A DNA stretch of 64,000 bases from Methanohalophilus profundi (GTDB lineage Archaea; Halobacteriota; Methanosarcinia; Methanosarcinales; Methanosarcinaceae). This document shows positions 1 through 64,000 of the stretch, in pieces. Positions within the stretch are counted from its first letter, which is position 1, and the number at the start of each line of letters is the position of its first letter. Under the pieces are notes generated by a model, which was not told the origin of the DNA, did not search any database, and was given only the letters and a program-made list of their open reading frames with translations. The translations under genes were made by a program, and so were the position numbers. Where the stretch lies: the NCBI RefSeq assembly GCF_004137855.1, contig NZ_QBKB01000002.1, positions 1,375,368-1,439,367 of the forward strand. The letters are read 5' to 3'.

Positions 1-245
1 ACAAAGTGGTATTGAACAGGCACACATGCTTTAACTGCGGTCTCTGCTCCACTTTATGTAGCGATGTTTTCAGGGCAGATCTGGGCAGTCTTAATTTCGA
101 TTATGAAGGAACTAAAATGGATGTCCCGATTGTTGTGCGCCAGTCAGATCGTAAACGTGCACTCATAATGGCTGAAAAATTAAGGGACAGGATAAAGGAG
201 GGCAGTTTCACCCTGAATGAAATGGTAGGGCGGATTTCTCCATAA
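1..245 (+). CDS. C-terminal part of a methanogenesis marker 16-like (DUF39/HcyB) protein
   Basis: The 5' end lies outside the window; the reading frame is open from base 3 to the TAA at 243-245. The visible 80 residues carry a Cys-rich RHTCFNCGLCSTLC segment (CxxCxxC plus a further Cys), then VVRQSDRKRA and a helical tail. This resembles the C-terminus of methanogen DUF39 proteins (marker 16, proposed to insert sulfur in homocysteine synthesis). That identity comes from recalled family features and is not proven. A sulfur role would suit the neighbouring coenzyme M genes. Its last 38 bases overlap the 3' end of comE on the other strand. Confidence 0.55.
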   Translation, partial: KVVLNRHTCFNCGLCSTLCSDVFRADLGSLNFDYEGTKMDVPIVVRQSDRKRALIMAEKLRDRIKEGSFTLNEMVGRISP

Positions 246-777
246 ACCGCTCAATTATATCTGCAGGACATAACTGAATTACAGGCACCTTCTTGTTGCG
301 GGGTTCGGTCTCTACTATGAGGACACCGTTGTCCATTGTATCCAGTTTCTTTTTAAGGCCTGACTCATCGGACACCATGGCAACATTTTGTACACCGGCT
401 CCCAAAGCAACTTCTTTGAGGTCTGTCAATCCTGCTGTCGCGGTTATTTGATTGCCCGTAGAGCCATAGGCACCGTTATCGATGATTACAAGGAGATAAT
501 TATCCGGGTGCTGGTTGGCTATTGTTGCCAGGCTTCCCATATTCATCAGGACCGACCCATCCCCGTCAATTGCGAGAACTTTCCTGTCCGGTCTTGCCAG
601 GGCCAGCCCGAGCCCGATGGAAGAAGAAAGGCCCATTGAACCAAGCATGTAAAAATTTGCCTTTCTGTCACATATTTTGTATAATTCTTTTGAGGGAAAT
701 CCGATGTTTGCAATGATCAGAGTATCTTTATCTCCCTCTTTTTCAGCCAGAATCTCAAGTGCACCGTAGCGTATCAT
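208..777 (-). CDS. comE: Sulfopyruvate decarboxylase, beta subunit (ComE)
   Basis: ComE is the thiamine diphosphate-binding half of sulfopyruvate decarboxylase, which turns sulfopyruvate into sulfoacetaldehyde on the way to coenzyme M. The 189-residue protein has the classical cofactor motif: GDGSVLMNMGS, then about 20 residues, then IIDNGAYG (GDG...N). It also has the MGSMGLSSSIGLGLA segment typical of ThDP enzymes. comD lies directly upstream and overlaps by four bases (ATGA), so the two are probably translationally coupled. Some Methanosarcina carry a fused ComDE; here the subunits are separate. The 3' end converges on and overlaps the marker 16-like gene. Confidence 0.9.
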   Translation of the reverse strand: MIRYGALEILAEKEGDKDTLIIANIGFPSKELYKICDRKANFYMLGSMGLSSSIGLGLALARPDRKVLAIDGDGSVLMNMGSLATIANQHPDNYLLVIIDNGAYGSTGNQITATAGLTDLKEVALGAGVQNVAMVSDESGLKKKLDTMDNGVLIVETEPRNKKVPVIQLCPADIIERFMEKSALPFHSG

Positions 778-1271
778 GATTCCCTCCAGAAATCTATGCT
801 CAACAGGATAGCTGCTTGCTTTCCTTCTTCAAATGCTTTTTTAGTGGCTTTTTCGATGGTTTTTTTGGCCTGTGCAAGATTTGGTTTGTATGCAGGGATA
901 TCCAGTACTTCGAGCAATAGAGGTGTTTTTTCACCCATTGGTACCTGGGCGCAGATGGGCTCTCCTTCAACTCCCCTGTGGCTTATAATTATAAGTAAAG
1001 GGATTTTGTATAGGTGATTGAGAGATGCCAGGGCATTGATGGAATTTCCCATGCCGGAATTTTGCATCATTATGGCCGGTTTTTTCCCTCCCATATAGGC
1101 CCCGGCGCAGATTCCTATGCCTTCCTCCTCTCTGGTGGCGGCAACGTGGATGATGTCCGGGTCACTGTCGACCATGGGAATGAGTTTCTGGAGATTGGCA
1201 CACGGCACACTGACAATAAAATCAATGCCTGACTCCTTTATAGCCTTGAACACTTCCTGGGACGGGTCCAT
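774..1271 (-). CDS. comD: Sulfopyruvate decarboxylase, alpha subunit (ComD)
   Basis: ComD is the pyrimidine-binding half of the ThDP enzyme sulfopyruvate decarboxylase. The 165-residue protein shows SVPCANLQKL, the catalytic-glutamate region AATREEEGIGICAGA and MMQNSGMGNSINAL, all typical of PYR domains in this family. It lies 14 bases downstream of the cysteate synthase gene and overlaps comE, so the order cysteate synthase-comD-comE looks like one coenzyme M operon. The length is normal for an unfused alpha subunit. Confidence 0.9.
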   Translation of the reverse strand: MDPSQEVFKAIKESGIDFIVSVPCANLQKLIPMVDSDPDIIHVAATREEEGIGICAGAYMGGKKPAIMMQNSGMGNSINALASLNHLYKIPLLIIISHRGVEGEPICAQVPMGEKTPLLLEVLDIPAYKPNLAQAKKTIEKATKKAFEEGKQAAILLSIDFWRES

Positions 1272-1285
1272 GTTGCCTCATTCCT

Positions 1286-2528
1286 TTATTCGAATTTGTC
1301 TTTAGTTTTTTTTATGATCTTAGCGGGCGCTTCACTGTCATCAGGGGATACTACGAGGTCAGGTTCAAGCCTGATGGTGGCAAGTTCCTTTAAAGCCCCT
1401 TTAACTCCTCCGCCGGTGATATTGAGCATTATGAGATCTGATTTTGACACCTTTGTATTCCTGACGGCCTTAATCAGGGCGGCTGTGGCAACAGCTGCTG
1501 AGTTCATAATGTCGATTCCCTCAAGTTCTTCAAATAGCAACCTGGCTTCTTCTGCCTCTTCATTGGTAATCCCGTAAAGGTCCCCTCCTGTGGCTTCAAG
1601 GGCATCTCTCACTCCCCCGCCCACCGCATACGGAGGTTTGCGATTAAACAACACGGTGTCGTACATTCCTTCAGGACATTTGGGGTCCACGGGAACACTC
1701 TCGTGTAACTGTATCAATGGAGCACAGGGGAGGTTCTGGGCAATATGTAACTGTGGTAATTCATCTCCATATCTGCCGTCCATTTTCAGGCGCATAGCTG
1801 CTTCCCAGGCAGCAATCCCACCGGTTCCACTACCCACCGCCTGGAAATAGTGGTCCGGCAGACGCTTCATGGTAAGTGTTGCATCCAGCATTACTGTTCC
1901 CATCCCATCTCTGCGTGCTACATTCCTGGCACCGCCTTCGGGTACGAATCCTTCTTTTTCGGTAATATGGGAGGCTATGGATATGGCATCATAGTAATCT
2001 CCCTGTACAGCTGCAACACAGATTGATGATGTCGATCCTGCGGGAATCCAGAGTTTTTCAATAGCATTTTCAGGAACTACCAGAAGCAAAGGAAGACCGG
2101 TTATAGAGGATACATGTGCAAAAGCACGGGCAGTATTACCTGCAGAGGCTACTACCATTGTATTTTTTTCTTCCTGCTCGATTACTCTCTGCATTGTAGG
2201 GTATGATTCAAGGTCCTTGAAGCTGCAGGTCTTCATAAAAGCCCCTTTTTCCGGCCAGTAGCCGTTGAAACTTATGTATAGTTTCTCAAGACCGAGTTTA
2301 TAGGCAAGGTTTTCACTTTTGTAGGTTACTGTTTTTCCTGTACCTTTTTTTTATGATACCTTCCACAGGTAGCCAGTTGTAGAATTTCCATATTCCCGGC
2401 AGATCACATGGCTTAAAACGAACTTTTGAGTACTCCGTTCTCAAAAGAGTTCCATCAGTGGGACAGACCATGTCATATTTGCCATAGATTTTGCCACATT
2501 TTGGGCAAATGAGTCTGTATTTGTCCAT
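1286..2528 (-). CDS. Cysteate synthase (threonine synthase-like), frameshifted
   Basis: Cysteate synthase makes L-cysteate from phosphoserine and sulfite with PLP, the first step of the methanosarcinal coenzyme M route. The N-terminal fragment (2313-2528) has LICPKCGKIYGKYD and PGIWKFYNWLPVEG; the rest (from about 2340 down) has the PLP-lysine segment KTCSFKD and the glycine-rich ITGGGVKG. The frame breaks in an 8-T run on the plus strand (2345-2352). With seven bases the two parts join smoothly (EGIIKKGTGKTVTYKSENL) into about 413 residues, the normal family length. This is probably a sequencing error; a recent mutation or frameshifting is also possible. Assignment as cysteate rather than threonine synthase rests on the adjacent comDE. 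Confidence 0.85.
2345..2352 (-). other. Frameshift site, A8 run in cysteate synthase
   Basis: Eight A on the coding strand between GGTATCAT and GGTACAGG. Seven A would restore one continuous threonine-synthase-like frame. It matches the other homopolymer breaks in the window. Confidence 0.8.
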
Positions 2529-2637
2529 GGAATGGAGTTTACTGGTGGTCTTATATATCTTGTCCTATTAGCCAGCAGGAATTTCTTTTAAGGAAAAAAG
2601 AAAGGGATTTTTTTGGTAAATCATCCCCTATGTACTT

Positions 2638-2876
2638 TCAATGGTTATTCACAAATATGCCGATTATATCGAATTCATTGAATACGTCTTCCTCATGAGG
2701 TGCCTCTTCCATTTCTTCTGTGAGGTCGATACCACCTTCATGCATGCCCTGATGATCTCCGGCCATCCATAACTCACTGTTTGTCACTCATAGACATTGC
2801 CTTTATAGGCAACATAGATCTCATCCCTGTCTTTCCCATTGTATTTGGCCAGGCCATCCGGTGTAAATTCTCTCAT
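2638..2876 (-). pseudogene. Cytochrome b5-like heme-binding protein, frameshifted
   Basis: Two reading frames together give a 79-residue protein of the short archaeal cytochrome b5-like (heme/steroid-binding) type. The first frame starts MREFTPDGLAKYNGKDRDE and reads on to KGNVYE, then meets TGA at 2784-2786. The next frame continues SELWMAGDHQGMHEGG, with a His-x-Gly-Gly-like ligand region, and APHEEDV with the likely second axial histidine, ending at 2638. One missing base near 2785-2789 explains the break. Because similar breaks hit essential genes nearby, the gene may be intact in the organism. The role is unknown; small b5-like proteins usually carry electrons or bind heme. Confidence 0.65.
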
Positions 2877-2901
2877 GAAATCTCAGTCCCCTGTATTGAA
2901 G

Positions 2902-3108
2902 TTAGTCTTCTACTTCCATTGAATTAATTATATCGTTGACCGATAGTTCCCCTTTTGCAGCCCTTTTTATCATAGGGTAAATGTAGCTGCAATCATCCAT
3001 TGCACTCCAGCGTTTTTCACCGACACGGTGAATAATCTCATCCAGGATTTTCTCACACTTCTTGCAGTATTCACTGTCTGCTTCTGCTCCGCAAATCGCG
3101 CAACTCAT
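2902..3108 (-). CDS. Small zinc-ribbon protein of unknown function
   Basis: A 68-residue protein with two CxxC knuckles near the N-terminus (CAIC and CKKC, about 12 residues apart), followed by a helical region with WSAMDDCSYIYPMIKRAA. It is too small for an enzyme; the knuckles would bind one zinc ion. A strong ribosome site (GGAGGAG) sits just before the ATG. It lies 25 bases upstream of the b5-like gene, possibly in one transcript. I do not recognise a named family. Confidence 0.65.
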   Translation of the reverse strand: MSCAICGAEADSEYCKKCEKILDEIIHRVGEKRWSAMDDCSYIYPMIKRAAKGELSVNDIINSMEVED

Positions 3109-3189
3109 AAAACTCCTCCATAATTCTTATTGGTTTTTAAGTTAAAGAGGTTTGTGGAAATTTATATCTGGAAAGTTTACAAACCAATT

Positions 3190-3516
3190 TTAACATTTAG
3201 GATTTGATTTACCGGACTGGCAGTCGGAAAGTAACTCAATTCCCTTTTCTGTCAGCCTGTATTCATCATTTTCAATCCTGACCAGTTCCCCGTTGAGCAA
3301 AAAATCGATATGATATTTCAGTACAGAAGGCTCTTCATCAATGTTTGCGGATAATTCATCTGTGTTGATCCCAAAAGCACCTATAGTTTTGACTATTTCC
3401 CTTCTTAGTGGATGGGATGCAGCCTTATTCAACATGTCATGCTCTTTTTTGACAGATTCACCTTTTGATTGTTTCTGCATAATTACATCGTCGAGTTCAT
3501 CGTAGTCATCTTCCAT
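3190..3516 (-). CDS. Winged-helix (ArsR-like) transcription regulator
   Basis: A 108-residue protein with an acidic N-terminus and a winged-helix domain over about residues 28-95. HPLRREIVKTIGAFG is helix 1, TDELSANIDEEPSVLKYHI is the helix-turn-helix, and ELVRIENDEYRLTEKG is the wing. The pattern 'HPLRREIV...LKYHIDFLL' is typical of archaeal ArsR/DUF7-type regulators. A GAGG ribosome site precedes the ATG. Just upstream is a perfect 14-bp palindrome next to a TATA-like box, so autoregulation is likely. The target genes and the ligand are unknown. Confidence 0.75.
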   Translation of the reverse strand: MEDDYDELDDVIMQKQSKGESVKKEHDMLNKAASHPLRREIVKTIGAFGINTDELSANIDEEPSVLKYHIDFLLNGELVRIENDEYRLTEKGIELLSDCQSGKSNPKC

Positions 3517-3549
3517 TGTTTCAACCTCTTGTTATCTGCAGACGTTTAT

Positions 3550-3563
3550 AATGATTAATCATT
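3550..3563. promoter_or_regulatory. Perfect 14-bp palindrome (probable operator of the winged-helix gene)
   Basis: AATGATTAATCATT reads the same on both strands. It lies 34 bases upstream of the regulator's ATG and directly downstream, on the minus strand, of the A/T-rich AAAATATAAA, which looks like a TATA box (3564-3573). A dimer bound here would sit over the transcription start. Confidence 0.5.
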
Positions 3564-3621
3564 TATATTTTTATTGGTGGCACGTTAATTCTGGAAGAAC
3601 AGGTGACGTGGGCTAATTTTG

Positions 3622-3665
3622 AATGTCCTGTAACCTATAATAATTACAGCATGATACAGGACATT
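3622..3665. repeat. 11-bp perfect inverted repeat
   Basis: AATGTCCTGTA (3622-3632) and TACAGGACATT (3655-3665) are exact reverse complements with 22 bases between them. It lies between the winged-helix gene and tRNA-Gly. It could be an operator, a terminator-like stem or part of a small RNA. No T-run follows. Confidence 0.5.
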
Positions 3666-3738
3666 TCAATGGGATCATCCGCACAACAAACATTGTATAA
3701 AAAATCTGATTCCATCTGGTAATACTCACAAAATAAAA

Positions 3739-3810
3739 TGCGGCTGCCGGGATTCGAACCCGGGTTCTAAGCTTGGGAAGCTCAGGTCATAGCCACTAAA
3801 CCACAGCCGC
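3739..3810 (-). tRNA. tRNA-Gly(CCC)
   Basis: The minus strand folds as a 72-nt tRNA. The acceptor arm is GCGGCTG/CAGCCGC with discriminator A, the T-arm is CCGGG-TTCGAAT-CCCGG, and the anticodon stem is TGAGC/GCTTA with loop TTCCCAA. The anticodon CCC reads glycine codon GGG. CCA is not encoded. Confidence 0.93.
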
Positions 3811-3878
3811 TCTATCAAAATTCTATGAATTCTGTAGCTAATAAAAGTTTCGTGGGAGAAGGAATTGCCCTCTGCCCC

Positions 3879-5337
<1,459 letters not shown>

Positions 5338-5361
5338 AATTAATCTCCTGTCCCCGTTGTG

Positions 5362-6138
5362 TTAGATAATTCCTGTTCCATAATCAGCTGAAAGTTTACG
5401 TTTTTCAGTTTTGCCACAGGCGGGACATTTCAGTTTTCCCTCTTCAATAGCAAGGGGTTTACCACATCTGCCACAAACTGCGGACATAACACCCAGTTCC
5501 TTGGCGGCAATGCTCAGGCGCATGCTATCAGTATCAATCACCTTTGCCTTAACAACATCCATAAGAGCAAGCTCATTGGCTATGTTTTTGACGTAGTCTT
5601 CCTTGATGTTTGATATGTGGATGGCGGCAATTCCGGGATTGTTGACTTCCCTTTCTCCATGACCTTTTATGGCTGCTATCTGTACAAGTGCCATTGAATC
5701 ACGTACATTCACCACATTACCGACTACAATATCATCTTTCTTTATTACAGGTGGAAGTTCGGATGTAGCCCGCACGGAAATACTACGCTTTTTCCTGTCA
5801 ACCTCAACGTTTCCTGTCCTGGTTGAATATATGTTTCCTCTTAATGTATAGGTCCCTTCACCGGCTTCATACTCTTCGTTAGTACCAACAACATCACCGG
5901 GCAGCACAAACTGCTCTTCAATGTGCTTTTCAGCTTCTTCCTTGAGGTGTTTTTGAGGTTTCTCTTTTTTCAGGTTCTCAGGATTCTTCCCCTTGGCCTC
6001 TTTCTTTTCTTTTTGCTGGCCCTTAGTTTTGGGATTTCTATTTTCTTCTTTTTCATCCTTCTTTGAAGAACCTTTTATTTTCCTTCTGGTGGCCTTCTTT
6101 TTGTTGCGTATCCTAATAATAATCCCTCTTGATTTCAA
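5362..6138 (-). CDS. csl4: Exosome complex RNA-binding protein Csl4 with a long basic N-terminal extension
   Basis: Csl4 caps the archaeal exosome and helps choose RNA substrates. The conserved part begins near residue 75 ([19 protein letters not shown]). It then has an S1 domain ([19 protein letters not shown]...IAAIHISNI) and a C-terminal zinc ribbon (CGRCGKP...CPACGKT). Ordinary Csl4 proteins are about 190 residues; this one has 258. About 75 extra N-terminal residues consist almost wholly of Lys, Arg, Glu and Gln ([19 protein letters not shown] and similar). It overlaps the upstream methyltransferase gene by four bases. A later start is possible but no methionine lies just before residue 75. 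Confidence 0.88.
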
Positions 6139-6740
6139 TAATTATGATGTGATAAGGAGCTTATTCTGTATATTTCTACCTCAATTCGTTCTACATCTTT
6201 TTTATGGAATTTAAATGTTCTTTTTAGCGGGAAAGATGTAGTATACCACTCGGTAATAACTGATGGCTTTATGTATTGCCTTATAAAGTTAAAACTTCCG
6301 CTGTTATGAATCGAATAGATAGTATTCCCTGCATTTAGGGCAGCTGAGAGGAAAGGTCTGTCACTTCCCTTACACTGGGCTCCAAACGGGGGATTCATTA
6401 TAACAGTGTTCGCTTTTCCACTTACCTTTTCTACAGGGCAATTAATAAATTCAACTTCAACACCCATCAACACGGCATTTTCCCTTGCAACATTTATTGC
6501 TTGCGGGTCACTATCATATCCGACTACTTTAGTGGCTCCCAGCAATGCGGCACCGATTGCAAGTATCCCGGTGCCACATCCCAAATCAAAAACCGTACCT
6601 TCAAGATCTCCCTTCATGTATGCAAAATGCAATAATTCAGCAGCAAGAGGTGCGGGTGTGGCATACTGTTCCAGTTCAGGATCGGGCTCATCAAACCCCT
6701 TGACCTTTTGCAGTAGCATCTCGAGTTTTCGCTGTTTCAT
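6135..6740 (-). CDS. METTL5-like SAM-dependent N6-adenine methyltransferase
   Basis: A 201-residue Rossmann-fold methyltransferase. [19 protein letters not shown] is the SAM-binding motif [13 protein letters not shown] is motif II and IMNPPFGAQ is the NPPF motif of N6-adenine or amino-group methyltransferases. The size and the NPPFG motif match the archaeal relatives of METTL5, which methylate an adenine of small-subunit rRNA. The rRNA target is inferred from the family. It overlaps csl4 by four bases and follows dph2 by three. Confidence 0.82.
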
Positions 6741-6743
6741 CTA

Positions 6744-7727
6744 TCATTCCCTTATCTCATCAAAAACCAGTTCTTCCCACTCACGTATCCCCAGTACGAT
6801 CTCAAATTCAGGGGGAGTTAACATGGGGGCCGGGAATCTCCCTGCCTCGTCGATTGCAATCCTGGGACATGCAGTATTGATATATGCATCCGCCTGGAAT
6901 TGCAGGAGCTGGTCGGGTGTTATGAGATCCATTGTTACAATGTATGCCTCTTTTCCATTTTCCCTGGCAATGTCCCTTATATCCCTGGCAAGTTGCATTC
7001 TTTCCTGACCGGGTTTTGTGGACACCAGTATACAGAACCTCTTTCCTTCCATGGTTTTTGCAATTGCTGCATATCGCTGTTTCATGATTTGTTTGAGGTC
7101 GATGTATTCGATAGCCGAAGTAAACGGATTTGCACAGAGTACAGGTTTGCCCGTTGAAAGGGCTATACCCAGCGGATGAAACTTCCCGCCGCCAATATAC
7201 AGGTATTCTTCACAGGTTATGTCATATGCAGCTGAAAAATTGCAGCCAAGTACCTGTCCCGGATGCACGATCCTTCCATCTCCTTTACCAACAATGGTTT
7301 CGAATCCGTTTTGTTCAAGGATTTTCCTGACTTCTCCCAGTTTATGCACGTGCTGTACAGTCGTAAGGAGGCCAATCCTTTTTCCTTTAAGTTTGTCTGC
7401 AGCCTGAAACACCACATCATTTATATCGAGGTGTGAGGGTGCTTCAACATAAACTACATTTTCAAAGGGTTCGAGTCTGGAATGGCCGAAGTGGAATACA
7501 AGATCGGTATCTTTGATAAGTTGCATATCAAGATCGCATGCCCCATAACAGGGATTGCCTGAAATGAGGATCTCTGCATTGGTATTGTCCTCTATATATC
7601 CTGCAATCTCCATTGCCTGGCGTTTGAAGCCCTCGGGTAGCTGGAGGCCGACCTTTGTGGCTTTTTCCTGAATAATCATATTAACAATGGATTCCAGGTC
7701 AATGTCAAAATTCTCAATTAGTTTCAC
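6744..7727 (-). CDS. dph2: Diphthamide synthase Dph2 (radical-SAM-like, archaeal)
   Basis: Archaeal Dph2 transfers the 3-amino-3-carboxypropyl group from SAM to a histidine of elongation factor 2 using an unusual 4Fe-4S cluster. Its three cluster cysteines appear in [14 protein letters not shown] and [11 protein letters not shown] at 7727 is the preferred start: GGAGG lies a few bases upstream, and the protein then begins [12 protein letters not shown]. This gives 327 residues and a 14-base overlap with hpt. A longer frame reaches an ATG at 7760 but lies inside hpt and lacks a suitable ribosome site. Confidence 0.9.
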
Positions 7728-8286
7728 CGGTGTCCTCCAGTATTGAAACCCCGTCCTCACTTACATTTATATCTACAAGTGTTTTGACTTTGATTCCTTG
7801 TCCTGCAAGTTGCTGTACACCATCTCCCCTGCCTACAATAACTATTATATCGCTTATAGTAACGCCTTTTTCTTCCAGGGCTTTTACCAGAAAGCGCAGG
7901 GTACCTCCTGTGCTGATCACATCATCAACAAGCAGTATGCGGTTTCTCTTTTCAACACCATTTATGTAGAGTTCGCCTTTAGAATATCCTGTGCTCTGGG
8001 ATATCTTAATTTCACCGGGCAATTGGTATTGTCTTTTGCGCACGATAGAAAATGGGATGCCGGTTTTCAGGGATATTGCTGTTGCAAGGGGAATTCCCAT
8101 TGCTTCAATAGCCAGGATCCTGTCGACGTTCATATCGCAGTATTCTATGATGTAGTCACTGATCTCATCAAGCAGTTTGGGATCTATTGCAGGTACACCA
8201 TCTGTAATTGGATGTATGAAATAGGGATATTTACCTCGTTTTACAATAGGGGCTTTTTTCAGGGATTTCTTGAGTATTTCTAACAT
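7714..8286 (-). CDS. hpt: Hypoxanthine/guanine phosphoribosyltransferase
   Basis: A 190-residue type I phosphoribosyltransferase that salvages purine bases using PRPP. The PRPP-binding loop is [13 protein letters not shown], preceded by [18 protein letters not shown] and the [13 protein letters not shown] flexible-loop region. The N-terminus [17 protein letters not shown] is typical of the archaeal group. It probably starts a short operon with dph2, the METTL5-like gene, csl4 and rpo11; all junctions overlap or are under 25 bases. Confidence 0.9.
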
Positions 8287-8436
8287 ATTTCACCCCGATA
8301 ATGAGAAGAATCGTCTTTTTGGATGGAAGAAAGATTGAAGGCAGGAATAAATGGATTTGTATTTATAACTGGCGGCTGGTATCTGCAACATCTATTTATA
8401 TAAAACCTCTCTCCTCAGGGACAGGATTCAGAGATC

Positions 8437-8865
8437 ATGTATCTTACAGAGGACATTACAATTTGTCAGGCTGCTCCGGGTGATAGGGCAGCTATAGACT
8501 CGTTGCTCTCTACCTATTTTCTTGATGGGCAAGATCTGGATACAGGGGACTTTCTACTGGCAAGAGTTGATGGTAAGATGGTGGGGACAGTCGCATTTGT
8601 AAGGGATTACATTGAGGAGGTACATAGTGTTGCAGTTCACCCCTCATTCAGGAAAAAGGGAATAGGCTCTTTGCTGGTTTCCAGTGCCCTGAACCTCTCA
8701 TTGAGTAGTGCAGTATATGCAAGAACCACAGCACCGTCCTTTTTCAGGAAATCAGGTTTTATTGAAGTAATCATTCCCTCCAGAGAAGAATTGTGGGATG
8801 ACTGTGCATGCTGTGAATACCTGGAAAATTGCAGCCAGCACGTGATGGTGTGGAGGAGAGAATAA
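8437..8865 (+). CDS. GNAT-family N-acetyltransferase
   Basis: A 142-residue GNAT protein. VHSVAVHPSFRKKGIGSLLVSSAL gives the central strand and the acetyl-CoA-binding R/QxxGxG/A motif (RKKGIGS). The substrate is unknown. A cysteine group near the C-terminus (DDCACCEYLENC) is unusual for the fold and might bind a metal. The DUF531 gene starts one base after its stop, so both are probably cotranscribed. Confidence 0.82.
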   Translation: MYLTEDITICQAAPGDRAAIDSLLSTYFLDGQDLDTGDFLLARVDGKMVGTVAFVRDYIEEVHSVAVHPSFRKKGIGSLLVSSALNLSLSSAVYARTTAPSFFRKSGFIEVIIPSREELWDDCACCEYLENCSQHVMVWRRE

Positions 8866-8866
8866 T

Positions 8867-9435
8867 ATGCAGACCCTTGGAATTGTCAATACTTATGATC
8901 GTATAAAGGTCCTTGATGCCCATTACAGGGCCATTGCCAGGGCAGCCCCGATTTGCAAGATATTTGGTTTTAGCCTTGCCCTTTTTGATTTTCCTTTTGA
9001 TATGGAAAAAGATGAACTTGTAAAGTACGTTGTGGAAAAAACAACAATAGGAGAATCAGGCGCCTATCTGCAACAACTCAATGAAGATCATCATTTTTTG
9101 TACAGGACCTTCCAAAAAAGGGTTTTCCGGCACATTTTGGCAAACCTGTTGCAACCACTTCCAGAGCAGACGAATCAAAACGAATGACAGCGATGGATGC
9201 TGCACAGGGAATATTGCATCATGATTCCTACCTCTTCCTCGTTGGACTTGGCAGGAAAGGATTGCCAAAATCAATTATAAAACAGACCTCCAATCATCTT
9301 GATATAAGTAGTGAGGGTACTTCCTGTGAAACATGTACAGCTATGGGAGCAATCCCTGCCTATATCATGGGCTTAGTTGAGGGAATAAAAAGCAATAAGC
9401 ACAAGTCCCATAAATCTTTTAAGCACTTTTCCTGA
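8867..9435 (+). CDS. DUF531-family archaeal protein, frameshifted
   Basis: A conserved archaeal protein of unknown function; its opening GIVNTYDRIKVLDAHYRAI and the FSLALFDFPFDME segment match DUF531. Frame 1 runs from 8867 but loses similarity after the T-run at 9094-9099. One more T would give the conserved continuation (FFVQDLPKKGFPAHFGKP) and join the downstream frame with YLFLVGLGRKGLPKSI and SCETCTAMGAIPA. The repaired protein is about 189 residues. The likely cause is a missing base in the read, and the family is otherwise uncharacterised. Confidence 0.8.
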
Positions 9436-9446
9436 TAATTCCTACA

Positions 9447-10564
9447 ATGAGTCATAACCGGGTAGCATTAGTTCGCTGTATGTATTATTCTACCTCAAAA
9501 CAGGCAGTCAGGGAGGCAATGGACCTGCTTGGATGTTTTGATGAGATCAAAGCAGGTATGCGCATCTTGATTGAACCCAATGTGCTTGCTGCCCGGAAAC
9601 CAGAAGATGCGGCTACGACCCATCCCTCTCTTGTCCGTGCTGTATGTGAAATTGTAAAGGAAGCGGGTGCTCATCCTGTTGTAGGGGATTGTGCCGGTAT
9701 TACATCTGCCGGAGCAACCGCAGAAGCGCTTGATGAATCCGGTATAAAGCAGGCTGCTCTGGAGGGTGGGGGTGAAGTTGTGAATTTCCAGACTGCAGGC
9801 TTTAGTAAAGTAAAACCTGAAAAGCCCCTGCGTTTGGATGAGATCTATGTGAGTGACATCGTATTGGATGCTGATTATATCATTAACCTGCCCAAACTCA
9901 AGACCCATGAACTCACAACAATGACCGGTGCAGTGAAAAATATGTTCGGTGTTGTTCCCTGCGCATCAGGAAGGAAGCACATATGATGGCCGATCCTCTG
10001 ATCTTTAGTGAAGTTCTTCTGGATATTTACAATGTCGCAACTCCACAACTATCACTTATTGATGCAGTTGTGGGAATGGAGGGCGATGGTCCCTCCAGAG
10101 GTAAACCAATTAATGTAGGTGCAATCCTTGCCTCTAAAGACGGTGTTTCCCTGGATATGGTTGCGGCACAGTTAATGGCCTTTGATTCCCTTTCTATACC
10201 TTCCAATATTGTGGCAGAGAAATTTCATGGCAAAAATTCTCCAGAAGTAACCGGTCTTGATGTGAATGAAATTGCTGTGCCTTTTAAGAGGCCGGGCCCT
10301 AGCCTGCTTAGGATGTTGCCTGCCTGGATTGTCCATTATGCAGGAAACTTATTCACAGTCCGGCCTGAAATCGATTGGAAAAAATGCACCGCCTGTGGAG
10401 CGTGTGTGAATAATTGTCCTGCAGAAGCCATACATATGGATAGGGGACATGCTGTCATAGATGATAACAAATGTATCCTGTGCTATTGCTGCCGGGAATT
10501 ATGCCCGGCAGAAGCTGTAAAATCGAGAAAATCACTTGTTGCAAGGCTGCTTTCACACAGTTAA
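9447..10564 (+). CDS. DUF362 protein with two C-terminal 4Fe-4S clusters, split by a frameshift
   Basis: Two frames together make a 372-residue DUF362 protein. The first (9447-9986) has [19 protein letters not shown] and [19 protein letters not shown], typical of the domain. The second (9983-10564) completes it and ends with a two-cluster ferredoxin domain ([12 protein letters not shown] and [12 protein letters not shown]). Their junction is an ATGA overlap, as in translationally coupled genes. However, the split falls inside the conserved domain right after VKNMFGVVP, so a one-base error near 9980-9985 is more likely. The function is unknown; iron-sulfur electron transfer is inferred. Confidence 0.75.
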
Positions 10565-12036
10565 AGCTTGCAGACCGGACTCCGGCGCAACCACTCAATG
10601 TCGGACTGATATAATTCACGCAGGTCCTTCAAACCCAATCTCAGCATTGCCAGACGGCTGACACCAAGACCCCATGCCAAAACCGGTTCTTTGATGCCGA
10701 GGGGGTCAGTAACTTCTTTCCTGAATATTCCGGCACCGCCGAGTTCGACCCATCCCAGTTCCTCAATATAAACCTCGGGTTCGACACTGGGCTCTGTATA
10801 GGGGAAATACCCGGGTCTGAACCTGACGTTCTCGAATCCCATCCTGTGATAGAATTCCTTCAGGCATCCCAGCAGGTTGGCAAAGGACATGTTCCTGTCC
10901 ATTACCACACCTTCCAGCTGCTCGAATTCAGGGGTATGTGTGGGATCAATTGTTTCCCGGCGATAGGCCCTGTCTATACAGAAAGCTTTGACCGGTGGCT
11001 CGGGATTATCTGCCAGGTGTTTGATACTGACCGAGGTGGTATGGGTGCGCAAGACGTTGCGTTTTGCGACATCACTATCCCATTTGCCGCCCCATCCCCT
11101 GGATTCAATGTCACCGCCCTTTTCGTGCATGGAACATACCGTTTCCAAGTATTCGCCCGGCAACTCTGACCGGGATTCCAGATGGAATGTATCCTGCATT
11201 TCCCGGGCAGGGTGGTCCTGTGGCTGGAATAGGGCGTCAAAATTCCAGAAAGAGCTCTGTATAATATCTCCCTTGATTTCGGTGAATCCCATTTCCAGAA
11301 ATATCTGGCGCATCTGGTCGATCAGGCGCTGGTAGGGATGAACTTTTGCTGCAAAAACTTTTTTTTGGCGGTTTGTCAATATTGTATGGTCGAAAAGTCT
11401 TGTTCTTCCATACCCCGCTTTTGAGCATCCGGGAGGTCAGCTGGGTGATATCTTCGGTAAGTTCTAGACCGGAAGCAGCGATTTTTGCCCCTCAGATGTA
11501 ATTGTTATAGTACGGTTTTTGGTTTCTTCTTTTTCTACCAGTTTGCGTTTGACCAGGTCCTTCATAACTTTCTGGTCAATTCCGGTTTCTTCAAGGGGCA
11601 CTGCCTTTTCACCGAGTTTTGCCAGGGCAATCTCGTCTGCGGTTTCGGATACATCTGCTGTGGGTATGATATTCCCTTTCTCAATGGATGCCCAGCCTTT
11701 TCTCTTGAGCCATCCGGTTGCAATTCCCACCATCCCGGGAGAAAGCATTTCCTGCAGGTCCTTTATGGAAGTGGGGCCGTCAATCCTGTTGAGCACCTGT
11801 CTTTCAGGGAGTCCCTTCTCGGCATATTCGGTTCCTTCTGAACTGAGGTGATATTTTTCCGACACTTCATCCTTAACTTCTGCAAGCCCCTTTTCTTCAA
11901 GTAAAAAGGAGGCCTGGGTAGCATTTTCTATTTTCAGGGATGTTGCGTTGGCTATGTCCCCGGGACTTGCAGTACCTTTTTGTTCGAGGAAGAGAAGTAC
12001 TTCCTTTTCATTCAATGTAAGATTGAGGTTTTCCAT
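10561..12036 (-). CDS. pheS: Phenylalanyl-tRNA synthetase alpha subunit, two frameshifts
   Basis: PheS carries the catalytic core that charges tRNA-Phe. The N-terminal part (11464-12036) has the winged-helix tRNA-binding repeats. The catalytic part (10561 to about 11379) has class II motifs: [20 protein letters not shown], the [10 protein letters not shown] segment and [13 protein letters not shown]. In between, the third frame carries [18 protein letters not shown], which belongs to the same protein. Two indels repair it: one A missing in the run at 11482-11486 and one extra A in the 8-base run at 11359-11366 (coding-strand bases). The repaired length is about 492 residues, normal for archaea. 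ATG 12036 has GGGAG upstream. Confidence 0.87.
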
Positions 12037-12054
12037 AGTATCTCCCATTAAGTA

Positions 12055-13352
12055 TCAGAGTCCGTATTCTTCAAGTCTCTCGCGTGCCAGTTCCCTTTTT
12101 TCCTGATGGTCTTTGAGGAATTCTGCCATGCGTTCTGCTGCCAGGCCCTTGCAACTTCCGCACATGCGACTGCCATCCAAACATTCGGAATGGATATGTG
12201 CCAGTTCACCGTCGTCGTCACTAAGATGGAATACGAGTAACTCATAGACAGAACATTCGTCGGGCTGTCCTCCGAGTTCTTTTTGCTCTTTCAGGGTCAT
12301 ACGCCCGCCAGTCTTTGCCTTCTTAACCTTGCGGGCGCCGTCATCCGGATCATCGGTAAGGGCAATCAGGCTGTCAGGTACACTGCTTGACATCTTGCCC
12401 CCCTGCAAACCGGACATAAAGCGATGATAGGTAGAAGCCGGTGGGAGGAATCCATATCCTCCGTTATTCATTTCGACTTCCATTGTGATTTCCTTAAGTT
12501 TGGTCAGGTCGTCCACGCCAAAGATATCCACATGCCCCTCGAACAGTTTCGTATCCCAGGGCAATGCTTCTGAAACCTCTTCAAGTGCATCAACAGGTGC
12601 GGTCTTGCTTCGGACACTGACAAAGGGCACGTTATTCTTATCCGTCCTTTCCTCGATAAGGAACATGTTCATCTTGTTGGCAAGTCCCCGGGTGAGTCTC
12701 ATGTGCGGGTCCTGATCGGCCCCCGCGGGAACAACTGTCGGCTTGGGTCCGCCGAATTCTTCAAGTTCGGGCTGGAGAATATCCGCACTCTGGGAGAGGG
12801 CACTGACCATATGTGCTATATTGGTCTGGCCATTGAATCCATAGATTGCACTTAGTTCCGAGAAATTTGCCTTGACACCCAGTTCAAATGCCAGATCCTT
12901 TACATTTTTGGATTGGGACTGGAAATAAATATGCCCCTCTGGTTCAAATCCCAGTGCAATAAGGCTAAGGATATATTCCTCAATTCCAATCTGTTTACAT
13001 TTTTCCCAGGAAATCCCCTGACTGAATATGCTTCCCTGTCGGCAATACCTACAAAAGCCTCACCGCCCATCTTCTGGTGCCAGATGATCTGGTCCATGAC
13101 CATTTTTCCGCCGAGATGGACTTTTCCGGAAGGCATGAACCCGCTCATTACCGCAAAAGGGTCATTGTCGTTCATGGCCCGGGTAATCATGTCATAATCC
13201 CTGTGACCAAAGATAATCTTCCTTCTCATGTAAGCGCTGGGTTGCTCGATCCGGGGCAGAAGTTCATCAAAACGCTGTATTCCAAACTCATCGAACAATT
13301 TCGAATAGTCGTCGATATTTGACGAGCCCCATGGATCTAGTTTCACATTCAT
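12055..13352 (-). CDS. trpS: Tryptophanyl-tRNA synthetase, frameshifted
   Basis: A class I synthetase with the HIGH-like [13 protein letters not shown] and the KMSKS-like [11 protein letters not shown], together with FGHRDYDMI, typical of archaeal TrpRS. The frame from 13352 loses similarity after SVRG. One missing G at the run in 13015-13018 (plus-strand C) gives the conserved [19 protein letters not shown] and joins the frame ending at 12055. The full protein is about 432 residues. ATG 13352 is preferred over an upstream TTG because GAGGAT lies just before it. pheS follows 18 bases downstream, so the two synthetases probably share a transcript. Confidence 0.87.
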
Positions 13353-13397
13353 GCATATCCTCAAGATTAATCTGGTTTATTTTGTCATTGGTATGAT

Positions 13398-14588
13398 TTA
13401 TTCGATTTTGTCAAATGGATAGGGAGGGACAACTCCATCTGGAATCTTTTCCACAAGTTCAAGATATTGTGGCATCTGCATCTGGCAGAATACATCCCCT
13501 GATTCAAATCGGGGGGCTTTTTTCATGTTCTTCCAGATGTCTCTTAACTGTTGGTCCTGGATGTTCCCAAAACTGAATGGTATATATGGGCAGGGCTTAA
13601 CCGATCCGTCCACACAAATGTGCATCCAGCGCTGAGCCGCCATGCAACCCAGCATCTCACCTTCAAAATAACTATTGGTAAATATTCTGGGGCCAGTTTC
13701 TGTGGAATTGGCCTTGTGGTGCATTTCAAGGACTTTTTCCCTGTCCTCAGATGAGATAATAGGATCACCCTTTTTTTTCGGAGCACTTTCCCAGATTGAA
13801 AATTCGCTCACTCCCATCTCTGTCGCAAAAGCATAGAGTTGTGGAAGTTCATCCATATTTTTCGGGGAGGCATGGGTGCACATGGTGACTAATAAACCAG
13901 CATCAAGTCCATATTTAATGGCAGCTGTAGCCATATCAAATGCCCCCTCAAGTCTTCTTACTGCATTGTGCTTTTCGGGATTGGTGGAATATATACTGAC
14001 CAGAAGATTATGCAGTCCAGCTTCCTTTAGTTTTCTTGCCGTCTGGGGACTCATATCTGTTCCAGGTGTGTACATATTAACAATTGCACGTTCTTTGTCA
14101 ACATACTCTATTAGTTCAAAAATATCTTCCCTGAGAAGAGGATCTCCCTCTGTAAAAATAATTATGAATGCACCCATATCAAGAGCATCATCTATTGTTT
14201 TCTTGACAGTTTCTGTGTCAAGATCTTCCTCTCCACCACTTATAATGCAATGGTCACAATTACATTTGCATTTTCGTGTGATTTCAAAAGAAACAGTTTC
14301 AGGTACTCGTCTCCCCAAAGCATGCTGTACTTCAGCATTAAGGAGTCTTTTAAAAGGACCGCTCGGAATTGGAGGCAGCCAGGTAGAAGCAATTACCCTG
14401 TCCTTGCCCATATGTACGGGCTTTTCTTCCCGTAATCTTTCATTAATTTTTTTCAGGATAGGTGAGCAGGCATATTTAAGCTGGCCCCGGGAATTTAACT
14501 GTAAAGAGCCGTTTGAATTTTCGAGGTCAATGTTTAGGCCCGGAATCGAAAATACATTGATTCCCTGGCCCTTTTCATCGACTGACAT
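13398..14588 (-). CDS. Radical SAM protein with SPASM-like C-terminus
   Basis: A 396-residue radical SAM enzyme. The cluster motif is CKCNCDHC (CxxxCxxC) about 100 residues in. It is followed by a TIM-barrel region with TEGDPLLREDI in place of the usual GGEP. The C-terminal part has further cysteines (EGEMLGCMAAQR, GSVKPCPYIPFSFGN, DVFCQM) that look like a SPASM auxiliary-cluster domain. This arrangement is shared with AhbC/AhbD heme enzymes, PqqE and many uncharacterised methanogen proteins; the substrate cannot be told here. It lies 45 bases upstream of trpS. Confidence 0.8.
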   Translation of the reverse strand: MSVDEKGQGINVFSIPGLNIDLENSNGSLQLNSRGQLKYACSPILKKINERLREEKPVHMGKDRVIASTWLPPIPSGPFKRLLNAEVQHALGRRVPETVSFEITRKCKCNCDHCIISGGEEDLDTETVKKTIDDALDMGAFIIIFTEGDPLLREDIFELIEYVDKERAIVNMYTPGTDMSPQTARKLKEAGLHNLLVSIYSTNPEKHNAVRRLEGAFDMATAAIKYGLDAGLLVTMCTHASPKNMDELPQLYAFATEMGVSEFSIWESAPKKKGDPIISSEDREKVLEMHHKANSTETGPRIFTNSYFEGEMLGCMAAQRWMHICVDGSVKPCPYIPFSFGNIQDQQLRDIWKNMKKAPRFESGDVFCQMQMPQYLELVEKIPDGVVPPYPFDKIE

Positions 14589-14605
14589 TGGGTTTTGCTC
14601 CTTAA

Positions 14606-15214
14606 TTATGCCTTTTCTGCAAAAGCCAGGTTTCCACTGATCTTTTTGATCCTGATCTTTAAGACGTCGCCCTTGGCAGTACCAGGAACGAAAATAGTGA
14701 ATTTTGCCATCTTGGCGATTCCGTCTCCCTTGGAACCTACAGCATCAATCTTGACTTCATATTCTTTCCCTTCCTCAAGAGCGGATTCGGGAGTAGGTGC
14801 AGTAGCTTTCCTTTTCTTGACAGGCCTGTGCGCACCACATGCGGCACATTTCATCATTAGGACTCTGTCTACCTTCACAAGTTCCGTATCTGGCCTGTTG
14901 CATTCCGAACATATGACATATTCATCAACATAGGCATTTATGTTGGATTTGATAGCCTGGACAGGGAACTTCCCCTGGAATATGGCCTTGCCACCTTCGA
15001 CCTTACCGGCGGTACCCAGCTCCCTTGTGAGGTATTTCATCAGATGATCTGCATCACGGTTAAGGACACTTCTAATCTGTGCAAAATTGTCCAATACCGT
15101 TGTTTTTCCCTCAATATAGATTTTGGGTTCCGGAATTACAAAACGCTCATCTGTTGTTTCGGTTTCCGGCAGGTTTTCCATTGCCCGGTCAAGCAAGGAT
15201 TCATAATCTTCCAT
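14606..15214 (-). CDS. Translation initiation factor aIF2 subunit beta with TRAM domain
   Basis: A 202-residue protein. Residues about 1-135 are aIF2 beta: the core [17 protein letters not shown] and the zinc ribbon [11 protein letters not shown]...CAACGAH. The last 60 residues are a TRAM RNA-binding domain ([35 protein letters not shown]). The beta subunit stabilises ternary complexes of aIF2 and initiator tRNA; the TRAM domain probably adds RNA contacts. The coordinates put it 17 bases upstream of the radical SAM gene and 26 bases downstream of L10e. Confidence 0.93.
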
Positions 15215-15240
15215 AAGTGTTCCCTCCTCAAAAGCTGGTT

Positions 15241-15759
15241 TTATTGTACCAGCTCTGCGCCTTCATCAACAACAATTCTTATTGGTGTTGGAAGCTTCTG
15301 TCCTGCTCTTTTAAGTGCAGCTTTTGCATGCTTGAAGTTCTTCTTATTGACAGAAACAGTGAATATCTTCTGCCCTGCAGAGACTCTTGCTGCAGTACCT
15401 ACAGCTTTTCCGAATGCTTTTCTCATACCACTGGATACACGGTCTGCACCTGCGCCAGTTGCCTGCTTGTTTTCTCTCAGGACCTCGTGAGGGTAAACTC
15501 TTAATTTGAAATGGTAACTGATACGACCTACTTTGGAGATCATATGCCTGTTAGCTGATATCCTTGCTGCTTCGAGAGCTGTGTGTCTCATCTGACATTT
15601 CTCTTCAGATATAAGTGACATTTTGACCTGGAAATCTGCAGTCTTGTTTCCCATGTCGTAGTGTATTACCTGGCTTCCCGGAACACCACCCATATACTTT
15701 CTGCGTGTATATGAGCGCTGTTTAATGTTCCTGTACATACTTGCTGGTTTTCTTGTCAT
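15241..15759 (-). CDS. rpl10e: Large ribosomal subunit protein L10e (uL16)
   Basis: A 172-residue protein beginning [20 protein letters not shown], with the conserved [17 protein letters not shown] and [20 protein letters not shown] loops of the archaeal and eukaryotic L10e/L16 family. It sits near the peptidyl-transferase centre and takes part in tRNA positioning. It is probably the first gene of a run with aIF2 beta. The 224 bases upstream, to moaB on the other strand, are A/T-rich and should hold divergent promoters. Confidence 0.96.
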
Positions 15760-15983
15760 GGACTAAAGCCTCCTTGGAATGATAATGATGTAGAATTATC
15801 CCATTCTCGAAGTTTTGGTTTCTTATTGAGATTTACATATTTTAATGTATTGATGGGATGGTGTACTATCTTATATTGCCCTCCATATTGCCTGGTAGTT
15901 TATAAGTCTTATCGGTCATTTGTTGTATTTGTAAAGGGTATGCAGCAGAATTATAATATATGCAGTTTTCTATATGTTCTTTT

Positions 15984-16520
15984 ATGAGCTCCAGCACCAA
16001 AGAGCATAAAAAAGGGACTGATAAAGCATATTCTTTTAGTCTTGTAACCATCTCAACTTCTCGTTTTAATACATATGGGCCCACAGAAACTCCTTCTGCT
16101 GCGGATGATGTCTCGGGGCAACTAATGTCAGACCTTATAAAGGCTGCCCACAACAATGTATTGTGCTATAGTCTTGTGGCAGATAATATCCCAGAGATAA
16201 GGAAAGAAGTCCTGTCAGCGATATTTAATGGAGCCGATGTTGTGATTACTACCGGCGGGACGGGTTTGTCTGCCTCCGATGTGACCATTGAAGCCCTTTG
16301 CCCGCTATTTGAAAAGGAACTTGAAGGCTTCGGAGAACTTTTCCGCCTTAAAAGTCTGGATCAGATAGGGTCTGCCACAATATTGAGCAGGGCAACTGCA
16401 GGTATTATACAGGGTTGTGCCGTATTCTGCCTTCCTGGTTCACCAAAGGCAGTGGAACTTGCAGTTGAGGAAATCGTAATTCCTGAAGCCGGGCATATAG
16501 TAAAACATGCAAGATCGTAA
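15984..16520 (+). CDS. moaB: Molybdenum cofactor biosynthesis protein MoaB
   Basis: A MogA/MoaB-type adenylyltransferase for molybdopterin. The signature VITTGGTGLSASDVTIEAL is the pterin-binding loop; AVFCLPGSPKAVELAVEEI near the end is also conserved. ATG 15984 is the first start after the weakly conserved N-terminal leader; an ATG at 15960 gives eight more residues. The length of 178 is usual. Molybdopterin would serve formylmethanofuran dehydrogenase in a methanogen. Confidence 0.88.
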   Translation: MSSSTKEHKKGTDKAYSFSLVTISTSRFNTYGPTETPSAADDVSGQLMSDLIKAAHNNVLCYSLVADNIPEIRKEVLSAIFNGADVVITTGGTGLSASDVTIEALCPLFEKELEGFGELFRLKSLDQIGSATILSRATAGIIQGCAVFCLPGSPKAVELAVEEIVIPEAGHIVKHARS

Positions 16521-16602
16521 TAACCGGGGGTATTATCAGGAATAATGTTATTAAGGGCTATCCTTATATAATAAATTAAAATAGAGAGTTCGGCTGGAGT
16601 AT

Positions 16603-17310
16603 ATGACATCCTATTCACTGGGCATTGAAGAACTTGATAGTATTATCGGGGAAATCCGTGAAGGAAGCAATCTGATGGTAATAGGTCCTCCTATGAGCGG
16701 AAAGGAAGACGTTGCCTACCATATTCTTAAAAACGGTCTCAAAAAGGAAGAGTCTTCGGTCATTGTTTCTACAAGAGAACCGGGTGAACATGTCCTGGAC
16801 TGGTTCACCTCCTTTGACAAAACCATACCTGTATCCAATATCGGGATTGTGGATTGTGTAACAAAGACGCTGGGGATGGCGGCTGATGATACCGATAACA
16901 TAAAACGTGCCTCAAGTCCTGTGGACCTTACCGGTATAGGTGTTCGAATAAGCCAGTTTTTTGAACAATTCTGGATGAAACGCCAGATTTCTCATAATAT
17001 CCTCTGTATTAATTCAGTCTCGACTATTCTTATGTACTCTAATATCCAGACGGTATTTCGCTTCATGCACGTGTTCACAGGCAGAATCAAAGCCATAAAA
17101 GGACTGGGTTTATTCGTACTTGAAGACCAGATGCATGACTCCCGCACAATTGCTACCTTAAAACAACTTTATGATGGTATGATTGAGGTGCAGGAAGAAA
17201 ATGGCAGTCATTACCTACGTGCAGTAGGCATATCTTCCAAACCCACTCCCTGGTTTGAGTATTTGGTGGAAGATGGTTCGATATCCATTCAGGGCATTAA
17301 GGAAGACTGA
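16603..17310 (+). CDS. RecA/RAD55-like (KaiC-family) ATPase of unknown function
   Basis: A 235-residue single-domain P-loop protein of the KaiC/RAD55 group. It opens SLGIEELDSIIGEIREGS, followed by Walker A VIGPPMSGKEDVAY, in which the usual GK-T/S is replaced by GKE. VIVSTREPGEHVLDWF follows, and LCINSVSTILMYS fits a Walker B strand. Such short archaeal proteins (also called GvpD-like or DUF7504) are often regulatory or signalling ATPases. The altered P-loop suggests weak hydrolysis. Confidence 0.75.
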   Translation: MTSYSLGIEELDSIIGEIREGSNLMVIGPPMSGKEDVAYHILKNGLKKEESSVIVSTREPGEHVLDWFTSFDKTIPVSNIGIVDCVTKTLGMAADDTDNIKRASSPVDLTGIGVRISQFFEQFWMKRQISHNILCINSVSTILMYSNIQTVFRFMHVFTGRIKAIKGLGLFVLEDQMHDSRTIATLKQLYDGMIEVQEENGSHYLRAVGISSKPTPWFEYLVEDGSISIQGIKED

Positions 17311-17372
17311 ATGCTTTTCTTTAAGTTAGTTATATATACTTCATGCAGGTCCCTATAGGCAGGTGTTATTTG

Positions 17373-17630
17373 ATGGATAAAGATAAAATAAGGAAATTTA
17401 GGTCGCAAGCAACTCACCTGAAACCCATTCTCACGCTGGGTAAAAAGGGAATTGATGATGCGGTTGTAACTGAATTGAAAAAACAAATTAAAGCCAATCA
17501 TCTTGTCAAGGTAAAAATCCTCAAAAGTTTCCCGGGTGAAAGTATGGATTCAATTGCAGAGGAACTGGCCTCTCTTACATCCACTACCCTGATAGATGTG
17601 CGTGGAAGGGCGATAGTCCTCTACAGGTAA
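17373..17630 (+). CDS. YhbY/CRM-domain RNA-binding protein
   Basis: An 85-residue CRM (CRS1-YhbY) domain protein, which binds rRNA and is linked to ribosome assembly. HLKPILTLGKKGIDDAVVTEL gives the conserved GxxG loop (LGKKG) of the KH-like fold, and the protein ends with VRGRAIVLYR, as is usual for the domain. ATG 17373 is chosen because the domain begins there and AGGTG lies upstream; a further upstream ATG adds ten unlikely residues. The 3' end overlaps the converging DUF190 gene by 10 bases. Confidence 0.88.
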   Translation: MDKDKIRKFRSQATHLKPILTLGKKGIDDAVVTELKKQIKANHLVKVKILKSFPGESMDSIAEELASLTSTTLIDVRGRAIVLYR

Positions 17631-17953
17631 TTAAGCCCTTTTTCCCCTGCTAGGATTTCCACATCCTGCATCACAATGAGTTCATCAGGTATCATTTCCT
17701 TGAGTTCAGGCAGGGTGTTACGCAACTTTTCTTCTTCATCCACGGCCTGTACTATTATGGGGAGGTCCATTCCAAGCCTGAGTATACTTGCTTTATGGAT
17801 TATACTGTGTACTCCATATCCCTCAATTCCCTTGATTGCGGTGGCACCGGCAACATCATTTTTAAGCAAGAACTCGATGATGGCCTGATGGGCACTCTTG
17901 CCTTTGTATGTATCATTTTCACTAAGATAAATTGTCAGTATTTTGGATTGCAT
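17621..17953 (-). CDS. DUF190 PII-like protein
   Basis: A 110-residue DUF190 protein, which has a PII-like ferredoxin fold. The pattern LTIYLSENDTYKGKSAHQAI, GIEGYGVHSIIHKASILRL and LPIIVQAVDEEEKL is characteristic. DUF190 genes are commonly beside crcB fluoride exporters, as here, where two crcB genes lie 30 bases upstream. A regulatory role in fluoride export is inferred from this association alone. Confidence 0.88.
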   Translation of the reverse strand: MQSKILTIYLSENDTYKGKSAHQAIIEFLLKNDVAGATAIKGIEGYGVHSIIHKASILRLGMDLPIIVQAVDEEEKLRNTLPELKEMIPDELIVMQDVEILAGEKGLNYL

Positions 17954-17983
17954 ATGGTCCTCTTTCTTTGTTGACTTCTATTT

Positions 17984-18340
17984 TTAAATTAAGTTTGCCA
18001 TTAACTGCCCGAATCCGGCACCGAGGATGCAGCACACACAGTTAAGCATTATATTTGTAAGAAAACTCCGGTTTGCCTGTTGTTCCAGGAGTGCAAATGA
18101 TTCATATGTAAAAGTGGAAAAAGTGGTGAATGAACCCAGCATGCCTATGTTCAACAGGTAAAGATGCTGCAGGGAGTGGGAATATGTAAGATATGAGAGT
18201 ATTGTTGTACCAATTATGTTTACTGTGAGTGTACCTGTGGGTATATCTGCCTTTTTCGGGGTCATTCCCGCGACTATATATCTGAGAATTGCACCGATAA
18301 ACCCTCCGGTGCCAACAAGTAAATAGCCTGCTGGATCCAT
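17984..18340 (-). CDS. crcB: Fluoride exporter CrcB/Fluc, second subunit
   Basis: A 118-residue membrane protein of the Fluc family with four hydrophobic segments. GGFIGAILRYIVAG at the N-terminus, TLTVNIIGT and FTTFSTFTYES are the conserved fluoride-channel motifs. It follows the first crcB by one base. Such pairs usually form a heterodimer whose subunits insert in opposite orientation. Confidence 0.92.
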   Translation of the reverse strand: MDPAGYLLVGTGGFIGAILRYIVAGMTPKKADIPTGTLTVNIIGTTILSYLTYSHSLQHLYLLNIGMLGSFTTFSTFTYESFALLEQQANRSFLTNIMLNCVCCILGAGFGQLMANLI

Positions 18341-18341
18341 T

Positions 18342-18710
18342 TCACCTGCCCCCGATGTATATTACCAGGCTTCTTGCAAGAAAGATTGCAAATAAACCGG
18401 GTAGCAGATTTATCATCATGTTTGCAATCCCGTATACAGGTTGCATTTGCACAGTCTGTACAATGAATGTGGAGAATGTGGTGAATGCGCCTAAAAACCC
18501 GATGCCTGCAAACATTCGGATGCGTGGGGTTAGATAACCGATATAGTCAGAGTAGAACAGTAATAATCCCAGCAGGAAACTTCCCAGCACATTCACAACC
18601 AGTGTTCCCCGGGTTCCGGGAATCATGGTGGATGTGCCATATCTGCATACAGCTCCCAGGAATCCACCGGTTCCTAGCAAAAAAAGATTGGTAACATCCC
18701 GGTATTCCAT
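18342..18710 (-). CDS. crcB: Fluoride exporter CrcB/Fluc, first subunit
   Basis: A 122-residue Fluc protein with four membrane segments. GGFLGAVCRYGTS, TLVVNVLGSFLLG and FLGAFTTFSTFIVQT carry the Arg, Asn and Phe/Thr/Ser residues that line the fluoride path. It lies 22 bases downstream of the MoaD-like gene, and I see no space for a fluoride riboswitch before it. Paired with the next crcB and DUF190. Confidence 0.92.
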   Translation of the reverse strand: MEYRDVTNLFLLGTGGFLGAVCRYGTSTMIPGTRGTLVVNVLGSFLLGLLLFYSDYIGYLTPRIRMFAGIGFLGAFTTFSTFIVQTVQMQPVYGIANMMINLLPGLFAIFLARSLVIYIGGR

Positions 18711-18732
18711 AGGATTGTCCCACCATTTTTAT

Positions 18733-19008
18733 TTATCCACCGGAAACAGGGGGGAATATAGCGACTTCATCTTTTTCTGTAATCGCTGAATCTGCACCTT
18801 CAAGATGCTGGACATTTTCCCCGTTGATCAGGATGTTTATATATCCTCTGAGTTTTTTGCCATCTTCAAATATAAGTTCTTCAAGATTCGGGTATTTTGT
18901 AATTATTTCATCCAATATCTCAGAAACAGTGTCTCCGTTGACCTCTACCTCGGAAGTTCCGGCCTTTTCCCTGATATTGGCAAACAATCTTACCTTCTTG
19001 GCAGCCAT
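18733..19008 (-). CDS. MoaD/SAMP-like ubiquitin-fold sulfur carrier
   Basis: A 91-residue beta-grasp protein ending in VSGG, the C-terminal diglycine used for thiocarboxylation or conjugation. VRLFANIREKAGTSEVEV and the terminal DEVAIFPPVSGG are the MoaD pattern. It could donate sulfur for molybdopterin or act as a SAMP modifier. ATG 19008 is chosen because the family begins at KKVRLFANI; the longer frame upstream runs into tRNA-Pro. Confidence 0.88.
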   Translation of the reverse strand: MAAKKVRLFANIREKAGTSEVEVNGDTVSEILDEIITKYPNLEELIFEDGKKLRGYINILINGENVQHLEGADSAITEKDEVAIFPPVSGG

Positions 19009-19073
19009 AGTTTTTCCCACGTCAGGCTGGTTTATAAAATATTCGTTAAAATTAGTATTTACATGAAGAATAG

Positions 19074-19152
19074 TGGTGGGATAGCGCGGATTTGAACCGC
19101 AGTCCAAGCGTCCCAAACGCTCGAGGATCGGCCAGGCTACCCTACTATCCCA
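19074..19152 (-). tRNA. tRNA-Pro(TGG), CCA encoded
   Basis: The minus strand folds as a tRNA with acceptor GGGATAG/CTATCCC, T-arm GCGG-TTCAAAT-CCGC, and anticodon stem GAGCG/CGCTT with loop TTTGGGA. The anticodon TGG reads proline codon CCA. The discriminator A at 19077 is followed by genomic CCA (19074-19076). Confidence 0.92.
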
Positions 19153-19236
19153 CATGATATAAGGGCATCCCCCCTAAATGCACTTCTCCTAGATATATCT
19201 AACTATTGAAGGGCGCAGAAGAGGGTGGAAATTGGT

Positions 19237-19800
19237 TCAGTTGCTGTCTCCTTCCCACCTGGGATATACATCATTATCAATATTCAGAAGATCCAGCACC
19301 CGCCCGGCCATGAAATCAATTAAGTCGTCTATTGATTGCGGTTTGTTGTAGAATGCAGGACATGCAGGTAAAACCTGGGTGCCGGATTCCTTGAGCTTGA
19401 GCAGGTTTTCCAGATGTATTCGGCTATAGGGAGTCTCACGCACCATCAGGATGACATTCCTGTCTTCCTTGAGACAGACATCAGCAGCCCTTGTAAGAAG
19501 ATTATCGGAGATTCCGTGTGCAATGGAAGCAGCAGTTTTCATGCTACAAGGGGCTATTACCAAAGCATTGTAAGGATGCGATCCGCTTGCTACAGAAGCT
19601 GTAAAATCTTTTTCCTCGTGCACCTCACAGGCAAGTTTTTCCACCTCTTCGATCTTCCATTTTGTTTCTATATGTATTATTTGCCTGGCTGCAGAGGTTA
19701 TTACCAGGTGTGTATAAATTCCCTTTTCTGCAAATATTTCTAGTAACCTGATTCCGTACTGTGCCCCGGAGGCCCCGCTGATTCCCACTACGACTTCCAT
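19237..19800 (-). CDS. ubiX: UbiX-like flavin prenyltransferase
   Basis: Makes prenylated FMN from FMN and dimethylallyl phosphate for UbiD-type decarboxylases. The N-terminal VVVGISGASGAQYGIRLLE is the flavin-binding motif. IAPCSMKTAASIAHGISDNL and LMVRETPYSRIHLENLL, with the conserved catalytic residues, are diagnostic. ATG 19800 has GAGGAAT just upstream, giving 187 residues. The LpdD-like gene lies one base upstream. No ubiD gene is present in the window. Confidence 0.92.
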   Translation of the reverse strand: MEVVVGISGASGAQYGIRLLEIFAEKGIYTHLVITSAARQIIHIETKWKIEEVEKLACEVHEEKDFTASVASGSHPYNALVIAPCSMKTAASIAHGISDNLLTRAADVCLKEDRNVILMVRETPYSRIHLENLLKLKESGTQVLPACPAFYNKPQSIDDLIDFMAGRVLDLLNIDNDVYPRWEGDSN

Positions 19801-19801
19801 A

Positions 19802-20137
19802 TTATTCCTCAATTATATCTATAAGTTCGTCAACCATAAGTTCTGCGGTATCGCATATTTTACTGATCTCATCAGGCTGTATGTTGTTGAAATGTATTCC
19901 TACAAGGAATACAGTATCCTTTCCGGTTTTCCTGTTAATGCGGCCTGCCTGTGTGTGTGCAATTTTATCATCCCTGTGCCCGGGCAGGGTAATGACCGAG
20001 GAAGCACCTGAATTACCCACAGCAACCGCTCCTATATGCTCATCGCCGCCTGTGAGTGTTACAAGCAAACCGTCTCCAATATTGCGCCATTTAAGAAATA
20101 GTTTCCTTTCCCCAGCTTTTTTTTCAATAAATTCCAC
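19802..20137 (-). CDS. LpdD-like prenylated-flavin chaperone protein
   Basis: A 111-residue protein with LVTLTGGDEHIGAVAVGN, SVITLPGHRDDKIAHTQ and FLVGIHFNNIQPDEI. These match the small LpdD-type proteins that occur beside UbiX and UbiD and are thought to protect or deliver prenylated FMN. The adjacency to ubiX, one base apart, supports this. The biochemical role in archaea is not established. Confidence 0.78.
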   Translation of the reverse strand: MEFIEKKAGERKLFLKWRNIGDGLLVTLTGGDEHIGAVAVGNSGASSVITLPGHRDDKIAHTQAGRINRKTGKDTVFLVGIHFNNIQPDEISKICDTAELMVDELIDIIEE

Positions 20138-20147
20138 TTATATCCCC

Positions 20148-21344
20148 TTATATATCCGTTAACTTGTATTGTCGGGTCTGTTTTTTGATCTCGAAAAAAT
20201 CGTTTGCTATTTTCTTTACCTTGTCCCTGTGTTCCCTGGGGGTATAAATCCCGAGTTTCCAGTTATCACGGTGTGCTTTTTCAAGAGTTGCTACAAGATG
20301 GGAGGCTTTATCAAGGGTCATTTTCTTTCCGTTGACCTTGATCAATGCTTTCATTTCCTCTATCCGGGGCAATTTCGGGATATCTATGAGGATTTCCTCT
20401 TCATTAATTCCTGCCTCTTCTGCGATTTCCTTTTCCACTCTCTGGATGGATTTGCGATAGCTTAAAACCTTCTCATCGACGTCATCAAACCCTACATAAA
20501 GGGCACGTTTGTACAGTTTCCTCTCATCAATCCTGTTGATCATCTCACCGGCGTAACCGTCATCCCGGCGCATGGTTTCAAACAGGCGGTAGTCATCCAT
20601 GTCCTGAAGGCTGGAGGGATTGAGTTTCTCCCGCTCTACCAGATATTCGATACCTCTTGTTATCATTGTTTCCGAGATGCGGGTCACGTGATGGAAGTAT
20701 ACCGAAGGATGCATTAAAAAACGCGATACAAGCAGGGATTCGGCTGCATTGAGCCCACCTTCTGTTACAACCAGTTTATCTTCATAGAATTGCATTTTAT
20801 GGATCAGGCGGCTATGGTCTACAAGACCGTATGCAACGCCAGTGTAATGTGCATCACGGATGAGATAATCCATGCGGTCAACATCAATCTCACTGTTTAT
20901 GATCTGTCCAAGGGAGGTTTTACCCAGAATGTGGTCGGCGATCCTTGATATGTTGAGGCCGGCATCACTGCAAACTTCTGCTATATCCCCTTTGCGCAGC
21001 AGGTGTTTTACATCTTCATGCTCCCTGCGGGTATATTTTTTGATGATCCCCTCTGTCACATGGGAAAGGGGGCCGTGTCCTATATCATGCAACATTGCAG
21101 CAACCCTGAGTTCATCGATTTCAGATTGCTGTACGGAATCTATTTCTCCCGCAAGGGTTGTAGCCAGGTGATGTGCGCCCAGTGAATGTTCAAAACGAGT
21201 ATGGTTGGCACCCGGATATACCAGGTTGGACAGTCCTAACTGGCGTATCCTCCTGAGACGCTGCATACGGGGTGTATCCATAAGGGATACTGCAAGCTCG
21301 TCAAGTTCGACATGACCGTGTACGGGGTCCCTCATGACCTTCAT
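20148..21344 (-). CDS. HD-domain phosphohydrolase (SAMHD1/dGTPase-like)
   Basis: A 398-residue HD-domain hydrolase. The metal-binding set is HSLGAHHLA, HDIGHGPLSH and the downstream DVDRMDYLIRDAHYTGV. MQRLRRIRQLG at the N-terminus is also shared with archaeal dNTPase-type HD proteins. The probable activity is removal of triphosphate from dNTPs; the substrate is inferred. It stands just upstream, in reverse order, of the LpdD-like gene. Confidence 0.85.
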   Translation of the reverse strand: MKVMRDPVHGHVELDELAVSLMDTPRMQRLRRIRQLGLSNLVYPGANHTRFEHSLGAHHLATTLAGEIDSVQQSEIDELRVAAMLHDIGHGPLSHVTEGIIKKYTRREHEDVKHLLRKGDIAEVCSDAGLNISRIADHILGKTSLGQIINSEIDVDRMDYLIRDAHYTGVAYGLVDHSRLIHKMQFYEDKLVVTEGGLNAAESLLVSRFLMHPSVYFHHVTRISETMITRGIEYLVEREKLNPSSLQDMDDYRLFETMRRDDGYAGEMINRIDERKLYKRALYVGFDDVDEKVLSYRKSIQRVEKEIAEEAGINEEEILIDIPKLPRIEEMKALIKVNGKKMTLDKASHLVATLEKAHRDNWKLGIYTPREHRDKVKKIANDFFEIKKQTRQYKLTDI

Positions 21345-21411
21345 GTTTTTAAATAACCGTTCATATTATAATGATGTTGTGATTTTGGTAGCGAAATATT
21401 GAGGTAATACC

Positions 21412-22334
21412 ATGATAATATTTTCCGGTGGAACCGGCACTCCCAAGTTCCTTGATGGCCTGATGTGGACAATGGATGAAGAAGAAATTACAGTTGTTGT
21501 GAATACCGCCGAAGACCTGTGGGTATCAGGTAATCTTGTAACACCGGATGTTGATACAGTACTCTACCTTTTGCCGGCATGATTGACCGGGATAAATGGT
21601 GGGGTATAGCAGGTGATACATTCCGCACTTTCAATGCTATGAAGGACTGTGGTTATGATGAGAAGATGATGCTTGGGGACCGGGATCGGGCCACGCATAT
21701 TATGAGATCTGATATGATTCGTAATGGGGCTACCCTGACTGAAGCAATCTCAAACCTTTGCTCAAGCTTTGGTATTAAGGCCAACATCCTGCCGATGTCA
21801 GATGATCCGGTATCCACAATGATCCGCACACCTCAGGGCTGGATGCATTACCAAGATTTCTGGATTAAGCACCACGGCAAGCCCGATGTACTTGAAGTTA
21901 AGATGGCTGGAATTGATGAAGCTTCTATATCCCCTGCTGTAATGGATAAACTACGGGAAGACAGCAATGTCCTGATTGGTCCCAGTAATCCGATTACAAG
22001 CATAGGTCCCATCATATCCCTTGATGGAATGCCTGAAATCCTTAAAAGTAAAAATGTGGTTGCAATCAGTCCTATTATCGGGAATGAACCTGTTAGTGGT
22101 CCTGCTGGTAAACTTATGAAAGCATGTGGTTAGGGTATTTCTTCAAATGAAGTTGCAAGGTGCTACCATGATTTTCTGGATGTGTTTGTAACAGATATCT
22201 GTGATTCGCAGGGTTGTAATTCTTTTGAAAGTATGGCTTGCAGTGTAGTAAAGACTGATACGATGATGTCTTCTGTAGATGTAAGTATACAATTAGCAGG
22301 TTATGTAAGGAATCTATTTGAGTCCCTGGAATAA
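21412..22334 (+). CDS. cofD: 2-phospho-L-lactate transferase CofD, with a frameshift and an in-frame amber codon
   Basis: CofD joins the phospholactyl group to Fo in making coenzyme F420. It begins [16 protein letters not shown], and [38 protein letters not shown] and [18 protein letters not shown] are all conserved. Two breaks occur. A T is missing in the run at 21569-21572 (repair gives [15 protein letters not shown]). A TAG stands in frame at 22131-22133, after KLMKACG. The frame stays open and similar after it ([15 protein letters not shown]) to TAA at 22334. Total is about 307 residues, a normal length. F420 is essential in methanogens, so the gene should work; the amber may be read as pyrrolysine. 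Confidence 0.87.
22131..22133 (+). other. In-frame amber (TAG) in cofD
   Basis: TAG directly after ...KLMKACG and before [19 protein letters not shown], both conserved CofD sequence. The codon falls at a position that is variable in the family. This organism must decode TAG as pyrrolysine in mttB and mtbB, so readthrough is possible. A base-calling error or a real stop remains possible. Confidence 0.7.
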
Positions 22335-22445
22335 TTGTGCTTGAAAATTCTAAACATACTTAAAATTCAGAAGCAAAGAGTATATATGTTAATATCCCCT
22401 ATCATTTACTATCTCAAAATGCTTGCTTACCATAATGGGGGTGGT

Positions 22446-22497
22446 ATGAGCGGGCTGGGGAGTGGGGGTACTAAAAAAGGGATTAAAACCCGCTCAT
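22446..22497. repeat. 9-bp inverted repeat between cofD and the ABC permease
   Basis: ATGAGCGGG (22446-22454) and CCCGCTCAT (22489-22497) pair perfectly over a 34-base G-rich and A-rich loop. It lies between two converging genes and may form a shared terminator stem. The rest of 22335-22551 shows nothing else I can name. Confidence 0.4.
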
Positions 22498-22551
22498 CTA
22501 TACACCCTAATGTAGGTCTCGTATATACACTTTTCCCTCTGTTTCTATGGA

Positions 22552-23715
22552 TTAATGTGTTGCTATTGCTTCTACAGGCTCCATATTTGCGGCCCTGCTT
22601 GCCGGATATACTCCTGCAATCAGGTTTAGTATGAAAACCGCGATGACTGTTAATACTACATCCTTATATCGTATAACCACCGGTATGGAATCTATGGGAT
22701 AAAGTTCAGAGGGCAGATCATAATTGCCTATTGACAGTGCTATTGCGATCCCGGCAATAGTTCCTGTGACAGCCCCGAGAAAACCCAAAATCCCACTTTC
22801 AAGGATGAATATGTTCCTTATGCCCGATTTGCCCGCTCCCATGGCCATGAGAATGCCTATATCCTTAGTTTTTTCCACTACTACCATGTTCAGGGCGCTT
22901 ATGACTCCAAATGATGCTATCAGGAGAATAAAGCCCAGCATGATATTATTGGAAATGGTTTCAATTGCAATGGTCTGTAGGATTTCAGGATTTGTTTCTG
23001 TCCATCCTTCTGCAGGATAACCCTTATCTTCAATTTGCTGTGCAATCTCCCTGTCCCGATTGAAGTCATAAAGTTTTATGCTGATACTATTGACAACATC
23101 AGAGGTTCCGTAGAATGACTGGGCTGTTTGAAGGGAGGTGTAGGTCATTGTGGAATCCAGGGGAGTGTTTGTATCATATATGCCTATGATACGATAAAGG
23201 TTAGTTTCAGATTCAGGGAAAGATATTTCTATTCTGTCATCAAGGGAGGCCTCAAGGTCATCTGCCAGGTCGTCCCCGATTACAATTGTATTTCCTGAAG
23301 TAGCCAGGGCGAATAAACTTCCTCTTATTATGTCCGAATTTGTGGATAATACTGCATCTTCATCACGGGGATTTATTCCTTTAAACAAGACGTTTTTGAC
23401 ATTATCTTCATTGCGTAATACAGCTTCACCTGCAAGGGATGGAGATACTGCTTTGATACCATTAATCTCATACAATTCACTCTGGAGATTTTTGTATAGG
23501 TGGATATATTCACTGTCTTCTTCCGGTGTAACGGTTACATGAGCCATATCATTGACAGTTGATTCATACAGTTTATCGGTAAAACCTGCCATGAATGCAT
23601 TGGACACAACAAGAATCATGACAGCAATTCCTATAGCACCTACAGAAAGTATGGTCTGCCTTTTCCTGTATACAATGTGCCTTAATGCAACAAAAAGTTC
23701 AAATTTCAATGGCAT
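22552..23715 (-). CDS. ABC transporter permease, MacB/LolC (FtsX) type
   Basis: A 387-residue permease. One N-terminal membrane segment (RQTILSVGAIGIAVMILV) is followed by a large extracytoplasmic MacB-PCD domain of about 220 residues. Three C-terminal segments (NIMLGFILLIASFGVISAL onward) form the FtsX domain. It ends GVYPASRAANMEPVEAIATH, the usual permease tail that docks with the ATPase. Its own ATPase is not adjacent; the only one nearby is on the opposite strand at 25079. The accessory surface protein gene is seven bases upstream. Confidence 0.85.
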   Translation of the reverse strand: MPLKFELFVALRHIVYRKRQTILSVGAIGIAVMILVVSNAFMAGFTDKLYESTVNDMAHVTVTPEEDSEYIHLYKNLQSELYEINGIKAVSPSLAGEAVLRNEDNVKNVLFKGINPRDEDAVLSTNSDIIRGSLFALATSGNTIVIGDDLADDLEASLDDRIEISFPESETNLYRIIGIYDTNTPLDSTMTYTSLQTAQSFYGTSDVVNSISIKLYDFNRDREIAQQIEDKGYPAEGWTETNPEILQTIAIETISNNIMLGFILLIASFGVISALNMVVVEKTKDIGILMAMGAGKSGIRNIFILESGILGFLGAVTGTIAGIAIALSIGNYDLPSELYPIDSIPVVIRYKDVVLTVIAVFILNLIAGVYPASRAANMEPVEAIATH

Positions 23716-23722
23716 GGTTTGA

Positions 23723-24810
23723 TCAATATTTTGTTTTTACCAGATATGCCTGAAAAATCAGAATTATTGAAACAAGAGAACCAATTGCAGGTGTAGCATT
23801 GGTTTGTTCTTCTTTTTCTTCATTTACTGTGGCAGGCACAATGTCTTTTTCGACATCAATTATGCTTTCTTTTGATATTATGACTTTTCCGTATTCCCCG
23901 ATAGCCTCGATTAGCAGTGTATATTCTCTACTGTCAAGTTTATTTTCCCAGATTGCCTCTACAGTTTCATCATCTTCTGCAAGCAGAACCGGACTTTCCC
24001 GGACAATATTTTCTACTGGTTTTCCATTGCTGTCAAAAACGGTGAATCTTATTGAACCCCTGAAAGGTACCTGGGACATGCCTGATATTGTAGCACTTGC
24101 ACCGATCTCATCCTTGTAAATATCGCTGATTTCCACATCTTCTTCTGCCACAAAAGAGCGGCTTTTGAGCAACGATATACTATAGGGGTCCTTTATACTG
24201 ACTTTCAGTCTCCCCTGATATACATGTTTATTTTTGAGTACCACATTCCATTTTTTGTCCAGGGCGAGAGGTTGTGTATGCACAGGAATGGCTTTTTCTT
24301 CGATTCTGTCCACTACCCTGTTGCCATCCACCAGCATATATTCAACATCTATCAGCGTGGATTTATAGGGAGTTATTATGGCTTCGATTCCAATTGGTGT
24401 GGGTGTCAGACTGTCAATTGTTATAGCAGGAAGTATCTGATGGCCATATACAAACTTTTTTCCTGCCGGGCAAATACTTCATTCTCGTCTTTGACGATTA
24501 TTTGTACTTCATAAGCCCCATCATCCCGTATTGCTTTTTTCCAGTAGAATACTCTGGTAAGTGCAGAGGCAGGTGTTAGCGTGTTTATATCGATTGATTG
24601 TGTATCAATGACAACTCCTTCATGTAACAATGATGCTTCTAATGTGAGATTATTATAGGTGCTTTCTGAAATAATCCTGACATCACAGCTCTGCACATCA
24701 CTGTAGATCTCTTCAATAGTAATGTCACTTTTTCCAGCTGCTGTTCCCTGGATAATTAATAGCAACAATACTGTAGTTACAAAAATACAATACTTAGTTT
24801 TCCAGCCCAT
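23723..24810 (-). CDS. Secreted, membrane-anchored accessory protein of the ABC system, frameshifted
   Basis: Two frames combine into one protein of about 361 residues. The first starts at 24810 with a signal peptide (KYCIFVTTVLLLLIIQGTAAG) and shows IIVKDENEVFARQEK. One missing A in the run at 24456-24461 then leads into FVYGHQILPAITIDS and the frame ending at 23723. The C-terminus has a hydrophobic anchor (IGSLVSIILIFQAYLV). Repeated beta-rich segments suggest immunoglobulin-like domains outside the cell. I know no named family; the role is inferred from the adjacent permease. Confidence 0.68.
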
Positions 24811-24831
24811 TACACTTTGATTTGTTTTAAT

Positions 24832-24845
24832 GGTATTTAAATACC
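24832..24845. promoter_or_regulatory. Palindromic TATA-like element upstream of the accessory protein
   Basis: GGTATTTAAATACC is a perfect 14-bp palindrome, 22-35 bases upstream of the ATG at 24810. It contains the TATA-like TTTAAATA. It could be the promoter box itself, with a regulator bound over it. Confidence 0.4.
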
Positions 24846-24968
24846 CTTTTAGAAAAACTTTGCAGGAAAAATGTTTATATCCATTGGATCACAGTTTTAT
24901 TAAAAGGAAAAGTGCAAGAAAGAAATGTGAGGGAATTTTTCATATTCTTTATGTTAAAAGGAGGTAAA

Positions 24969-25082
24969 ATGATAATCACATCGAATCTGGATGTTTTTCC
25001 CATTTTTATCTTCGATATTATTCCCATAAATCATTCCATATGTCCTATCAGTATATTTCAATTGGAGGTTTGTGACTTTTGA
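24969..25082 (+). CDS. Short hydrophobic leader ORF (37 residues) before the ABC ATPase
   Basis: An ATG preceded by a perfect AAAAGGAGGT ribosome site at 24956-24965 opens a 37-codon frame rich in Ile, Phe and Pro. Its TGA at 25080-25082 overlaps the TTG start of the ATPase (25079). The strong ribosome site and the overlap suggest a leader peptide that couples translation to the downstream gene. There is no similarity that I recognise, so it could instead be chance. Confidence 0.4.
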   Translation: MIITSNLDVFPIFIFDIIPINHSICPISIFQLEVCDF

Positions 25083-25819
25083 ATAACAGGATGGTGGAGC
25101 TGGAAAAAAATCCCCCGCAGGATGATATAGTCGTGCGAGCTGAAAACGTTTGCCGGGATTATGAAGTAGGGGATATGACAATCAAGGTACTCAGGAATGT
25201 GGACCTGCTTGTCAGGAAGGGGGAGTTTATAGCTATCATGGGTCCATCGGGCTCGGGTAAAAGTACCCTGATGAATATGATAGGATGTCTGGACAGGCCC
25301 ACCTGTGGTGCAGTTTATATCATGGGGAAGAATGTGAACCGCATCTCCGATAGTGAACTTGCAAAATTAAGAGGGATGGAGATTGGCTTTGTGTTCCAGA
25401 GTTTCAATCTGGTTTCACGATTAAGTGCTCTGGAAAACGTGGAACTGCCTACCTATGCCAACAGACGGCCCGGGGTTGATGTAAGGGGTAAGGCCAGGGA
25501 ACTATTGGATCTGGTAGGGCTTTCAGAACGTATGGATTACAAACCCACCGAGTTGTCGGGGGGCGAGTCCCAGAGGGTGGCAATAGCCCGGGCGCTTGTG
25601 AATGATCCTTCCATAATACTTGCCGATGAACCTACCGGGAACCTGGATTCAAAAACAGGGGAAGGGATAATGAATATTTTTACAGATCTTCATCGAAGGG
25701 GCCGTACGGTCATTATGATCACTCATGATTTACAACTTGCTAATAAATACGCGGACCGGGTAGCTTACTTGAAAGACGGTGTAATTGATGACAGGGCTAC
25801 TATGCCCAATGCTGCTTAA
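25079..25819 (+). CDS. ABC transporter ATP-binding protein (MacB/LolD type)
   Basis: A 246-residue ATPase. Walker A is MGPSGSGKSTLMN, the Q-loop is VFQSFNLVSRLSALENV, the signature is LSGGESQRVAIARALV and Walker B is IILADEPTGNLD, all matching the LolD/MacB group. The TTG at 25079 sits ten bases after GGAGG. The next ATG at 25091 is too far from that site, so TTG is preferred. It should energise the MacB-type permeases downstream (27090, 28317) and perhaps the one at 22552. Confidence 0.9.
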   Translation: MNNRMVELEKNPPQDDIVVRAENVCRDYEVGDMTIKVLRNVDLLVRKGEFIAIMGPSGSGKSTLMNMIGCLDRPTCGAVYIMGKNVNRISDSELAKLRGMEIGFVFQSFNLVSRLSALENVELPTYANRRPGVDVRGKARELLDLVGLSERMDYKPTELSGGESQRVAIARALVNDPSIILADEPTGNLDSKTGEGIMNIFTDLHRRGRTVIMITHDLQLANKYADRVAYLKDGVIDDRATMPNAA

Positions 25820-25832
25820 TAGAGGTATAACT

Positions 25833-27075
25833 ATGAAAAATCCGGATTTTGATACTTTTTGTATCTTCCTTGTTGCTGATGATTTCTGCAATAGCTGTGG
25901 TTCCTGCTACTGCTGCGGAAGATTCATCAAGTTCGACCCTGAGGGTAGATGTACTCAGATATGAACCTTATCCCGCGGATATAGGGGATTATGTATCGGT
26001 GTGGGTAAAAGTTGAAAATTACGCCTCGGGAGAAGCTGAGGATGTTTCAATCAAAATAGAACCGGAATATCCCCTCTCGCTGGATTCTGAAACAAATGCA
26101 ATCCAGAATTTTGGCAGAATCCCTCCTGATCGCACAGCAATCCATGAATACAGGCTGTATGTTGACGAAAATGCCAAAACCGGCACGGGGGGTTTTGATG
26201 TGCTTTACCGGGCAGATAGTGATCTTTCGTGGGTAAAGGAATCTTTCGATCTAAAAGTAGGTTCCAATACTTTTGACAGTAAAGGCACTGTAGTACTTTC
26301 CAATATGATTTCCAAACCCCAGATATTCATGCCCGGTGATGAGGGTTCCATAAGTTTTACACTGGAAAATACGGCCAAGTCCAGTACTGTTACAATAGAT
26401 GATGAAACCTATGATACATATGCAAGGGTCCAGTCCGCTACCCTTGAGGGAACTGACCTGATAGAGGTAACAAGTCAACCATACGAAGGTAAAGGTGTCC
26501 TCGGTCCAGGGGATTCAGTACAGGTAACATACAATGTCGAAGTGGATGAAAATATAGAAGACGGGACTTATTATCTGGACCTTTTAACAATAGGTAACTC
26601 ACATTCCTTCAACAATAATTGGCGTGTACCGATAGTTGTGGATTCCTATTCACTGGAAGTGATACCTTCAAAGCCTCTTGCAATAGAAAATGGGCAGGGT
26701 ACACTTGAATTTGATGTAGCCAATGTGCATCCGAAAGCTCTCTCCTCAGTAGCCGTAAGCCTTGAGGCAGAAGGGGTTAGTTTCTCTCCCTCTAACTATT
26801 TCGTGGGTTCAATGGACCCTGATGAACTATTCACTATAGAAATAGATGCCAAATCTGACCAGAAGGAATTTACAGGCACCAAAAATGTTACAATTATTGC
26901 CAGTTTCCGTAATGGTCTCAACGAACATGAGTTTGTTGCAGGTGAGCGGTCCCTGAAATTCGAGAAAGTACAGGAAGATAATAATACGGCCATAACGGTG
27001 GCTGCTGTGTTGGGGCTTATCCTGCTGGTAGTAGCTGTCTATATGTATCGCAGGAAATGGAATCCTAAGGAATGA
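25833..27075 (+). CDS. COG1361 S-layer-like surface protein with C-terminal anchor, frameshifted at its start
   Basis: A cell-surface protein of about 414 residues. The ATG at 25833 follows a good ribosome site (AGAGGTATAACT). It reads in frame with the rest only if one A is added to the five at 25836-25840, giving MKKIRILILFVSSLLLMISA, a typical signal peptide. COG1361-type beta-sandwich repeats follow (VDVLRYEPYPADIGDYVSV; ISFTLENTAKSST), then a C-terminal anchor (ITVAAVLGLILLVVAVYMY) with positive residues. It lies between the ATPase and two permeases, so it is probably a substrate-handling or adapter subunit. Confidence 0.8.
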
Positions 27076-27089
27076 TCGGGTAATCTTGT

Positions 27090-28304
27090 ATGGTCAGGCT
27101 TTCAGAGGCGATAAAGTTAGCTTTTGCCAGCATAGGTAGTGCGAAATTGCGCTCTGCCCTGACTACCCTGGGTATTATCATAGGGGTGGCCGCTGTAATT
27201 GCCAACATATCCCTGGGGGCCAGTTTCGGGCAGTACTTCGAAGAAGAAATAGGAGCATCGGGTACTAATTTTATCGTTATCTTCACCGAGAAAAACAATG
27301 TATTCGGAGATTCCCAGTTCAATGTTGTTGAGAATACCAACGGTGTTGCTGCGGTATCCTCCATTAATCAGCAATTAGCGACCCTGAAGTACCAATCAGC
27401 GGAGCGTACCGCAACTGTCAGTGGGGTCCTTCCCGATTATGAGGAAGTGGGGAATATAAATATGGAACATGGCCAGTTTCTGACCAGTCAGGACGGGAAT
27501 GTGGCTGTAATCGGTTCGGATGTGGCCTATGATAAGTTTGACCGGAATCTATCTGTTAAGAATTTCATAAAAATAAGTATAAGAAATGTGGATGGAGGGA
27601 TAAGTACACGGACGTTTCGTGTAAAGGGCATCATACAGGACCCGGATGCCTCCTTCGTACCTCCTGAAGTGGATCCTGCAGGACGTGTTTTTATTCCTCT
27701 TGCTGTCATGCAGCAGATGCAGCACAGGGACGACATAGGGGGATTTTTCATTAAAGCCGAATCTCTCGAAATCCTGGAGCAGGTTACCGATGATGTGGAT
27801 GAAAACCTTGCCCGTTCGGTGGGAGTGCCCAGCAGGGATATTGATAACGAGGATGCCAAACCCTATGAAATCTTCAACCAGCAGGATATCCTGGATCAGA
27901 TAAACCAGCTATCAAGTGCCCTGACATCCATACTTGTTGCTGTTGCGCTTATATCCCTTGTAGTGGGCTCGATAGGTATCATGAATATTATGCTCGTGAC
28001 GGTTACCGAAAGAACAAAAGAGATCGGGCTGATGAAAGCCCTGGGTTACAATTATTTTGATATATTGACCCTTTTTATCGTGGAATCTGTTATTATCAGT
28101 CTTTTTGGGGGTATCCTTGGAGTATTGCTGGGTCTGGCGGCTTCAATGGCCGTGAACAATTACCTTGATATTGCTAATATTTTCCCGGTAAGTCTCATAC
28201 TGCTGGGTTTTGGCATCTCTTTTGCTGTTGGTCTGATCTCGGGTGTTTATCCAGCCAACAAGGCGGCAAAAATGGATCCTGTGGAGGCATTGCACTATGA
28301 GTGA
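27090..28304 (+). CDS. MacB-type ABC transporter permease 1
   Basis: A 404-residue permease. The N-terminal segment with LRSALTTLGIIIGVAAVIA, a long MacB-PCD periplasmic-type domain and the FtsX region GSIGIMNIMLVTVTERTKEI are diagnostic of MacB. It ends VYPANKAAKMDPVEALHY, the motif that contacts the ATPase. It is a clear paralogue of the next gene, and the two probably form a heterodimer with the ATPase at 25079. The substrate is unknown. Confidence 0.9.
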   Translation: MVRLSEAIKLAFASIGSAKLRSALTTLGIIIGVAAVIANISLGASFGQYFEEEIGASGTNFIVIFTEKNNVFGDSQFNVVENTNGVAAVSSINQQLATLKYQSAERTATVSGVLPDYEEVGNINMEHGQFLTSQDGNVAVIGSDVAYDKFDRNLSVKNFIKISIRNVDGGISTRTFRVKGIIQDPDASFVPPEVDPAGRVFIPLAVMQQMQHRDDIGGFFIKAESLEILEQVTDDVDENLARSVGVPSRDIDNEDAKPYEIFNQQDILDQINQLSSALTSILVAVALISLVVGSIGIMNIMLVTVTERTKEIGLMKALGYNYFDILTLFIVESVIISLFGGILGVLLGLAASMAVNNYLDIANIFPVSLILLGFGISFAVGLISGVYPANKAAKMDPVEALHYE

Positions 28305-28316
28305 GGTGGACAGAAG

Positions 28317-29531
28317 ATGTTGAATTTCAAGGAAGCCTTCCGGCTTTCCCTGGGAAGTATCAGCGGTTCCAAGATGCGTTCCACTCTCACGACCCTTGGA
28401 ATCATTATAGGTGTTGCTGCTGTTATTGCCAATGTGTCCCTGGGGGCCAGCTTCAACCAGTTCTTTGTGGAAGAGCTGGGTACCCAGGGGTCGAATTTTA
28501 TTATAGTTTACAGTCAGGATATTGATCTTTTCTTTGAAAACCAGCTGGAAACTGTGCGGAGTGTACCGGGAATAGAGGGTGTATCCGGTATCCGGCAGCA
28601 GCTTGCCAGTGTAACCTATCTCTCTACGGTGCGCCAAATTGATATACAGGGCTGTTCGGCGGATTATGAGCAAATTGGGAATATACAGCTTGCGGAAGGC
28701 ACTTTTCTCAGTGACAAGGATAAGTATGTTGCAGTGCTGGGTTCGGATGTGGCTTATGAGAAATTCGACCAGAAAGTATCCAATCATAATTCCATTGATG
28801 TTGAGTTTGTACGCAGGGACGGAACAAAAGTTTCCCATTCTTTCAAGGTTATCGGGATTATTGACAGTCCCAAAACAACTTTCATCCAGAGCGGTGCAGA
28901 ATCCGATGTGCGGATTTTCATTCCGATAGACACAATGAATGACATGCTGGGAGTTGAAGACTATGGGGGAATCTCCACAACCGTTGACGAATCCCGTTCG
29001 GTGCGGGAGGTTTCGGATGAAGTGGATCGCAGGCTTGCCAGAAGTCTCGGCGTTTCGGAGAGAGAACTGGATAATGAGGATGTGAAACCCTATTCTATCT
29101 TCAACCAGGCGGATATCCTGGATAACCTGAATCAGCTTTCCAGTGCCCTGACAACCCTCTTGACCTCTGTAGCATTGATTGCCCTGCTTGTGGGCTCGAT
29201 AGGTATTATGAATATTATGCTTGTAAGCGTGACTGAAAGGACAAAGGAAGTGGGTTTGCTCAAGTCCCTGGGCTTTACCCGTGTGAATATCCTGACCCTG
29301 TTCCTCATCGAATCGGTGGTTCTGAGTGCTATTGGTGGAGTACTGGGTACAATTTTAGGAGTTGCTGCTTCCTATGGTGTAAGTTACTTTTTGGATTTAC
29401 CTTATATTTTCCCATTCTATCTCATAGTTGTGGGTTTCCTGATTGCCCTGGTCATAGGATTGGTAGCAGGTCTCTATCCTGCCAACAAAGCCTCGAAACT
29501 CGATCCCGTGGAAGCCCTGCGAACCCAGTGA
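28317..29531 (+). CDS. MacB-type ABC transporter permease 2
   Basis: A 404-residue paralogue of the upstream permease, with the same length and order of domains: MRSTLTTLGIIIGVAAVIAN, an extracytoplasmic domain, GSIGIMNIMLVSVTERTKEV and the terminal LYPANKASKLDPVEAL. Twelve bases separate the genes. The shared length and the many identical stretches suggest tandem duplication followed by divergence of the outer domain. Confidence 0.9.
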   Translation: MLNFKEAFRLSLGSISGSKMRSTLTTLGIIIGVAAVIANVSLGASFNQFFVEELGTQGSNFIIVYSQDIDLFFENQLETVRSVPGIEGVSGIRQQLASVTYLSTVRQIDIQGCSADYEQIGNIQLAEGTFLSDKDKYVAVLGSDVAYEKFDQKVSNHNSIDVEFVRRDGTKVSHSFKVIGIIDSPKTTFIQSGAESDVRIFIPIDTMNDMLGVEDYGGISTTVDESRSVREVSDEVDRRLARSLGVSERELDNEDVKPYSIFNQADILDNLNQLSSALTTLLTSVALIALLVGSIGIMNIMLVSVTERTKEVGLLKSLGFTRVNILTLFLIESVVLSAIGGVLGTILGVAASYGVSYFLDLPYIFPFYLIVVGFLIALVIGLVAGLYPANKASKLDPVEALRTQ

Positions 29532-29608
29532 TAAAGGTTCGAATGGGTTCGCAGCTTAAAAAATAAATATATAATGTAAACGCCATCTATTCACATGGAG
29601 ATGGTTAC

Positions 29609-30433
29609 TTGAAGATCAACACTTATGCAGGAGCAGGCTTGCTTTTGATTGTCTTTATCGTTGTGGTGGCCGCAGTTGTCCTTTCCCCGGGGTGTGCGGA
29701 TGATGGTGGTACAGGTGTGAATGAAAGTGTGGATGCCCACACATTGAACAACGGTACGGAACTGTCCGGCCAGTGGGGCGGTAGCACAGTGAATGCTTCC
29801 ACCGGGGATTATTTCTCAGTACGCCTGGAGGAAAACCCCTCCACAGGATACCAGTGGAACCTGACAACCTTTGATGGAATCAAACTTGTGGAAGATGAAT
29901 TTGAACCACCGGCAGATGAGGATGTCGTGGGTGCAGCAGGTTTCCGTGTATGGACCTTCAGGATCATGGATGACGGAAAACAGCAGATTGATGCCATCTA
30001 CAAGCGTCCCTGGGAAAACGTCACGGGTGAGGAAGACACTTTCAGCCTGACACTGGAAGTTGAAGGAGAACCGGTTGACCCTGTACAAGGCGATGATGTT
30101 GAGTATATCTACGGCACAGCCAATGTGGATAACATAGAAATAATGGTCATGGAATCCTTCCCGGTCCAGGTCAGTGTCCAGGCCATCGGCTACCTGTCGG
30201 ATGGTTGCACCGTGATCGATGAGGCCAATATCACAACTGAAAGGACTGGCAACACATTCAATGTCCATATTCCGACCAAGCGCCCTAAGGATGCCATGTG
30301 TACCCAGGCCCTTGTGCCCTTCGAGATCAACGTACCCCTTGATGTCTATGGTCTGGAGAAGGGTAATTACACAGTGGATGTGAATGGTGTGCAGGATTCG
30401 TTTGAATTGCAGACGGATAATGTGCTTGAGTGA
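29609..30433 (+). CDS. Chagasin-like (I42) protease inhibitor lipoprotein
   Basis: A 274-residue exported protein. The N-terminal hydrophobic stretch (LLLIVFIVVVAAVVLSPGC) ends in a cysteine that may be lipidated. Residues about 50-150 form an I42 chagasin domain with the three inhibitor loops NPSTGYQW, GAAGFRVW and KRPW. That family inhibits cysteine proteases of the papain type. A second beta-rich domain (about 180-270) is of no family I recognise and has two Cys that could pair. The start is a TTG at 29609. It lies 77 bases downstream of the second permease and may have its own promoter. Confidence 0.8.
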   Translation: MKINTYAGAGLLLIVFIVVVAAVVLSPGCADDGGTGVNESVDAHTLNNGTELSGQWGGSTVNASTGDYFSVRLEENPSTGYQWNLTTFDGIKLVEDEFEPPADEDVVGAAGFRVWTFRIMDDGKQQIDAIYKRPWENVTGEEDTFSLTLEVEGEPVDPVQGDDVEYIYGTANVDNIEIMVMESFPVQVSVQAIGYLSDGCTVIDEANITTERTGNTFNVHIPTKRPKDAMCTQALVPFEINVPLDVYGLEKGNYTVDVNGVQDSFELQTDNVLE

Positions 30434-30522
30434 GGATGGGTGATCTGGGTGCCGAACTCATGTTGTGGAGTTTGGCATTATTTTTTTGTGGGTTTTTTGT
30501 GGAGTTCAAAAAAGTTCTTAAG

Positions 30523-30642
30523 CGCCGGGGTTGGGATTCGAACCCAAGCACCCCGTTAGGGGAAACAGGTCTCGAGCCTGCCGCGTTTGGACTCCGCGGC
30601 AACTTTGTAAGCCGTTGGATTAGTCCGCTCTGCCACCCCGGC
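30523..30642 (-). tRNA. tRNA-Ser(CGA) with a 33-nt intron in the D-loop
   Basis: The minus strand has the acceptor arm GCCGGGG/CCCCGGC, a T-arm TTGGG-TTCGAAT-CCCAA, a long variable arm (CCCC...GGGG) and an anticodon stem GCAGG/CCTGT with loop CTCGAGA. The anticodon CGA is serine. The D-arm does not close directly; extra sequence separates GGACTAA from CGCGG. GGACT and AGTCC form a five-pair helix with three-base bulges (AAT and AAA) on either side, the bulge-helix-bulge shape that splicing endonuclease cuts. Removing about 33 bases (30587-30619) leaves a normal D-arm and about 87 nt, the right size for a class II tRNA. Confidence 0.8.
30587..30619 (-). other. Non-canonical intron in tRNA-Ser(CGA)
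   Basis: The insert contains CC/GG and CGGC/GCCG pairs that make an inner stem with a loop, below the bulge-helix-bulge formed by GGACT/AGTCC. The exact cut points are ambiguous by one to two A. Archaeal introns usually sit one base after the anticodon; this one is in the D-arm. Confidence 0.7.
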
Positions 30643-30700
30643 ACAATGTGCTTGGCTTGAAGGAGTTTATGGCTTAAAAAGGTATCGAAGGGCGCAATTA

Positions 30701-31954
30701 TTAGAAATCAAAGAGGCTTTTCTGGTTCTTTGCCTCTGGTGTCGGGTCATCGGGATCGGCTTTATGGGAACTGGATTTTGTGTTTGCTTTCAAATTCTCG
30801 GGCAGCTCTATCCAGCCGTATTTGCCCCCTCCGCCAGGATGCAGGATCACGTCCTCATTCCTGAAGGCTTCGATGCTTCTCACAATCCGGGGGTCCACGA
30901 AATCCAGCTGTGGGATGTCGGCTTCCAGCAGCACCGCGGTCTCGCTGGCGAAACGCTCCACCAGGGCATTCCAGGCACTGCTCACACCCTTTGTATTGAT
31001 GCTTGCATGACCCAGGGCCATCATTATGATCTCTGCCAGGGGTATCAGGTGCAGGTAATCCGGACGGTGGGAAGGGTGTTTCGGGGTATCATAGTTGGCC
31101 AGTTCGTTCACCCGGTCTGCCACTCCTTTCTTGATCTGGCCACCACAAACCCGGCAATTCCAATCCAGGTTCATTGCTTCTTCCATTGGGTAATGCCGGT
31201 AACACCTGATACAGGCCGACTCGTTATACTTGCCTTCCTGCGGGAAGAAACCCACATTGAGCACACAGCCATACCCCTCTTTCCTCAGGATCGCCTTTTC
31301 CACACCTTCAAAGGACACTTCAGGAACCTCCAGGCGGTTGAATTCCCGGGCCAGTTTGTTGGACCAGGGAGAATGGGCATCGGAATTTGAAAGAAATGTC
31401 AAATCCTGCAGTTCTTCGATCCTGTCTGCATAATCACTGTCAGCGCTCAGGCCCAACTCCAGGAAAGCAATATTATCAGTCATATCCCCGTAGCAACTTT
31501 CCAGGCTGTCATGGTAGGCATACATGGCAGTCCAGGGGGTAAACGCATGACAGGGGCCGATGAGGGCTCCGACATCGGTTGCAATCTCTGCAATCTGGCC
31601 TCCGTCCAGTTTCAGTGTTGGCCTGCCGTCAACGGCGAGGTCTCCGTATCCGGCCACCTTTTGTGCCAGTTCTTCTGCTTTGGATATGGAGGGGACTAGC
31701 AGCAGATGGTGTACCCTGTTTTTGTCCTCAATTTCAGTTGTAAGAATAAAAGAAGTATCATCAATGGCGACCGTCTCGTCATCCTGTGCATATTCCTTGA
31801 TCTCACAAAGCCATCTGGGATGTATGCAATCTCCTGTTGCCACAAGATTGATTCCCTTTTTAGCGGCTTCCCGGGCCATTACAGGCAGTTCCATCTTTTG
31901 GGAACAGGCCATGGAATATTTGGAATGCAGGTGCAGGTCGGCATTGATCAACAT
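30701..31954 (-). CDS. Endonuclease Q (EndoQ), PHP-type
   Basis: EndoQ cuts 5' of deaminated bases (uracil, hypoxanthine) in DNA. The PHP metal site appears in ADLHLHSKYSMACSQ, TGDCIHPRW and LSNSDAHSPWSNKL. A zinc-binding domain follows (CIRCYRHY...CRVCGGQI). The C-terminus ends QKSLFDF, a PCNA-interaction peptide (QxxLxxF). The length of 417 is usual. It lies two bases downstream of the PAC2 gene. Confidence 0.9.
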   Translation of the reverse strand: MLINADLHLHSKYSMACSQKMELPVMAREAAKKGINLVATGDCIHPRWLCEIKEYAQDDETVAIDDTSFILTTEIEDKNRVHHLLLVPSISKAEELAQKVAGYGDLAVDGRPTLKLDGGQIAEIATDVGALIGPCHAFTPWTAMYAYHDSLESCYGDMTDNIAFLELGLSADSDYADRIEELQDLTFLSNSDAHSPWSNKLAREFNRLEVPEVSFEGVEKAILRKEGYGCVLNVGFFPQEGKYNESACIRCYRHYPMEEAMNLDWNCRVCGGQIKKGVADRVNELANYDTPKHPSHRPDYLHLIPLAEIIMMALGHASINTKGVSSAWNALVERFASETAVLLEADIPQLDFVDPRIVRSIEAFRNEDVILHPGGGGKYGWIELPENLKANTKSSSHKADPDDPTPEAKNQKSLFDF

Positions 31955-31956
31955 GC

Positions 31957-32736
31957 TTACCCGATATAACCCAGATCCTCATCCGTTGGTGTTTCAGGAA
32001 GCATCTGTTGCTGTTGTTGCTGCTGTTTGGCTTCTACGAGGTTGGCCACGATTTTTTCCATTTCCTTGGCACGTTCCTCAAGTTCACTGATATCAACCTC
32101 GATATCAAGTATACTGCTCAGCACAGCAAGCAGTGACTGGGCACTTTTCGGGTCAACGAGATATCCGGATGTGTATCCCATAAGGCATGCAGCATCAATA
32201 TCCCTAAACTTGCTCAGGCCAAGAAGAAGTCCAGAAGCTCCAACAATTCCGCCGTTGGGTTCTTTTTCCTTGAAGGTAACTCCGTGCTCTTTTAGGCTTT
32301 CTGTAAGGTCTTCCTGATTCACGGCACCCATAACTTCATCAACATGGTCCAGCTGTCCCGTTGGGAATCCTCCGAGAGTAAAGATTTTGGAAACTCCGTA
32401 CTCTTCGGCAATATCCAGGTACAGGTCACACAGCTCGTAATGCCCTTCTGAATTTGTACTTTGCTGGTCTCCTGCAAGCAGCAGGATATCCTTGCCATTT
32501 ACCTGAAATGTATAGAAAGCGTTACTTACAAGTCTCACAGTACTATTTTCATCCACAAGTACCTGAGGCGGGAATGAGGTGGAGTATATTTCCAGAAGTT
32601 TTTCTGCTTCGAATTGTTCGATGAGATGATCAACAACAAGTTTGCCTACATGTCCCACACCCGGCAGGCCGACAAGCAGGGTGGAATCCTGAATTTCAAT
32701 CTCAGTATTTTGACGCACGATTTTTGTATTCTGCAT
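31957..32736 (-). CDS. PAC2-family protein (proteasome assembly chaperone type)
   Basis: A 259-residue archaeal PAC2 protein. LLVGLPGVGHVGKLVVDHLI, TLGGFPTGQLDHVDEVMGA and GGIVGASGLLLGLS are characteristic. The family resembles eukaryotic proteasome assembly chaperones; the archaeal role is not settled. A run of seven glutamines near the C-terminus (32005-32025) precedes a short acidic tail. ATG 32736 gives the conserved start; an upstream TTG is less likely. nop10 ends next to it. Confidence 0.85.
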   Translation of the reverse strand: MQNTKIVRQNTEIEIQDSTLLVGLPGVGHVGKLVVDHLIEQFEAEKLLEIYSTSFPPQVLVDENSTVRLVSNAFYTFQVNGKDILLLAGDQQSTNSEGHYELCDLYLDIAEEYGVSKIFTLGGFPTGQLDHVDEVMGAVNQEDLTESLKEHGVTFKEKEPNGGIVGASGLLLGLSKFRDIDAACLMGYTSGYLVDPKSAQSLLAVLSSILDIEVDISELEERAKEMEKIVANLVEAKQQQQQQQMLPETPTDEDLGYIG

Positions 32737-32741
32737 TGGAA

Positions 32742-32897
32742 TCAATTCCTTTTGCTCAATCTGCGATATTTCCCGTATGGATCACGGGGAGAATAGCGTG
32801 CAGGCGAAGGTTTGATGGTCCTCTCCCCGCACTTGGGACACGTTTCCTGTAGGGTGTATTCCCCACAGGAAATGCATTTCAAAATCTTTTTACCCAA
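32742..32897 (-). CDS. nop10: H/ACA ribonucleoprotein protein Nop10
   Basis: A 51-residue protein of the pseudouridylation guide complex. It begins GKKILKCISCGEYTLQE and has two CxxC knuckles (CISC, CPKC) that bind zinc, followed by the basic linker RYSPRDPYGKYRRLSKRN. The start codon is TTG at 32897, seven bases after the aIF2alpha stop. It lies in the usual archaeal order aIF2alpha-nop10-PAC2. Confidence 0.93.
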   Translation of the reverse strand: MGKKILKCISCGEYTLQETCPKCGERTIKPSPARYSPRDPYGKYRRLSKRN

Positions 32898-32903
32898 TCG
32901 TCA

Positions 32904-33701
32904 TCACGCCTTGGCAGTTTCTGCATGCCTGTGGAAGGCACCTTCTCCGCCAAGATATTCTATTTTTTCGATGGCCTTTTCTGCAGATTCCTTCAGGACA
33001 GATTCTGCAACCTTATAATCGGGAGCTATTACCCTGATGCGATATCTGGGTGCACCTGTATATGTTATATCCAGACGGACATCTTCCATCTTCACTTCAC
33101 TGGCGGCCTTTAAGGCCTCCTTAATGATCTCGATTCCGTTCGGTGCAGTACTTGTAAGGTCTATATGTCCCGAAATCTCCACAAACGGCAGTTTGATATT
33201 ATCCTGTGCGAGTTTGACAATGATTTCAACAACTTTTTTATCTATCTTGAGGTTGCTGAAGGCATCTTCCCCGCGCATGGCAGCTTCTTCAAAGGCAGAA
33301 TATTTACTTCCGAATTCTGTGTCAAAAGAATCTTCTATTTCCTGAAGTTGCTGTTTGTCGAGTCTTGCTTCTTCTGCGACGAACTGTAGCCATTTCTCAG
33401 CCTTCTGTTCGTTCTTCCATTCCTGGATCTTTGCCCTTTTCTGATGCTCATTTACATCCTTGAGGGAAAGATCAATATGGCGACGTGAAGTATCTACTCT
33501 CAGGACCTTACAGACAATTTTCTGTCCTTCCCTGACGTAATCCCTCACATATTTGACCCATCCTGCCTTAATCTCAGATATATGGATGAATCCTTCTTTT
33601 CCGTCGTATTCCTCAAGAGTCGTGTAGGCGCCAAAGTCAGTGACATTTTTTACCGCACAGACTACAAAATCACCGACTTCAGGCCATTTGTTGTTGTCCA
33701 T
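32904..33701 (-). CDS. Translation initiation factor aIF2 subunit alpha
   Basis: A 265-residue protein with an N-terminal S1-type OB fold (GDFVVCAVKNVTDFGAYTTL, GFIHISEIKAGWV) and the conserved KVLRVDTSRRHIDLSLKDV. A helical middle domain follows, then a C-terminal alpha-beta domain that binds the gamma subunit. ATG 33701 is chosen because the conserved part begins NNKWPEVGDF there; a longer frame upstream is not supported. It sits 10 bases downstream of S27e, in the standard archaeal gene order. Confidence 0.95.
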   Translation of the reverse strand: MDNNKWPEVGDFVVCAVKNVTDFGAYTTLEEYDGKEGFIHISEIKAGWVKYVRDYVREGQKIVCKVLRVDTSRRHIDLSLKDVNEHQKRAKIQEWKNEQKAEKWLQFVAEEARLDKQQLQEIEDSFDTEFGSKYSAFEEAAMRGEDAFSNLKIDKKVVEIIVKLAQDNIKLPFVEISGHIDLTSTAPNGIEIIKEALKAASEVKMEDVRLDITYTGAPRYRIRVIAPDYKVAESVLKESAEKAIEKIEYLGGEGAFHRHAETAKA

Positions 33702-33711
33702 TAATATCCCT

Positions 33712-33888
33712 TTATTCGAGTACTTCCAGTATATGTGTTGTAATTGCAGATTTTCCGCCAGTTGGTTCTGCAAGGGTCCTGCCGCATACAAGACAGTTTA
33801 CTTTCTGGCTTGCACTGCCAAAAATAACCTGCTCATTGGAGCAATCATTGCATTTTACTTTCAAAAATCTGCTGTTTGGTTCGGCCAT
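33712..33888 (-). CDS. rps27e: Small ribosomal subunit protein S27e
   Basis: A 58-residue zinc-ribbon ribosomal protein. [19 protein letters not shown] and [17 protein letters not shown] contain its two CxxC knuckles. ATG 33888 has AGGAGTGAG upstream. L44e lies eight bases before it, and aIF2alpha follows; this order (L44e-S27e-aIF2alpha-nop10-PAC2) is common in archaea. Confidence 0.96.
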
Positions 33889-33895
33889 TTTATGC

Positions 33896-34174
33896 TCACT
33901 CCTTGAAATCGAATTTCTTTGCACGGAAGCAGGGTCTCTGATGTGCCTTGTTGCACTTGCTGCAACGGTATCGCAGGGCAATCCTTTTTGTTGGTTTGTC
34001 ACCACTTGGGACCTTGGAGAACTTCCCACTGTTTCCTATACCAGTATGCCTTTTCTTCTGCCTTCTGATACGTGTGGTCATTGATTCCCTGCCCTTTTTA
34101 ACCTTTTCAGCAACATGTTCTGTATGGGTTTTGCAGTAAGGGCAGTATGTTCTGAACCTTTTTGGGATCTTCAT
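33896..34174 (-). CDS. rpl44e: Large ribosomal subunit protein L44e
   Basis: A 92-residue protein that binds near the E site. [20 protein letters not shown] contains the first CxxC and [20 protein letters not shown] the second, with a basic middle ([13 protein letters not shown]). ATG 34174 is preferred over a GTG three codons upstream because the family begins MKIPK and the ribosome site is better spaced. Confidence 0.96.
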
Positions 34175-34200
34175 TATCTTCACACCTTTAATGTTGATTT

Positions 34201-34869
34201 TTATTCCTGATTTATTGGATATGCAGCACCGCGTTTTACCAGTCCCTGAGCATTCATGGAAGGCAAAACCACAACGTCTTCTGCTGCAAGTGTATAATTG
34301 AGATTATCCATCGCTTTTATGGTAGGAAGGTCTTTCAATATTCGGACAACAAAGTATTCCTTACTTATATTGTTTTTGCCCGTTTCTTCCTCTGCAGGGA
34401 GTTCCTGCGAGATGGTCCCGTTTTCCTCTTCTTCATCAGATATTATAGTTTCTTTCGCAAACCCCTTGTCCTGTCTATCCTGAGGATTCATGATAGGTTC
34501 GAGCAATTCGGATCTTGCAACCTGGATTGCTGAAAGGGTGGCCTCAAAAACTTTGCGTTCGGATTCCAGGAGTTTGTCAAGGTCCTGTCTGGATGAGATA
34601 TTGGAAAATGCATTTGAGGTTGCTCTGGATGTTATTTTACGGATTCTCCTGATAAAGATCGTTTCCACATCATTGAGGGCACTTTGCATTTCGTCTTCTA
34701 GAATCTTTGATTCAACTGATCGTGGATTGTTGATTTTTTTGATTTCCTCTTCCAATTCCCTTATATATTCATCAACTTTTTCATAAAAATCGTAGGGAAG
34801 GGAATTTAAAGACGAGCTGTTTTCCTGACGGAGAATACTCTTTAGTTCAGTACGATCCATATTCAGCAA
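34201..34869 (-). CDS. GINS complex protein (Gins51/Gins15)
   Basis: A 222-residue protein of the replicative GINS complex, which couples MCM helicase to the primase and polymerase. The N-terminal helical A-domain begins [20 protein letters not shown] and includes [19 protein letters not shown], typical of archaeal Gins51. An acidic linker (DEEEENGTI) leads to the small C-terminal B-domain ([15 protein letters not shown]...AEDVVVLP). It overlaps the 3' end of priS by 23 bases, as is common for this pair. Confidence 0.87.
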
Positions 34870-36072
34870 CCCCTCTGCACATTAAATACACCGCTGCATA
34901 TTCGGGAAGTTCCTGTACTCCCTCTTCAACCCGGATATCCAGATCCATCATTTGTACTTCAAAAGGCTTTATGGCTTTTAACGTTACCGGCCTGTCCGAA
35001 AAAGCAACAGCATCCTGAAGTGGTTTGAAATCCTCCATGTCTTCCAGACTTAATGGAATAACCTTCATTCCGGAGCCGCCATGCAGGGAACCCGGTAATC
35101 GTATCAATCTCTTTATATCTGCGGTGACCGGTTCATCCACCTGTGCCGAACCTGCCAGTGTGACACGATGCTGGTCGATTGTATTATCAAAAAACCGGGC
35201 CATTATAGCTTTGAAATCCCTGATTTTCCCAAAATCCAGTCTTCCTCTGCGTATATCTTCCAGGGCTTTACTGTCTCTGGATATCCGGTTCATCTGTTGC
35301 TGTGTTTTTTTGCCGAATCCCTTTATATGCTTTATATCTGCAAATCGTTCTTTTTCTTCCTTTTGTCCTTCTTCTTCAAGATATGAGGCAATATACTCAG
35401 CAAGTCTTTTTCCCCATCCTGTATCGGGATTTTTGATGACATACTTGGAAAGTATCTCCGTTCGATCGTTGAAGGTTCGTGTGCCGGTTCCATGGTCTCC
35501 GATCATGAATTCTTTCTGGTAGAAATATTCAGATTTAATCCCCTTTCCTCCCACGTAATCCACAATTTCCCTTCTCTGGGACTTTCCAGATTCCATATAA
35601 GAGGATCAGTTATATGGAAGTGGTACCCCCTGCCACCCGAAAAGACGGCCTTTATATTATCTTCATCAAAACCAAAATCATCTACCAGAAAATCCAGCAG
35701 TCTCAGCGATTCTGTTTTAACCATTTCCAGCATTGCTGCATAGGAAGTAGGTGCATCCTGCAAGTGATCAGCATCCAGATCAAAAATAAGGTCTGCGCCC
35801 TTCCATTTTTTCTCTTTCATTGTAGGTGCATCGGGATAATCATAAAGGGCAACCGAGTGATACACATGGGCCGGTTGCATTGATACAAGATAATCTCTGA
35901 GTTCTCCTCCCGTACCGAATGCTTTATGCCTGTACATCATGGTTTCAGGCATGGAATCATACGATATGAATCCCCATTCACGTTTGGTCAGGGAATGGGG
36001 AACATGTATCTTTGCTTCCCTGTAATAATCATGGAACCTTGATTTGAGATAGCGTTTTGTTGATGTGTTCAT
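34847..36072 (-). CDS. priS: DNA primase small (catalytic) subunit PriS, frameshifted
   Basis: PriS makes primers for replication. The first frame (start 36072) has EWGFISYDSMPETMMYRHKA, the catalytic DLIFDLDADHL and FSGGRGYHFHI. It loses similarity after NLESP. The second frame begins with RREIVDYVGGKG and runs to 34847. One missing G in the run at 35578-35580 (plus strand) joins them, giving about 408 residues, normal for the family. The gene is essential, so a sequencing error is likely. ATG 36072 is preferred over one six codons upstream. Confidence 0.87.
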
Positions 36073-36161
36073 CTTCAGTGCCTTCTCCATCTCTAATTTT
36101 TATCGGGGATATTAATCTATTGCACAAAACTTTATAGCCCCTTCCCCAATTAGTACAGTTT

Positions 36162-38150
36162 ATGAAAGAAGAGATGACAAGTGCGGATGTGGCAGCACTG
36201 GCAACGGAACTTGGCACAGGGGAGAATTCTCTGGTCGATTCCAAGATAGGCAAGATTTATCAGCCTGGTGAGAGCCTTTTGCGTATCCACCTCTATATTT
36301 TTAAGAAAGGCAAGGCCAATCTTTTAATTGAAGCCGGAAGCAGGTTGCACCTTAGTGAATATATTCCTCCCAGCCCTAAAAACCCGCAATCCTTTCCTAT
36401 GCTTTTGCGTAAACATATAATGGGTGGACGTATAACTTATTTCAGGCAATATGATTTTGACCGTATTATTGAGATTGGTATAAATAGAGGGGACAATGAG
36501 ACCGTTCTTGTCATAGAGATATTTGGACAGGGCAACATAATATTGCTGGACTGCGATAGAAAAATCATTCTGCCTATGAACCCTGTTACATATAAGGGAA
36601 GACGTATCAGGAGTGGTGAGATCTACCAGTACCCTGAAGCGCAGTTGACACCTCTTGATGTGAATGAGGACCAGTTATGTGAAGTGTTTTCACATTCCGA
36701 TTCTGATGTAGTGCGGACCCTGGCAACACGTTTTAATCTGGGCGGCATCCTCTCAGAAGAAGTCTGTCTGCGAAGTGGTATCGACAAAACCCTTCCTGCT
36801 TCGGAGGTAAATCCGCAGGTCGCCTCTAAATTGATTGAAGCAATAGGTGTCCTTTTCTCCCCTCTGGAAAAGGGGCAGTTGAACCCCTGCACTGTCAGCA
36901 AACCGGATTCAAAAGAAACATTTGATGTAGTGCCCTTTGATCTTGAAAAATATTCAGATTTTGAAAAGAATTACTATGATTCATTCAATAAGGCACTGGA
37001 TGATTTCTTTGGCAAAAGAGCTGCAAAATCCCTGGAACAAAAAAAGGAAGCCACTGTGAAAGAAAAAACAGAAGATGTTTTCCAGCGCAGGCTCAAACAA
37101 CAAGAGGGTGCCATTAAGAAATTTGAGAAAGATATAGAGAAAAACACCTCCATTGCCGAGAAGATATATGAACACTATCAGGACATTGAGCAATTACTGC
37201 AAACACTGCTTGATGCCCGTGAAAAAGATTATTCCTGGAAAGAAATCCAGTCAATAATCTCGGATGCAAAGGATGAATTGCCTGCGGCTAAAAAGATAGT
37301 AAATATCGATGGTTCACAGGGTCTTGTACTGCTGGACCTTGACGGCAAGAAGGTGAATATTGATGTACGGCTGACAGTCCCCCAGAATGCCATGCGCTAT
37401 TATGAGAAAGCCAAGAAACTGGAAAAGAAGCGTAAAGGGGCCCTTGCTGCAATAGAAGATACGAAAAAGGCAATGCAAAAGAAAAAAGCTGCACCTAAAA
37501 AGCATTTCAAGGTAGTGCACAAGAAACACTGGTATGAACGTTTCAGATGGTTCTTTTCTTCAGATGGTTTCCTTGTGGTAGGTGGCAGGGATGCCACAAC
37601 CAATGAGGAACTTGTAAAGAAGTACATGGAAAAAAGGGATCTCGTATTCCATACTCAGGCACCAGGTGCCCCGATTACGGTTGTCAAGACAGAGGGAAAG
37701 GACATTCCTGAAACAACCTTGCAGGAAGCAGCGGAGTTTGTGGTTTCATTTTCAAGTATCTGGAAGGGTGGACAGTTTAGCGGGGATTGCTACTGGATCT
37801 ATCCCGAACAGGTCACAAAGACGCCGGAATCCGGGGAGTACCTCAAGAAAGGTTCCTTTATAATCCGTGGTGAGCGTAATTATTACCGGGATGTGCCTGT
37901 CAGGGCTGCGGTGGGCCTGGAACTCAAACCCGAGACCCGGGCAATCGGCGGTCCTGTCTCGGCTGTGAAAGCGCGGGGTGAACATGTGGTAGAACTGACA
38001 CCCGGCAAATTCAACCAGAACGATATAGCAAAGAAAATATACCGTATATATGTAGAAAAGTTAAAGGATGTACATTTTGTAAAACAGATAGCATCCCCTG
38101 ACAAGATTGCCAATGTACTGCCCCCGGGCGAATCAGATATCAAAAAGTGA
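36162..38150 (+). CDS. rqcH: Ribosome rescue factor RqcH (NFACT family)
   Basis: A 662-residue NFACT protein, the archaeal relative of RqcH/NEMF that works on stalled large subunits. It opens MTSADVAALATELG (NFACT-N) and has a fibronectin-binding-type region. A long coiled coil lies over about residues 295-450. It is followed by NFACT-R with WYERFRWFFSSDGFLVVGG and FHTQAPGAPITVVK. Pelota follows eight bases downstream. Both are ribosome-rescue factors, so the pair is functionally coherent. Confidence 0.92.
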   Translation: MKEEMTSADVAALATELGTGENSLVDSKIGKIYQPGESLLRIHLYIFKKGKANLLIEAGSRLHLSEYIPPSPKNPQSFPMLLRKHIMGGRITYFRQYDFDRIIEIGINRGDNETVLVIEIFGQGNIILLDCDRKIILPMNPVTYKGRRIRSGEIYQYPEAQLTPLDVNEDQLCEVFSHSDSDVVRTLATRFNLGGILSEEVCLRSGIDKTLPASEVNPQVASKLIEAIGVLFSPLEKGQLNPCTVSKPDSKETFDVVPFDLEKYSDFEKNYYDSFNKALDDFFGKRAAKSLEQKKEATVKEKTEDVFQRRLKQQEGAIKKFEKDIEKNTSIAEKIYEHYQDIEQLLQTLLDAREKDYSWKEIQSIISDAKDELPAAKKIVNIDGSQGLVLLDLDGKKVNIDVRLTVPQNAMRYYEKAKKLEKKRKGALAAIEDTKKAMQKKKAAPKKHFKVVHKKHWYERFRWFFSSDGFLVVGGRDATTNEELVKKYMEKRDLVFHTQAPGAPITVVKTEGKDIPETTLQEAAEFVVSFSSIWKGGQFSGDCYWIYPEQVTKTPESGEYLKKGSFIIRGERNYYRDVPVRAAVGLELKPETRAIGGPVSAVKARGEHVVELTPGKFNQNDIAKKIYRIYVEKLKDVHFVKQIASPDKIANVLPPGESDIKK

Positions 38151-38161
38151 ATCGTGATTGT

Positions 38162-39210
38162 ATGAGAGTTACCAAAAAAACCTGAAAGGAAATGAAGGGG
38201 AGATCACCGTAGTACCGGAGACCCTGGATGACCTCTGGCATCTTAAGTACATAATCGAGAAAGGTGATCTTGTATTTGCCTTGACCAAACGCAAATCCGA
38301 TTCTGCAAACGATAAGATACGCCCTGAAAAAACCGAGAAGAAGACTGTGCGGCTTGGTATCAGGGTCGAAAACCTGGAATTCCATAAGTTTTCCAACCGT
38401 CTCAGGATTCATGGTCCAATTGAGCACGGAATGGATGCCGGTTCTTATCATACCCTGAATGTCGAGGACGGGGTTGATATTTCCATAATAAAGCGCTGGA
38501 AAAAAGACCAGATTGAAAGGATCAATGAGGCAGAGGCATCCTCGAAAAAACCGGGCGTAATAATTGTTGCAGTCGAGGAAGGGGATGCCGACATCGGGCT
38601 TGTGCGCCACTATGGTGTAGAATCCTATGCCCATATATGCCAGTCTTCGGGTAAAGGGGAAGGCACTTTAAGAGAGGTCTTTTTCAATGAGATTCTTGAC
38701 AAGCTTAAATATGTGGTTTCAGATTCTCAGTCTGTCGTGGTTGCAGGACCCGGCTTTACCAAGGATGATTTTCTCAAATATGTTGAATCAAATGACCCTG
38801 AGCTTGCGGCAGGTATCATCGTGGAGGACACTTCTTCGATAGGCACATCTGGTTTCCAGGAAGTGCTGCGTAGAGGTGCGGTTGATAGGATTATGGAGCA
38901 ATCACGTATAGCCCGGGAAGCATCTCTCATGGAGTCCCTGCTAAAGGAAATAGCTATGGATGGCAAAGTTGTCTATGGAGTGGAGGAAGTTAAGCGGGCC
39001 AACAATTACGGTTCGATTGAAACGCTTCTCATTTCCGATGAATTCCTGCTGCATGAACGGGAGAAAGGCGAAGGTGGAGGAATTGACTCTTTCATTAGGA
39101 ATGTGGAGTATTCCCAGGGAAAGCTTGTGGTTTTCAGTACAGAGTTTGAACCCGGGCAAAAACTGGAAGCGCTTGGTGGAATTGCCGCACTCCTGAGATT
39201 TAAGGTGTGA
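38162..39210 (+). CDS. pelA: Pelota mRNA surveillance factor, frameshifted near its start
   Basis: Pelota, with aABCE1, splits ribosomes stalled on mRNA. The natural start is ATG 38162. It reads MRVTKK and would run into NLKGNEGEITVVPETLDDLW if the run of seven A at 38174-38180 had eight. With seven, TGA follows directly. The rest is typical: VEEGDADIGLVRHYGVESYA in the middle domain, and VYGVEEVKRANNYGSIETLLIS in the eRF1-like C-domain. The repaired length is about 349. RqcH is directly upstream, and the stop overlaps nothing. Confidence 0.9.
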
Positions 39211-40080
39211 TCAGTGTTTGCGAATGGCCCTGTCGTTACACTCTATGGATGCCATTTCCTTGCCATCCATGAACATCCGTACTGTTCCGCCACTTTCTGA
39301 AACAGTTATCGCAACTGCCACGGTGTCCCTGGTTATAGCAGCTGCTGATACATGCCTGCCTCCCAGTCCCTTATTTATCCCTATGTCCTTTGCATCAACA
39401 TCCAGGTAACGACCTGCGGCATGCACTACTCCTTCTTTAGATATTATAAATACACCATCAAGCAGAGCAAATTCTTTAATCGATTCCCGATTGTTTTTCT
39501 TTAAGATGTTCCTTTCATCCTCAGGATGGCCTGAATAAGGGTTGAGGATCATCTGGTGGGAGCGCTGCATCACTTCTTCCAGATCACCGATTATAAAAGC
39601 TGTACCTACGGGACTGCCTTCCCTGCCTGTGTAAGCAATTTCCAGGGCAATTTTAAGAACCGCTCTTATTACTTCAGGAGAGACTCTCTGTTCAAATTTT
39701 TCCAGGGCTTTTAAGAGTGGATTCCCTGAAATATTATGGACTATCACAGCACCTGAATCATCTGTAATTACCAGTCCTACAACATTTCCTTTTTTAATAT
39801 TCCCGACTGCCTGCTCAATAGCTGCTGCATTTTCTACATCTTCTATGGAAACCGCAGTATCTCTCTGAATCTGGTTGACAATTTGTTTCAATCTTCCTTC
39901 TTCTTCGTCAAGAGGTATCAGGCTTTCAACAGCACTTCTCGATGGGTTTGCAGCAAAGTAGACGGGTATGTCACAACAAAATAAATTCCTATCAACTTCT
40001 CCTGATACGATTATTGCAGAGGCTTTAATTTGTGTTGCAGTTTCAAGTGCGGATTTTACAAGTATGTCAGCGGTGTCCAT
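39211..40080 (-). CDS. dacZ: Diadenylate cyclase (DacZ type)
   Basis: Makes c-di-AMP from two ATP. A regulatory N-terminal domain (about residues 1-120) precedes the DAC domain. DGVFIISKEGVVHAAGRYL is the DGA-like motif, changed to DGV, and GLGGRHVSAAAITRDT holds the RHxSA motif. In archaea c-di-AMP controls potassium and osmotic balance. It is 1 base from the converging pelota stop. The upstream 134 bases up to thpR are A/T-rich. Confidence 0.87.
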   Translation of the reverse strand: MDTADILVKSALETATQIKASAIIVSGEVDRNLFCCDIPVYFAANPSRSAVESLIPLDEEEGRLKQIVNQIQRDTAVSIEDVENAAAIEQAVGNIKKGNVVGLVITDDSGAVIVHNISGNPLLKALEKFEQRVSPEVIRAVLKIALEIAYTGREGSPVGTAFIIGDLEEVMQRSHQMILNPYSGHPEDERNILKKNNRESIKEFALLDGVFIISKEGVVHAAGRYLDVDAKDIGINKGLGGRHVSAAAITRDTVAVAITVSESGGTVRMFMDGKEMASIECNDRAIRKH

Positions 40081-40214
40081 TTCATCCCCGTTTTCTTTTA
40101 TTTAGATTATATTTTTGCTACTATTAATTTTTGTCTATATAATAAAATAAGGTTTAGTATCCTGTGTCGTTATTCTATTAAAGAATACCATTAATTTGAC
40201 TATGGTGATTTGGT

Positions 40215-40760
40215 TTGGTAAGAACATTTGTTGCTGTGGAGTTCCCGGTGGATTTTACGCAGATAGTAAAAGAGGTGCAGGAAAATTTCAGGGAACTGGG
40301 AAAAATGAAGATTGTCCCTGCGGAACTGGTCCATGTTACCTTGAAATTCCTGGGAGAAGTAGATGAAGGCAAAGTTTTGGATGTAGAACAATCACTTGAA
40401 AATATTTCCTGTGAGCCTTTTCAATGCCTTATAAAAGGGGCAGGGGTGTTCCCCAATGTCAGAAAACCGCGTGTATTATGGCTTGGTATCGAAGGTGATT
40501 TTGATCCTTTGCATAAGCAGGTTGAATATTACCTTGAAAAAGAAGGTTTTGAACCCGATTCACGTGAATTTACCGCTCATGCAACCATTGCACGAATAAG
40601 ACACATTCCTCGCTCCAATATGAACCAGTTTGCCAGTATAGTTAAGGAAATGGGAGATGTCGAATTCGGGAAATTTACGGTTGACAATTTCAGGCTAAAA
40701 AAAAGTATATTGACTCCAGAAGGGCCTGTATATGAAACCCTCCGGCAGTTCAACCTTTAA
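40215..40760 (+). CDS. thpR: RNA 2',3'-cyclic phosphodiesterase ThpR
   Basis: A 181-residue 2H phosphoesterase with both HxTx motifs, HVTLKFLGE and HATIARI, the first about 44 residues in and the second about 122. It hydrolyses cyclic phosphates left by tRNA splicing. The start is TTG at 40215, with GGTGAT just before it. An upstream ATG would be out of frame. The gene is monocistronic or ends a short unit; apbE converges from the other side with one base between. Confidence 0.9.
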   Translation: MVRTFVAVEFPVDFTQIVKEVQENFRELGKMKIVPAELVHVTLKFLGEVDEGKVLDVEQSLENISCEPFQCLIKGAGVFPNVRKPRVLWLGIEGDFDPLHKQVEYYLEKEGFEPDSREFTAHATIARIRHIPRSNMNQFASIVKEMGDVEFGKFTVDNFRLKKSILTPEGPVYETLRQFNL

Positions 40761-40761
40761 A

Positions 40762-41772
40762 TTATTCATATTTAGCAAACCCGCTTGACCGGCTAATTTC
40801 TTTTTCACTGTTTATAAGGAGGCATTCCACTCCTTCCAGCTTTTCTATCATTTCAAGCCCTTTTTCTTCTTTCATCACAAAAACAGTAGTTGCAAGTGCA
40901 TCTGCCTCCATGGCTGTAGGAGCTATTATCGTTGCACTGATCAGGTGTGAAACCGGGTAGCCTGTGCGAGGATCTGCGATGTGTGATACGCTGGCGGACT
41001 TGTTGTAGTAGCGTTCGTAGTTGCCGCTGGTCGCAACAGCTATATTGCGGGCATTGATTATTGTTATTGGTTTTGCTTTTTTATCCGGGTCCTGAAGGCC
41101 TATGGACCATTCCTGTCCATCGGGTTTTTCTCCTATATATCGTCCGTCTCCACCAGCATTGACAAATCCGTCTTCAATTCCGTTTTCCTGCAGGCTTTCT
41201 ATTGCCCTGTCTACAGCATATCCCTTGGCAATTCCTCCAAGAACGATTCCCATATTATTTCCAATAATTATTGTGTTGTCATTTATGGTAATATTCGAGG
41301 AATTTACAAGGGAAAGTGTGTTGTTTATTTCTTTTTCTGAAGGGGGGACATTGGGTTTATCGGGTCCGAATTTGCTTGCCCAGAGGTCCAGTACAGGCTT
41401 TACAGTTATGTCAAATGCCCCGTCGCTGATCTGTGAATAGTAAATTCCACGTTCAATTACGTATATCAGATCATCACTGGCATTTTCTATATCCTTGTTC
41501 TCATTGAGGATGTATATTTCACTGCTGTTGTTATAGGAATCAAGCAGGTTGGATGCCCTTTCCATTTTCATGAAAGCATCTTCAATGCTGTTATATGCAT
41601 GTACTTCATTGTTGTCCACAACCGTTATTGTGACACCTGTGTCCATCAGCATTCTTGTCTGGCTATATGTGCGGTATTCTTCAGGATTATCTTCTGAGGT
41701 GGATTGCACGAATGCAAATCCAACAGTTATAATGATTATTAATGTAAGAATCAACATGTATTTCGGGTTCAT
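40762..41772 (-). CDS. apbE: ApbE-type FAD:protein FMN transferase
   Basis: Attaches FMN to threonine of target proteins such as RnfG and RnfD. A signal anchor (MLILTLIIIITVGFAFVQS) leads to the exported enzyme. MLMDTGVTITVVDN, VLGGIAKGYAVDRAI, FVNAGGDGRYIG and HIADPRTGYPVSHLIS are ApbE motifs, including a Mg-binding DxxT-like MEADALATTVFV. It sits just upstream of and divergent from the rnf operon, whose RnfG carries the acceptor motif. Confidence 0.92.
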   Translation of the reverse strand: MNPKYMLILTLIIIITVGFAFVQSTSEDNPEEYRTYSQTRMLMDTGVTITVVDNNEVHAYNSIEDAFMKMERASNLLDSYNNSSEIYILNENKDIENASDDLIYVIERGIYYSQISDGAFDITVKPVLDLWASKFGPDKPNVPPSEKEINNTLSLVNSSNITINDNTIIIGNNMGIVLGGIAKGYAVDRAIESLQENGIEDGFVNAGGDGRYIGEKPDGQEWSIGLQDPDKKAKPITIINARNIAVATSGNYERYYNKSASVSHIADPRTGYPVSHLISATIIAPTAMEADALATTVFVMKEEKGLEMIEKLEGVECLLINSEKEISRSSGFAKYE

Positions 41773-41955
41773 GCGAAGGGAAATGAGGTGTTTTATTTTA
41801 AACTTAATTCGAAATCTATAAATATATTCAATTGGTCAGTTCTGCCTTAATAATAACAAATCACGATTATGTAATCATTCCTGCTTTATGGTTGTATACT
41901 CGCCACAATGGCGGATGTCTGATGCGCAAGCAGGTTATATAGAAGGAATATATTG

Positions 41956-42021
41956 TTGCCTGAATGGCTCGATTGGTATTATGACCAGTATCTGAAGAAG
42001 TTGCAAAATTATAATGTGTGA
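41956..42021 (+). CDS. Possible 21-residue leader ORF before the cytochrome gene
   Basis: TTG at 41956 is preceded by AAGGA (41943-41947) at a fair spacing. The frame ends TGA at 42019-42021, six bases before the cytochrome ATG. The peptide is rich in Trp, Tyr and Asn. It may be chance; no family is known. Confidence 0.25.
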   Translation: MPEWLDWYYDQYLKKLQNYNV

Positions 42022-42026
42022 TCTTT

Positions 42027-43610
42027 ATGGCAAGTTTGAAAGCAAGTCTCGTTGCGGTTTCATTTATCGTCCTTGTATTAGCAGGGATAAACCTGTATTT
42101 GGGATACAGTGGAAACGATCTTCTTGCACAGCACTATATGACAGATGGAGAATGGACAGACTCAAGTTGTGGCGGCTGTCATATGGGTGTGTATGAAGAA
42201 GTTGCCGAGTCCTCTCATGTACAGAGGGACATCGCCCAGTGGGAACCCCTAACCAACTATCAAGTTGATGTTCAGGGAGAAGAACAGTGGGTGAAAGAAT
42301 ATGGGCGCTATCATCCGGGCGGGGGTGAACTGGAAGAATACGGCGTTGATATCGATTGTATGAGCTGCCATGAACAATATGGCTTATACGATGCTGAAAA
42401 GAGAGCAATGGCTTTTGAATCAGGTAATTTCTCCGCTGCCAACGATGCTGCTTTGGAAGATGCCATTCCTGTGGTTCAGCAGGATCCTTTGCATGTGGCC
42501 ACCTATACCCTTGATGTGGTAACGCCTCTGCCAATGCTCGTAGCTTTCCATGATGCTGTGAATGCTGCCCCGACCAAGACTTCATGCATAGACAGCTGTC
42601 ATGAGATGAATGTCCCGACAACTGCTGTGATGTGGGCTTCAGAGGACTACGAAGAATACGATGTGCATGCTGAAGTCAACTGTGTGGAATGTCACACTAC
42701 AGAAGAACACAACATTGCCGGTAGTGAAATACCTGAACCGGAAACCGGAGATAATCAGATCAGCAATGGACAAGAGGAGTCGGTGCACGGTGAACTGGTT
42801 TCTATGAAAAGTTGTGAGGATTCTGATTGTCATGAGGGAATCTCTCACGGCCCAATTGCAGATGCTCACCTGGAATTCCTGGAATGCCAGTCGTGTCATA
42901 TCCCGGCTCTCCCGGGTGGTGAATTGCCCGGTGGAACTCCACTTCAGTTTTTTAACTGGTCCTCAGGCGAACGTGTGGATTCTCACAGAATGGAAGACTT
43001 TGCTCCACAACTTGCCTGGTCCGATGGTGTAAAGGAAGGTAAACTCAATTTGCCCGACAGCAAGAATGACAGTGGTGTGAAACTTGCTCCTTTCAATGTG
43101 GTAACAGGTAGCTGGTGGGATGCAGGCCAAGATCCCGATGTCCTTGCCAATCCGCATACCAGTGCTTCAAAGGGTAATCCGATACCGACATCCGAGGTAA
43201 AGGCAGCTGATTCAAATGGTGATGGAACGGTAACTTCTGAGGAAATGCAGACTTATGATGGTGACAGTGATGGTACACCGGATTATCCGAATGCTGTCCT
43301 GAGGCAGGTTGATCTTCACTATAAGCTGGGACACAATATTGCAGGTTCTGAAACCGGAATGGCCGAGCCTCTTATGTGTGATGACTGCCATGGGGTCTCT
43401 GCTTCGGAAACTCTTCAGCAAGTCCACTTTGAGGAAAGGCCGGATTGTCTTACCTGTCATGAAGTGCAGCCTGTAATTGACTGGGCGGCTCTTGGATATG
43501 ACAGTGATCCTGCAGAAACCGATCCTCCAACCAATTTCTCCGCAAAGACCATAGATATTACAATACCCGGGGCAAAGCCACCTGAGGTAGAAAGGGAGCC
43601 TGCATTCTAA
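42027..43610 (+). CDS. mmcA: Multiheme c-type cytochrome (MmcA-like) with EF-hand
   Basis: A 527-residue membrane-anchored cytochrome c. An N-terminal hydrophobic segment (SLVAVSFIVLVLAGINLYLG) leads outside the cell. Six CxxCH hemes are clear: CGGCH, CMSCH, CVECH, CQSCH, CDDCH and CLTCH. Two looser sites, CIDSCH and CEDSDCH, could add two more. A canonical calcium EF-hand (DSNGDGTVTSEE) lies late in the protein. It lies 14 bases before rnfC, as does MmcA in Methanosarcina acetivorans, where it serves extracellular or membrane electron transfer. Confidence 0.9.
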   Translation: MASLKASLVAVSFIVLVLAGINLYLGYSGNDLLAQHYMTDGEWTDSSCGGCHMGVYEEVAESSHVQRDIAQWEPLTNYQVDVQGEEQWVKEYGRYHPGGGELEEYGVDIDCMSCHEQYGLYDAEKRAMAFESGNFSAANDAALEDAIPVVQQDPLHVATYTLDVVTPLPMLVAFHDAVNAAPTKTSCIDSCHEMNVPTTAVMWASEDYEEYDVHAEVNCVECHTTEEHNIAGSEIPEPETGDNQISNGQEESVHGELVSMKSCEDSDCHEGISHGPIADAHLEFLECQSCHIPALPGGELPGGTPLQFFNWSSGERVDSHRMEDFAPQLAWSDGVKEGKLNLPDSKNDSGVKLAPFNVVTGSWWDAGQDPDVLANPHTSASKGNPIPTSEVKAADSNGDGTVTSEEMQTYDGDSDGTPDYPNAVLRQVDLHYKLGHNIAGSETGMAEPLMCDDCHGVSASETLQQVHFEERPDCLTCHEVQPVIDWAALGYDSDPAETDPPTNFSAKTIDITIPGAKPPEVEREPAF

Positions 43611-43624
43611 GGAGCTGGTATCAA

Positions 43625-44980
43625 ATGGCAGAAATAAATGTAATGGAAACAATCCCTGAAAAAATGATAATTCCTCTCAAGCAGCACAATGGGGATATTT
43701 GTGAACCTCTTGTAAGCAAGGGGGAAGTTGTTAAGGTTGGCCAGAAGATCGGTGAATGTCCCTCTGATAAATGTGCTGCAATCCATTCCAGTGTCTGCGG
43801 GGAAGTGGTTTCAGTTGAGGAAAGTTCACATCCATCCGGCAACAGGATAAACAGCGTAGTTATACAGCCCATAGAAGAAACAGAATGTGAAGATTTCACT
43901 CCTTTCAAAGATTCCGGTAAGGAGCAGTTAATCTCGGCTATCAAAGAGGCAGGTATCGTGGAAAATTACGGTAATCCCACTCACCTGGTATTGAATCCTC
44001 CTGATTGTGATATCGATACAGTTTTGATCAATGCCACCGCATCGGAATGGGTCGGTCATAACTATGAAACTCCCCTGGAATATGCATCACAGATGCTTGA
44101 TTCACTCCGTTTGTTGATGAAAGCTGCCGGTGCCAGCCGGGGGGTCATTGTTCTGAGAAATGATGATAAAGATTCAATCGATGCCTTTGATGGCCTGGAT
44201 TATGAGGGTAAAACTATAATGGTGGCCCCTCTTCTCGGTAAAAGAAGGGTTGATTATTATTTCAATGACCAGAATACTGATATCATCGTAGTTTCACAGG
44301 ACAAAATATACGGCAAAAATATTTTTGAATATTTCACTTATAATGTGACGGGCAGGAAAGTATCTTTCCGTTGCACTCCTGCCAGTGCAGGGGTTGCTAT
44401 ATGTGGAGTAAAATCCGCAAAAGCCATTCATGACCTGGTCAATACCGGAATGCCATATATAGAAACGGTGGTTACTGTTTCCGGTCAGGTGAATAACCCT
44501 CAGCATCTACTGGTAAAAATAGGTACCACATTCAGGGATGTCATAGAAGCCTGTGGTGGTTATAGTGGTGAACCTGCGAAACTGATCTCAAATGGTGTAA
44601 TCACAGGAGTGGCACAGTATGAGGAAGAAGTCCCGGTTACCAAAATGACTACCTCGATTATAGTTCAGGGTAAAGATGAAGTACGAAAGGATATTTCGAA
44701 GGAATGTATCCATTGTGCCCGCTGTGTCGACGTGTGCCCCGTAGACCTGATCCCAAACAGGATAGCAGCTCTTGCAAATCAGGGTCGTTTTGATGAATGC
44801 AAGCAGATGCATGTGGAAAATTGTATAGAATGCGGTAGATGTTCCTCGGTATGTCCCAGCAAGATACACATAATGCAGTTGCTACAGTATTCCGAGGAAG
44901 CTATTGCAAAAGCATATGAAGATTTGTCTGAAAAGGAATCATCGAATCTTAAATTAGGATGTGCATGCGGAAGTGAATAA
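43625..44980 (+). CDS. rnfC: Rnf complex subunit RnfC
   Basis: The peripheral iron-sulfur and FMN subunit of Rnf. It opens KMIIPLKQHNGDICEPLVSK. The C-terminal half carries two [4Fe-4S] sites: CIHCARCVDVCP and CIECGRCSSVCP. It ends with a Gly-Cys-rich KLGCACGSE. The 451 residues match known archaeal RnfC. It starts 14 bases after the cytochrome stop. Rnf oxidises reduced ferredoxin with ion export. Confidence 0.95.
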   Translation: MAEINVMETIPEKMIIPLKQHNGDICEPLVSKGEVVKVGQKIGECPSDKCAAIHSSVCGEVVSVEESSHPSGNRINSVVIQPIEETECEDFTPFKDSGKEQLISAIKEAGIVENYGNPTHLVLNPPDCDIDTVLINATASEWVGHNYETPLEYASQMLDSLRLLMKAAGASRGVIVLRNDDKDSIDAFDGLDYEGKTIMVAPLLGKRRVDYYFNDQNTDIIVVSQDKIYGKNIFEYFTYNVTGRKVSFRCTPASAGVAICGVKSAKAIHDLVNTGMPYIETVVTVSGQVNNPQHLLVKIGTTFRDVIEACGGYSGEPAKLISNGVITGVAQYEEEVPVTKMTTSIIVQGKDEVRKDISKECIHCARCVDVCPVDLIPNRIAALANQGRFDECKQMHVENCIECGRCSSVCPSKIHIMQLLQYSEEAIAKAYEDLSEKESSNLKLGCACGSE

Positions 44981-44981
44981 C

Positions 44982-45905
44982 ATGACTCTTACAATCTCAG
45001 CTCCCCCTCATATCAAGCAAGACACTACATTCAGAAAAATAACCTGGATTAAATATTTGGCTCTTCTGCCGGTAAGTCTTGTATCGGTTTACTTTTTCGG
45101 ACTACATGCCCTTGCTCTTATCCTTGCAGGAATTGGTATGGCGGTAGTTACGGAAGTGGTAATACAGAAAGCCTTCAAAAAGGAAGTTACAGTAACCAAT
45201 GGGCATGCCCCATTGATAGGGCTAATGGTTGCCCTCTTGGTGCCAGGTGAAGCTCCTCTATGGATTCCGATTGTAGGTGCCTTCTTTGCAGTAGCTATTG
45301 GAAAACACGCCTTTGGCGGTATAGGCTCATATATTTTCAATCCTGTACTTGTTGCCTGGGTTTTCCTGCAGCTGGCTTACTGGTCTGCCATGCATCCTGC
45401 ATCCTTCCCGGAATTGGGTGGCATATCCGATCTGTTTCTTGAAAATGGAGCAGGTATGCTTGTCGGCGTATCCCCGATTGCTTTAGTTGGCGGATTATAT
45501 CTGATTCTAAAAAGATATGTAGAATGGAAGGTCCCGCTTTTTTACGCATTGACAACCCTTGTGCTTGCCCTGTTGATAGGGGATAAGATCGGTCATGTGG
45601 TAACCGGTGCATTTATTTTTGGTGTGTTATTCCTTGCAACTGATTCTCCTTCATCTCCCGTAACAAAGAACGGAAGAATTATTTATGGTATTCTCTGTGG
45701 CCTGTTGACTGTGATATATGGTCACTTTGCAAACTATGTATTTGCGGTTTTCTATGGTATATTCCTGGCAAACTGTGTAGCAGCATTTATTGATAATAAC
45801 ACTCTGCCTCGCTCATTCGGGGAAGAATCCTTACTTCAACGTAAATACCGCCGACTGGTGAATAAAATACCCCTTGAAAAACTGGGGGTGAAAATTGATG
45901 ACTGA
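44982..45905 (+). CDS. rnfD: Rnf complex subunit RnfD
   Basis: An integral membrane subunit of Rnf. Starting at ATG 44982 (GGAAGTGA upstream), 307 residues hold about eight hydrophobic stretches. WIKYLALLPVSLVSVYFFG and GHAPLIGLMVALLVPGEAP are typical. YIFNPVLVAWVFLQLAYWSA is also conserved, as is ATDSPSSPVTKNGR, the region where an FMN is attached in bacterial RnfD. rnfG begins eight bases before its stop. Confidence 0.94.
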   Translation: MTLTISAPPHIKQDTTFRKITWIKYLALLPVSLVSVYFFGLHALALILAGIGMAVVTEVVIQKAFKKEVTVTNGHAPLIGLMVALLVPGEAPLWIPIVGAFFAVAIGKHAFGGIGSYIFNPVLVAWVFLQLAYWSAMHPASFPELGGISDLFLENGAGMLVGVSPIALVGGLYLILKRYVEWKVPLFYALTTLVLALLIGDKIGHVVTGAFIFGVLFLATDSPSSPVTKNGRIIYGILCGLLTVIYGHFANYVFAVFYGIFLANCVAAFIDNNTLPRSFGEESLLQRKYRRLVNKIPLEKLGVKIDD

Positions 45906-46467
45906 GTCTCGTAAAGATATTGCAGTAATCATAGGAAAGCTGGTTCTTGTTGGTCTGGTTGCAGCTCTACTGCTAGGCCTGACCTATGTGCCTACACAGG
46001 AGCAGCTTGAGAAAAATGAAATGGCAGCCAAAAAAGAGGCTCTCCCCCAGGTAGTTCCTTCTGCTTCTGATTTTGAACCAGTGTATGGCAATGAGGTAAA
46101 TGAAGATGGGGATCGCAAGATTCTTTATTACAAAGCACTGGATTCATCGGGTAATCTGGTAGGTTATGCTTTCTTCAAGACTCAATCCGGTGCTCAGGAT
46201 GTGATTCAACTGGTAGGGGGGGTAGATGCTTCTTTCAATAAAGTAACAGGAATGGAAGTAATGAAGCATTCCGAAACACCGGGTCTTGGTTCTAAAATTA
46301 CGGAAGAGGATTTTAAGGGTCAGTTCCGGCAACTCCCCATAGGTGACCTTCAGCTTTCCAGTGCCGGTGGTTCAATTGATTCTATTACAGGTGCAACAAT
46401 ATCCTCGAAGGCTGTGGTGGATGGCCTAAATGCAAAGATCGATGATGTAAAGGAGCAAGAAACGTAA
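45898..46467 (+). CDS. rnfG: Rnf complex subunit RnfG (FMN-binding)
   Basis: Carries covalent FMN on the outer face of the membrane. One N-terminal membrane segment (LVLVGLVAALLLGLTYVPT) precedes an FMN-binding domain with HSETPGLGSKITEEDFKGQF. The acceptor motif DSITGATISSKAV contains the flavinylated threonine. ATG 45898 is preferred; a TTG one codon upstream gives one more residue. ApbE near 41 kb would attach the flavin. Confidence 0.95.
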   Translation: MTESRKDIAVIIGKLVLVGLVAALLLGLTYVPTQEQLEKNEMAAKKEALPQVVPSASDFEPVYGNEVNEDGDRKILYYKALDSSGNLVGYAFFKTQSGAQDVIQLVGGVDASFNKVTGMEVMKHSETPGLGSKITEEDFKGQFRQLPIGDLQLSSAGGSIDSITGATISSKAVVDGLNAKIDDVKEQET

Positions 46468-46480
46468 AACAGGTGATACT

Positions 46481-47098
46481 ATGAGTAAAGCATTCAACGA
46501 ATTCATTCGTGGAATTACAAAAGATAATCCCATATTTGCCCTTGTACTGGGTTTATGTCCTGCTCTGGCGGTAACTACATCGGTGAATAATGCGATAGGA
46601 ATGTCTGCTGGTACAGCTTTTGTATTGGTCGGAGCCAATCTAATGGTTTCTGCTTTGAGAAATCATATTCCATCCACTGTAAGACTTCCGATCTTTATCC
46701 TCATCATTGCTACATTTGTGTCCATCGTGGACATGGTTATGGAGGCCTATACACCTTCTTTATATGCAGCACTGGGTGTTTTTATTCCCTTGATTGTTGT
46801 AAATTGTATAATTATTGGACGTGCGGAGGCTTATGCTAATAAGAATAACATGTTTTACTCCCTGATAGATGCACTGGGAATTGCTACTGGTTTCCTTCTG
46901 GCTCTGGTTACAATAGGTGGTATTCGTGAACTTCTGGGTACCGGTCAGATTGTAGTGTTTGGCCAGATGATTGTGAACATTCCGATGATAACTCCTGCTT
47001 CTTACATGATCCTGCCTCCGGGAGCTTTCCTTACAATAGGTATTCTTATGGCTATTATCAATCACAGGCGTGCAAAAAAACTTGCAAGAGGTGAATAA
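46481..47098 (+). CDS. rnfE: Rnf complex subunit RnfE
   Basis: A 205-residue membrane subunit of the RnfA/RnfE/NqrD/NqrE fold with six hydrophobic segments. It opens FNEFIRGITKDNPIFALVLGLCPALAVTT, and NCIIIGRAEAYANKNN is the conserved loop. Its cysteines contribute to the buried iron-sulfur cluster shared with RnfA. Its stop is one base before the rnfA ATG. Confidence 0.95.
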   Translation: MSKAFNEFIRGITKDNPIFALVLGLCPALAVTTSVNNAIGMSAGTAFVLVGANLMVSALRNHIPSTVRLPIFILIIATFVSIVDMVMEAYTPSLYAALGVFIPLIVVNCIIIGRAEAYANKNNMFYSLIDALGIATGFLLALVTIGGIRELLGTGQIVVFGQMIVNIPMITPASYMILPPGAFLTIGILMAIINHRRAKKLARGE

Positions 47099-47099
47099 A

Positions 47100-47686
47100 A
47101 TGGTAGAAAAAGCTCTATTTGCCATTTTCATGGAAGGTCTTTTCGTAAAGAATTTCCTCATAATACAGTTTCTTGGACTGTGCTCATTCCTTGGTGTAAC
47201 CAAAGATACCAAGAGTGCAGCAGGTATGTCCGGGGCTGTTATTTTTGTTATGACATTGGCATCAATTGTTTCATATGTAATTTATACTTTCGTCCTCGTT
47301 CCACTGGATCTTCAGTTTTTGAGACTTATCAGTTTCATTGTAGTAATTGCTGCTCTGGTGCAGCTTGTTGAATTCGTAGTGCGGAAGAATATCCCTTCCC
47401 TGTACAGGTCACTTGGTATCTACCTTCCCCTTATTACCACTAACTGTGCGGTTTTGGGTGTGGTTTTGCTGAACGTTATGAATGAATATTCATTCCTGCA
47501 GAGTCTTGTATTTGGTATATCGGGAGGGCTGGGCTATACAATCGTCATGGTAATGATGTCTAGTATAAGGGAAAAACCACAATTCTTCCTGTACCTTCTG
47601 CAATGAGGGGCCTTCCTCAGGCATTTCTGATTGCTGCAATGCTTTCGATGGCTTTTGTTAATTACTTCAAGGTGATACCCTTATGA
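47100..47686 (+). CDS. rnfA: Rnf complex subunit RnfA, frameshifted near the end
   Basis: A membrane subunit paired with RnfE. It opens ALFAIFMEGLFVKNFLIIQF and has LGLCSFLGVTKDTKSAAGMS and TTNCAVLGVVLLNVMN, with conserved cysteines. Without repair the frame ends at 47606 after SIREKPQFFLYLLQ. One missing A in the five at 47572-47576 gives the expected ending (VPSAMRGLPQAFLIAAMLSMAFVNY), closing with TGA at 47684-47686. That ATGA overlaps the rnfB start. ATG 47100 is chosen over an in-frame start 30 bases earlier. Confidence 0.92.
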
Positions 47687-48480
47687 GCATGCCAATCCTG
47701 CTTATCCAGTCAATGGCCACTCTAGGAGGCCTTGCCCTTGCAATCGGTGTTATGCTGATTGTTGCTTCCAAAAAATTCAAAGTTGATGTAAGCCCTCTTG
47801 TGGAAGAAGTAAATGAAATTTTGCCAGGTGTAAATTGTGGTGCATGTGGTTATGCCGGATGTGCTGATTTTGCTGAACATGTGGTGGAAGACAATGCCCC
47901 ACTTACCGGATGTCCGGTCGGCGGTTTTGATGTAGCAAAGGAAATAGGGGGTATTCTAGGCCAGGAAGTTTCTGAAGGTGAAGCTGAATACCCTTATGTT
48001 AGATGCAATGGCGGTGTGCACTGTGTGGACCGATTCAATTATGAAGGTATTGAAGATTGTAAAGCCGTAATGATGCTTTCTGAAGGTGAAAAAGGTTGTA
48101 ACTACGGATGTATGGGTCGTGGAACCTGTGTACGGGCTTGTCCATTCGATGCTATATATATTGGTGATGACCGTTTGCCCAAAATTAACAAGAATTTGTG
48201 TACAAGTTGCGGTCTTTGTATTGAATCCTGTCCCAACGACATCCTTGTATTTGCAAAGGAGTCAGAAAAGGTGCATGTAGTTTGCATGTCCCATGACAAA
48301 GGAAAGACTGTAAAAGCGGTATGTGAAAACGGTTGTATTGGTTGCAAACTTTGTGAGAAAGCATGTCCTGTAGATGCAGTACATGTAACCAAATTCCTTG
48401 CAGAGATCGATCAGGAAATGTGTATATCCTGTGGTAAGTGTGTGGAAAAGTGCCCTCAGGGCTGTATTGAAATGAGGTGA
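47683..48480 (+). CDS. rnfB: Rnf complex subunit RnfB
   Basis: The entry point for ferredoxin electrons. One N-terminal membrane anchor, then the Fe-S domain VNCGACGYAGCADFAEHVV. A string of ferredoxin-type clusters follows: CNYGCMGRGTCVRACP, CTSCGLCIESCP, CIGCKLCEKACP and CISCGKCVEKCP. The 265 residues match archaeal RnfB. It begins inside the ATGA overlap with rnfA. Confidence 0.95.
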   Translation: MSMPILLIQSMATLGGLALAIGVMLIVASKKFKVDVSPLVEEVNEILPGVNCGACGYAGCADFAEHVVEDNAPLTGCPVGGFDVAKEIGGILGQEVSEGEAEYPYVRCNGGVHCVDRFNYEGIEDCKAVMMLSEGEKGCNYGCMGRGTCVRACPFDAIYIGDDRLPKINKNLCTSCGLCIESCPNDILVFAKESEKVHVVCMSHDKGKTVKAVCENGCIGCKLCEKACPVDAVHVTKFLAEIDQEMCISCGKCVEKCPQGCIEMR

Positions 48481-48484
48481 TTTG

Positions 48485-48826
48485 ATGAGTCGTCTTGGTT
48501 ATTCAACGGTTACCGGATTGGATGAAAACGTTGAAGCTGTGCTTTGTTATCTAGGTTTCTGGATCACAGGTCTTATATTCCTTCTCATAGAAAGGGAAAA
48601 CAGGTTTGTACAATTCCATGCATTGCAGTCTATACTAACATTTTTGCCTCTTTCTGTAGCTATCTATCTCATTGCCTGGATTCCATATGTAGGCTGGATA
48701 CTTGCTGATATTGGAGGATTCTTTTCCCTTTTCCTGACACTTGTCCTTGTAATTATGGCATGGAGGGGTGCAAAGTTCAGGCTGCCTTTTTCAGGAAAAA
48801 TTGCCTATGAAAAGATTTATAGATGA
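48485..48826 (+). CDS. Small membrane protein at the end of the rnf operon (DUF4870-like)
   Basis: A 113-residue protein with three or four hydrophobic segments: AVLCYLGFWITGLIFLLIERENRFV and WIPYVGWILADIGGFF are typical of DUF4870 proteins. Position and size match the last gene of the M. acetivorans rnf operon. The role is unknown; an accessory or assembly part of the Rnf complex is inferred. ATG 48485 follows GAGGTGAT. Confidence 0.8.
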   Translation: MSRLGYSTVTGLDENVEAVLCYLGFWITGLIFLLIERENRFVQFHALQSILTFLPLSVAIYLIAWIPYVGWILADIGGFFSLFLTLVLVIMAWRGAKFRLPFSGKIAYEKIYR

Positions 48827-48845
48827 AGCCTCTTCTGGCTTCATC
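48822..48845 (+). terminator. Stem-loop at the end of the rnf operon
   Basis: GATGAAGCC and GGCTTCATC form a perfect nine-pair stem with a six-base loop (TCTTCT), overlapping the stop codon of the last gene. No long T-run follows directly, so it may end transcription or protect the 3' end of the mRNA. Confidence 0.55.
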
Positions 48846-48925
48846 TCCTGTCATGTTTTGCGAAAATTTAAACTCTAATTAACTCTTATTCTTACCCCCT
48901 TGCTCCCCGTATCTGGAGGATAGCT

Positions 48926-49882
48926 ATGAAAGAAGAAATATGGATTGAAAAATACAGGCCCTACATGCTTGAAGATGTGGTGGGACAATCAGATACAATT
49001 GAAAGATTGCGGTCCTATATAAAAACCAATAATCTTCCACACTTGCTTTTTTCAGGTCCGCCCGGTGTAGGAAAAACAGCTACTGCCGTATCAATTGCCA
49101 GAGAACTCTTTGGGGATGATTGGCGGGAAAACTTCACTGAACTGAATGCCTCGGATGAGCGCGGTATTGATGTGGTCAGGACCAAAATAAAGAATTTTGC
49201 AAAGACTTCCCCGATTGGTGGAGCGGATTTTAAGATAATCTTTCTTGATGAAGCTGATGCTCTCACACCTGATGCTCAGTCTGCATTGAGACGTACCATG
49301 GAACGTTATACGAACAATTGCAGATTCATTCTTTCATGTAACTATTCTTCCAAGATCATTGAGCCAATCCAATCCAGATGTGCTGTTTACAGGTTCCGTC
49401 CTCTTTCCGATGATGCAATAGGCAAACGGTGTCAGCATATAGCAGAAAAGGAAGGTCTGGATATTGCAGATGATGGTATTGAAGCCATCAAATATGTTGC
49501 AGAAGGGGATATGCGCAAAGCAATAAACGCCGTTCAGGCTGCTTCAATGTTTGATTCCAGTATTCATGCGGACAGTATCTATCGGATTACTGCCACGGCT
49601 CACCCTGAAGAAATAAAATCCCTTTTGGAAAGTGCTCTTGGGGGCAACTTTATTTCATCTCGCAAAAAGCTTGAAGATTTAATGGTTTTAAGGGGTTTGT
49701 CGGGGGAAGATGTTGTAGGTCAGGTTTACAGATCTCTCTTTGATCTTGATATGCCTGCCCGGAAACTTGTCTCTATTGTTGATGTGCTGGGTGAAATCGA
49801 TTTCAGGATAACTGAGGGGGCTGATGAGCGCATCCAGCTGGATGCTTTACTTGCCCATCTCTCCATTGAAGGTGAGGAATAA
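48926..49882 (+). CDS. rfcS: Replication factor C small subunit
   Basis: The clamp-loader ATPase that loads PCNA. Walker A is [17 protein letters not shown], Walker B is [15 protein letters not shown], and the SRC motif appears in [11 protein letters not shown]. The 318 residues are normal. The N-terminal [16 protein letters not shown] is typical. It begins a short unit with the export protein at 49892. Confidence 0.95.
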
Positions 49883-49891
49883 GGTTATTGA

Positions 49892-50398
49892 ATGCTTTTT
49901 GGTGAGTATCTTATCGATTTACTGGGTTCTGTTCCTTCCTGGCTTGCTACCATAGTAATGGCTGCTTTACCGGTAGCCGAGCTCAGGGGTGCAATCCCAA
50001 TAGCTATAGGTTTATACAATATGTCTCCCCTGGAAGCATATTCTCTGGCCGTTTTTGGTAATATGCTCCCGGTGATACCTCTTTTATTATTTCTTGAACC
50101 GGTATCATCCTGGCTCAGGCGTTTTTACATTTTAGATGGGTTTTTTGGATGGCTTTTTGCACGCACCCATCGTAACCATTCGGAGAGATTTGAAAAATAC
50201 GGAACTATGGCATTGGTAATGTTTGTGGCCATTCCGCTTCCGATTACCGGTGCATGGACCGGCTGTGCAGCAGCTTTTGTTTTTGGAATAAAATTCAGAC
50301 ACGCTCTTATTGCCATTCTGGCAGGGGTCATGATTGCCGGTTTTATAGTGACAATATCCACACTGGTGGGAATTGGGTTTATGGATCTTATAGTTTAA
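49892..50398 (+). CDS. Small multidrug export protein family (COG2426)
   Basis: A 168-residue membrane protein with about five hydrophobic segments. MAALPVAELRGAIPIAIGL, then the RTHRNHSERFEKYGTMALVMFVAIPLP motif and GAWTGCAAAFVFG are characteristic of COG2426. The family is annotated as a putative small multidrug export protein without firm evidence. It lies 9 bases after rfcS and converges with the histone gene. Confidence 0.85.
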   Translation: MLFGEYLIDLLGSVPSWLATIVMAALPVAELRGAIPIAIGLYNMSPLEAYSLAVFGNMLPVIPLLLFLEPVSSWLRRFYILDGFFGWLFARTHRNHSERFEKYGTMALVMFVAIPLPITGAWTGCAAAFVFGIKFRHALIAILAGVMIAGFIVTISTLVGIGFMDLIV

Positions 50399-50400
50399 AC

Positions 50401-50622
50401 TTAGTCACGTGTCTTGCGTGCAATATCAACTGCCATTTTTATATCTTCTTCTTTAACTGTTTTCCTTCCTGCGTGCCTGGCAAGAGCAATGGCTTCATTC
50501 GATATTTTCATGCCGTATTCTTCCAGTATCCTGGCAAGTTCCTCACTTGCACTTTCACTGATTCTCTCTGCACCTGCTTCTCTGATTACTCTCCCAACTG
50601 GTGCAACTGGTATTATTGTCAT
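50401..50622 (-). CDS. Archaeal histone
   Basis: A 73-residue histone fold protein that wraps DNA. Three helices are visible: IIPVAPVGRVIREAGAERIS, a long central helix with SASEELARILEEYGMKISNEAIALARHAG and the third KTVKEEDIKMAVDIA. It has no tails. The A/T-rich stretch upstream serves it and the DUF6951-like gene. Confidence 0.96.
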   Translation of the reverse strand: MTIIPVAPVGRVIREAGAERISESASEELARILEEYGMKISNEAIALARHAGRKTVKEEDIKMAVDIARKTRD

Positions 50623-50668
50623 CCTATCTTTTGTCTCCTGCTATTGGATAATTTATGTGTTTATTGGT

Positions 50669-50998
50669 TTAGTCCTCAGTTTCTTCATCAAAATCGATAC
50701 TGACGCTACCTGATTCTTTTGCCAGTGTTTTGGAAATGAATCCTGATTCAAGGTGGCAGGCATGAATTGCTCCACTTGGAACTATACAGGTTGGGCATGT
50801 GTGTGCTTCCTGCGCCTTTTTGGTGATATAGTTGTCACGGATGTCAAAAATATCCATTTTTGGTACTTCCATCTTTGACATTCCCTGTATTTTTTTGCAG
50901 TCACTGGCAATATCGACGTTAATCTTTTTACCTTCTTTTTCTGCGTTAATTTTGTGCTTGTAACCACAGATTCTTGAGTTTACAGTAACTTCTGTCAT
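50669..50998 (-). CDS. Conserved protein of unknown function (DUF6951-like)
   Basis: A 109-residue soluble protein starting MTEVTVNSRICGYKHKINAE, with cysteines in CGYKH, SDCKKI and HTCPTC and HACH that may bind a metal. The pattern fits small conserved methanogen proteins (DUF6951); the assignment is tentative. It is directly upstream of the histone gene and may share its transcript. The function is unknown. Confidence 0.65.
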   Translation of the reverse strand: MTEVTVNSRICGYKHKINAEKEGKKINVDIASDCKKIQGMSKMEVPKMDIFDIRDNYITKKAQEAHTCPTCIVPSGAIHACHLESGFISKTLAKESGSVSIDFDEETED

Positions 50999-51076
50999 AT
51001 TTTCACTCCTGTTAAGGTTGATGTTTCTATCTAATAATTATGTTTGGTTGCCTTATATAAGAGTTATGCGCGCTTA

Positions 51077-51086
51077 TCACAAAACC
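51077..51086. promoter_or_regulatory. TCACAAAACC element upstream of the unknown gene
   Basis: The ten bases TCACAAAACC are identical to the right half of the inverted repeat before ramA (51852-51861). They lie about 55 bases upstream of a TATA-like TTAAATA near 51139. Related half-sites occur before mttB. Confidence 0.45.
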
Positions 51087-51212
51087 ATTGTAATTATGTT
51101 CGTAGCTGTAGCTTTTAACAGACAATAATTCGACATACTTAAATATCCAAAAGAAAGAGATTATTAGCAGTTCATTAAAATGACTTAATCATTCTTTTAT
51201 GAGGGATACAAA

Positions 51213-51797
51213 TTGGATAAAGATAAAATAATTGAACAGGTTCTTGAAAAACTGGGTCAGGTAAAAGGTGTAGGTGCTACAACACTACTTTCTTCAGATG
51301 ACAGGGAAACCATAAGGAAAATGGAGGAAAAGGCTGACCAGATGACTTTAATGGGTCTGGGCAGAGGTGATAACCAGGGCGTGAAAAAAGTACTTGATAT
51401 GGATGTACTTGTATCTTTCCTTACGGATATGGATTATGAATGGCCCTGTGGTCCAAATGTAATCTTAAAGCATAAAGATAAAAAAGTAGGTGAAGACACT
51501 GAGGATGCCGAAAGGATTAAAGAAGTGGAAAAGTGTGCCGATTCTCTTGTAATAGGAAATATTATCATTTATGACAAGGGGGTCCTTATGGAGGCCAATA
51601 GCAGCAAGGAACCGCTTGTAGTTGTCCTCCCGCCCAAAGAATGTGAACCTGTCAGCTGTATTGAAGGCGTTAGTGATGCAATTCTGGCTTCCCCCTCGCC
51701 ACCGACTGATGAATACATTAAAGAAAGGATGTATGAGAAGAATGAATGTGGGAGAGGTACATTCCTACTGGGATTTGATTTTGAGAACAAAAGCTGA
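51213..51797 (+). CDS. Unrecognised protein upstream of ramA
   Basis: A 194-residue soluble protein that opens KDKIIEQVLEKLGQVKGVGA, followed by a region rich in charged helices. There are Cys at EWPCGPN, EVEKCADS, PPKECEPVSC and NECGRG, which could bind a metal or corrinoid-related cofactor. I do not recognise a family. It lies 127 bases upstream of ramA and shares a promoter element with it, so a role in methylamine metabolism is suggested by context only. The start is TTG at 51213, with GAGGGAT upstream; the spacing is fair. Confidence 0.6.
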   Translation: MDKDKIIEQVLEKLGQVKGVGATTLLSSDDRETIRKMEEKADQMTLMGLGRGDNQGVKKVLDMDVLVSFLTDMDYEWPCGPNVILKHKDKKVGEDTEDAERIKEVEKCADSLVIGNIIIYDKGVLMEANSSKEPLVVVLPPKECEPVSCIEGVSDAILASPSPPTDEYIKERMYEKNECGRGTFLLGFDFENKS

Positions 51798-51836
51798 TTT
51801 ACAGTTTATAGCAATTTAATTATTATGTAACAGTGT

Positions 51837-51861
51837 GGTTTTGTGATTACTTCACAAAACC
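51837..51861. promoter_or_regulatory. 10-bp inverted repeat upstream of the ramA TATA box
   Basis: GGTTTTGTGA (51837-51846) and TCACAAAACC (51852-51861) form a perfect palindrome over a five-base spacer. TTATATA follows directly at 51862-51868 and fits the ramA TATA box. A regulator bound here would touch the basal promoter. Confidence 0.55.
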
Positions 51862-51868
51862 TTATATA
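51862..51868 (+). promoter_or_regulatory. ramA TATA box
   Basis: TTATATA about 57 bases upstream of the ramA start codon, with transcription expected to begin about 25 bases downstream near 51890. Confidence 0.5.
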
Positions 51869-51924
51869 CCTTCGGATTTTATCTTCTTTATGCATTACTT
51901 TCTGTATTAATAGAGGTGTATAAA

Positions 51925-53550
51925 ATGTATGGTATTGCTCTAGATTTGGGAACAAGTGGTTTTCGGGCACAATTGATTGATCTTGATACGAAGGATGTTT
52001 TAAAGACTGCTATTACGATGCGCCATCCACTGCCGGGCGGAAATGTGATGGATCATCTGGATTTTTCTATTCAGGTAGGTCCCGATATTTCACATGAAAT
52101 AATGATGGATACGGTAAAGAAAATAATCGAAAGATTTGATGTTGACCCGGCAGATATCAGACGTATTGCTATATGTGGAAATCCTATACAGCTTTCAATT
52201 TTCCAGAACATTGAGATCCGCGACCTGGCTTATGCAGGTGAAAACAAACAAAAAAAGCTTGGTGTCGAAAATGTGGTGCGTGATGCTCGGGTTTTCGATG
52301 CCTCTGAGATATTTGATGGTGTGATTCCCCTTCCAAATTGCGAAATCATAGTCCCCCCCGCAATCAAACATGAAATTGGTGCCGATGCACTGGCAATGAT
52401 GATTAAGACCGATTTCTATGAACAGGAAAAACCTTCTCTTGTAACGGATTATGGTACCAATGCCGAAATGGCACTTAAAATAGGGGAAAAGATCATTACT
52501 GGCAGTGCAGCTGCGGGTCCTGCAATTGAGGGGCAGGGTATATCCTGTGGTATGCTTGCAAGTCCCGGTGCAATATCCGACGTAAATCCTGAGGGTGATT
52601 ATTGGAGAATTACGATTTTGGATGAAGATATGTCTCCCCGTAAAGCCCATCTGATTGACCCGACTACCGGTGACATAAAAGAAGCCAGTGACCTGATTGC
52701 AAAAGGGATTACAGGTACGGGTGTAATTGCGTCAATTTCTGTTGCCCTGGATACTGGATTAATCAAGAAACTTCCAAATCTACCCAACGGTAAAATTATC
52801 CTGGCCGATGGTGTGGAAATTTATGACAGGGATATTGAAGAAGCAGGCAAAGCTATTGGTGCGATACGTGCTGCACACCTGACTTTACTTGTTGAAGCAG
52901 GTCTTGCCTATGAAGACCTTGATTATATGTATATGTCCGGTGCAACAGGTGCATATATTGACGCGGACAAAGCCAGAATACTGGGGTCCTGCCCAAACTT
53001 TTCCAAATCAATAGTGCAATTTGGTAACACTTCAATCTCCCTTGCAAGGGAACTTGTATTTGATGGAGGTCGCCTTGAGGATGTTAAGGAAGTAGCCAAC
53101 AGAATTAAGGCTGACCATTTGATGATGGCCGAAAGCAAAACGTTCTCGAACTTCTATGTTTGTGAACTTTCCTACTGGACACAGGGAATGCCCATTGAAA
53201 CATATAATCAGATGCTTGAAATGTATGGTCTTCCAACATTACCTGAACCTTATAAGGATCCTGTAATTGAAAAAAGGACCATAAAGGATATTGATGAAGT
53301 AGGCAAAGAAGGCCTCGAAGTTGTGAGCAATCTGGGAATAGTAATAGAAGAGGAGGCTCCGGATTGCATTCTTTGCCGTAAGTGTGAGGAGGAATGCCCC
53401 GAAGATGCCATTATAGCGCTGGAAGAAGGCGGTAAGAAATATGTGCATTATGATAGTGAAAAATGCCTTGGAACTTCCTGCCATCGCTGTGTTGCAATTT
53501 GTCCGGTGGACGCAATTCATTACATAGACATTGATATCAAAACAATCTGA
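51925..53550 (+). CDS. ramA: RamA, reductive activator of methylamine corrinoid proteins
   Basis: RamA reduces Co(II) of methylamine corrinoid proteins to active Co(I) with ATP. It begins YGIALDLGTSGFRAQLIDLD, an ASKHA-type ATPase start. LVTDYGTNAEMALKIGEKI, YMSGATGAYID and FGNTSISLARELVF follow. The C-terminus has two [4Fe-4S] sites, CILCRKCEEECP and CLGTSCHRCVAICP. The 541 residues match the 539 of M. barkeri RamA. ATG 51925 follows GAGGTG. mttB lies 674 bases downstream. Confidence 0.95.
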   Translation: MYGIALDLGTSGFRAQLIDLDTKDVLKTAITMRHPLPGGNVMDHLDFSIQVGPDISHEIMMDTVKKIIERFDVDPADIRRIAICGNPIQLSIFQNIEIRDLAYAGENKQKKLGVENVVRDARVFDASEIFDGVIPLPNCEIIVPPAIKHEIGADALAMMIKTDFYEQEKPSLVTDYGTNAEMALKIGEKIITGSAAAGPAIEGQGISCGMLASPGAISDVNPEGDYWRITILDEDMSPRKAHLIDPTTGDIKEASDLIAKGITGTGVIASISVALDTGLIKKLPNLPNGKIILADGVEIYDRDIEEAGKAIGAIRAAHLTLLVEAGLAYEDLDYMYMSGATGAYIDADKARILGSCPNFSKSIVQFGNTSISLARELVFDGGRLEDVKEVANRIKADHLMMAESKTFSNFYVCELSYWTQGMPIETYNQMLEMYGLPTLPEPYKDPVIEKRTIKDIDEVGKEGLEVVSNLGIVIEEEAPDCILCRKCEEECPEDAIIALEEGGKKYVHYDSEKCLGTSCHRCVAICPVDAIHYIDIDIKTI

Positions 53551-53562
53551 TATCTCTATTTT

Positions 53563-53590
53563 TTAGCGGGCGCGTGTGGAGCGCGCTTTT
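53563..53590 (+). terminator. GC-rich hairpin with T-rich tail after ramA
   Basis: GCGCG (53570-53574) pairs with CGCGC (53582-53586), and the next bases are TTTTCTTCTT. It lies 20-35 bases after the ramA stop and is the likely terminator. Confidence 0.6.
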
Positions 53591-53868
53591 CTTCTTATTT
53601 ATAATTTCCGTTTGTGTCACTTATAATTCTGTATTCCTATTGTTACTCTGTATTGATATTTAGAAACAACATTGTCTGTATAATCAATATTAATATGTTG
53701 GATAATACTTGTGTGTTATTGGGGGTTTTGGAGCAAATTGCCTTGTTTTTGTAATGTAATTTTGTTGCAAAATATATTTGATATAAACGGTGCCCATTAT
53801 CATCGATAATTCAACATTGATAACATTGGGCCGATGACAAATAGAATTGATTTTTAGTTGATTTCCAG

Positions 53869-53911
53869 ATCACAAATCGATTAATATCTACTATTCTTTC
53901 CCTTTTGTGAT
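53869..53911. promoter_or_regulatory. Paired ATCACAAA / TTTTGTGAT sites upstream of mttB
   Basis: ATCACAAA (53869-53876) and TTTTGTGAT (53903-53911) form a spaced inverted pair about 40-80 bases upstream of the mttB TATA box. They resemble the ramA repeat halves (TCACAAAACC and GGTTTTGTGA). Confidence 0.45.
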
Positions 53912-53947
53912 AATTAATGGGGACACCTCGGTCTGCTATTCACCGAC

Positions 53948-54224
53948 AAATATATATGGGCGTATTAAAAATTAGATTATGACAGCTAGTAATGGAGATG
54001 GAACTTACAGCACTACAAATTTGACGGATATTCGGCAAAGTTTGTTATGTTTATTTATGGAGGTTGTAAGTTTGCCAATGGATAAGGGTTGGTTTTCCTT
54101 CCCGTAATTTGTTGGCTAAAAAATTGCATGGGATGCGGATTACCCATCTCCTGATCCGATGTAAACCTGTGCTGGTGGCTATCCACCAAACCACGATATT
54201 GAATAAATATAGGAGTGAAAGGAA
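53948..54224 (+). promoter_or_regulatory. mttB promoter and long 5' leader
   Basis: AAATATATAT at 53948-53957 is the TATA box. Transcription would begin near 53980, leaving about 245 bases before the mttB ATG at 54225. Long untranslated leaders are known for methylamine methyltransferase operons in Methanosarcina. Small frames in it (for example ATG 53979) lack a ribosome site. The rest of 53591-53868 is A/T-rich with nothing I can name. Confidence 0.55.
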
Positions 54225-55715
54225 ATGAAAGAACACTACTATCCAGGCGCACGCCCATTGGAAGGTGTCGAACTTAATCTCTTCTCCGAAGATGATTTAA
54301 GAAAGATCCATTATGCAACAATGGAATGTTTCATGAACCCTGGTATTCAGGTTTCTGATGCTGAAGCAAGACAGATTTTCAAGGAAGCCGGCTGTGAAGT
54401 CGATGAAAAGAATCAGGTCGTAAAGATTCCTGAATTCCTTGTAAACAGAGCTCTCATGGATTCTCCCTCAAAGTTTACTCTCTGGGGACGGGAAAAGAAA
54501 AACAATACTGTACAGGAGCATAAGGGTAAGGTCAATTGGACTTGCTTCGGTACTGGTGTCAAGATGTGCAACTATGAAGCACCAGGCAAGTACAAGACTG
54601 TCGATTCCGTTGAGCAAGATGTAGCAGACACTGCCAAAGTTTGTGACTGGGCAGACAACATTGACTACTACTCCCTCGCAGTATCTGCCAGAGACTGGGC
54701 AGGTAAGGGTGCACAGGATGTTCACGAAACATTCACACCATTGACCAACACCTCAAAGCACTTCCACCACATTGACCCTGTAGGCGAAAGTGTCGAATAT
54801 TACAGGGACATGGTCCATGCCTACTACGGTGGAGACGAAGAAGAAGCCCGTAAGAAACCAATTTTCTCCATGCTTCTCTGTCCAACCAGCCCACTTGAAC
54901 TCAGCAGCAACGCATGTCAGGTTATCATAAAGGGTTCACGCTTTGGTATCCCTGTAAATGTCCTGAGTATGGCTATGTCCGGCGGTTCATCTCCTGTATT
55001 CCGTGCTGGTACTCTCGTTACACACAATGCAGAGGTCCTTGCAGGTATCGTACTTGCGCAGCTTGTAGTACCAGGTACTTCAGTATGGTATGGTAGTTCA
55101 ACTACAACCTTCGACCTGAAGAGGGGTACTGCTCCAGTAGGTGCACCTGAACTTGGTCTTATCAGTGCGGCAGTCGGTAAACTTGCACAGTTCTATGGCC
55201 TCCCGTCCTTTGTTGCAGGTACCTAGTCAGATGCCAAGGTCCCAGATGGCCAGGCAGGTCACGAGAAGACAATGACTACCCTGCTTCCTGCATTCTCCGG
55301 ATGTAACACCCTTTATGGTGCAGGTATGCTTGAACTCGGTATGACCTTCTCTCTTGAGCAGCTCGTATTCGACAATGACATGATCGAGATGACCAAATCC
55401 GCCATGCGTGGAATTCCTGTTGACGAACTTACCCTTGGTGTAGAATCCATCCAGAAGGTAGGAATTGGTAAGAACTTCCTTGCACACAAACAGACAAGGA
55501 ACTACATCGACAGAGTATCTGATCCAAAACTCATCAACAGGGATATGTTCGGTGACTGGGAAGCAGCAGGTTCTAAAGAACTTGCAACCGTTGCTCACGA
55601 AAAGGTGGTTGACGTCATGAAGAACCATGAAGTTACACCTGTCGATGCTGACCTCATGAAAGATATGAAGGCTGTCATGGACAGAGCAGACGAAGATGTC
55701 AGGAACGCAATGTAA
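54225..55715 (+). CDS. mttB: Trimethylamine methyltransferase MttB with pyrrolysine
   Basis: MttB moves a methyl group from trimethylamine to the corrinoid protein MttC. The 496-residue frame has one in-frame TAG at codon 334 (55224-55226), the same residue as pyrrolysine in M. barkeri MttB. The frame stays open and conserved on both sides: [16 protein letters not shown] before it and [19 protein letters not shown] after. The real stop is TAA at 55713-55715. The N-terminal [20 protein letters not shown] and GFMNPGIQ-like [18 protein letters not shown] are also typical. GTGAAAGGAA precedes the ATG. Confidence 0.97.
55224..55226 (+). other. Amber codon read as pyrrolysine (MttB residue 334)
   Basis: TAG lies in frame between VAGT and SDAKVPD, with open conserved sequence after it. 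Known MttB proteins insert pyrrolysine here, near the active site. Confidence 0.95.
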
Positions 55716-55748
55716 TTTAATTTCAATTTAAATTTTAGGAGAATAAAA

Positions 55749-56399
55749 ATGGCTACACAGGAAGAGTTGCAAGAGAAAGGAAAAGCTGCAGTCATGGACT
55801 TTGATGAAGATGCAGTTGTAGAAATTGCAGAAGAATGTATCTCTGCAGGACTTGACCCGGTTGCACTCATTCAGGACGGTTTCACAATCGGAATGAACGA
55901 GATTGGGGACCAGTTCGAGCAGGGAACCCTTTTCCTTCCACACGTTATTGCTGCATCCGAAGCAATGAGCGCAGGCGTTGAGGTTCTCACTCCCGAACTT
56001 GAGAAACTCAGCTCAAAAATGGAAGACAAAGGTACAATTGCAATTGGTACTGTAGAAGGTGACATTCACACCATCGGTAAGGATATCGTTGCAACCATGC
56101 TCAAGATCGCTGGTTTCAATGTAATCGATCTCGGAAGAGATGTACCAATTGCTGATTACGTTACTGCTGTTAAAGAAAACAACCCAGACATCATTGGTTC
56201 CTCTGCTCTGATGACCACCACAATGGTCCTTCAGACACAGATTGAAGAACAGCTCAAGGAAGCTGGTGTACGTGATGGTGTCAAAACCATGGTAGGAGGA
56301 GCTCCTGTAACCCAGGACTGGGCTGACAAAATTGGCGCAGACATCTATGGAGAGAACGCATCCGACGTAGTCGTCAAATGCAAGGCAGCAATGGAATAA
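55749..56399 (+). CDS. mttC: Trimethylamine corrinoid protein MttC
   Basis: Accepts the methyl group from MttB and passes it to MtbA. An N-terminal four-helix cap domain (about 1-85, with GMNEIGDQFEQGTLFLPHVI) leads to the Rossmann corrinoid domain. EGDIHTIGKDIVATMLKIAG contains the cobalt-ligating histidine (DxHxxG). SALMTTTMVLQTQIEEQL and VGGAPVTQDWADKIGADIYG are conserved. The gene lies 33 bases after mttB with a GGAG site, so it is in the same operon. Confidence 0.96.
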   Translation: MATQEELQEKGKAAVMDFDEDAVVEIAEECISAGLDPVALIQDGFTIGMNEIGDQFEQGTLFLPHVIAASEAMSAGVEVLTPELEKLSSKMEDKGTIAIGTVEGDIHTIGKDIVATMLKIAGFNVIDLGRDVPIADYVTAVKENNPDIIGSSALMTTTMVLQTQIEEQLKEAGVRDGVKTMVGGAPVTQDWADKIGADIYGENASDVVVKCKAAME

Positions 56400-56413
56400 T
56401 TCCGTTGATGTGC

Positions 56414-56439
56414 GTGGGTGTATTGTTTAATACACCCAC
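56414..56439 (+). terminator. 11-bp perfect stem-loop between mttC and mttP
   Basis: GTGGGTGTATT (56414-56424) and AATACACCCAC (56429-56439) pair perfectly over the loop GTTT. No T-run follows. It may cap the mttBC transcript or protect its 3' end, with mttP expressed at lower level or from its own promoter in the A/T-rich sequence after it. Confidence 0.6.
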
Positions 56440-56518
56440 AAATTTATAACCTCTCTAATATCTATATATATTTGCTATATCAACTATAAATATTTGTAAA
56501 TGAACTGGAGGATTTTGT

Positions 56519-57565
56519 TTGGTAGATCTACAAGCATTAAGACAAGCAGAACATGGAAGACGTATCCGCAATGGATATATGTGGGCACTTTTCTGTGCTG
56601 TACTTTGGGGTATCTGGTATATACCAGGTACTGTTGTATGGGGTCTTACACCCTTCGTTGAAATGTACACTGAAGTCGCATCAACAAGCGGCGACGGTAT
56701 GGCATTGATAGTTACTGCAGTATTGATTACTGCATTAAATGCTGTTACAGTTGTACTCGCACTATTCGTATGGAATGGTGTGCTTGGTAATTATGGTGAA
56801 ATGATAAGGACAGCCAAGTCTTTCCACCCCTGTTCCAAGTGGTTCTTATTAGCATCTGTATTTGGTGGACCGGTTGCAATTCTTGGTTCCTTTATGGCAA
56901 TGGGATTTGTCGGAGGAGCTTTTGCAGCGGTTGCCGCTTTGCTTTATCCTGTTATAGGTGCCGCACTTGCCAACGTATGGCATGGTGAGAAGATCAGTAA
57001 GAGGGCAGCAATGGGTATTTTTGTTATCATCGCCGGTGGAATTACCATCTTTGGTGGCGGTGTAATTACTGAACTCCAGGCAGGAAGTGTTGGCTGGATG
57101 GGATATCTCGGTGGTCTTATGGCTGCAACTGGATGGGGTATCGAAGGTGCTGTTGCTGACAAGGGACTTGACGTTGCAAATGCCGATGTCGGTCTTCACC
57201 TGAGATTCATCGCGGAACTTGCTATTTGGATAATCATTGCGCTGCCTTTGCTCGCAATCATGGGTTACCCGGTCTTCACATATGCATTCCAGATATTCCA
57301 GCCTCTGACAATACTCATGTTCGTATTTGCAGGAATCACTTTCGGATTCTGTTATGTGTCCTGGTATAAGTCCTTCCCACTTATCGGTGTCGGACGTGGT
57401 CAGGGTATTGCAAATCTGTACGGTATGTTTGCTGTGATTTCCACAATTTTGTTCTTCGGTGATGTACCACAGTGGACTGTGCTGGTTGGTGGTGCTCTCT
57501 GTATCGTTGGTAGTTTCATAATGTTCTCCGAAGAGAGTCTGGAACTCGAAACACTAAGGAACTAA
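56519..57565 (+). CDS. mttP: Trimethylamine permease MttP
   Basis: A 348-residue membrane protein with about ten hydrophobic segments, resembling drug/metabolite transporters. It opens EHGRRIRNGYMWALFCAVLWGIWYIPG. AAMGIFVIIAGGITIFGGG and GVGRGQGIANLYGMFAV are typical. It lies in the mtt operon and is taken to import trimethylamine, by analogy with MttP of Methanosarcina; direct transport data are limited. The start is TTG at 56519 after GGAGG. Its stop is 22 bases before the next ATG. Confidence 0.9.
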   Translation: MVDLQALRQAEHGRRIRNGYMWALFCAVLWGIWYIPGTVVWGLTPFVEMYTEVASTSGDGMALIVTAVLITALNAVTVVLALFVWNGVLGNYGEMIRTAKSFHPCSKWFLLASVFGGPVAILGSFMAMGFVGGAFAAVAALLYPVIGAALANVWHGEKISKRAAMGIFVIIAGGITIFGGGVITELQAGSVGWMGYLGGLMAATGWGIEGAVADKGLDVANADVGLHLRFIAELAIWIIIALPLLAIMGYPVFTYAFQIFQPLTILMFVFAGITFGFCYVSWYKSFPLIGVGRGQGIANLYGMFAVISTILFFGDVPQWTVLVGGALCIVGSFIMFSEESLELETLRN

Positions 57566-57587
57566 AGTGATCAGGAGGTATACAAGA

Positions 57588-57881
57588 ATGTCTAACTTAC
57601 CACGAAAAATTAGGTTGATGGAAATCATGCAGGATGGCAATGAATACTGGAATTATGATGTCATCAAGCAGGCAATGCAGGACTATGGTTTTCAGAGTGA
57701 CTTCTCTCGCGACACTTTGAACATGGACCTGATTGAACTGGCAGCAGTAGCTTTCATCAAGGAAGTTGATCTCAAGGTCGATGATGAAGGTGTTTACAAG
57801 AAGGGTTTCCTTCTGCACAAGTATGTAATCACTGAAGCTGGAAAAGCCAGACTTTCCGATGCATGTATGTACGCAATCTAA
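57588..57881 (+). CDS. Small protein of unknown function in the mtt operon
   Basis: A 97-residue protein, MSNLPRKIRLMEIMQDGN..., with a helix-rich core that resembles a winged helix (SRDTLNMDLIELAAVAFIKEVDLKVDDEG...GFLLHKYVITEAGKARL). ATG 57588 is preferred since AGGAGGTA lies 8 bases upstream; the GTG at 57567 lies before that site. Similar proteins sit beside mttP in relatives, but I cannot name it. A regulatory or accessory role is inferred. Confidence 0.7.
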   Translation: MSNLPRKIRLMEIMQDGNEYWNYDVIKQAMQDYGFQSDFSRDTLNMDLIELAAVAFIKEVDLKVDDEGVYKKGFLLHKYVITEAGKARLSDACMYAI

Positions 57882-57894
57882 GGAGGCTTTGTAA

Positions 57895-58032
57895 ATGACA
57901 CAAATGGAAGCATATACAGCATTCTTTGAATCCGCATATGTCCCTGCAGGGGAATATGTGTGGTTATTTGTTGTACTGGCTATTGCCTTCCTGGCAATCT
58001 GGCAGGCAAGGACTTGGGTATTTAAATTCTAA
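57895..58032 (+). CDS. 45-residue single-span membrane protein in the mtt operon
   Basis: ATG 57895 follows AAGGAGGCTTTGTA, a very strong ribosome site. The peptide begins MTQMEAYTAFFESAYVPAG and has one hydrophobic helix (VWLFVVLAIAFLAIWQ) and a basic C-terminus (ARTWVFKF). It ends TAA at 58030-58032. It is too small to be a channel on its own and is probably a subunit or partner of MttP. It lies 13 bases after the previous stop. Confidence 0.72.
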   Translation: MTQMEAYTAFFESAYVPAGEYVWLFVVLAIAFLAIWQARTWVFKF

Positions 58033-58071
58033 ACTTTAAAACGTAAAATATATATAGATATTAAGCAGTTG

Positions 58072-58110
58072 ATGGAGTTGGCAGGTGGGTATTCACATGC
58101 CAATATCCAT
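58072..58110 (+). promoter_or_regulatory. Interrupted hairpin followed by a T-run in the mtbC leader
   Basis: ATGGA-TTGGCA (58072-58083, with one G bulged) pairs with TGCCAA-TCCAT (58098-58110, two bases bulged). GATTGTGTTTTTTCT follows shortly after. This shape resembles an attenuator or the terminator of the mtt operon. A TATA-like AAAATATATATAG lies just upstream, near 58046. Confidence 0.5.
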
Positions 58111-58125
58111 CGCTGATTGTGTTTT

Positions 58126-58146
58126 TTCTATAGTTCCACTATAGAA
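58126..58146 (+). promoter_or_regulatory. 8-bp inverted repeat just before the mtbC ribosome site
   Basis: TTCTATAG (58126-58133) and CTATAGAA (58139-58146) pair over TTCCA. The AAGGAGGT ribosome site begins 7 bases later at 58153. In RNA this could control ribosome access. Confidence 0.45.
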
Positions 58147-58152
58147 CTTTTT

Positions 58153-58160
58153 AAGGAGGT
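58153..58160 (+). promoter_or_regulatory. Ribosome-binding site that sets the mtbC start
   Basis: AAGGAGGT is a full match to the 16S tail. The only in-frame codon at the right distance (8 bases) is ACG at 58168. Confidence 0.6.
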
Positions 58161-58167
58161 TGTAACA

Positions 58168-58806
58168 ACGACAAAAGAAGAATTATACAAAGAACTGTCT
58201 GATGCAATTGTAAGTTGCAAGAAAGATCAGGTTCTTGCTGCTGTCGAAAAAGCCCGTGGTGAACTCGAGGCTCCCGACATCATTGAGAATGGTCTTGCAG
58301 CAGGTATGAACGAAGTAGGTACCCTTTTTGAAAGGGGTAAATTATTCCTTCCACATGTCATGATGGCTGCAGAAGCCATGCAGGCCGGTGTGGATGAACT
58401 TAAAGACGATATGCCTGAATCATCCAATAAAGCTGCTAGTGTAATTGTCAATGGTACAGTAGAGGGAGATGTCCATGACATCGGTAAGGCTATTGTATCC
58501 ACCATGCTCCAGACATCAGGATTCGAAGTCTATGACATTGGTCGTGATGCACCTGTAGCAGATTTCATTGCCAAGATCAAGGAAACCAATGCAAACATGG
58601 TTGGCATTTCCGCACTTATGACCACCACTCTCCCGGGCCAGAAGGAAGTAATCGAAGCCCTCGAAGAAGAAGGTCTCCGTGACAAGGTAAAAGTCATGGT
58701 AGGCGGTGCCCCTGCAACCAATGCATGGGCCAACAAGATCGGTGCAGACTGCTATGCAGAAAATGCAACTGAAGCTGTCAACAAAGCAAAAGAGCTTCTC
58801 TTATAA
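58168..58806 (+). CDS. mtbC: Dimethylamine corrinoid protein MtbC, apparent ACG start
   Basis: Takes methyl groups from MtbB to coenzyme M via MtbA. The cap domain has GMNEVGTLFERGKLFLPHVM, and VEGDVHDIGKAIVSTMLQTSG gives the corrinoid histidine (DxHxxG). The family begins at about TKEELYKELSDAIVSCKKD. No ATG, GTG or TTG lies between the AAGGAGGT site and that point. ACG at 58168 is perfectly spaced. A TTG at 58117 is in frame but lies upstream of the ribosome site in a hairpin, and would add 17 unrelated residues. ACG may be a true weak start, or a T-to-C change of ATG. Confidence 0.88.
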   Translation, partial: TTKEELYKELSDAIVSCKKDQVLAAVEKARGELEAPDIIENGLAAGMNEVGTLFERGKLFLPHVMMAAEAMQAGVDELKDDMPESSNKAASVIVNGTVEGDVHDIGKAIVSTMLQTSGFEVYDIGRDAPVADFIAKIKETNANMVGISALMTTTLPGQKEVIEALEEEGLRDKVKVMVGGAPATNAWANKIGADCYAENATEAVNKAKELLL

Positions 58807-58817
58807 GGTGATTATTA

Positions 58818-60221
58818 ATGGCAAATGAGTATTTTGTAAGGATGGGAGACGGTGAGCGCATCTCCATGACCAAGGAACAGATCATTGCAGACCTTCAGGA
58901 AGGTAGTGCAGATGCAGCAGACCTTGGTGACATTCCTGAACTTTCCGGGGATGAACTTGACAAGCTCGCAGATATCATTATGGATTCCAACCGTATTGTC
59001 AGTGTCGAACCAGGCATGGAAATCCCGGTAACCCACGACATTGGTTCTATCAGGATCGATGGTGACCAGGGTAACAGTGGTGTAGGAATTCCTGCCAGTC
59101 GTCTTGTTGGCTGTATGATGCACGAAAGAGGTTTCGGTGCAGACACAATGGAATTGGGTCATATCGACTACAGTTTCAAACCAGTCAAACCGGTTATTGC
59201 CCAGGAATGCCAGACCATGGAATCTTGCCAGCAGAACATGACTGTTCCTCTTCTCTACGGCGCAATGCCAAATCTGGGTCTCTATTATACACCAGATGGT
59301 CCATTCGAAAACCCTGGTGACCTCATGAAGGCTTTCAAGATCAATGAGGCCCGTGAATCCATCGAGCATGCCGGTGATCATGCAACCCGTGACATCACCT
59401 GGATCATGCAGCACCTGCAGAAAGTAGGCTGTGACGGTGTCAACTTCGATACCATCGGTGCAGCAGGTGACGGAGACGTATATGCATCCCTGTACGCAAT
59501 GAAAGCACTCAGGGAAGAATTCCCTAACATCTACATCGAAGCAGGAATGGCCGGAGAATGTACCCTTGGTATGCACGGTGAACTTGAGTTTGAAGGTAAT
59601 GTTCTTGCAGGTCTGTGGCCACATGAACAGGTGCCACTTGCTGAAGAAGCCGGTGCAAACATGTTCGGTCCGGTCTGCAACACCAACACCAGCAAGTCCT
59701 CCGCATGGAACCTTGCCCGTTCAGTAACCTTCACCAAGGCAGCAGTTGAAGCTTCAAACATCCCCTGTCATGTTGACATGGGTATGGGTGTCGGCGGTAT
59801 TCCAATGTTCGAGACTCCACCAATCGATGCAGTAACTCGTGCCAGCAAGGCAATGGTCGAGATTGCAGGTGTCGATGGTATATAGATCGGAGTTGGCGAC
59901 CCAATCGGTATGCCAATCTCACACATCATGGCTTCCGGTCTTACAGGTATGCGTGCAGCCGGTGACCTTGTTGCTAGGATGCAGTTCTCCGAGGACATGC
60001 GTATAAATGAAGCCAAGGACTATGTTTCCAAGAAACTCGGTGTTGAAGCAATTGACCTGGGTGACGAATATGTCATGAGGGAAATCCGTGAAGAACTTGA
60101 TATTGGTGTACTTACATCCGTTCCAGGATGTGCCAAGGGTATCGCATCCAAGATGAATATTGAGAAACTTCTCGATATTGAAATCAACTGCTGCGATAAA
60201 TTCAGGGAAATCACAGGCTAA
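58818..60221 (+). CDS. mtbB: Dimethylamine methyltransferase MtbB with pyrrolysine
   Basis: Transfers a methyl group from dimethylamine to MtbC. TAG lies in frame at codon 356 (59883-59885), the same position as pyrrolysine in M. barkeri MtbB, and the frame continues to TAA at 60221. The total of 467 residues equals the known MtbB length. It begins [37 protein letters not shown] and the segment after the amber, [18 protein letters not shown], are conserved. mtbC ends 11 bases before it. Confidence 0.97.
59883..59885 (+). other. Amber codon read as pyrrolysine (MtbB residue 356)
   Basis: TAG follows VEIAGVDGI and precedes [10 protein letters not shown], with conserved open frame on both sides. 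Confidence 0.95.
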
Positions 60222-60234
60222 ATAAAACAATGTT

Positions 60235-60275
60235 CTGTCTGCTTCTTGCAGATAGGACTTCTTTCTTCTTTTTTG
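60235..60275 (+). terminator. Terminator of the mtb unit
   Basis: CTGTCTGC (60235-60242) pairs with GCAGATAG (60248-60255) with one G-T pair. A pyrimidine-rich run (CTTCTTTCTTCTTTTTT) follows. It begins 14 bases after the mtbB stop. Confidence 0.6.
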
Positions 60276-60289
60276 AAATAGATAATACT

Positions 60290-60331
60290 ATCTTTTATGA
60301 ATTCATATTTTTCATAAAAGATTTATATATG
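60290..60331 (+). promoter_or_regulatory. 12-bp inverted repeat and TATA box of the antiporter gene
   Basis: ATCTTTTATGAA (60290-60301) and TTCATAAAAGAT (60311-60322) are exact reverse complements with a nine-base spacer. A second palindrome, ATGAATTCAT, is nested inside. TTTATATATG follows directly and should be the TATA box for the gene at 60378. An operator next to a TATA box recalls the ramA arrangement. Confidence 0.5.
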
Positions 60332-60377
60332 AAAACCTTTTTCTGGTTATTGTATTAACCTCACCGGAGATGACAGG

Positions 60378-62210
60378 GTGGATTCAATATATTTCTTACA
60401 GGTTGCACTTGCTGTGCTTCTTATGACTATTATAGCTCATCTGCTGAGTATGCGCTTTCGTATTCCTATATTGATTATCCTTCTGATTGAAGGAATAATC
60501 GCAGGCCCAGAGATTCTTAATATATTGGATCCCAAGATCTTGGGTGAAGGCCTCACAGCAATTGTTGCCCTCTGTGTGTCTGTCATTGTTTTTGATGGTG
60601 GCCTTCACATTGACCTTCGTTCTATACGTAGTATCCAAAAAAGTGTACTAAGACTTGTTATATTTGGCGTTGTTATAACATTTATACTAGCCACTGCTGC
60701 CAGTTACTATATTGCAGGGCTACCTTTGAATATTGCTGCCCTTTTTGGTGCACTTGTAACAGCTACCGGCCCAACTGTAATAACTCCGCTTGTAAGGAAT
60801 GTCAATGTTCCCCATAAAGTCAGCAAGATACTTGAACTTGAAGGTGTTCTCAATGATGCTGCAAGTGTCATATTGGCAGCACTTATTTTTGAATTGATTG
60901 TCTCGCCTCTTTCCGGCTTGGAACTTGTCGGTTTTTTCATACAACGAATAGGAATGGGACTGATTTTTGGGTTGGCCAGTGGCTTTTTGCTGCGAAATAT
61001 CCTTGGCAAAATGCTTCTTACTGAACAAACCGTACGGTTCATTACCTTTACAATGGTGATTGCCACCTTTGTGATTGCTGAGTCTTTTGCCAATGAATCG
61101 GGAATTCTTGCCGTTGCAATTTTTGGTATTATGGTAGGTTCATCCAAAGTTCCCTATAAATCTGCACTAAAAGAGTTCAAGGCTGATCTTGTATTGATGA
61201 TGTTGTCTTTGATCTTCCTGTTACTTGCAGCATTATTGCGTTTTGATTATATTATACAGATTGGGCTTGTAGGTGTAGCGGTTGTAATGGTTTTGATTTT
61301 TGTAGCCAGGCCAATTTCTGTATTTCTTTCTACCAGGGGTACATCTTTTAATCGGAATGAGAAATTATTCGTTTCCTTTGTTGGTCCAAGGGGCGTGGTT
61401 CCAGCTTCGATTGCAACCTATTTTGCAGTAAAGTTGAATTCAATGGGGATGGTAGGCGGTGATGCCCTTGTAGGACTTATATTTATTACCATCATTATTA
61501 CGGTTTTAATGACCGGTTCCCTTGCCAATCGTGTTGCTAAATTCTTAGGAGTGATTCCAATGGAGATACTTGTTGTAGGTGGCGGTGAGGTTGGAAAGAT
61601 TCTCGCCGAGCGTTTTGAAAAGAGAGGGGAAAATGTAGTGGTTGTAGACCCTTCCGAAGAAAATTGCCAGAAATTGATGAAATCTGATATAAGAGTTGTA
61701 CATGGTGATGCGGAAGATATTAATGTCCTTATGGAAGCAGGAATTGATCATGCTAAATATGTGGTTGCAACTACTGACAAGGACAATACTAATCTTTTAA
61801 TTTGCCAGATTGCCAAGACCAAGTTTAATTTTGATAAGGACCAGATCGTTGCACGTGTAAATAATATTGAAAACCTTCATGCTTTCTGGGACCTTGAAAT
61901 AAGAGCCATGAGTCCTGCAATGACAACTGCTCTTGTGCTGGACAATATGGTCGGCCGTCCTCATATGTTCTCCATGTGTGAAGTTGGGGAAGGAGCCGAC
62001 ATCATAGAGGCACATGTAAGTAATCCCAAAGTTGTAGGCAAAGCTATAAGTGAACTTAACTTGCCTGAAAGCAGTCTTCTGCTGATGGTAAGGAGAGGTG
62101 AGGAGTCCTTTATCGCCAATGGAAATGTTGTACTCGAATATGACGACATTGTAACTGTAATTGGTGAAGGCGATTCAGCACAGAAGGTTGCAGACCTTTT
62201 TGAGCGTTGA
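60378..62210 (+). CDS. Cation/proton antiporter with TrkA (RCK) domains
   Basis: A 610-residue transporter. The first ~390 residues have about 12 membrane segments of the CPA family: AHLLSMRFRIPILIILLIEG, GGLHIDLRSI, and GPTVITPLVRNVNVP, then ELEGVLNDAASVILAA with the two conserved Asp/Asn residues. A C-terminal RCK pair follows: MEILVVGGGEVGKILAERF (NAD-type nucleotide binding) and a TrkA-C domain. c-di-AMP or NAD could control it. The start is GTG at 60378. It would serve Na+ and pH balance in a sodium-dependent methanogen. Confidence 0.9.
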   Translation: MDSIYFLQVALAVLLMTIIAHLLSMRFRIPILIILLIEGIIAGPEILNILDPKILGEGLTAIVALCVSVIVFDGGLHIDLRSIRSIQKSVLRLVIFGVVITFILATAASYYIAGLPLNIAALFGALVTATGPTVITPLVRNVNVPHKVSKILELEGVLNDAASVILAALIFELIVSPLSGLELVGFFIQRIGMGLIFGLASGFLLRNILGKMLLTEQTVRFITFTMVIATFVIAESFANESGILAVAIFGIMVGSSKVPYKSALKEFKADLVLMMLSLIFLLLAALLRFDYIIQIGLVGVAVVMVLIFVARPISVFLSTRGTSFNRNEKLFVSFVGPRGVVPASIATYFAVKLNSMGMVGGDALVGLIFITIIITVLMTGSLANRVAKFLGVIPMEILVVGGGEVGKILAERFEKRGENVVVVDPSEENCQKLMKSDIRVVHGDAEDINVLMEAGIDHAKYVVATTDKDNTNLLICQIAKTKFNFDKDQIVARVNNIENLHAFWDLEIRAMSPAMTTALVLDNMVGRPHMFSMCEVGEGADIIEAHVSNPKVVGKAISELNLPESSLLLMVRRGEESFIANGNVVLEYDDIVTVIGEGDSAQKVADLFER

Positions 62211-62304
62211 TTACTTTCAGTCCACTTCAAACATCTATATATACCCAAACACCATATTCACCTTTGCCTCTCTAGAAGGAAAAACAAGAGGTCAAGGTGA
62301 TTTC

Positions 62305-63855
62305 ATGGAAGATATTGCAAAGGGTATACAGACCCAATTTAAGGATATGGGAATAGAAGTTCCTCTGGAAGAAATTGAAGAACGGCTTGATAAACTTATT
62401 AACAAGTTCAAAGTTCCCGCCAATGAGGCACGAAAAAATACTGTAAATGTTTTACTGAAACAGTATAATGTCGACAAGAATGAATTTTTCAACCAATCAA
62501 AACCCGCAACAATGTCTAATATTGCGGATGTGAAAGCAGATCAATGGGTAAATGTTGACATTAAAGTATTACAATTATGGGATAATTCAAACAGTTCAAT
62601 TTCCCAGGTAGGTCTCGTAGGCGACTCTACCGGTCGAATAAAATTTATCAAATGGGCCAGGGATAATCTTCCTGATGTTGAAGAAGGCAAATCATACCGT
62701 TTTAGTAATGTGGTTGTTAATGAATGGAATGGTAAACTGGAATTAACCCTGAATCGTACCAGTTCTATAGAACCGCTTGCAACAGATATTGATGCCGGTT
62801 CAACTTCTGCGGGTTCTCCTGAAGAATGTCAGGTTTCAGATCTTAACCAGGAAAACATGTGGGCCAATCTCAAAGCCAAGGTTGTCCAGTTATGGGACAA
62901 TTCCAATGAAGCGGTTTCCCAGGTTGGAATTCTTGGGGATGAATCCGGCACTATCAAATTCATCAAATGGTCTCGTGATGATCTGCCTGATGTAGAAGAA
63001 GGCAAATCTTACCTTTTCAATAATGTGGTTGTCAATGAATGGAATGGTAAGTATGAAGTTACCCTAAACCGCACCAGTAGCATTGAGCCTCTGGAAGAAG
63101 ATATTGAGACATCCTTCCAGCCACAGGGGTCGGCTGAAGACCGTTTACTTTCAGAATTACGTCAGGAAAATATGTGGGCCAACATTGAAGCCAAGGTTGT
63201 CCAATTATGGGACAATTCCAATGATGCGATATCCCAGGTAGGGATTCTTGGTGACAAAACAGGCACTATCAAATTCATCAAATGGTCTCGTGATGATCTG
63301 CCTGATGTAGAAGAAGGACGGGTTTATCGCTTCAATAACATTGTTGTCAATGAGTGGAATGGAAACTATGAGGTAATTCTCAACCGCACTACTACAATTG
63401 AACCTCTCTCTGAAGAAATAGAGGTGGGAGCTAATAGTTTCCAGGGTGCAATGATTGATATCCAGGACGGTTCCGGGCTTATTAAACGCTGTCCTGAATG
63501 TAACAGGGCACTTACAAAAGGAGCCTGTATGGAGCACGGCAAGGTTGATGGGAATTATGACCTGCGTATCAAAGCTGTGCTTGATAATGGGGAAACGGTG
63601 CAGGATGTTCTTCTGAACAGGGAAATTACCGAAGAATTGACCGGTATCACTCTTGAGGAAGCAATTAATCTTGCAGCGGATGCCCTTGATCAAACGGTAG
63701 TGGTAAGTAAAATGCGTGAGGACCTTGTGGGAAAATATTATTGTGTGGAAGGATCGCTTGCTGATCGTTACTTAATAGCAAAATCCATTGAACCATTATC
63801 CACTGTTGATATGGAAAAGGTTGATGAGCTTATTGCAGATCTGGAGGTGGCCTGA
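62305..63855 (+). CDS. Replication protein A with three near-identical OB folds and a zinc finger
   Basis: A 516-residue single-strand DNA-binding protein. After a helical N-terminus (ERLDKLINKFKVPANEARK) come three OB folds in tandem. Each has the pattern VQLWDNSN...SQVG, then IKFIKW...LPDVEEGKSY, then NEWNGK. OB2 and OB3 are 315 bases apart and share 56 identical bases. A zinc finger (CPECNRALTKGACMEHG) and a C-terminal OB domain follow. ATG 62305 has AAGGTGATTTC upstream. The long frame to 62161 overlaps the antiporter stop and is not the start. Confidence 0.93.
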   Translation: MEDIAKGIQTQFKDMGIEVPLEEIEERLDKLINKFKVPANEARKNTVNVLLKQYNVDKNEFFNQSKPATMSNIADVKADQWVNVDIKVLQLWDNSNSSISQVGLVGDSTGRIKFIKWARDNLPDVEEGKSYRFSNVVVNEWNGKLELTLNRTSSIEPLATDIDAGSTSAGSPEECQVSDLNQENMWANLKAKVVQLWDNSNEAVSQVGILGDESGTIKFIKWSRDDLPDVEEGKSYLFNNVVVNEWNGKYEVTLNRTSSIEPLEEDIETSFQPQGSAEDRLLSELRQENMWANIEAKVVQLWDNSNDAISQVGILGDKTGTIKFIKWSRDDLPDVEEGRVYRFNNIVVNEWNGNYEVILNRTTTIEPLSEEIEVGANSFQGAMIDIQDGSGLIKRCPECNRALTKGACMEHGKVDGNYDLRIKAVLDNGETVQDVLLNREITEELTGITLEEAINLAADALDQTVVVSKMREDLVGKYYCVEGSLADRYLIAKSIEPLSTVDMEKVDELIADLEVA

Positions 63856-64000
63856 ATGTCTACCTATGTACGTGAAGTAGCAAAAAGAATGTTTGCAAAA
63901 GAGTTTAGGAATTCGGATCTCTCATTCAGGGAAGGTGACGATGTTTATTCTCCTCAGTATCTGTTAACACCAACCGGGGCCAGGGTAAATCGCCTTTTTA
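63856..64000 (+). CDS. RPA-associated protein (COG3390), partial
   Basis: The first 48 residues of a protein cut by the window edge: STYVREVAKRMFAKEFRNSD, then SPQYLLTPTGARVNRLF. The sequence and the place directly after the RPA gene fit the euryarchaeal RPA-associated proteins. ATG 63856 follows the RPA stop immediately with GGAGGTGG upstream. Confidence 0.8.
   Translation, partial: MSTYVREVAKRMFAKEFRNSDLSFREGDDVYSPQYLLTPTGARVNRLF

Follow-up and report, generated by a model that had tools for sequence, protein, structure and literature searches.

An in-frame amber codon in cofD of Methanohalophilus profundi and its possible reading as pyrrolysine

In the methylamine methyltransferases MttB, MtbB, and MtmB, an in-frame TAG is read as pyrrolysine (Pyl), the residue is catalytic, and the codon is conserved. 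The TAG that we describe here in the cofD gene of Methanohalophilus profundi is likewise in frame and may be read likewise, but it is solitary and the residue is presumably neutral. A 2025 report is said to describe an archaeal 'Pyl code' in which TAG always means pyrrolysine. The cofD case resembles it, since TAG seems to stand for an amino acid in ordinary proteins and seldom to end genes, and since the pyl genes are present; it differs in that it is drawn from the sequence of one noisy genome. In M. portucalensis MttB, Pyl was measured at the UAG, according to the available part of PMC4928046. The text at hand of PMC11363022 says that Pyl enters only a few methyltransferases, which counts against a general reading, and an excerpt of PMC3639795 provides a precedent for the idea that TAG and Pyl may spread by drift. 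Thg1 of Methanosarcina acetivorans shares with cofD a lone in-frame amber gained by one species; its UAG is read as Pyl and is dispensable for activity, as far as the accessible portion of the report goes (PMC2933860), and this was shown by experiment, whereas the Pyl of CofD is a prediction. Finally, an in-frame amber proposed to encode Pyl is described in the consulted section of PMC3017947 for M. mahii citrate synthase, which, like cofD, is a housekeeping gene, and of the same genus. However, among eight Methanohalophilus genomes (loci G004:C1:499583-500647 and L158-L161) we found citrate synthase with an in-frame TAG in G004, reduced to C-terminal remnants in four, intact in two, and found none in one. 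Because this gene is in decay within Methanohalophilus, its amber may mark decay, the printed proposal is weakened, and we do not retain it as more than a weak precedent.

Among named loci, the closest to this genome are those of M. euhalobius and Methanohalophilus sp. RSK, consistent with the genus. The genome of M. profundi encodes tRNA-Pyl (anticodon cta) followed in a row by pylS, pylB, pylC, and pylD, all with open frames. The domain matches are to the PylS N-terminal domain, PylD_N, Radical_SAM, and ATP-grasp, PylB and PylC being named by position. The window, i.e., the whole stretch of 64,000 nucleotides analysed, carries two genes of the established kind of Pyl protein, both on the forward strand: mttB (54225..55715), with its TAG at 55224-55226 and a match to MTTB of 278.8 bits when read through, and mtbB (58818..60221), with its TAG at 59883-59885 and a match to Dimeth_Pyl of 842.2 bits when read through. 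Both TAGs are also found in the relative G005. Judged by its genes (tRNA-Pyl, PylS, PylBCD, and TAG-bearing methylamine methyltransferases), this is an organism that decodes pyrrolysine, as the initial annotation of the window had presumed.

The cofD gene (2-phospho-L-lactate transferase) lies at 21412..22334 on the forward strand and is broken by a frameshift and by an in-frame TAG. Codons 1 to about 53, counted from 21412, are in a different frame from the remainder; the T run at 21569..21572, on the same strand, has four T and relatives carry one more. One of the latter (L003) reads CTC TTT at this site and has the length of the others. The TAG, at 22131..22133 on the forward strand, is in the frame of the ORF 21579-22133, and this frame is open beyond it until the TAA at 22332-22334. 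Both parts score above the cut-off of 30 for the Pfam CofD profile (PF01933), with 40.9 bits before the shift and 109.7 bits after it, and one TAG falls inside the second match; by these scores, the locus belongs to the CofD family. The description of a conserved cofD interrupted by TAG, with nothing else stopping the frame downstream, was thus accurate, and so was the remark that a T is missing. In the alignment with the seven intact cofD of the other Methanohalophilus genomes, none has an internal stop and all have TAC or TAT (Tyr) at the TAG site, our proposed pyrrolysine codon 240. This comparison, which the initial annotation had recommended, leaves no room for a TAG conserved in the genus. 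Downstream of the TAG, the gene is conserved through to its normal end. A pseudogene would combine disruptions that are not errors with an end to conservation, and here the frame is conserved past the TAG. The changes on the M. profundi branch of cofD (5 nonsynonymous, 8 synonymous, and the TAG) are not out of line with those of G005 (8 and 17) or G002 (11 and 9). An intact second cofD, which would have told against the proposal, was also sought: a profile search of the genome assembly (1,830,088 bases in 4 contigs, completeness 89.98%) found none.

Over the Methanosarcinaceae, the residue at the TAG site varies. Among 47 family sequences it is L in 24, Y in 11, I and F in four each, M in three, and K in one, and an invariant tyrosine can be dismissed for the family; a bulky lysine derivative at residue 240 seems plausible on these data. 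CofD is present in 105 of the 111 family genomes, in a single place in nearly all of them. In this survey, a TAG inside the CofD match is listed for M. profundi and for G034, from another genus; G052 has a TAA inside its match, and all three stops occur in a second, weak fragment of G030. In G034 (L162, G034:C79), the TAG replaces a glycine, which is found in the 46 other aligned sequences and is encoded by GGC in the congener G035. Because this glycine is otherwise invariant, the TAG of G034 may be an error or a sign of decay.

The missing T must be seen in the light of the quality of the assembly. We compared 344 genes between M. profundi, G005, and G002, and found interior frameshifts in 55 of them in M. 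profundi vs 6 in G002, with 54 vs 2 single-base deletions and 10 vs 4 insertions. In the window, 15 of 65 genes have a frameshift or a new stop when G005 is the reference, against 5/58 in G002 and 6/63 in G004. The values for M. profundi are 16/60 with G002 as the reference (5/59 and 10/62 for the others) and 24/62 with G004 as the reference (11/62 and 12/59). Genome-wide, 27 of 61 single-base deletions are in runs of at least 4, with enrichments of 7.7x, 18.6x, and 31x for runs of 5, 6, and 7, but 28 are in runs of 1 or 2. In M. profundi, several frames of the synthetase family fall short of the length seen in relatives (826 vs 965 aa, 514 vs 584, and 346 vs 508), and a one-base deletion was observed in the 826-aa frame. 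Because frameshifts are far commoner here than in G002, a sequencing error very probably explains the T missing from cofD, a possibility already raised in the initial annotation; a biological frameshift was discarded, since frameshifts are scattered over the whole assembly. Given the 15/65 disrupted genes, split ORFs anywhere in the window are probably errors too. The assembly also has runs of 1-100 N, at G000:C2:1201358 and at seven other places in 864 kb, from which the window is free. One of them is within the 16S rRNA gene, so that, as a gauge of error, this gene offers no more than the roughly 850 usable aligned columns ahead of the run.

The TAG of cofD is not the only one. Six genes of M. 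profundi have a TAG in their middle part and encode, judging from their G005 counterparts, a metallo-beta-lactamase-fold protein, a CCG/4Fe-4S protein, a CBS-domain protein, a UDP-glucose/GDP-mannose dehydrogenase, a ClC channel with CBS domains, and CofD. A further gene, YkgJ-like by our reading, has a TAG at codon 21 of 236; it failed the coding filter (third-position share 16/38) and enters none of the P values below. Prolyl-tRNA synthetase is essential. Its gene (L192, at about 160598-162085 of G000:C2) has TAG in place of TGG at codon 193 of 496, and in addition a two-base deletion near codon 10, before the probable start. In all eight genomes this synthetase type gives a single top match, and the stop is found in M. 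profundi and in none of the seven others. Searches for internal stops in other families over the genus gave none among the matches listed for PF00133 and for PF04055, and none in two genomes for PF00006.

From the substitution spectrum of the M. profundi branch itself, one expects new stops to be TAG, TAA, and TGA in proportions 0.375, 0.431, and 0.194. In the three-way comparison, the branch gained five TAG and four TAA over all positions (P 0.22), and five TAG, one TAA, and no TGA between 10% and 90% of gene length (P 0.03). The lone mid-gene TAA, at 13% of its gene, precedes the probable start; when it is left out, P is 0.007. In the two-way comparison with G005, which covers 422 coding-like genes, there were eight TAG, four TAA, and one TGA between 3% and 97% (P 0.07), and six, one, and one between 10% and 90% (P 0.036). 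Unless stated otherwise, P values refer to the undropped rows. By hand, we dropped from the 13 two-way gains TAG 333 (which lies at an insertion), TAG 624 (before the probable start and next to an insertion), TGA 247 (resembling an antisense ORF), TAA 391 (a 109-aa ORF), TAA 441 (codon 103 of 111), and TAA 466 (before the probable start). TAA 765, a CAA to TAA change at codon 31 of 696 in the sensor domain of a sensor histidine kinase (G000:C2:1583577), was kept as real and is the one clear non-TAG stop gain in a recognisable gene. As controls, the three-way comparison between 10% and 90% gave no new stop in G005 and one TAA in G002, and the reverse two-way comparison (450 genes, 10-90%) gave one TAG, three TGA, and one TAA in G005, some of them perhaps in antisense ORFs. 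The excess of TAG is limited to M. profundi and absent from G005 and G002. In G005, a relative assembled in a single contig, an Mrr-type restriction endonuclease, which also matches bPH weakly, carries TAG at codon 258 of 338, where M. profundi has AAG (L084:17814-18827).

If TAG were generally a sense codon, it should seldom end genes. Counting only ORFs with a cross-genus protein match, 2 of 170 G005 genes end in TAG, both of them methylamine methyltransferases. In M. profundi there are 11 of 162, made up of the two methyltransferases, three TAGs inside genes (those of the CCG protein, cofD, and the ClC channel), and six products of frameshifts. The control genomes (4/127 in G024 and 2/55 in G074) are too close for these numbers to be calibrated. 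Each genome has two eRF1-type matches, which from their length we take to be a release factor and a pelota.

Could the TAG of cofD be an assembly substitution error, akin to the missing T, with TAC or TAT as the real codon? We think this unlikely, and yet worth weighing in earnest. The assembly is poor, with its 55 of 344 frameshifted genes and incomplete gene content, the seven relatives have tyrosine, the mid-gene excess of TAG is confined to this genome, and more nonsynonymous changes are found here than in relatives: those unique to one genome, nonsynonymous to synonymous, number 1467/4652 in M. profundi, 1170/4596 in G005, and 2105/7800 in G002. For 14 genes, G005 and G002 encode identical products; M. 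profundi has 24 nonsynonymous changes in them, in a comparison that is biased by the selection of the genes. Yet the errors observed are indels, and the amino-acid changes show no admixture of random ones. The mean BLOSUM62 score of the unique changes is 0.681 in M. profundi, 0.680 in G005, and 0.683 in G002, against -0.423 for random single-base changes, and the share of scores of -2 or less is 0.099, vs 0.086 in G005 and 0.090 in G002, and 0.307 for random ones. By mixture arithmetic, errors would account for about 0-5% of the amino-acid changes unique to M. profundi. Because these changes are as conservative as those of the two relatives, substitution errors are probably few in this assembly. 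Moreover, with random errors, TAA and TGA together should make up about 62-67% of the new stops.

A TAG that is real and terminating, in a cofD that is a pseudogene or being lost, with F420 made from an unseen copy or not needed, appears improbable to us. Gene decay is known in the genus, as illustrated by the C-terminal remnants of citrate synthase in four of eight genomes, and an incomplete genome could miss a second cofD. But the near-ubiquity of CofD in the family (105/111) and the conservation of the gene after the TAG to its normal end speak against loss, and the same termination would be lethal in prolyl-tRNA synthetase. Lower still we place the idea of a device that lets the supply of pyrrolysine or methylamine dictate how much full-length CofD, and hence F420, is made. 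It would follow from inefficient reading of TAG, and a condition-dependent meaning of UAG is reported for a bacterium in the available part of PMC8211752; however, none of the seven relatives has the TAG, and equally solitary TAGs occur in unrelated genes. Because other genes here also bear TAGs absent from relatives, a general drift of TAG as pyrrolysine is to be preferred to a device of CofD.

The explanation that we favour, with moderate confidence that takes account of the missing TAG excess in G005 and G002, is that TAG is generally read as pyrrolysine in this organism and drifted into cofD, and that the missing T is a sequencing error. The initial annotation had suggested such a reading for cofD: the comparative evidence leans that way, but nothing sets CofD apart, other genes being alike. 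Under general reading as pyrrolysine, tRNA-Pyl and PylRS would decode TAG more or less wherever it is present, and TAG would scarcely be a terminator. A third-position change at the tyrosine codon (TAC or TAT to TAG) would then replace Tyr240 by Pyl with no truncation, and drift would have let the TAG persist at a position that tolerates change, as for the TAGs of other genes. With the frameshift taken as an artefact, a single full-length CofD containing one Pyl would be produced from the real gene. We infer that the TAG exists in the living cell, that it gets translated, and that the product is functional.

If the cofD TAG is read, a mere dependence of F420 synthesis on pyrrolysine would follow. 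A stronger version, possible though somewhat doubtful, is that amber is fully reassigned, with Pyl in CofD and prolyl-tRNA synthetase needed for F420 and protein synthesis, and with pyl genes that would be essential even on methanol. If general reading holds, some 'broken' Methanohalophilus genes would be whole, so that annotations and completeness scores may run too low. An amino acid that evolved for one catalytic job would have drifted into housekeeping proteins and become indispensable, which would offer a natural view of the capture of a stop codon.
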